A stretch of 24,256 bases of DNA from a virus. This document shows, piece after piece, positions 1 to 24,256 of this stretch; the first letter of the stretch is position 1, and every line of letters starts with the position of its first letter. The position numbers and the translations under genes were made by a program. Below the pieces are notes generated by a model, which was not told where the DNA came from, searched no databases, and saw nothing but the letters and a program-made list of their open reading frames with translations. The DNA is taken from positions 1-24,256 of IMG/VR virus record IMGVR_UViG_3300014914_000040; one strand, 5' to 3'.

Positions 1-23
1 GGCGTATTCATAGTATAGTATAG

Positions 24-971
24 TTATGATTTTGTAAAACTTGTCAATGGGTTTTCGCTTGTGCTGAATTCAACAAACGCGTCACCGGAACCTGTAATCC
101 TACGTTTCCAGGAATATGTAGGTGATGTGTTACAACCTTCAATCGATGTATTAGTAAATTGCACACTTAAAGGACTCGCTCCCGCTGACGGTAATGCGGT
201 GAATAATGCAACTGGCACAACTGCTAGAGATATGAAATCCGTTTCTGTTGCATCTCCATAATCTTGCGTTGCAGTTGGCGGATATGTACGCGTTTGGAAG
301 GTTGCATCATTGCCCCATTGTTGCACTGGTGGAGTTGGCAATTCTACCTGTGGTAAAATTTCCGCTGTTACGTTTTTTCCTGTTGGCCAAACTACATCTT
401 TTAGTATGCCCATAGTATGCCATACATTTGTAGTCGTTGGCGTGATAGAATAACCGTTAATATTAATAGAGCCAATTATATTAGCGATACCAATATATAC
501 TTTAGTTTGTATCTTTACAATCGCTGGCACGGTTGACGTTGAAAATAATGTCAATATCGGGATTGCGGTAGTGTAAGCATACAAAGCTCCATTGAAATTT
601 AAAGTATGTTCTGCATTTTTATTAGCTAATGGTGACGAAGCCCTTGCGGCCCATGCAAGAGCCGGTGTAGTATCAGTGCCGTATAACCTTGTATGACTCA
701 CAAGGCCAGGGTTCCATACATTACTTGTTATTGCCGTTGCCGCGCCGTCTGTAGCTAATACAGTTAATGTTACATCATAAGTTTGACCCGGTGAACCTGT
801 ATATACATGCGATGGGTTTTCACTTTCTGAGATTTCACCGTCTCCAAATTCCCATAACCATTCCCTCTGATACCCTGCATCAAGAGTGGTTGTATTTGTA
901 AAATTAACCGTTAACGGACTAACCCCACACTCTACATCTGCCGTGAAACTTACTGTGACAACTGGTGCCAT
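24..971 (-). CDS. PKD-domain virion protein, second PKD domain cut short
   Basis: This protein of 315 residues is probably an extracellular, tail-tip or fibre-associated adhesin. Residues 1-85 form a PKD (Ig-like) domain, with the hallmark WLWEFGDG at about 38-45, then NPSHVY and YDVTLTV. The middle has no motif I recognise. From about residue 250 a second PKD-like unit begins (VALFTALPSAGASPLSVQFTN) and reaches SENPLTSFTKS, where the ORF stops before the expected Y-x-V-x-L strand. The ATG has a strong ribosome site (GGGAGGGG, 8 nt upstream) and follows the hub-like gene's stop by 1 nt, so the two are probably cotranslated. The stop is TAA at 24-26. In-frame codons continue after it (LYYTMNT) to the window edge, so the gene may be interrupted rather than complete. 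The PKD call is firm; the role in the virion is inferred from position. Confidence 0.8.
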   Translation of the reverse strand: MAPVVTVSFTADVECGVSPLTVNFTNTTTLDAGYQREWLWEFGDGEISESENPSHVYTGSPGQTYDVTLTVLATDGAATAITSNVWNPGLVSHTRLYGTDTTPALAWAARASSPLANKNAEHTLNFNGALYAYTTAIPILTLFSTSTVPAIVKIQTKVYIGIANIIGSININGYSITPTTTNVWHTMGILKDVVWPTGKNVTAEILPQVELPTPPVQQWGNDATFQTRTYPPTATQDYGDATETDFISLAVVPVALFTALPSAGASPLSVQFTNTSIEGCNTSPTYSWKRRITGSGDAFVEFSTSENPLTSFTKS

Positions 972-972
972 A

Positions 973-2835
973 TTATATTCCCCTCCCTACACCGCGTGTA
1001 TTAACTACAATTCTATTTTCACCATCTGCTAAATTTAAATAATATTGCAGCCGTTTAATTATCCCACTGAATATAATATTACTATCACGTTCAATATCTA
1101 TCCTATCACCTATCTGCGCTGTCCGCCCTTCAAAAACAGGAATTTCAAATTGTGCCGTGTATGGATTTCCATGCTCTAATAAAACTGCATCACATATATT
1201 CCGGCAATGCGTATCAGTTTCTATATATGGATTTTCGTAAACATCCCCGGCCATAGTTGCCGTTATTCCGTTAACCGGCCTTTGTGCTGTGACAACTTTC
1301 ACCGCTTCTGTTGTACCCGTTCCGTATTTGATCTTAGTCCCTAATACAGTCAATGTATAATTAAAACTTGGTATAGCCCAATATTGAACCCCACCACCCT
1401 CAAGCATTACTATATTATGTTTTAACTGTATAACATAATCATCACCGTCAGTACTAAACGACCAATCCGCGCCGGTAATTGTTTTTGTATATGTATCAAA
1501 GGGGACAAGTGCAGTATCAAAACTCCCTGTTGATGTAAATGATATACTGTTTAACCCTTGTTTCCTTATCCTATGCTCTTGCACTACGTATTGGGTTGTT
1601 GTGTCAAAATTATTCCAATATACAACATCAGCTTGTACGGTTCTAGGATCGGTGTCTGTCTTGCTCCCTGAGTATTCCGCGATAGTTTCCCCGGACCCTA
1701 TTACAATTTCCGCGTTTACTTTTTGAACTGATCGCGTTGTTTGCTCATTGATTAAATTATCAAAATCAATTGTAAAATTTAAAGAGTTTTCAAAAATAAT
1801 CGACTCGTCAACTGTTAGAATATTTGAACTTGATAGCCAATTTTGAACCTCGGAATATACACGTAAATTCGGGTATAAATTCCCCTCAACTTTAGAACCG
1901 CTTAACTCTAGGAATTTTCTTGTTGTGTCAATTACGCTTTCATTTGATAAGCTCAAAACCGGATGTGCTGACGTTGATGTATAATCTTCTATAGTTACCC
2001 TGTCCTCTAGTATATTCCAACTTTTTTGATTAAGTACACTCTGGATTATATCTTTCATCGTGCTAAAATTATTAGCATATGTATAATTAAAACTGCCCGG
2101 AAATTGTAAGATTCTTGATGAGATAGGGATTATAATACCACCATCTTTTGTGCTTACAAAATAATCACTACCATCAATTACTGAATCATTGCCAACCCAC
2201 TCCACGCCCCATATAGGACTATGGCCGGTTGATAATGTCCCCGCATTGTTTGCATTAATTGATCCTGTATGTACATCGGTTATATTAGTTGATATATATT
2301 CTCCGCGTGTTTGATGAATGCCTGAATAATCATAACCACTAATGTTCAATGCTTGGTGGTCCTCATTGAAATTCACACGTTTTATTATGCCTGTAAATAT
2401 TGGTATTGAATCTAAAACTTGACCGGACATATCGGCTGCACCAAATGAGATAGACACAATTGTGTTAATTAAACTTGCTGGTTTTATTGGTATTGCCGCG
2501 TCAGGGTCTTGGTTTAAAACCAAACTAAACCTTGCCGCAGCATTGTCCTCGCGGGTGACTTGTATGCGGCCTGATATAAATTCAGATTGATTGATAGAGT
2601 TGATAATCACTTGCGCTGATACAAAGCCCGGAACGCCACTATTGAAAACCTCAACGCCAATGTCAGGGTATGATATAGTAAAGCCATAATTACCTATATC
2701 AACGAATTGGAAATCATCCGGTGAAGTCTTGGTTATTGTAAACCCATAATTACCTATATCAATATATGTTTGAGCTTGTATAGATTCGTCAGTTATTGCA
2801 AGCGCGTAATTACCTGTATCATCATGATCAGCCAT
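973..2835 (-). CDS. Putative tail hub / baseplate-like protein
   Basis: This 620-residue protein lies downstream of the tape measure gene, where siphophages carry the distal tail and hub genes. The N-terminus has three copies of a 20-residue unit centred on GNYxxxI at residues 8, 28 and 48. The body contains patterns common in phage hub or late-control-D-like proteins: a segment reading FTGIIKRVNF followed by LNISGYDYSG (roughly residues 145-170), and a C-terminal GDRIDIERD...IFSGIIKRLQYY region just before a GENRIVVNTRG end. Both 'sGiIkR' segments resemble the paired beta-barrels of gp27/hub proteins. The hub assignment is inference from these motifs and from order. The ATG start has no clear Shine-Dalgarno sequence; the leader instead holds a 14-bp tandem repeat. 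An alternative is a tail-associated fibre or receptor-binding protein. Confidence 0.6.
   Translation of the reverse strand: MADHDDTGNYALAITDESIQAQTYIDIGNYGFTITKTSPDDFQFVDIGNYGFTISYPDIGVEVFNSGVPGFVSAQVIINSINQSEFISGRIQVTREDNAAARFSLVLNQDPDAAIPIKPASLINTIVSISFGAADMSGQVLDSIPIFTGIIKRVNFNEDHQALNISGYDYSGIHQTRGEYISTNITDVHTGSINANNAGTLSTGHSPIWGVEWVGNDSVIDGSDYFVSTKDGGIIIPISSRILQFPGSFNYTYANNFSTMKDIIQSVLNQKSWNILEDRVTIEDYTSTSAHPVLSLSNESVIDTTRKFLELSGSKVEGNLYPNLRVYSEVQNWLSSSNILTVDESIIFENSLNFTIDFDNLINEQTTRSVQKVNAEIVIGSGETIAEYSGSKTDTDPRTVQADVVYWNNFDTTTQYVVQEHRIRKQGLNSISFTSTGSFDTALVPFDTYTKTITGADWSFSTDGDDYVIQLKHNIVMLEGGGVQYWAIPSFNYTLTVLGTKIKYGTGTTEAVKVVTAQRPVNGITATMAGDVYENPYIETDTHCRNICDAVLLEHGNPYTAQFEIPVFEGRTAQIGDRIDIERDSNIIFSGIIKRLQYYLNLADGENRIVVNTRGVGRGI
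2641..2820 (-). repeat. 60-bp in-frame repeat, three copies
   Basis: Three consecutive 60-bp units end in nearly the same block (ataattacctatatc on the plus strand) at 2686-2700, 2746-2760 and, slightly diverged, 2806-2820. On the minus strand they encode three 20-residue units with the core (D)xGNYxxxI at the N-terminus of the hub-like protein. The core is much better conserved than the rest of each unit, which suggests selection on the motif. Confidence 0.85.
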
Positions 2836-2851
2836 TGTATTTAATTATGTG

Positions 2852-2879
2852 TTATGTATTTCGGATTATGTATTTCGGA
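2852..2879. repeat. 14-bp perfect tandem duplication in a gene leader
   Basis: The 14-mer ttatgtatttcgga occurs twice head to tail (2852-2865 and 2866-2879). It lies in the 59-bp gap between the gene ending at 2895 and the hub-like gene starting at 2835. It is upstream of a start codon without a clear ribosome site. Function is unknown; it may be a simple slippage duplication. Confidence 0.9.
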
Positions 2880-2894
2880 TTTTAGAAAACAATA

Positions 2895-3302
2895 TTACAC
2901 GCCTACCATTGTTGGTGTTACCGCGACTGTTTTTGTGTCTAACACGTTAAAAGGTGCTCCTGAAAATTGCTTGACCGCGATAAGCTCACCGGCTGTACCT
3001 GTAGAGACATTACATATAAAACTTCCATAAACATTTCCCCAATCCGTAGTAGCGGTGAAAGTTTTTTCAAGATTTGTTGCCGTATCTGTTACTATAGTCC
3101 AGTCCGCGTCAAGTAACTGTATCCTTGCATAACCTGACAATGCAAGCTCTGTTATAGTGGACAAAGTTGATCCGACAACTGGCTCTGTGGCATCAGTATA
3201 TAACCCTAAATAAAGAGCATCAGCCCCCCTATCAGATTGATCATTTTCGAAATACCACGTTAAAAGTGACGTAATCCCTTCTGTTACTAATTTTCCCGCC
3301 AT
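2895..3302 (-). CDS. Small virion-type protein, function unknown
   Basis: This 135-residue protein has the style of many short phage tail or fibre proteins. An N-terminal helix-like segment (KLVTEGITSLLTWYFEN) is followed by ALYLGLYTDATEPVVGST, and the remainder is beta-rich and Thr/Ala/Gly-rich with few charged residues. The ATG has a strong GGAGGTG ribosome site 8 nt upstream, formed by the last codons of the preceding gene, whose stop is 3 nt away; translation is probably coupled. Position between the tape measure and the hub-like gene suggests a tail-tip component. I recognise no defined domain. Confidence 0.75.
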   Translation of the reverse strand: MAGKLVTEGITSLLTWYFENDQSDRGADALYLGLYTDATEPVVGSTLSTITELALSGYARIQLLDADWTIVTDTATNLEKTFTATTDWGNVYGSFICNVSTGTAGELIAVKQFSGAPFNVLDTKTVAVTPTMVGV

Positions 3303-3305
3303 TGT

Positions 3306-3710
3306 TTACACCTCCGATAATATTAAATTTAAAGTCCTTGAATTATTAGTTTGATCGTTATCTGTACTAAATGACAATACCTGCACCGTCCCCGTAAACT
3401 CTGATATTTCAGTATAGGTGCTGTCCTCAGTCCATATAGTTAATGCTGTCCTGTATCCTGATTCATATAGCGTTTGGAAGTATACCTGGGTTACTATATC
3501 ATAAACAGAAATAGATAGATTTATGACTTTTTTATTAAACCTGATAGTCTGGGTGATCAATGTACCATCTTGTGTGCGTCGTGAATTAACAGGGTTTAGA
3601 TGCTCCATACTATAACTCATACCGCCCGGTGCGTCTTCAAAATATAAAGTTTTATTACCTAAACTAAAACTTACATCTGGTGTAAATTCTAATAATTTTA
3701 TTGTAGCCAT
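3306..3710 (-). CDS. Putative distal-tail-region protein, function unknown
   Basis: This 134-residue protein directly follows the tape measure gene, a position often taken by a minor or distal tail protein. It is predicted beta-rich and has no signal peptide. Recognisable stretches are NKTLYFEDAPGGMSYSMEHLNP near the start (residues about 19-40, only partly typical of anything known) and TEISEFTGTVQVLSFSTD near the end. The ribosome site (GAGGT, about 12 nt upstream) is weak. The coding call is supported by length, packing and frame. A Dit-like role is possible from position only. Confidence 0.75.
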   Translation of the reverse strand: MATIKLLEFTPDVSFSLGNKTLYFEDAPGGMSYSMEHLNPVNSRRTQDGTLITQTIRFNKKVINLSISVYDIVTQVYFQTLYESGYRTALTIWTEDSTYTEISEFTGTVQVLSFSTDNDQTNNSRTLNLILSEV

Positions 3711-3728
3711 TTTATATTAATACCTCAA

Positions 3729-5906
3729 TCAATACGGGTTTTTCTTCCTGCTTCGAATTATATTTATATTTTTAATCTCACTTATAAACTCAGCCGCTAC
3801 GTTTTCTGTAGCTGTCACAGGGAATGATTTATCGTTCATGATTAAATTTACATTAGCCGCCGGGCTGGTTGATCCCTGCACCTCTCCGCCTTCATTAAAC
3901 TTTTGAACTGGCAGGGCGTTGAATAGTCCGGCGATATCACCACGGTTAAACGCTTGCGCCGCTCCACGTCCTAATTTTTTTACTGACTCTTTACGTATAA
4001 CATGTTCGCCTGGCTCCGCCATAATTGGGACGGTATCACCACCGCCATAACCGGGTATGTGTCCGCCTGTATTAAATCCGGGGCCAAACCGTGTAGCTTT
4101 TCTAGGATCAGAATCTTGCAACGGACCTACGAAATCTTGTGAAGCTTGAGCGGCTTTCTGCCTTGCCGCCGCCGCCTTTGAAAGAGTATCAACCAGTTTT
4201 AACATTACTTCATTTTCTTCTAGCATTTTTTGTTTGCGCTGTTCACTTGCGGCATTTTGTGCCTCTGAAGCTTGTACAGACGCGGCTTTGGCGGCTATTA
4301 ATTCTGCCTCTTTAGCTTTCTGTTTATCAATACCTTCTGTTGAAGTTTCAACTAACCGTTTATTTACCGATGATATCCGTTTCTCTAACTCTTCTGAATC
4401 GGTAGCTATGGTATCTGCCGCACCCGATGTGATACCTATAAAATCGGTAACTTTTGCAATACCAATAATTGAATCGTTTATGGTTGATGACATTTGCAAC
4501 CATGCTTTTTGTACTTCTAAAACTGTACGTATTCCAAATGAACTGATTGCTTTGAATAATGGTATCAATACATCAATAGCGGCTTTTATTGCTGGCAATG
4601 CCTCTGTACCAATTGTCTGGGCCATGTTATTAAACGCGGCACCTAACCTTCTAAGCTGTACACCTGTCGCGCTCATTCGAGTATCGACTTCCTTGTTGAT
4701 AGAATCCGTATCTTTTAACGCATTATTTGTAACTTCAATTGACAACCCCATCCCGTCAAAAACTTCTGACATTTTGCCAGCTTGCAGAATACCGGATAAT
4801 ATTGATGTAGTTGCGATTTTTTGATTATTAGACATTGTTTGAAATGCTGTTGACACATCTAATAAGATATCTTTTCCTGATCGCAATTTGCCATTTAAAT
4901 CAGTTTGACTTATACCTAATCTAGTTAATTCGTCAACAACAGGTTTCTGGCTACCAACCAAGCGTAATAATCCTGATTTTAAAGCTTGCGCCGCTTCGGA
5001 ACCGGAACCAAATACAGATATAACAGGTGTTAATAATCCCGCTGTTTCTTCAAAACTAAACCCCATCTTTTTTGCAATCGGCGCAATATCACGCATTCCG
5101 TTGCCCAGCTCTCGGACATTAGTTGCGTATTTATTAGACGTTGCATTTAAGATATTTATTAATCTTTCCGCTTCTGAGGCTGGAGCTTTAAATCCGTTTA
5201 AGGTACGCACTAATAATTCTGACGCTTCCGCCGCTTCTAATTCTGAGGCTACAACTAATTTCAATGACGCTTCGGTTAACAAAAACGCTTCTGATATGTC
5301 AAACCCCGCTTGTTTAAAATCCGCCGCGCTCTGCAATACCTCCGCCGATGACACGCCAAATTGAACCGCTAACTTTTCCGATGTATCTGCGAATTGTTCG
5401 GCACTTCCTTCTGTATCGCTTAATACTTTTTGTAAGTCTAACAATGCGTCCTCAAATTTAATAGCTTCCTTGACAGCCTTAACACCAAAGGCCCCGGCTA
5501 TGATCGTACCTATGGTGGCCACTTTGGCTCCCATTGTTACTAAACCGCCTTTTATTTTTCTGAACGATTTTAAAAGGCTACTATTCCCACTTGCTAATTC
5601 CCTATTATTCTTTTTTATTTTATTTGTCATAGAGGTGTGAGCGCGCCGTATATCATTGGCGGAAGCTGTACCACTATTTTTAATCTTTTTATATGCGGCT
5701 TTGGCGTCTGCGGTAGATTTTTTTATATCTTTCTCCATACGTATTCCAGTTTTTTTAAACGCATCCGCTATTTCGTCTGATTCTTTTTTTGCAACTTCAG
5801 CCATTTTGTCAAAAGATTTCCTGGTTTCTCTCTCTAAATCGTTAATACTGGCTTGTGCATCTGAAGTATCGCCGGTTATATTTATTTCCGCTTTACGTTT
5901 TGCCAT
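3729..5906 (-). CDS. Tail tape measure protein
   Basis: This protein of 725 residues sets tail length and is threaded through the tube. Residues about 15-110 are Lys/Glu/Ala-rich and coiled-coil-like. A hydrophobic Gly/Ala segment (GGLVTMGAKVATIGTIIAGA) lies at about 118-137. It is followed by the TP901/PhageMin_Tail-type core with FEDALLDLQKVLSDTEGSAE, ELGNGMRDIAPIAKKMG and GLLTPVISVFGSGSEAAQAL. At 611-640 is the typical C-terminal motif GGHIPGYGGGDTVPIMAEPGE and HVIRKE. With the usual 1.5 A per residue, the tail would be roughly 110 nm long (inference). The ATG overlaps the stop of the preceding gene by one base (TAATG), as is common for chaperone/tape-measure pairs. This is the longest tail gene and the clearest evidence for a long-tailed virion. 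Confidence 0.93.
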   Translation of the reverse strand: MAKRKAEINITGDTSDAQASINDLERETRKSFDKMAEVAKKESDEIADAFKKTGIRMEKDIKKSTADAKAAYKKIKNSGTASANDIRRAHTSMTNKIKKNNRELASGNSSLLKSFRKIKGGLVTMGAKVATIGTIIAGAFGVKAVKEAIKFEDALLDLQKVLSDTEGSAEQFADTSEKLAVQFGVSSAEVLQSAADFKQAGFDISEAFLLTEASLKLVVASELEAAEASELLVRTLNGFKAPASEAERLINILNATSNKYATNVRELGNGMRDIAPIAKKMGFSFEETAGLLTPVISVFGSGSEAAQALKSGLLRLVGSQKPVVDELTRLGISQTDLNGKLRSGKDILLDVSTAFQTMSNNQKIATTSILSGILQAGKMSEVFDGMGLSIEVTNNALKDTDSINKEVDTRMSATGVQLRRLGAAFNNMAQTIGTEALPAIKAAIDVLIPLFKAISSFGIRTVLEVQKAWLQMSSTINDSIIGIAKVTDFIGITSGAADTIATDSEELEKRISSVNKRLVETSTEGIDKQKAKEAELIAAKAASVQASEAQNAASEQRKQKMLEENEVMLKLVDTLSKAAAARQKAAQASQDFVGPLQDSDPRKATRFGPGFNTGGHIPGYGGGDTVPIMAEPGEHVIRKESVKKLGRGAAQAFNRGDIAGLFNALPVQKFNEGGEVQGSTSPAANVNLIMNDKSFPVTATENVAAEFISEIKNINIIRSRKKNPY

Positions 5907-6496
5907 TATTGGTTATTTCCTCTTGGTTTAACAGGTAGTCCTAATTTCCTGAAAGCCGCCGCAGGGTCTGTAGGTTTCTGTTTAATCCCTAACCGCTCGG
6001 CAATCGTTATTATAAAACTATCAAATACTTTTACCGGGTAATTAATTATATCACTGTAACTATGGCCATTGGCTATAAGAAAGTCTATACAATTTATAAG
6101 GCCATCTTTTTCCTTCAGCTTAGTACCAGGGATATCGTTTTTCTTTTTATCCAAGGTACTATCTTTTTCAGGAAAATTAAACTCAATCATGTATTTAACT
6201 AACCCGCTACTTGCTTCAACTGGTATTTCATCGCTTGACACGTTTAAGGTTCCAGCGGCTAATGAAATCAACATAACGGCGGCCTGTTCGCTGTTCGGGT
6301 CCTGTTCCTGCATGTATACAATACGGTTTAAAATATTGATTTCTTTAACCTTTAATAAACGCATGAAAACTATAAACCCGGTACCATCTGCCATGTTAAT
6401 AGGTATCGGTAATTCTTCAAAAAATTCCACATCTTGCCTGATTAATTTTTCTACGGGTGCTTTTTTATTGTTATCTGGTTTTGTGTATGCGTCCAT
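5906..6496 (-). CDS. Putative tail assembly chaperone (GT-like)
   Basis: This 196-residue protein is encoded between the tube-like gene and the tape measure gene, the position of tail assembly chaperones (lambda G/GT). Residues about 25-110 contain VEFFEELPIPINMADGTGF and RLLKVKEINILNRIVYMQEQ, typical of the chaperone N-terminal domain. A Lys-rich linker (KKKNDIPGTKLKEKDG, about 117-132) leads to a C-terminal part with ANGHSYSDIINYPVKVFDSF that resembles the T-type half. Unlike lambda, both parts are read in one frame, so no frameshift is needed for the long product. The start ATG is preceded by a GGGG-type weak ribosome site. The functional name rests on position and weak motifs. Confidence 0.6.
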   Translation of the reverse strand: MDAYTKPDNNKKAPVEKLIRQDVEFFEELPIPINMADGTGFIVFMRLLKVKEINILNRIVYMQEQDPNSEQAAVMLISLAAGTLNVSSDEIPVEASSGLVKYMIEFNFPEKDSTLDKKKNDIPGTKLKEKDGLINCIDFLIANGHSYSDIINYPVKVFDSFIITIAERLGIKQKPTDPAAAFRKLGLPVKPRGNNQ

Positions 6497-6514
6497 TTAA
6501 GCCCCTATAATATT

Positions 6515-6554
6515 GGCCCCCCATCAGCCGGTAGGTAAAAGCTAACAAGGGGCC
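6515..6554 (-). promoter_or_regulatory. Inverted repeat between tube-like and chaperone-like genes
   Basis: GGCCCC at 6515-6520 pairs with GGGGCC at 6549-6554. An inner AGC/GCT pair (6526-6528 with 6541-6543) closes a 12-nt loop. The element lies in the 81-nt gap after the tube-like gene. No T-run follows on the minus strand, so a simple intrinsic terminator is unlikely. An mRNA-processing or attenuation hairpin that lowers expression of downstream genes is an inference. Confidence 0.45.
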
Positions 6555-6577
6555 ATCAATTCTAACTATGAAAATTA

Positions 6578-7348
6578 TTAACCGTGTAGAACCGCGCCGA
6601 AAGGCTCTGATGGCGTTACCGTTTTGTCTACCAATATATTAAGAATTACAGATACTTCAGACGCTTCCGTGGATGATAATGGGCTGTCACCATCTGGCTT
6701 AACTTCACAGTTCTGTATAATCCATGTAAAATCATCGCCATTTTGAGCGGTAAATTCCAAGCGAGCTGAACCTTTAACACTTGCATCTGCACCAGGTACA
6801 ACCTTTTCCCGGACACGGGCCGCACTTGTGTAGTCTAATTCAAGAGCTAAGCCTGTTGTTATAGCTCCGCCGTCAATTATCTTGATCTCTCCTGTAATCG
6901 CATTTTCTATACTGTAATCCGTATCAAGTGTATACGTTGGTGAGCCGGCATTACCAGTAACCACTAAAGAAGAAATATTGCTTTCCACGGTAAATATTGA
7001 ACGATCCAAAAGTACCGGGGCATTATGTAGCTCTGTTGTGATACTTGATCCTGTTTGCGTCTGAGTCGTGGTCCCATTGCCAAATAAAAGAATATTCCAC
7101 ATTTCAGCAAAAAGTTCGTCCACGGTAAAAGATAAAGACATACCAATATCTGTTACAATATTTAAATCTTTCTGCCTTGATCGAGTTGTGGCATTATACC
7201 CAAAGTGCTCAATTTCTGTTATTGCTTTTTGGATCGCTAACGCGGGAATATTACCCATGTCAAGGTATCCATTCCCGGCGGCTCCGTCTTGGCCACCATC
7301 ATTAAAAAATACTCTCCCACCGCCTATTAATATATCAGTCGTTGCCAT
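6578..7348 (-). CDS. Putative major tail tube protein
   Basis: This 256-residue protein lies between the terminator-like and chaperone-like genes, where siphophages encode the tube subunit. It begins MATTDILIGGGRVFFN and has DMGNIPALAIQKAITEIEHFGY (residues about 30-51), a pattern seen in tube proteins: a tube strand followed by discussion of baseline 'difference' residues. It then has LSFTVDELFAEMWNILLFG and a beta-rich C-terminus ending in VSVILNILVDKT...FGAVLHG. The middle part (about 125-165) resembles an inserted Ig-like domain. The ribosome site AAGGAG lies 9 nt upstream. A hairpin follows the stop. Assignment is by order and general features; a generic tail structural protein is the alternative. 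Confidence 0.6.
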   Translation of the reverse strand: MATTDILIGGGRVFFNDGGQDGAAGNGYLDMGNIPALAIQKAITEIEHFGYNATTRSRQKDLNIVTDIGMSLSFTVDELFAEMWNILLFGNGTTTQTQTGSSITTELHNAPVLLDRSIFTVESNISSLVVTGNAGSPTYTLDTDYSIENAITGEIKIIDGGAITTGLALELDYTSAARVREKVVPGADASVKGSARLEFTAQNGDDFTWIIQNCEVKPDGDSPLSSTEASEVSVILNILVDKTVTPSEPFGAVLHG

Positions 7349-7361
7349 TTTTCATACTCCT

Positions 7362-7808
7362 TTATTCATAAGGTTTAAAAGCTTTTGTTATATATTCCAC
7401 TTCAAATACCATTGATATCGTTCCAAGTTTCTTATTCGCTTTTTCAAAATCTAGTAATGCGTTCTGTACTGGTTTTAAATTAATTACTAATCCGCCAAGG
7501 GTACAGTTCTGGCCTATGACAGTTATAATATCGGCTATGACCTCTCTTGCTGTTGATGTTGATGTACTTGCCTGTACTCTTGCTTCAACTTCAATTGTTA
7601 AAGTATAATAATGTTGTAATCCTTTAACCTCAACCACTTCTTGCGTGTCTCGCAAATCCATACCGGGCAAATCAATCTCTTGGAACGGGGTTGATTTCCA
7701 CTCAAAAACATTTGATCCTAAATTCGTTTTATGTCCATATAATTTCGTATTTTTTTGGAATATTGAAATTAATTCAGTGATAATTCTTTGCCGTCTTGAG
7801 TTTGCCAT
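7362..7808 (-). CDS. Putative tail terminator / completion protein (gpU-like)
   Basis: This 148-residue protein precedes the tube-like gene, the usual place of the factor that caps the growing tail and joins it to the head. It matches the general pattern of such proteins: an N-terminal helix (RQRIITELISIF), LPGMDLRDTQEVVEVKG in the middle, a central strand YYTLTIEVEARVQ, then a helix with REVIADIITVIGQNCTLGGL (about 88-107), and a final strand (GTISMVFEVEYITK). The phrase 'tLGGLv' before the last strands is common in phage minor tail/terminator proteins. There is no clear ribosome site before the ATG, which lies 3 nt after the previous stop, so reinitiation is likely. The functional name is inference. 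Confidence 0.55.
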   Translation of the reverse strand: MANSRRQRIITELISIFQKNTKLYGHKTNLGSNVFEWKSTPFQEIDLPGMDLRDTQEVVEVKGLQHYYTLTIEVEARVQASTSTSTAREVIADIITVIGQNCTLGGLVINLKPVQNALLDFEKANKKLGTISMVFEVEYITKAFKPYE

Positions 7809-7811
7809 TTT

Positions 7812-8141
7812 TTATGTTAGATTCGGAAACACACTCATATTTTTAATATCAGAATGCCATTCACCGGTTGAAATAACTATATATGCTTGGATTTGCCATA
7901 CTCCAGATTCGTCAAGATCGCCCGCAATTGCTGTATATTTTAATCCGCCATCTGTGCCATCTGTTATAAAAACACCAGGTCTTGTAAGTAAAGTGCCAGA
8001 CGGATTTTTTAATAATATATTTTTTGTGATCGCACTGGAAATATCAACCGGGACATTATCATTTTTTATCGTTGTTTCCATTATTGTTCCAATGTCGCCA
8101 ACATGTACTTCTTCCACGATTTCCGTATTTGCAGTTGACAT
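7812..8141 (-). CDS. BppU-N-like Ig-fold virion protein
   Basis: This 109-residue protein closely follows the pattern of the BppU N-terminal (DUF2479-like) Ig domain found in phage baseplates and fibres. It has VHVGDIGTIMETTIKNDNVP near the start, then VDISSAITKNILLKNPSGTL, then DGTDGGLKYTAIAGDLDESG and VWQIQAYI. In that family the domain attaches receptor-binding proteins. The whole gene is one domain here, so it may be a small accessory subunit. A GGAG ribosome site lies 8 nt upstream of the ATG, and the gene starts 2 nt after the stop of the repeat-protein gene. Family resemblance is by eye; the exact role is unknown. Confidence 0.65.
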   Translation of the reverse strand: MSTANTEIVEEVHVGDIGTIMETTIKNDNVPVDISSAITKNILLKNPSGTLLTRPGVFITDGTDGGLKYTAIAGDLDESGVWQIQAYIVISTGEWHSDIKNMSVFPNLT

Positions 8142-8143
8142 AA

Positions 8144-9043
8144 TTAAAGCTCCATTTCAAAAGATTTTTCTTGATCTATGCATAAATTAAATCTGATTAT
8201 ATCACTCACCAATGCTTCCAATAAAGTTGTTACTTGCTCCGTTGTTGTTGTTTGATCAAATACAGATATTATCAAATCTAATATATCGGCTATGATTACA
8301 ATATTTTCATCTGTTATAGTTACCTGATCATTGACATTTATAAATGATTTTAAGCTATTACTGATTGACTCGGTTATTAATACGGACTCACTTGCATTTA
8401 TTGATAAAAACGGTAAGCGTGTTGTTATGGCTTCGGCTATGGTAACGGAGTCATTTACGTTAATATTTAAAGCTGAAATTGCAACTATAACCGCATCGAT
8501 GAATTCTGTTACTGAAACCTGGTCATTGACGTTTATAAACGATCTCAGACTATTTGCAATGAGTTCGGTTATTGCAATATCTTCTGAAGTATTTATTGAT
8601 AAGAACGGTAAAAAAGCTGCAATATTTTCACTGATTGCAAACGTATCATTTACGTTAATATTTAAAGCTGAAATTGCAACTATAACCGCATCAATAAATT
8701 CTGTTAAAGATACTCCATCATTAACATTAATAAATGATCTCAGACTATTTGTAATCTGCTCATTAATTGCAATTTGATCATTTACGTTTATACTTAAATC
8801 AGATACACCCGTAAGAGCTGCATCAATAAATTCTATTATTGAAACCTGGTCATTGACATTTACAAAAGATTTAATCCGATTGATAGGGAAATCAACAACA
8901 CTTATACTCTCATTAACATTAATAAAAGATTTAACACGATTCGCAACATTCTCTGACACTGCTAATTGATCATTTACACTAACCACTAACGGTGTCAGTG
9001 GGTTTAATATAATCGTTATATTTTCTGTTATCGTTGCGCCCAT
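8144..9043 (-). CDS. Repeat protein of 20-23-residue INVND units, unknown function
   Basis: This 299-residue protein consists almost entirely of 11-12 copies of a 20-23-residue unit. The best consensus is INVND-QVSVTE-FI followed by a variable hydrophobic stretch (for example NSLRSF or IVAISAL). Three units form a 65-residue super-repeat that is itself nearly duplicated. The units are short, alternately polar and hydrophobic, and end in SF/AL/FL, which suggests a beta-solenoid or stacked beta-hairpins. There is no signal peptide or lipobox; the C-terminus (FNLCIDQEKSFEMEL) is not repetitive. A ribosome site (TAGGAT) precedes the ATG. Neighbours are a glycosyltransferase and a BppU-like protein, so a virion adhesin or decoration protein is plausible, but I do not recognise a named family. 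Confidence 0.7.
   Translation of the reverse strand: MGATITENITIILNPLTPLVVSVNDQLAVSENVANRVKSFINVNESISVVDFPINRIKSFVNVNDQVSIIEFIDAALTGVSDLSINVNDQIAINEQITNSLRSFINVNDGVSLTEFIDAVIVAISALNINVNDTFAISENIAAFLPFLSINTSEDIAITELIANSLRSFINVNDQVSVTEFIDAVIVAISALNINVNDSVTIAEAITTRLPFLSINASESVLITESISNSLKSFINVNDQVTITDENIVIIADILDLIISVFDQTTTTEQVTTLLEALVSDIIRFNLCIDQEKSFEMEL
8265..8850 (-). repeat. 195-bp super-repeat inside the INVND protein gene
   Basis: Blocks at 195-bp spacing are nearly identical. For example, the 20-mer ttaatatttaaagctgaaat starts at both 8460 and 8655, and identity continues into the following bases. A more diverged third copy lies just below 8460. The spacing equals 65 codons, so copy-number change would keep the frame. 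The near identity points to recent duplication or gene conversion. Limits are approximate. Confidence 0.8.
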
Positions 9044-9046
9044 ATA

Positions 9047-9841
9047 TTATCCTACCTTTGCATCATCCTTATAATTCATAAACGCCAATTCTTCGCCTCT
9101 GCTTGGATACTGTACTCCACTAAAATCTATATGTTTACAAAATAAAGAAGTGTCCAGAATAAATGGATATTCTTTTGCCTCATACCCTGCTTTCTCAACC
9201 AATCCATGCTCAATGACCCTTGAGCAAAATTCCAAGTCCTCAGTCCCGGATGAGTTATTCCAGCCATTAGTTTCAGGATCGAATACGGCCCTTGATGGAG
9301 TTTCAAAAATACGTTTTACTTTACGCCCTTCTACTATGTATTCTTCAACCTCATCCGCCACCGCTTTTAATAATTTTACATCAATTAAAGTACAACCCAT
9401 TGGAGTACCATCAACCCAAACTTTATCGCCCATCTTCCAATTTGCATAATATCCAGTGCCTCTTTTGCGATAAATCAAAGGTTCAGAGGGTACAGACTTT
9501 GTAAAATATAAACCTGATACTATTGGGGCCTGTGGCTTAATCATGTATTCGTTTATTTTGAGAATTGTACCCATTGGCAAAACCACATCATGGTCAATGA
9601 AAAACAACCATTCAAAATTACCTTTTAACGCTTCGTCTGCGACAATGTTTCTTGCATCCGCAACCGCATAACCAAGTGGGCTATGTGGATCAAGCCATCT
9701 GATTACATCGACCTGACCCCAGTTACACGGAACGACCTGGCTATATCTAGCCATCACCCATTCGGAGCGTAATAAGCCTGTCATTGGTATTCCAACCATG
9801 ATTCTTTGCTGTATCGGTTTTGTCGCTTTATACAATGGCAT
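9047..9841 (-). CDS. GT-A fold glycosyltransferase (family 2-like)
   Basis: This enzyme of 264 residues probably transfers a sugar from a nucleotide sugar to an unknown acceptor. The N-terminus has the start of a GT-A fold (RIMVGIPMTG, 13-22). VADARNIVADEAL (60-72) precedes FIDHDVV, in which DHD at 83-85 fits the metal-binding DxD motif. GTPMGC is at 145-150. GTEDLEFCSR at 199-208 supplies the acidic pair typical of the catalytic-base region, and CKHID follows at 235-239. There is no signal peptide or membrane segment, so it should act in the cytoplasm. Its start overlaps the end of the methyltransferase gene by 14 nt, and a GGGG-type ribosome site lies within that gene. The tight pairing suggests a shared substrate, perhaps a virion protein or a host surface glycan precursor (inference). 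Confidence 0.8.
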   Translation of the reverse strand: MPLYKATKPIQQRIMVGIPMTGLLRSEWVMARYSQVVPCNWGQVDVIRWLDPHSPLGYAVADARNIVADEALKGNFEWLFFIDHDVVLPMGTILKINEYMIKPQAPIVSGLYFTKSVPSEPLIYRKRGTGYYANWKMGDKVWVDGTPMGCTLIDVKLLKAVADEVEEYIVEGRKVKRIFETPSRAVFDPETNGWNNSSGTEDLEFCSRVIEHGLVEKAGYEAKEYPFILDTSLFCKHIDFSGVQYPSRGEELAFMNYKDDAKVG

Positions 9842-10337
9842 CTTTCACCCCTGCCCTTTCTGCTACTTTCTCAAGCAATACTTCCAAATTTCCATTTGAC
9901 TGCCAACACGGAAACCCGTCCGCAATCTTCCACGGCTCCGGCTTATAAATATTATACAATGGAAACCTGGAATCAAAATATTGAAATGTTGCTTCATTCC
10001 ACCCGTTGCAATGTGTCGGGTCTTGCCAATATCCTTGAGAACCAGGATAAGGAGTAGATAACATTAACTGCCCCCCAACCTTCATAATTCTCCATAATTC
10101 ATCCATCAGCGATATTGAAAATTCAGGCTTAATATGTTCTATTATATGACTGCCCATTATTGATGAACAGCATTCATCTGGTAATGGATACGGAAATACT
10201 TCTAAGTCATGCACAATGTCAACGCCTGGTAATTCTCGTTTATCCATACCAATAAACCCTTTTTGTTTATTGGCTCCACATCCAAAATCTAACTTAATAG
10301 ATTTATTGGATTCTATTATCTTGCTTATGTTGTCCAT
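9828..10337 (-). CDS. Class I SAM-dependent methyltransferase
   Basis: This 169-residue enzyme has the Rossmann methyltransferase layout: motif I is KLDFGCGANKQKGF at about 15-28, with D17 and the G19-C20-G21 turn. An acidic motif II follows (GMDKRELPGVDIVHDLE, 30-46). GSHIIEHI (62-69) is at the motif IV position, and LWRIMKVGGQLMLSTPYPGS is the usual 'lkpGG' strand-helix. It resembles small Methyltransf_11/12-like enzymes that act on small molecules, sugars or proteins, not a DNA methylase: no NPPY/DPPY motif is present. AAAGGA lies 7 nt before the ATG, in the loop of a small inverted repeat. It overlaps the glycosyltransferase gene downstream by 14 nt. Confidence 0.85.
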   Translation of the reverse strand: MDNISKIIESNKSIKLDFGCGANKQKGFIGMDKRELPGVDIVHDLEVFPYPLPDECCSSIMGSHIIEHIKPEFSISLMDELWRIMKVGGQLMLSTPYPGSQGYWQDPTHCNGWNEATFQYFDSRFPLYNIYKPEPWKIADGFPCWQSNGNLEVLLEKVAERAGVKDAIV

Positions 10338-10363
10338 ACAGATATCCTTTCATAATAATCTGT
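10338..10363 (-). promoter_or_regulatory. Small inverted repeat enclosing the methyltransferase ribosome site
   Basis: ACAGAT at 10338-10343 is complementary to ATCTGT at 10358-10363. On the minus strand the 14-nt loop contains the AAAGGA ribosome site of the methyltransferase gene. The stem is only 6 bp and AT-rich, so translational control is speculative. Confidence 0.3.
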
Positions 10364-10369
10364 TTTTAA

Positions 10370-10861
10370 TTAATTAAGTCTAATCTGATAAGACATTTCA
10401 ATATTCTGATTTGTAGCAAGCGCGGAGCTTGTGTAAGTGTTGCCTGCCATCAACGATCCAGATGTAACCGAATTAAACAAACCAATATTACTAATATTTT
10501 GAGCTGCTGTAATGAAACTATCAGAGCTGGCCAAAGTCGCGGCAAATTGCATAGTTGAGGTACCATTACTTGCGGCTCTCAGTGTTGACGCTAGCGAAAC
10601 TGCCGCCCTCTTACTTGCCTCCAACCCTTCGCCTGGAAGAGTAGTTGCGTTTGATGCTGGAGTGCCACCAGTACCAACACTAACATGAGACACTTGTAAG
10701 GTCCCGGAAGTTCCTGAAAAAGCGTGCATAAATTTTTCAACACCTACATTCGTCATTATATTTTCAAGCCAATCGGACTTACCTACAACCTTCCCATCTT
10801 CTTTAATTTTTAACCTGAAAAACCCTCTGATTCCAACTCCTTCTTTGGTTATATTTTCCAA
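10370..10861 (-). CDS. Fibre-type virion protein with a TTG start
   Basis: This 163-residue protein has the look of small phage fibre or appendage proteins. A first strand pair (GIRGFFRLKIKEDGKVVG) leads to SDWLENIMTNVGVEKFMHAF, then VSHVSVGTGGTPASNATTLP, a pattern often seen in phage structural proteins ('vGtG.taas..dt.L'). The C-terminal half is Ser/Thr/Ala-rich and beta-like, ending MSYQIRLN. The start is TTG, not ATG. It is chosen because GGAGGG lies 7 nt upstream, a strong Shine-Dalgarno sequence, and the reading gives a full N-terminal domain. The neighbouring beta-helix fibre gene supports a role in the fibre or adsorption apparatus. Confidence 0.75.
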   Translation of the reverse strand: MENITKEGVGIRGFFRLKIKEDGKVVGKSDWLENIMTNVGVEKFMHAFSGTSGTLQVSHVSVGTGGTPASNATTLPGEGLEASKRAAVSLASTLRAASNGTSTMQFAATLASSDSFITAAQNISNIGLFNSVTSGSLMAGNTYTSSALATNQNIEMSYQIRLN

Positions 10862-10898
10862 TATTTTACCCTCCTTTTTATTTAATTAATTTAAACTG

Positions 10899-11084
10899 TT
10901 AAACTAAAAGTGCTTTTTGTTGTATACAATCTGCAACTGATATTGTCAATGTACCACCACCTGTTGGGGCAAATTTAACCACCAAATAACTTTGCCCATT
11001 TAATGACTTGGCATCATATGGAGGCTCTTGTTCTGCCTGCAATAAAACTGACTGTCCATTTATATCTTCTGTATTAATTGCCAT
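10899..11084 (-). CDS. Small unknown protein following the fibre gene
   Basis: This 61-residue ORF lies 1 nt after the fibre gene's stop, in an operon-like arrangement. It has two similar short stretches, INGQSVLLQ (about 9-17) and LNGQSYLVV (about 28-36), which suggests a duplicated beta element. There is no signal peptide or membrane segment. The start region is a 16-bp exact copy of that of the fibre gene (11078-11093 compared with 12951-12966). It may be a fibre accessory or chaperone; no family is recognised. Confidence 0.65.
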   Translation of the reverse strand: MAINTEDINGQSVLLQAEQEPPYDAKSLNGQSYLVVKFAPTGGGTLTISVADCIQQKALLV

Positions 11085-11085
11085 A

Positions 11086-12957
11086 TTATCCCAATTGGTT
11101 ATCTATGTATACTTTTGCCGTAGCTTCGTACACTTTTAAATATGCTCTATATCTAACTTTGCCGATTCGCCCCGGTGTAAACGTCACATCAAATTGTTCC
11201 CATGTCGTGTTGTCAGTTAAAACAGTAGTTGATTTAATAACTGTCTTTGTTACATTGGTAGCGTGATCAAAATATTCTGCTTCAAAATATAATTCTGTCG
11301 CAGTAGGCCATGTTGTCCACGCTTCACCTTTCATGTAAGTTGATCTTGTCTGACTCGATGCCGGTACGCCGAACTCTGCCCATTCAAATATTTTGACATA
11401 GTTTTTTATGCTCATTGTTGCTAACGGTATTACTTCTATTGAATTATCTGCTCCGCCACTGCGTACAGTAACCGTATTCTTAATAACATCACCATGTGAA
11501 TGATAAGCAAATGACGCACCTATAACTTGATTGTGATCTTCGGAAAATAATACTCCTGTTTCACCACCACCACCACGACTGCTAAACACTAGCCCTCCAG
11601 AAGGTAGTTTTGCCACACGCAATATAATAAGGCCATCCTTGAATAAAAAATCTGCAACTGTGTTTGGCAGTGATGTATCTGTAGAGTCATAACCTATTTT
11701 CCCACTCATTATATGATTAGAACCAGAATTAAAGCCCTGTTGATTACTGTACACATTTCCACTCATTGTATGATTAGAACCATAATAAAAGCCATGTTGA
11801 TTACTGTACACATTTCCACTCACTGTATGATTAGAATCAGCATTAAAGCCATATTGATTACTGTACACATTCCCACTTATTATATGATTAGAACTATAAT
11901 TAAAGCCATGTTGATTACTGTACACATCCCCACTTATTATATGATTAGAACCATAATAATAGCCCCGGTGATTACTGTACACATTCCCACTTATTATATG
12001 ATTAGAACCAGTATAAAAGCCATATTGATTACTGTACACATTCCCACTTATTATATGATTAGAACCAGAATAAAAGCCATACAATCCATTGCGAATTATT
12101 GATTCAATGAATTGAAAATCATAGCCAGAATTAATACTATGAAAACCTGTTACTTGAGCATTATTGATAATACAATTATTATTCCCACTTGCATTAAGAT
12201 CATATATGCGTGGCCTGTTTGAATTATAATCGCCTATTCCTGTATCAGAACTCAGTTTCGACAAGACTACATTTCTTGACATATTAACGACAGGTGCTTC
12301 CCATGTGTCCCCTGCCCCTGTATCTGCATTAATGTTTATATCCAGTACAATAGTAGTTCCGCTCATGCTCTGGATAGTGCCTAGCTTTATTGCATCAATA
12401 TAACTTGTACTATCGCCGGCATCTTCAACTTTTATCGTAAGTTCATCACCAATATTCCACAATGCAGACATATCCTGCTTCGTTATTATAGACGTATCAT
12501 CGTCTGTATTTTCTGCATCATCTTCTAAAGCGGTTTCATCATCACTTCCATAATACGTAGTATCACCAAATATATTTAAAATGCCACCATCTGCAACGTA
12601 GATACCTTTTGCATTATCACTTGTCGTATTCCATACTAATTCTGCTGTATATGCAGTTCCTATTATCGTTCCTGATTTTCCTACCCGAAATTCGCCTCCA
12701 GAATTAACCCTTATGTCATCATGACCTAATGTGATTTTTGTATTAGCAGTAGTAAGGAAATTAAGAATACCACTTGAATTAATAGTAACTTGTGCAAGTT
12801 CATTAGCTTCAGATACGTTGTATGATACATCATGTCCTATGTTAACTATATCACCAGCAAGCCCGGGCCAATCCGTGCCTTTTGCACCAGGAGAAGTATT
12901 CCCCCATGTACCCCCATCATCCCAATCGCCTGTACCTGTTGACGTAAATGTTGCCAT
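11086..12957 (-). CDS. Tail fibre / spike-like protein with beta-helix repeats
   Basis: This is a 623-residue protein with three parts. Residues 1-140 resemble a G8-like or carbohydrate-binding beta domain: GDWDDGGTWGNTSPGAKGTD, then GDIVNIGHDVSYNV, then SSGILNFLT and VNSGGEFRVG. Residues about 235-295 contain short beta turns. Residues about 294-420 hold six and a half perfect-length 19-residue repeats, SNHIISGNVYSNQYGFYTG and variants, a NosD-like right-handed beta-helix. Residues about 540-623 look like a jelly-roll or carbohydrate-binding end (TELYFEAEYFDHATNVTKT, WEQFDVTFTPG, KVRYRAYLKVY). Such a layout fits a receptor-binding fibre or spike. No enzyme motif was seen. A GGGAT ribosome site lies close to the ATG, which follows the previous stop by 1 nt. 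Confidence 0.75.
   Translation of the reverse strand: MATFTSTGTGDWDDGGTWGNTSPGAKGTDWPGLAGDIVNIGHDVSYNVSEANELAQVTINSSGILNFLTTANTKITLGHDDIRVNSGGEFRVGKSGTIIGTAYTAELVWNTTSDNAKGIYVADGGILNIFGDTTYYGSDDETALEDDAENTDDDTSIITKQDMSALWNIGDELTIKVEDAGDSTSYIDAIKLGTIQSMSGTTIVLDININADTGAGDTWEAPVVNMSRNVVLSKLSSDTGIGDYNSNRPRIYDLNASGNNNCIINNAQVTGFHSINSGYDFQFIESIIRNGLYGFYSGSNHIISGNVYSNQYGFYTGSNHIISGNVYSNHRGYYYGSNHIISGDVYSNQHGFNYSSNHIISGNVYSNQYGFNADSNHTVSGNVYSNQHGFYYGSNHTMSGNVYSNQQGFNSGSNHIMSGKIGYDSTDTSLPNTVADFLFKDGLIILRVAKLPSGGLVFSSRGGGGETGVLFSEDHNQVIGASFAYHSHGDVIKNTVTVRSGGADNSIEVIPLATMSIKNYVKIFEWAEFGVPASSQTRSTYMKGEAWTTWPTATELYFEAEYFDHATNVTKTVIKSTTVLTDNTTWEQFDVTFTPGRIGKVRYRAYLKVYEATAKVYIDNQLG
11702..12075 (-). repeat. 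57-bp tandem coding repeats, about 6.5 copies
   Basis: Period 57 bp (19 codons); for example ccactcatt recurs at 11702 and 11759. The recurrent core on the plus strand is atgattagaacc and gattactgtacaca. Seven copies are recognisable, the ones near both ends more diverged. The third and last positions vary mostly in the -F-N/Y-x-G part of the protein unit, so the repeat length is kept in frame. This is coding DNA, not a CRISPR array: there are no unrelated spacers. Confidence 0.9.
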
Positions 12958-12958
12958 A

Positions 12959-13468
12959 TTATCCCATTTCCTTTTTTAGTTCTTCAACTGTCATAGATAA
13001 AGTAAAATCCCTGTTAACAACATACATTTCCGCTTCTGTTTTTGCGACAATATCCGTCAATTTTCTTTCCCATAAATTCTGGTAATAATCGTATACTATC
13101 CGTTGCGCCAATAAGCTAGATTCCCATGTTAAAAATTCACACCATGTTTTATAATCACTATATACTGCTTTCGGATTTGTTACTATATACTTTAAAGATT
13201 TTTCTCTTAATTTGTCTTTATCTTCAATTAAGGTTTTTGTTCCTTGAGAAACAATTATAGTTTCCACTTTTTCTTCAATAACTTCTGCATCAAGCCTTAC
13301 TTTTCTTTCATTAATTATAGTTGTGATTTCTGAGTTTTTCGGGTCAGTCAAAAACAGCAATACTTCATTTTTTATCTTTCCTGTTGTCGCTTCTGTATAA
13401 TCGACACGAACCTCATATCCCCATCCTCGCGGCACTTTACCCCAATACGTTCCAGCTATATAATTCAT
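12959..13468 (-). CDS. Unknown protein upstream of the fibre gene
   Basis: This 169-residue protein is rich in Lys, Glu, Thr and Val. Its first 50 residues look beta-rich (YIAGTYWGKVPRGWGYEVRV, then KNEVLLFLTDPK). The rest looks helical, with a conserved-looking aromatic stretch (YSDYKTWCEFLTWESSLLAQ, about 103-122). There is no signal peptide, membrane segment or catalytic motif. Its ATG overlaps the previous gene's stop by 4 nt (ATGA), with GGGGAT 5 nt upstream. It ends 1 nt before the fibre gene, so it may assist fibre folding or attachment, but this is only position-based. Confidence 0.7.
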   Translation of the reverse strand: MNYIAGTYWGKVPRGWGYEVRVDYTEATTGKIKNEVLLFLTDPKNSEITTIINERKVRLDAEVIEEKVETIIVSQGTKTLIEDKDKLREKSLKYIVTNPKAVYSDYKTWCEFLTWESSLLAQRIVYDYYQNLWERKLTDIVAKTEAEMYVVNRDFTLSMTVEELKKEMG

Positions 13469-13650
13469 TTAGAATCCCCAAATGTGCCGTCCTGCCAATA
13501 CTTAACCCCGGCCTGTGCAGCTTTAATTCTTTGTTTCAATGCTTCCTTATCCGCTGGGTCTATTTCTACAGCCTGTTCAATCATGTCCGCAATCTTAAAG
13601 CCTAATTCGAGTAACGCTCCCACAAGTGGTATTACTTGATTGTAACCCAT
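13465..13650 (-). CDS. Small helical unknown protein, start corrected
   Basis: The reading frame is open back to 13713, but an internal ATG at 13648-13650 is preferred. It has a strong GAGGGG ribosome site 8 nt upstream, whereas the longest ATG (13713) has none and would overlap the lipoprotein gene by 14 nt. The product is then 61 residues: a hydrophobic helix (VIPLVGALLELGFKIADMIE, about 6-25), followed by an acidic and then a Lys/Ala-rich helix (DPADKEALKQRIKAAQAG). It might be membrane-associated. It lies between a lipoprotein and an unknown protein and overlaps the latter by 4 nt. No family is recognised. Confidence 0.7.
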   Translation of the reverse strand: MGYNQVIPLVGALLELGFKIADMIEQAVEIDPADKEALKQRIKAAQAGVKYWQDGTFGDSK

Positions 13651-13699
13651 GTTTTCTACCCCTCGATCAAAATTTAATTTCATTATAAGTTTAAGCGAT

Positions 13700-14080
13700 C
13701 TAACTTTTTCCATATGCTTGTATTTGTGCTAATAATTCCATCAACTTAGCGGCCATTATTTTATAACTTGATTCATCCCCGGTATCAACGGCTATTATAG
13801 CACCATCCCCTAAAAATTTATATATCGAAACCGCTTCGTTATATAAATCTTTAGCCTCTATACAATCTTCTGCGCTCATAGCTCCGGTTTTACATAATTC
13901 CTGGAGGGTTGGTAATGCGGTTCCAATTACCGCCCCCATACTTTCATACGTTAATACTACTTTGGTTTCTCTGGGCATATCCTGAAGGGTTCCGCACCCT
14001 GTAAAGCTAAATATTAAAATAGCTATAATTGCGGAAAAACACGCCAAACTAATTATTTCTTTCTCTTTTGCCCTTGTCAT
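13700..14080 (-). CDS. Putative phage lipoprotein, function unknown
   Basis: This 126-residue protein has a classical lipoprotein leader: Lys/Arg-rich residues 3-7, a hydrophobic stretch at about 9-26, and the lipobox FTGC with Cys29 as the predicted lipid-modified residue. The mature part is helical (VVLTYESMGAVIGTALPTLQ; CKTGAMSAEDCIEAKDLY; IMAAKLMELLAQIQAYG) and carries two further Cys. The target would be the periplasmic face of a membrane. Phage lipoproteins of this sort include superinfection-exclusion and spanin proteins, but no such motif can be named here. A possible promoter lies just upstream, so the gene may also be expressed independently. Signal features are seen; function is unknown. 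Confidence 0.75.
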   Translation of the reverse strand: MTRAKEKEIISLACFSAIIAILIFSFTGCGTLQDMPRETKVVLTYESMGAVIGTALPTLQELCKTGAMSAEDCIEAKDLYNEAVSIYKFLGDGAIIAVDTGDESSYKIMAAKLMELLAQIQAYGKS

Positions 14081-14092
14081 AATATACCCACA

Positions 14093-14119
14093 ATTATAGT
14101 TAAATTAATAAAAAATCAA
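14093..14119 (-). promoter_or_regulatory. Possible sigma70-like promoter before the lipoprotein gene
   Basis: On the minus strand a consensus -10 box TATAAT (14093-14098) is preceded by TTGATT (14114-14119) with a 15-nt spacer, shorter than the usual 17. A 7-bp inverted repeat (ATTAATA at 14104-14110, TATTAAT at 14121-14127) brackets the -35 region and could be an operator. The surrounding DNA is very AT-rich, so chance matches are likely. Confidence 0.35.
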
Positions 14120-14149
14120 GTATTAATAAACCAGTCTAAAAAATATTAT

Positions 14150-14935
14150 TTAATTACTATTATTAACAAGCAAACCGTTAAATTCTGCGGATATTATTGT
14201 GTTACTATCAGACACGTCAGCACAATTCCATTTTATATCAGTGCGCTCTGAAAAAGTAAACCATGTGGCATCATTATGATATGGTCCCTCTGTTGTCACT
14301 TCTGGATTTATCACAGCGTTAAACACGCCACCATATGGCCTTGCAAGTAATCGCATCACCGCACTACCAGCCGCACCACTTGCTCTGCCTATACGAGCGT
14401 TGACACTATCTATGTATAATGTTTTACCTAATGGTACTGTATAGGCTGCAATAGCTGTTTGATTGTTAACCGATGGCATTACAGCAAAAATATTAGCCGT
14501 TGTAGTTTTATGTCGTAATGTTAATTCACCCTCGTTAAAACCACTTGACCCCGCTGTTAATACTCGCATTCTCGACCCCCCGCGATAATAGAGGCTTGAT
14601 GTATGTACGTCAACTGGTGTAGTTCCCGCAAGTGTTACCGTTATAGGATCAGCCTCTGCGCCTGTACTATCTATAAGGTTATATATTTTAACTGTCCTTG
14701 CGCCTGTACCCGCTGACGTGTCAGCGGCATCTGAAGAAAATATTTCTAAGATTTCAGATGATCCTAGTGGAAATCCCGTATATATACCAACTCCATTCCA
14801 CACATCTTGAGGCACCGTACCTGTATCAATGTCTATGTTTTTACCATACTTTGTAAATATTATTGCCCCTGGTACTTCTCCCCGTGCTACCCTGAATTTA
14901 TAATCTATATTTAAGCCAAATGGTAAATTTGCCAT
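14150..14935 (-). CDS. Probable virion structural protein, unknown role
   Basis: This 261-residue, beta-rich, charge-poor protein sits between the joining-protein gene and the accessory block. Near the start it has FRVARGEVPGAIIFTKYGKN, then DTGTVPQDVWNGVGIYTG, then ADTSAGTGARTVKIYNL and ADPITVTLAGTTPVDV, and later AIAAYTVPLGKTLYIDSVNA. I have a general impression of this pattern among hypothetical proteins of environmental phages, with no assigned function. There is no signal peptide. The C-terminal end WNCADVSDSNTIISAEFNG is typical of surface-exposed beta-sandwich proteins. A weak GCGGAT site lies about 10 nt upstream. A head decoration or appendage role is inference. Confidence 0.7.
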   Translation of the reverse strand: MANLPFGLNIDYKFRVARGEVPGAIIFTKYGKNIDIDTGTVPQDVWNGVGIYTGFPLGSSEILEIFSSDAADTSAGTGARTVKIYNLIDSTGAEADPITVTLAGTTPVDVHTSSLYYRGGSRMRVLTAGSSGFNEGELTLRHKTTTANIFAVMPSVNNQTAIAAYTVPLGKTLYIDSVNARIGRASGAAGSAVMRLLARPYGGVFNAVINPEVTTEGPYHNDATWFTFSERTDIKWNCADVSDSNTIISAEFNGLLVNNSN

Positions 14936-14942
14936 TTTGTTT

Positions 14943-15248
14943 TTAATCCGCCGATAGTATTAATAATGTAATACCTGTACCGTCCGGCTGATTACCTGTT
15001 ACGCTATAAGCCATAGACGTTGAAACCTCGGTAAAGATATCACCGTGTATGACTCCGGGAATATCTTCGTCTGCGCATGTAATCGCCGGGGTTAAACTTT
15101 CTACATCTTCAATTAATGTTATAAATTCTTTATCGAATAATACGGATATAGTTAAGCCTGTTCGGGCGTTTATGAAATCGTCCGCGAATTGTTCATTATT
15201 CATGAAAACATTTTTTATATCTGATACTATCCGATTTCGTAATGTCAT
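14943..15248 (-). CDS. Putative head-tail joining protein (gpFII-like)
   Basis: This 101-residue protein follows the major capsid protein, as FII does in lambda-like phages. It matches the general pattern of these connectors: MTLRNRIVSDIKNVFMNNEQ FADDF at the N-terminus, SVLFDKEF in the middle (about 34-41), and the C-terminal strand pair MAYSVTGNQPDGTGITLLIL, close to the 'Y.V.g.epDGtG.t.l.L' ending typical of this group. It would bind the portal complex and provide the tail attachment surface. No clear ribosome site is visible (TTTCTAAACCAAAACA before the ATG); the structured RNA at 15268-15328 lies just upstream and may govern translation. Alternative: another connector family of similar size. 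Confidence 0.65.
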   Translation of the reverse strand: MTLRNRIVSDIKNVFMNNEQFADDFINARTGLTISVLFDKEFITLIEDVESLTPAITCADEDIPGVIHGDIFTEVSTSMAYSVTGNQPDGTGITLLILSAD

Positions 15249-15267
15249 TGTTTTGGTTTAGAAAGGA

Positions 15268-15328
15268 ATTCGAGTAGCTAACCAGGATAGCTGAAAGGAC
15301 AAAAAGCCGCCCGATTAACCACTCGAAT
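15268..15328 (-). promoter_or_regulatory. Structured RNA element between capsid and joining-protein genes
   Basis: ATTCGAGT (15328-15321 in transcript sense) pairs perfectly with ACTCGAAT (15275-15268). Inside, AGCTA (15292-15288) pairs with TAGCT (15280-15276) around a 7-nt loop and abuts the closing stem, while GGGC (15312-15309) can pair with GTCC (15300-15297). The result is a three-way-junction-like fold of 61 nt. No T-run follows, so it is not a plain terminator. It may stabilise the capsid mRNA or limit the following gene (inference). Confidence 0.5.
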
Positions 15329-15354
15329 GATAAATAATTATTACTAATTACCGT

Positions 15355-16314
15355 TTACGACACACCAGTAATCAAACGGCCGGCACCTACAAACGTATAA
15401 ACTTCATCTGTATTCTGCCTTGCTCTAAACACATCACTACGGCTAGATTCAGCGCGGTATTGTTCTGTTACCATTATTTGTGGACTGTCTCCCGTCCATA
15501 ACATAGTACGCCCAAAACTAGGGTCTTTCAAATCTCTGTTACTGGATACCCTGTACAAACCCGCTATGGTATTGGTCCAAAAATCCGTTAAAGATTTAGA
15601 CTGGCCTTTTTTCGCACTGTCTGTCTGTGCGTCTGCTACTACCACTTCATCGACTCCAAAATATTGCGCCAATGTTCTTAGTTGTGCTTCCTCTCCGCCT
15701 AATTCAATAGGGTTAGTATATTTTAGCGCGTCTGTGATTTCAGCGGTCAAAAGTAAATCGTTTTTACTTGCGTCTGAGACTACCATCAAGTTAGGCTTAA
15801 CACCAAAATTTGATCTCATGGCCTCTTTTGCTGCTAATACATCTATACGTGGCGTTGCTGTAGCCGCCGTACTCCATGCAACCGCCGCCGCCGCATTACC
15901 GATTGATCCGGTATCAAGGGCCATTGTAATCTGCCTTGATTCCTGTTTACGTAAAACCACATCCATAGCACGCATGACTGCGATTGCTTCCGCGTCCATT
16001 TGTGCGTCTCCGTATAGTGTACGCTCTGAATCGTCAAGCAATTCTTCAAAACCGTCTTCCTGACAACTATAAGACTGGTTTTCGAAAGTATAATCACTCC
16101 TTTGATACGCTGCACGTGGCGCACGCCTTGTACTCTGTGTTTTAAGGAAACTTTCCACTGTGATTAATGGATATTCTCCTTCTTTTTTTGGCGTTTCAAA
16201 TGTAGGAAATATTTTACCTCCTACAAATCCGCGCCTTGACGCTTCCATAGCATATTCCCACGCTATGGTTCCTAAATCGTTTCTGACGATGGCCGTTGTT
16301 TCTGGACTAGGCAT
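15355..16314 (-). CDS. Major capsid protein
   Basis: This 319-residue protein is assigned as the shell subunit by position after the cement gene and before the joining gene, by length, and by HK97-type sequence features. It begins MPSPETTAIVRNDLGTIAWE. A helical segment lies at about 100-130 (MDAEAIAVMRAMDVVLRKQE), DVLAAKEAMRSNFGVKPNLM at about 157-176, and a core strand VVSDASKNDLLL. The last part is YTFVGAGRLITGVS. An AAAGGAGGT ribosome site lies close to the ATG, nearly identical to that of the cement gene, as expected for two strongly translated structural genes. No obvious cleaved N-terminal delta domain is present; scaffolding seems to be provided by the nested scaffold gene. Which capsid subfamily it belongs to was not determined. 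Confidence 0.85.
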   Translation of the reverse strand: MPSPETTAIVRNDLGTIAWEYAMEASRRGFVGGKIFPTFETPKKEGEYPLITVESFLKTQSTRRAPRAAYQRSDYTFENQSYSCQEDGFEELLDDSERTLYGDAQMDAEAIAVMRAMDVVLRKQESRQITMALDTGSIGNAAAAVAWSTAATATPRIDVLAAKEAMRSNFGVKPNLMVVSDASKNDLLLTAEITDALKYTNPIELGGEEAQLRTLAQYFGVDEVVVADAQTDSAKKGQSKSLTDFWTNTIAGLYRVSSNRDLKDPSFGRTMLWTGDSPQIMVTEQYRAESSRSDVFRARQNTDEVYTFVGAGRLITGVS

Positions 16315-16411
16315 CTTTTAAACCTCCTTTTGACTGATTATTTAAATACAAAATAATATTCTTCGTTTCTTTTTTAAACCGGGGCGGGGAAAGGGTTTGA
16401 TAAGCTCCGTA

Positions 16412-16433
16412 GGGGTGGAATATTTCGCACCCC
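16412..16433 (-). promoter_or_regulatory. Strong hairpin between cement and capsid genes
   Basis: GGGGTG (16412-16417) pairs with CACCCC (16428-16433), and GAA/TTC extends the stem to 9 bp with one bulged base and a 3-nt loop. It lies in a GC-rich stretch of an otherwise AT-rich window, in the 145-nt gap after the cement gene. No T-run follows, so it may be an mRNA-processing or stability hairpin. The plus strand also carries closely spaced G-runs at 16381-16395. Confidence 0.55.
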
Positions 16434-16459
16434 CTCCCTGCTTGAGTCATGTCACTTGT

Positions 16460-16834
16460 TTATGTATCGGTATTCACGACAGGTATAATTTCCACTATGT
16501 CACCGTCTGCGGTGGCCGCCTCAACGGCTATACCCAATGGAACGCCTGACACTGCGTCATCTACTTTACCACCGGCGGCAGGGTAGATAGTTGCACCAAC
16601 CGCAAACGCTCCAGCGGCTACTACTTCATTCGATTTACCACTACTAAACAAATCAATAGCACATAAATCGCCACTGGCTACCACTACTTCATTGATACCT
16701 ATACCGTGCGTGGTTGCGTCTGCTATTTCAACGCCTACAGGATCGGTAGAGGACGCTGCCACAATAGATACTCTTAATTTCTTTGCTATCGCCTCACTGG
16801 CTGTAAACGTCTTCGGGCTTGTGCTTGTTCCCAT
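16460..16834 (-). CDS. Capsid cement / decoration protein (DUF2190-like)
   Basis: This 124-residue protein sits where lambda D is found, between the protease/scaffold and the capsid gene. Its pattern is that of DUF2190-type cement proteins and not of gpD: TASEAIAKKLRVSIVAAS, then HGIGINEVVVASGDLCAIDL, NEVVAAGAFAVGATIYPAAG, GVPLGIAVEAATADGDIVEI. The repeated 'aGd.v...' and 'G.a...ad Gd' phrases are typical. It would bind the outside of the expanded capsid. AAAGGAGG lies 8 nt before the ATG, a strong ribosome site fitting a high-copy product. No signal peptide or membrane segment. Family resemblance by eye. Confidence 0.75.
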   Translation of the reverse strand: MGTSTSPKTFTASEAIAKKLRVSIVAASSTDPVGVEIADATTHGIGINEVVVASGDLCAIDLFSSGKSNEVVAAGAFAVGATIYPAAGGKVDDAVSGVPLGIAVEAATADGDIVEIIPVVNTDT

Positions 16835-16907
16835 TTTCTAAACCTCCTTTTAAGATAAAAAATTTATTTTATAATTCCACTAATTAACTTTTTGCTTGTT
16901 TTCTTAA

Positions 16908-17459
16908 TTAATACTTTTTCTTTTTAACAATTTCAATGAAATCGTTTTCCGCTTCCGGGTGCGCCTTGCTACATTCCGTAATAGCGGTTCCCTTGCTACA
17001 TTTATGTTCGGACATGTAATCAGCTACCAACGCTTTTAGTCCCTTTTTACTATCGTCTGTCTGATCGATGTTACTATTGTCAACTCTCATGGCATCAGGG
17101 GAACCTTTAGCAAGGGTTTCCAATGCGGTAGCGTTAGACGTGTTTTGAGCTTTCAGGATTTCTACCGCCGCTTCCGGAGCAGTTGTCTTCCCATCTGTTA
17201 TAAATTTGTCTACCATTTCTTTACATCCAGGATTAGAAAGGGCCTGTAAATCGGAAATCCTTCCGCGCTCTGCCAAAATACCTTCGTCACGGCCTGTAAC
17301 CTTTCCAGCTTCAACACCTTTGGCATGTTCAGCGGCTTTAACATCCGTTAGACTTTCCTCTATTTCCGCCTTTGCTTCTATCTTGCCTTTTTCGATCATG
17401 GCATTATACAAGTCCACATTTTCCGTTTTCATTTGTGCTATCTGTTCAATCAACGTCAT
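16908..17459 (-). CDS. Nested scaffold protein (Nu3-like), internal start of the protease gene
   Basis: The ATG at 17457-17459 (Met312 of the protease frame) has a perfect GGAGG (17467-17471) with a 7-nt spacer, much better than expected inside a coding region. Its 183-residue product is a Lys/Glu/Ala-rich, largely helical protein (MTLIEQIAQMKTENVDLYNA; KIEAKAEIEESLTDVKAAEH; a charged LysLysLys-Tyr end), as expected for a capsid scaffold. In lambda the scaffold Nu3 is likewise made from an internal start in C in the same frame, giving a protease-scaffold fusion plus an excess of free scaffold. Seen: start, ribosome site, composition. Function as an independent scaffold is inferred. Confidence 0.75.
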   Translation of the reverse strand: MTLIEQIAQMKTENVDLYNAMIEKGKIEAKAEIEESLTDVKAAEHAKGVEAGKVTGRDEGILAERGRISDLQALSNPGCKEMVDKFITDGKTTAPEAAVEILKAQNTSNATALETLAKGSPDAMRVDNSNIDQTDDSKKGLKALVADYMSEHKCSKGTAITECSKAHPEAENDFIEIVKKKKY

Positions 17460-18392
17460 CTTTTGCCCTCCATTTAAAGAATTAAAATTATTATCTTTTA
17501 TGACCTTTGTTATATCGGCACCATTACCAGCACCATTACCAGCACCATTACCAATATTATCAAATAATTGATCCATAGTTAAAAGACCGTCTATCAAACC
17601 AATCTTTATAGCTTGCGAACCAATAAACACTTTACCCTCAGCCATTTTATTGACGGCAAGAGGTTTTATATTTTTAAATTTTGCTATACCAGATATAAAA
17701 GCTTTGTTAACTTGGTCAACTTGGCTCTGTAATACCGCACGTCCCGCTTCGCTTAACGGAGCCAATGCAGAGGGAACGCGCTTAAATTTCCCGGCGGCAA
17801 TTTCCGTTTGGGTAATACCCATCATTTTATTAAGTCCAGAAATATCGGTATGCGTGGTAACAGTCCCTATTGATCCGGTTACGGTAACTTCTCCCGTTAT
17901 AAAGGTTTTATGGGCCGCCGCACCAATCCACATAGCCGCGCTTGCCATCATGCCGGATGTTACAGAAACAATCGATTTAATACTCTGGGACTCAAATATC
18001 AAATTAGCAAACTGCTCAACGCCGAACGCATTGCCGCCGGGGCTGTCAATATCCATAACGATTGTATGAACATCTTCACGCCCCAATAATATACGGAAAT
18101 CTCTTTCCAGAATATCTAACGCGGCGAATCCGCCAAAGAATAACGTAAAAAAATCACTCTTTGGAATAACCATTCCTGTTATCGGTAAAATCGCTATACC
18201 CTCTTGGATGGTGAAAGTTTCCGGGGCGATAGTCTGGTCATTAATATTAATGTTACAATTAAATTTATCTTTCATCTCTTCCGGGTTTTGTTTGGCATAA
18301 AATTCCAATTGCTTATCATGCATATCATATATTGTTTTTGCATAATTTGGAAGTATGGCCCAAAGAGGTGAAAGTAAATTGTTATTTATCAT
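16908..18392 (-). CDS. Prohead protease, S49 (SppA/lambda C-like), with C-terminal scaffold region
   Basis: The 494-residue product matures the prohead by cutting the scaffold and itself. The S49 domain spans about 55-280: GIAILPITGMVIP (65-77), DIDSPGGNAFG (114-124), then the active-site segment SGMMASAAMW with the likely nucleophile Ser151. The expected general base is Lys204 in AAGKFKRVPS; the 53-residue spacing is close to that of lambda C (Ser166/Lys218). A Gly/Asn/Ala repeat linker (GNGA three times, 281-292) separates the protease from a Lys/Glu-rich C-terminal part that resembles a scaffold. An in-frame internal start (Met312) with a strong ribosome site lies in the same region. The AAAGGAGA site of this gene sits in the end of the portal gene, 9 nt before the ATG. 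Confidence 0.88.
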   Translation of the reverse strand: MINNNLLSPLWAILPNYAKTIYDMHDKQLEFYAKQNPEEMKDKFNCNININDQTIAPETFTIQEGIAILPITGMVIPKSDFFTLFFGGFAALDILERDFRILLGREDVHTIVMDIDSPGGNAFGVEQFANLIFESQSIKSIVSVTSGMMASAAMWIGAAAHKTFITGEVTVTGSIGTVTTHTDISGLNKMMGITQTEIAAGKFKRVPSALAPLSEAGRAVLQSQVDQVNKAFISGIAKFKNIKPLAVNKMAEGKVFIGSQAIKIGLIDGLLTMDQLFDNIGNGAGNGAGNGADITKVIKDNNFNSLNGGQKMTLIEQIAQMKTENVDLYNAMIEKGKIEAKAEIEESLTDVKAAEHAKGVEAGKVTGRDEGILAERGRISDLQALSNPGCKEMVDKFITDGKTTAPEAAVEILKAQNTSNATALETLAKGSPDAMRVDNSNIDQTDDSKKGLKALVADYMSEHKCSKGTAITECSKAHPEAENDFIEIVKKKKY

Positions 18393-18395
18393 ATT

Positions 18396-20036
18396 TTATT
18401 TATCTCCTTTACTTGAATTGTCCGGGTCCTCATCGTCATTGTCATCGGACTCTTCCGGGGTTTCACTTGTGTTAGCCTTTTGGGTTGCTTCAGCATTTGC
18501 AATTAATGCACCTGTACTTCCACGCGCTCCTAATCCGATATATTTGACATTTAACGCGTCCATTGTATTTTCTTCATACGCTGTTTGTTCTATGTTCCTG
18601 TCAAAATCACCGCCAATTGCTGCACTTTCTTCCGCTATAGTGGATAATCTACCACCTATTCTATCAAGGGCGGCAGTGGTTTCTTTGGTCGGGTCTATTT
18701 GTCCCGGTGAAGGACCGACCCATTTATTTTCAAGGTATGCCGCACGTATTGCAAAATCATCCATAAATCCAGGAGCGGGTACACGTCCAGATAATACAGC
18801 TTCTTCAAACCATGCAGCGTATACTAAATTACAAAAATGAGTTTCTAGCCATGTACGCCGGGCCTTGAACATCTTCCACGCTAATAGCATGGCTGATCTA
18901 CTCGCGGAATAACTCGAACTGAATTGATAATTTAATAATTCGTAAGGTATTGACAACGCCGCGCCAATCTGCCTTAACATAGATTGCATAAACCCATCAA
19001 AATTATTGTTTGGTCTTTTCGGGTCTGCAAATTCTACAGACTCTTCATTGGATAGGGTAATAAATGCGCCCATGCCTAATTTATAATCTTGATCGTCTGT
19101 CGCCGCATTGGTTTCTTCCGTCATGGCATACGGGCTTAACTCCGTATCACCATCTGGAGATTTTAGAAAAACGGTAAAGTATGAATTAACAACGGCGGCG
19201 GCTATTTCCGCATTAGTATATTTGCTTAATTGCTTTACTATTTCGATTATTGGGGCTAAATAAGGCATACCACGTGTTTGATCCGGGCGTAATTGCTCAT
19301 ATATATGCAATATTCTACGTCTACCAGTTGGGCTAAACGCCTGCACCGTTTTCCAGTCTCTTTCATGGCTCTTTTCCGTTCCTGGATTAGTTGTTCGTAT
19401 ATCGTATGAAACTGGCTGGCCTTTATTACTAGTATGAACGCCGCCGGCTAGATTCTTAGTGTTTGTTATATCGCCTCTATTACATACCCTATCTGACTCA
19501 ATTAATTGAATTTTTAGGCCGTATGGGCTTGTATTACGCATTTCATAGGGCAATAATGCGAAAATGTCCCCGGATTCCAACGCACCACGTAAAACTAAAT
19601 TAACATTATCGTTAAAGGTCCCTTTACGGTTATAGCTACAATCAAGGTTATTACTCCATAATTTCCATTCGCTTTCAATTAAATTCTGTTTCTGGGCCGC
19701 TTCCTTTTCATTTAGTTTTAATACATGGCGATTTAATCTTGATTGCATCGTTAGCCCGGACCCTACCACATGTAAAGCATTAGTGTTGATAGCTCCAGTG
19801 GCAATAGGTGCATTTCTAATTAAATCACGTGACCGATTAACAATAGCTTGTCTATCTGTTAACGTGTCCCCGTCTGCGTCACTTTGCGGCGGTCTCCATC
19901 CAACCGTACCACGCCGGGTAGATGATCCGCCGAAATACGTACCAGAACGCGCGGAAAATTTACCCCCTTTGGTTACTCTTTGCTTTTGTGCAAAAGGCGG
20001 AAGAGAATTAAACTTGACTATTTTTTCTTTGTCCAT
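18396..20036 (-). CDS. Portal protein (lambda family)
   Basis: This 546-residue protein forms the DNA-entry ring at one capsid vertex and binds the terminase. It matches lambda-type portal proteins in order: RSRDLIRNAPIATGAINTNA at about 67-86, VVGSGLTMQSRLNR, then FNDNVNLVLRGALESGDIFA, IQLIESDRVCN (about 175-185), RRILHIYEQLRPDQTRGMPY and LAPIIEIVKQLSKYTNAEIA in the mid-part, and SSSYSASRSAMLLAWKMFKA in the later part. The C-terminus is acidic (DDNDDEDPDNSSKGDK). The ATG overlaps the stop of the small Cys-rich gene by one base. The gene ends 3 nt before the protease gene, whose ribosome site lies in the portal's last codons, so these genes are probably cotranslated. Confidence 0.92.
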   Translation of the reverse strand: MDKEKIVKFNSLPPFAQKQRVTKGGKFSARSGTYFGGSSTRRGTVGWRPPQSDADGDTLTDRQAIVNRSRDLIRNAPIATGAINTNALHVVGSGLTMQSRLNRHVLKLNEKEAAQKQNLIESEWKLWSNNLDCSYNRKGTFNDNVNLVLRGALESGDIFALLPYEMRNTSPYGLKIQLIESDRVCNRGDITNTKNLAGGVHTSNKGQPVSYDIRTTNPGTEKSHERDWKTVQAFSPTGRRRILHIYEQLRPDQTRGMPYLAPIIEIVKQLSKYTNAEIAAAVVNSYFTVFLKSPDGDTELSPYAMTEETNAATDDQDYKLGMGAFITLSNEESVEFADPKRPNNNFDGFMQSMLRQIGAALSIPYELLNYQFSSSYSASRSAMLLAWKMFKARRTWLETHFCNLVYAAWFEEAVLSGRVPAPGFMDDFAIRAAYLENKWVGPSPGQIDPTKETTAALDRIGGRLSTIAEESAAIGGDFDRNIEQTAYEENTMDALNVKYIGLGARGSTGALIANAEATQKANTSETPEESDDNDDEDPDNSSKGDK

Positions 20037-20230
20037 TATCCAATATCTTCCTTATCATCCTTTTTGTTTTTTGGCTTAAATAAAACTAATCCAGCACATT
20101 TCCCGGTTTCGTCAATCGCTACACCTTTTAAATTACACACTTCACCAATATTATTAACACACATGACGGCTAAGCAATGTACTTTACATTCAACCTCCAG
20201 GCTATATAATGCTTTTGTTTTATTATCCAT
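20036..20230 (-). CDS. Small cysteine-rich protein, unknown
   Basis: This 64-residue protein has five cysteines at positions 15, 19, 24, 32 and 45 (C-x3-C-x4-C-x7-C-x12-C). The spacing suggests a metal-binding or disulfide-knit minidomain, and faintly resembles DUF1540-type Cys-rich proteins. The C-terminus is Lys/Asp-rich. It is encoded between the gpW-like connector gene and the portal gene, overlapping the portal start by one base. Such position suggests a small head component, but it could be a regulator such as the phage Com type. Ribosome site weak (GTGGAT). Function unknown. Confidence 0.65.
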   Translation of the reverse strand: MDNKTKALYSLEVECKVHCLAVMCVNNIGEVCNLKGVAIDETGKCAGLVLFKPKNKKDDKEDIG

Positions 20231-20233
20231 GAT

Positions 20234-20443
20234 TTATTTATCCACACAGGTAAACGCACCGGCCCGCATACCACCGCCACGTGCCTCTCGGTCTACTTCT
20301 TTTTTGTATTTATCCCGGCCCTTTTCTAAATCTGCCAAATCTGCAAGGGTAACAGACCTGTTATTGATTGTGTAACTTTGGGCGGACAAAACAGCGGTTA
20401 TTGCGTCTTCGTATAGTCCTAATAATGTTGTAGCTGTGCTCAT
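20234..20443 (-). CDS. Putative head-tail connector (gpW / DUF6148-like)
   Basis: This 69-residue protein sits between the large terminase and portal genes, where lambda has W. The pattern AITAVLSAQSYTINNRSVTL (about 14-33) followed by ADLADLEKGRDKYKKEVDRE is characteristic of small gpW/DUF6148-like proteins ('...aGqSytI..rs.trAdL.el...r..y...v'). It would complete the head by binding under the portal. The ATG overlaps the terminase stop by 4 nt (ATGA), with AAAGGGG 10 nt upstream, pointing to translational coupling. Confidence 0.75.
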   Translation of the reverse strand: MSTATTLLGLYEDAITAVLSAQSYTINNRSVTLADLADLEKGRDKYKKEVDREARGGGMRAGAFTCVDK

Positions 20444-22308
20444 TCGATCCGTTCCCCTTTCGTTAATTGCCTTTTTTTACGGCGTTTTTTAACTGCTTGG
20501 TACTCTACTTTTTCCTTATAACCTTGTAAGCTATCCAACATTTGGTAAATTGTCAAGGACGGATAAATCACAAAAGCAATTATATTTAAAACAGCTATGT
20601 TATATACCATTAAATCTAATTGCTCATTACGCTTTCTTGTTTTTATCCATTCGTATTTTTTAAACCCTTTTACAAATTTAACTTTACGTTTTTCCGCTGT
20701 TAATTGTTTAAAATATTCCTCGTCTAAACTCATAGGAAAATGAACGTAACCCGGCCCCGCTTCCTCGATCAACAGACGCGCAAATAATAAGTTTTTAATG
20801 GTGTCTGTACCGATCATGTATAAATTAACGCCGTTTTTTTGTACTGAAGGTTTACCGGATATAGGGGACCCAGGAGTAGATGATCCCTTAATGGCAAAAA
20901 CGCTTAATGAGTCGGAAGCTTTAACAAATGCGTATGTTTCGGCTGTATGGTGTCCCCCGGTATCTATTGCCGTTGCTACTATTCGCATTTGGCCTTTGGG
21001 GTGGCTGAAAGTTTTCCCTATGTATTCGCGGAGATTATCCCATACCGTTAGTTCCGCCGGGCTACCCATTAAATATTTGGTTTCTATTATGTCGCACTCT
21101 TCACCGGAACGCCACCCCACAATAGCACATTCTATTCTATCGTCTTGGACATCCGCCGCCATTGTTAGCATTACAATGTTAGGATTTAAGCCCGGTTGTA
21201 CTGGTTCCCGTCGATTAAATAGATAACTATATTCAAGGCTTGCCCCTTTACTTTCCCATGTTTCGGCCAATACGGTATTTGTCCATGTTTTTAATAATGG
21301 TTCATCTTTTAGTTTCTCAAATTTCAAAAACTCTAAAACTATATCCTCCCACGATAACCAACCTAATGGAGAGTATAAACCGTTAATGTGGAACCCTGGA
21401 CATTTCCCGTTTTCGGTATTCTCCGCAATCCATTTACCCCTTGTTAACATTTCGGTTTTATGTCTTTCCTCAATATGGCACCCGCACGAATCACAGATAT
21501 AAGTTACCTCTGATATTAGTTCATATTTTTCGTTTTTCTCAAATTTTATATTGGACCATTGTAGGTGTTGCATGTAATCACAATGCGGACATGGGAGGTT
21601 ATATTTCCTTTGATCTGATTCTAAATATTCGCGTTCTATTCTGGAATTTTCTTTTTCTGTTGGAGAGGATAAGATAAATATTTTACGGCGGCGTCCGAAT
21701 GTTGTTGTACGTTTTACCGCTAATGCTATAGGATCGCCTTCTCCTTCCAAATCCAACGGGTAAGAGTCCACTTCATCTAATGCCAAATTACGTATCGGTA
21801 ACATTCTGAGAGAACTTGCACTATTGGCCCCGGTTAAGACGGTAACGCCGCCCCGGTATTCTTTGCATAAAAGAGTGTTGCCCCCGTCTTTCTCTCTGGA
21901 TGGTGGTATGATTTCACGTAATACAGGGGAATCTTGTATCATTTCTTGGTAACGCTGCTTACTTAATTTTTTTGCCATCTCCACTGTAGGTTCTACGATC
22001 ATGAAAGGGCCGGGCGATAAATCTATGCTATGCCCATTCCAGTTTAATATTAATTGTGTTCCTGTGATTTGAGCAGGTTTCATAAAAACAACGAAATCGC
22101 AAGGGTGTGAAGGGCTAAGACAATCCATGATTTCTTTTGTGAATGGAACGCGTGATGTTTGATATCTACCAGGGGCAGCGGAACCTTTGGATGATAGGAT
22201 AACGTTTTCGTCCGCCCATTCCGAAATGTTTTGTTTGGGGTCGAGTCTTAAACCTTTTCCAAACGCATCATTATAAGCTGATTCTGCTTCCGTGACTCTT
22301 CTTACCAT
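20440..22308 (-). CDS. Terminase large subunit (GpA family)
   Basis: This 622-residue motor protein and endonuclease packages phage DNA into the prohead. The ATPase half carries a Walker A-like segment MKPAQITGTQ (76-85), Walker B LALDEVD (175-181, with D178 and E179) and the coupling motif SSPT (214-217). A zinc-ribbon-like insertion follows with CPHC (240-243) and CDSC (272-275), as in the lambda gpA family. The nuclease half starts with TMAADVQDDR (383-391, acidic Asp386) and includes AIDTGGHHT (447-455, Asp449), the RNase H-like nuclease signature. The gene overlaps the gpW-like gene by 4 nt at its end. Its ATG has no Shine-Dalgarno sequence and follows the putative methyltransferase remnant by 10 nt. 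Confidence 0.95.
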   Translation of the reverse strand: MVRRVTEAESAYNDAFGKGLRLDPKQNISEWADENVILSSKGSAAPGRYQTSRVPFTKEIMDCLSPSHPCDFVVFMKPAQITGTQLILNWNGHSIDLSPGPFMIVEPTVEMAKKLSKQRYQEMIQDSPVLREIIPPSREKDGGNTLLCKEYRGGVTVLTGANSASSLRMLPIRNLALDEVDSYPLDLEGEGDPIALAVKRTTTFGRRRKIFILSSPTEKENSRIEREYLESDQRKYNLPCPHCDYMQHLQWSNIKFEKNEKYELISEVTYICDSCGCHIEERHKTEMLTRGKWIAENTENGKCPGFHINGLYSPLGWLSWEDIVLEFLKFEKLKDEPLLKTWTNTVLAETWESKGASLEYSYLFNRREPVQPGLNPNIVMLTMAADVQDDRIECAIVGWRSGEECDIIETKYLMGSPAELTVWDNLREYIGKTFSHPKGQMRIVATAIDTGGHHTAETYAFVKASDSLSVFAIKGSSTPGSPISGKPSVQKNGVNLYMIGTDTIKNLLFARLLIEEAGPGYVHFPMSLDEEYFKQLTAEKRKVKFVKGFKKYEWIKTRKRNEQLDLMVYNIAVLNIIAFVIYPSLTIYQMLDSLQGYKEKVEYQAVKKRRKKRQLTKGERIE

Positions 22309-22317
22309 TTATATATA

Positions 22318-22338
22318 TTTAAAATAATTGTAATTGCT
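22318..22338 (-). repeat. 21-bp direct repeat flanking terS, copy 1
   Basis: These 21 bp recur exactly at 23394-23414, on both sides of the small-terminase gene. Next to each copy, on the transcript's 5' side, is a second shared block: TTTAACGCGCA. In copy 1 the blocks are a few bases apart; in copy 2 they are about 60 nt apart. Copy 1 codes for the end of the methyltransferase-like remnant, copy 2 for part of a 32-residue ORF. A related 13-mer (taattgcttgcag) is at 22331-22343 and 24217-24229. Confidence 0.8.
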
Positions 22339-22408
22339 TGCAGTGCGCGTTAAACCGTTTCATTGCTACATCGTAATAGTCTTTGTCTAGTTCATACCCT
22401 GTTAAATA
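22319..22408 (-). pseudogene. 3' remnant resembling a DNA methyltransferase
   Basis: A stop-bounded stretch of 29 codons reads ...GYELDKDYYDVAMKRF and continues to ...KQLQLF before the TAA at 22319-22321. That ending (G-Y-E-L/I-D-K-x-Y-Y/F, then A-x-K-R-F, and a final Q-L-x-L-F) is very like the C-terminus of phage DNA (N4-cytosine/N6-adenine) methyltransferases. There is no start codon at its 5' end, and a TAG is immediately upstream (22409-22411). It therefore appears to be the tail end of a deleted gene. Its 3' end is also part of the 21-bp repeat also found at 23394-23414. Recognised by eye; a homology search is needed to exclude chance. Confidence 0.5.
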
Positions 22409-22417
22409 CTAAATTCA

Positions 22418-22570
22418 TCATCTATCGTACATAAACGTAACAGTTCCCGTTATAGCAAGTGCCGATAACCAATAGCAAGTATCTGCATATGATTTATGCC
22501 ACAACCACCACCCTGCATTAACAAAATACAACCCCATGATAATATAATTAAATAGTTTCGGTTCAAACAT
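22418..22570 (-). CDS. Small membrane protein (50 aa) between terminase genes
   Basis: An intact ORF with ATG at 22568-22570 and TGA at 22418-22420 reads MFEPKLFNYIIMGLYFVNAG at the start. Two hydrophobic, Trp/Tyr-rich helices follow: about residues 6-24 and 31-48, separated by HKSYAD. The short length, double membrane span and MFxxxxFNYxxM-type start are typical of small phage membrane proteins of unknown function that sit near terminase genes. The start lies 1 nt after the small-terminase stop (coupled reading); a weak ribosome site (AGTAGAA) precedes it. Function is unknown: a holin-like or membrane-modifying role cannot be judged. Confidence 0.7.
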   Translation of the reverse strand: MFEPKLFNYIIMGLYFVNAGWWLWHKSYADTCYWLSALAITGTVTFMYDR

Positions 22571-22571
22571 A

Positions 22572-23186
22572 TTATTCTACTTCTGACGGGTTAAACTTCT
22601 TTTGCAAAACCGATGTTAATTCATTTTCTATTTCACGTTGGATATAGTCGCGCACCTTTACTTCATCCGTTTCAGCTGCTACAATAGCCGCCACGCGATC
22701 CGGTATATTTAACATTCTATCCCGTATTTCCCTTGCGGCACTAAACGCGGCATTTTCCACGTCTTCAGCTAAAACCATTTGGCCTGTTTTCAATGCAACG
22801 TCTAATTCAAGTAGTTTTATTTTTAATTTCTTTTCTTCTGTTCGCGCTTCCGTATAGGTGATATTATTTTGCTTTGTTTTGCGAATACTTGCGCCTTCAT
22901 TAGATATAGCATGTTTTTCAATCCGTCCACTCCCTAACGGCTCCACTAAAAATATATCTAATTTTCTGTCTGCCTCCTCCGGCCATATTTTATTATCCCA
23001 TAGGGGTATAACTCCAGACTGTACGTATTTACCTATGGTCCGCCCTGCTACTCCTTTGCGGATTGCATATTCAGCACGTGTGATTAATTCATCCGGATAG
23101 TGTTCATCTATTTCTTCTAATATTATGTTTATGCTTTTTTCTGGTATTTCGGCTTTCTTCTTGCGCTTCCTTTTTTTTGTTGCCAC
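22572..23186 (-). CDS. Terminase small subunit (Nu1-like)
   Basis: This 204-residue protein recognises the packaging site and recruits the large subunit. The start is GTG, supported by AAAAGGGG 6 nt upstream. A Lys/Arg-rich N-terminus (residues 2-12) leads to a winged-helix DNA-binding region at about 35-75: LITRAEYAIRKGVAGRTIGK, then SGVIPLWDNKIWPEEADRKL. A charged central helix (TYTEARTEEKKLKIKLLELD, about 109-128) probably mediates oligomerisation. The C-terminal portion with SAAREIRDRMLNIPDRVAAI (about 148-167) is typical of Nu1/DUF1441-like small terminases ('AAR..RD.mL.iPdR.Aa'). The next gene in the module (1 nt away) is a small membrane protein, not the large subunit, which is unusual. 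Confidence 0.88.
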   Translation of the reverse strand: MATKKRKRKKKAEIPEKSINIILEEIDEHYPDELITRAEYAIRKGVAGRTIGKYVQSGVIPLWDNKIWPEEADRKLDIFLVEPLGSGRIEKHAISNEGASIRKTKQNNITYTEARTEEKKLKIKLLELDVALKTGQMVLAEDVENAAFSAAREIRDRMLNIPDRVAAIVAAETDEVKVRDYIQREIENELTSVLQKKFNPSEVE

Positions 23187-23222
23187 TACCGGCCCCTTTT
23201 AAAATAATTCCTACTATAAATA

Positions 23223-23389
23223 AACGTACACACTGAGTATATTCGCCGTGTACGTTAAACGTTCGCCATTAGGTCTCCACCCTTTAGCTAATATACCCAG
23301 TGCTCATACATACCCACTTTCACTAAATCCTAATAAATCCCTTTCTCGGATTTAGCGGTTGCCCGCATTTGGTTGATAATGGGTATGTA
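23223..23389 (-). other. Structure-rich segment upstream of terS (candidate leader RNA or cos/pac)
   Basis: In transcript sense there are several stems. TACATACCCA (23389-23380) pairs perfectly with TGGGTATGTA (23316-23307). Enclosed in it are a GCGG-GCAA-CCGC hairpin with a GNRA loop (23366-23355) and CTAAATCC/GGATTTAG (23355-23348 with 23330-23323). Further on, CACTGGGTATATTAGC (23302-23287) pairs with GCGAATATACTCAGTG (23246-23231): 14 Watson-Crick pairs, one G-U and one A-G mismatch. A 9-bp repeat AACGTACAC/GTGTACGTT (23256-23248 with 23231-23223) competes with it or makes a pseudoknot. Lambda carries its cos site just before Nu1, so this may instead be a packaging site. Neither role is established. 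Confidence 0.5.
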
Positions 23390-23450
23390 ATATTTTAAAA
23401 TAATTGTAATTGCTGCTGGTGGATTGCCAATCTGTCATTGTACTATTCAA
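23352..23450 (-). CDS. Possible 32-residue ORF with TTG start
   Basis: A TTG at 23448-23450, 1 nt after the stop of the gpZ-like gene, is preceded by AAAAGGGG (8 nt away). This is the same 13-bp ribosome-site block (AAAAGGGGCCGGT) as that before the small terminase GTG. The ORF reads MNSTMTDWQSTSSNYNYFKI and ends LHTHYQPNAGNR. It contains repeat copy 2, and its 3' end overlaps the structured segment. It may be a genuine small gene or an accident of a duplicated ribosome site. No family recognised. Confidence 0.3.
   Translation of the reverse strand: MNSTMTDWQSTSSNYNYFKILHTHYQPNAGNR
23394..23414 (-). repeat. 21-bp direct repeat flanking terS, copy 2
   Basis: An exact match to 22318-22338. 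It lies in the 265-nt gap between the gpZ-like and small-terminase genes, inside the short ORF at 23352-23450 but read in a different frame from copy 1. The two copies could recombine and delete the 1.08 kb between them, including terS. Confidence 0.8.
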
Positions 23451-23451
23451 T

Positions 23452-24069
23452 TCACCGGCCCCTTTTCTCAAATTGCGCGTTAAACTGTTTATCTAATTCC
23501 TTTTGAAATTTTTTCTCTATGGTTTTGTTCATTACCTTTTTAGCACCTTTGCTCGTGTAAAGAGTTGCGATCTGTGGCCCCCATTCTACTTGCCTTTTTG
23601 CTGCTTTGTACGGTTCCCCTGATTTAGAAACACGTGTGATCAATCCCGCACGTCTACCCTTACCCTTAGACATTGCAACTTTTTGAGATCCCTTTCTCCA
23701 CATTGGCGCGATAAACCCGCCTTTTATTAATTCCGTCCTGGCCTTGACTTTGACTATCAACCCTTTATCTGTTTGTTTAGTACCCCACTCTGACAAATCC
23801 CGGCCTTTTCTCCTGATAAATATAGTCGCCACTCCAATGCTCCTGTGTGCGTTTGCTAATTTAAGCGATACAAGGCCACCGGGTTTACCAGTATCTTCTT
23901 TGGGTATATGATAAGTGGTTTCTAAATGTTCCCGTAATGCTTTGTTAACCTTTCGTGTGGTGAAATTAAGCGCGTTAGCTGTAGCTCTTTTAGTCACGTT
24001 CGGAAGGTCTGAAAACATCCGGTCTAAACTTCCTTTGTCGATTTCTAATTTGAATATTCCTTTTCCCAT
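23452..24069 (-). CDS. Putative minor tail protein Z-like (tail completion)
   Basis: This 205-residue basic protein has the pattern of the phage minor tail protein Z (GPZ) group, close in length to lambda Z (192 aa). It reads RATANALNFTTRKVNKALRE at about 28-47 (compare 'RAlNrTar.vrt.a'), followed by TYHIPKEDTGKPGG, a middle with KVKARTELIKGGFIAPMWRKG, then SKSGEPYKAAKRQVEWGPQI (about 158-177), the usual 'p....GPsi' before the end, and a Lys-rich helix. In lambda, Z lies after FII; here it is upstream of the small terminase. The ATG has no Shine-Dalgarno sequence and lies directly below a promoter-like sequence. The stop is followed by a possible small ORF. Confidence 0.6.
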   Translation of the reverse strand: MGKGIFKLEIDKGSLDRMFSDLPNVTKRATANALNFTTRKVNKALREHLETTYHIPKEDTGKPGGLVSLKLANAHRSIGVATIFIRRKGRDLSEWGTKQTDKGLIVKVKARTELIKGGFIAPMWRKGSQKVAMSKGKGRRAGLITRVSKSGEPYKAAKRQVEWGPQIATLYTSKGAKKVMNKTIEKKFQKELDKQFNAQFEKRGR

Positions 24070-24075
24070 ATCTTA

Positions 24076-24104
24076 TAAATACAACAACGGGATAGACTTG
24101 TCAA
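24076..24104 (-). promoter_or_regulatory. Sigma70-like promoter for the late region
   Basis: On the minus strand TTGACA (24099-24104) is followed by a 17-nt spacer and TATTTA (24076-24081). This is a consensus -35 and a four-of-six -10 at the ideal spacing. Transcription would start about 7 nt below the -10 box, near 24069, which is the A of the gpZ-like ATG. The message could therefore be leaderless, in line with the lack of a ribosome site. Confidence 0.5.
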
Positions 24105-24256
24105 ATATTATTAAACTGATTCTGACCAATTCTGACTCGATACAGAGGGGAAGGTCAATGTGTATTATTTAATATTCTATACAATACACAATTATTACGA
24201 TATAGGCCTATGGAATAATTGCTTGCAGGATACATGGCTTGTAAGTGGTTATACTA
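24105..24256. other. Window end without recognised gene
   Basis: These 152 nt are AT-rich and upstream of the promoter-like site. On the minus strand a 26-codon reading (ATG at 24233-24235, MYPASNYSIGLYRNN at its start, stop at about 24155) has no ribosome site and no known relative to me. The 13-mer taattgcttgcag at 24217-24229 matches 22331-22343. Otherwise nothing is recognised. Confidence 0.4.

Follow-up and report, generated by a model that had tools for sequence, protein, structure and literature searches.

The gap between the neck-type gene and the small terminase subunit gene (terS) of this virus appears, from sequence comparison, to hold a real, lineage-specific insertion of 253 bp (23201..23453, minus strand) that is structured, non-coding and hairpin-rich. 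On balance, we lean towards a reading in which this segment is not a packaging site and would serve as a structured leader or spacer RNA for terS. The insertion shows non-coding DNA entering a tightly packed phage operon with neither neighbour harmed and, if the RNA is functional, it would represent an unlisted regulatory element adjoining a packaging gene.

Gene order and the inserted segment

The window, that is, the whole stretch of DNA analyzed, is a 24,256-base virus record whose minus strand carries a module of lambda-type packaging and structural genes, in the order terL, terS, neck-type gene, followed by portal, protease, capsid, and tail genes. The terL gene (20440-22308, minus strand) encodes GpA ATPase and nuclease domains, terS (22572..23186, minus strand; phrog_57) has a GTG start, and a neck or tail-completion type protein (phrog_27) is encoded at 23452..24069 on the same strand. 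The 265-nt gap between the latter two genes (23187-23451), described in an earlier sequence-only reading, is real. TerS begins with a Lys-rich N-terminal extension (MATKKRKRKKKAEIPEKS, 23127-23186) that is missing from the related contigs L005 and L006, and the start of TerS in L016 is likewise Lys-rich and comparable to that of the window. A small open frame for a hydrophobic product of 50 aa (22417-22569) lies between terS and terL, where the two nearest relatives have a different small frame. Elsewhere in the window, the protein encoded at 11086-12957 matches the G8 domain (PF10162, E 8e-6).

Contigs of the same phage group, obtained from searches for relatives of terL, terS, and the neck gene, were compared across the neck-terS junction. 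On alignment, the 253-bp segment was absent from L005, L006, L007, L016, and L041, and the 265-nt window sequence was absent from every relative showing the junction. The gap between the two genes was 0 nt in L006 and L041, 4 nt in L016, and 10 nt in L005, and in L007 and L008 the junction was occupied by an unrelated HAD-like gene (L007:901-1199, L008:2823-3119), presumably a HAD-type phosphatase judging from its DVDDTL motif. The presence of this gene suggests that the junction tolerates acquisitions. In a tree of neck and TerS sequences the window grouped with L005 and L006 (support 100/100) and the other relatives fell outside, so the simplest history has the segment gained in the lineage of the window. 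As the window is a single metagenomic contig, an assembly error is possible.

An exact 13-bp direct repeat, AAAAGGGGCCGGT, resembling a target-site duplication, flanks the insert at both borders, and both flanking genes are intact. The left copy (23454..23466, minus strand) comprises the closing codons of the neck gene, retaining its final residues EKRGR, with the first two inserted bases completing the TGA stop. The right copy (23188..23200, minus strand) lies in the terS ribosome-binding region, retaining the ribosome-binding site (AAGGGG) and then the GTG start, such that the 13 duplicated bp provide the neck gene with its end codons and terS with its ribosome-binding site. The right copy is followed by AGTGGCAACAAAA, similar to the uninterrupted junction GGCCGTTAAGTGGCAAAAAAA of L041 (GGCCGTTAAGTGGCAAAAAAA compared with GGCCGGTAGTGGCAACAAAA), and, given this likeness, the ancestral terS start has probably survived there. 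Taken together, absence from the relatives and the flanking repeat indicate that about 253 bp were inserted recently. The repeat itself may have arisen by transposition or by another recombination event.

The insert has features in common with two known kinds of acquired DNA. Like MITEs, it is short, non-coding, and hairpin-rich with a target-duplication-like direct repeat at its flanks; unlike MITEs, no terminal inverted repeats were found at its exact borders, the nearest feature being an A+T-rich inverted repeat in a subterminal position (83% over 18 nt), and no second copy or parent transposon was found in the window or the searched collections. As with moron-like cassettes, it is an extra segment between conserved genes, missing in relatives and leaving its neighbours intact, at a junction where L007 and L008 hold a different acquired gene. 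It differs from such cassettes in having no recognisable protein-coding gene or terminator, and in its flanking 13-bp direct repeat.

Predicted folding of the insert

The inverted repeats that had been claimed for the gap were recovered as exact arms of 10, 8, and 9 bp plus one long stem; exact arms of 8 bp or longer numbered three, compared with 0.42 expected from 500 dinucleotide-preserving shuffles (p about 0.002). All of the following features are on the minus strand. Domain 1 (23307..23389) comprises a closing stem of 10 exact Watson-Crick pairs (23380-23389/23307-23316), the hairpin GCGG-GCAA-CCGC (23355-23366), and a stem of 8 exact Watson-Crick pairs (23348-23355/23323-23330). Domain 2 (23230..23303) is built on the long stem (23290-23303/23230-23243), for which the proposed G-U pairing was borne out, with two such pairs in the minus sense, and the proposed length of 16 bp was reduced to 14 continuous pairs. 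The 9-bp repeat does overlap this stem as described; its arms AACGTACAC/GTGTACGTT (23248-23256/23223-23231) would form an alternative that is mutually exclusive with the long stem, and constrained folding of domain 2 gave -29.7 kcal/mol for the long-stem form versus -22.0 for the 9-bp alternative. An A+T-rich outer stem (23391-23400/23197-23206) closes a three-way junction in the predicted fold.

The comparison with shuffled sequence that the sequence-only reading had proposed yielded whole-gap z values of -3.09 (minus strand) and -3.41 (plus strand). For 23207-23406, a stretch picked with the finding already known, z was about -4.5 (minus) and -4.7 (plus) against background means of -0.18 and -0.02 for 161 sampled 200-nt windows per strand. 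A coding window at 8557-8756 lay below 23207-23406 in the same coarse scan, making the stretch a clear outlier and not a unique one. That coding window belongs to the gene for a protein of degenerate tandem repeats at 8144-9043 (NSLRSFINVNDQVSVTEFIDAV... / ISALNINVND...), the DNA of which has an unusually stable fold (z -3.7 over 8557-8756). The gap upstream of terL had no structural excess (z 0.33). Computation shows the sense strand of the insert to have a two-domain, three-way-junction-like predicted fold with a stability greater than that of shuffled sequence.

The suggestion that the fold favours an RNA made from the minus strand held in part. Domain 2 agrees with it to a modest extent (-29.7 kcal/mol in the minus sense versus -19.5 in the plus sense) and domain 1 is nearly neutral. 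Over the whole insert there is almost no difference in folding between the two strands, and RNA function is consequently not separable from inverted repeats in the DNA.

Signals, searches, and possible roles

The most probable role for the insert is that of a leader or spacer separating terS expression from the neck gene. Under this proposal, a segment of about 253 bp would have entered the neck/terS junction, with both genes surviving by means of the 13-bp repeat copies. The insert would then be transcribed with the late operon or from a promoter-like site at 23403-23430, and the resulting structured RNA would serve as a leader or spacer that frees terS translation from the neck gene, the two genes being tightly linked in relatives.

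The promoter-like site, TTGGCA-16-TACAAT (23403..23430, minus strand), lies just upstream of the structured part and is weak, a 10/12 consensus match of a kind that is near background (11 found versus 6.4 expected). No intrinsic terminator was found for the insert. The -10-like hexamer of the site is covered by a 21-bp sequence, AGCAATTACAATTATTTTAAA (23394..23414, minus strand), an identical copy of which lies directly upstream of terL (22318..22338, minus strand); for its 20-bp core, 0.02 matches were expected in shuffled sequence at up to 3 mismatches. The 21-bp repeat could be a shared promoter, a recombination scar, or an assembly effect, 21 bp also being a common assembly k-mer length. 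Domain 2 encloses a mini-ORF, ATG GCG AAC GTT TAA (MANV*; 23255..23269, minus strand), preceded by a GGAG at 23275-23278. The mini-ORF is possibly due to chance, as the ribosome-binding-site-like GGAG-N5-ATG pair has a probability of 0.31 in shuffled sequence. The insert also includes a 28-codon open frame.

The insert may be a structured terS leader, a tentative assignment, or it may be an orphan RNA gene. In the latter case it would constitute a separate gene whose product, a small non-coding RNA from a new family, would run from the promoter-like site to an end near 23195, adopt the three-way-junction fold, and regulate in trans or in cis. We regard this as unlikely. The fold excess over 23207-23406, the stability of domain 2 in the sense strand (greater by about 10 kcal/mol), the promoter match directly upstream of the structured part, and the recurrence of the 21-bp sequence with its -10-like hexamer upstream of terL are all consistent with an RNA gene, but the plus-strand z is equally strong, an intrinsic terminator is missing, and neither a homologue nor an Rfam match was found. 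Rfam covariance models, including those for group I introns and phi29 pRNA, gave no match to the gap at gathering thresholds, and at E values up to 10 there were only two weak, unrelated matches at chance level, in agreement with the earlier description of the element as possibly undescribed. At the sensitivity of the tools used, no homologue was detected in 50,697 phages, 72,556 plasmids, or the IMG/VR and GTDB genomes, the last two being scanned with short exact motifs only, which diverged copies would escape; near copies of the window's own record were possibly left out of some searches. As no homologue was found, a new RNA family cannot be claimed.

Individual matches were short. DNA similarity searches of phages and plasmids returned chance-level pieces only; one of them, 22 bp shared with Vibrio phage PG07 (E 0.3), was dropped on inspection. 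Two exact-motif patterns had no match in IMG/VR, and three other exact motifs gave isolated matches, none of which reached into the insert. A match to a 52.8-kb IMG/VR contig covered 22 bp around the ribosome-binding site and ATG of a gene, and one to a hairpin in a Ruminococcaceae ribosomal-protein operon did not extend into the insert; all three were taken as chance. A short match in a related contig behind L009 was merely an A+T-rich motif preceding a start. An integron attC-like reading of GTTAAAC (23254-23260) was set aside, as spaced core boxes were missing and coding sequence contains this string as well. The terS scan of bacterial and archaeal genomes revealed no prophage relative, and literature searches found nothing on such an element. 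Two fragments in the gap had been likened to a group I intron core, a short resemblance that is statistically unsupported, with no Rfam match even at E 10 and no intact core; moreover, the gap differs from an intron in lying between genes and interrupting none.

It is similarly improbable that the segment is a decayed former coding cassette acquired at the junction, its inverted repeats being chance occurrences or leftovers of the cassette flanks. The acquired gene at the same junction in L007 and L008 would fit such an origin, as would the GGAG-N5-ATG, followed by four codons only, and the 28-codon frame within the insert. Against it, the frames of the insert that were searched had no protein-family match, alignment of the window gap with the L007 HAD gene gave no convincing similarity by eye, and the inverted repeats exceed the level expected by chance.

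More doubtful still is the idea of a small RNA cassette, mobile or gained by horizontal transfer, consisting of a promoter and a three-way-junction RNA of about 190 nt that would switch between the long-stem and 9-bp-stem forms, perhaps in dependence on translation of MANV*, and thereby set TerS expression or act in trans.

A contig end shared by five relatives

Five of the related contigs (L005, L006, L007, L016, and L041) begin at the same homologous base, GGTnnGG..C.GCGCACCTTTT, about 240-290 bp upstream of the neck gene. In L008, which belongs to a 47.8-kb contig, this sequence is internal (L008:1921). Where virion DNA has a cos end, independent contigs are expected to terminate at a single conserved base. 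The conserved contig end therefore resembles a physical (cos) end for the phage group, a placement that rests on contig ends, and it suggests the likely location of the packaging site in an uncultured group. According to the alignment, the window falls short of the conserved end by about 65-110 bp, and this end would be approximately 0.9 kb from the gap.

A cos or pac site with terminase-binding repeats in the gap itself, as in lambda where cos precedes Nu1, is very improbable and is rejected here: the gap does adjoin terS, contains repeated A+T-rich motifs, and belongs to a lambda-type (GpA/TerL) packaging module, but the physical end in relatives appears upstream of the neck gene, neither the end sequence nor the TAATTATTCC-type repeat from the end region occurs in the gap, which has no cos-side repeats, and L005 and L006 do not have the segment though their TerL proteins are 84-89% and their TerS proteins about 79% identical to those of the window. 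The sequence-only reading was upheld in its structural excess and not in its packaging-site or intron interpretations, and it had overlooked both the insertion and the 13-bp direct repeat at its borders. The motif AATTATTCC, located near the conserved contig end, recurs in several of these relatives.
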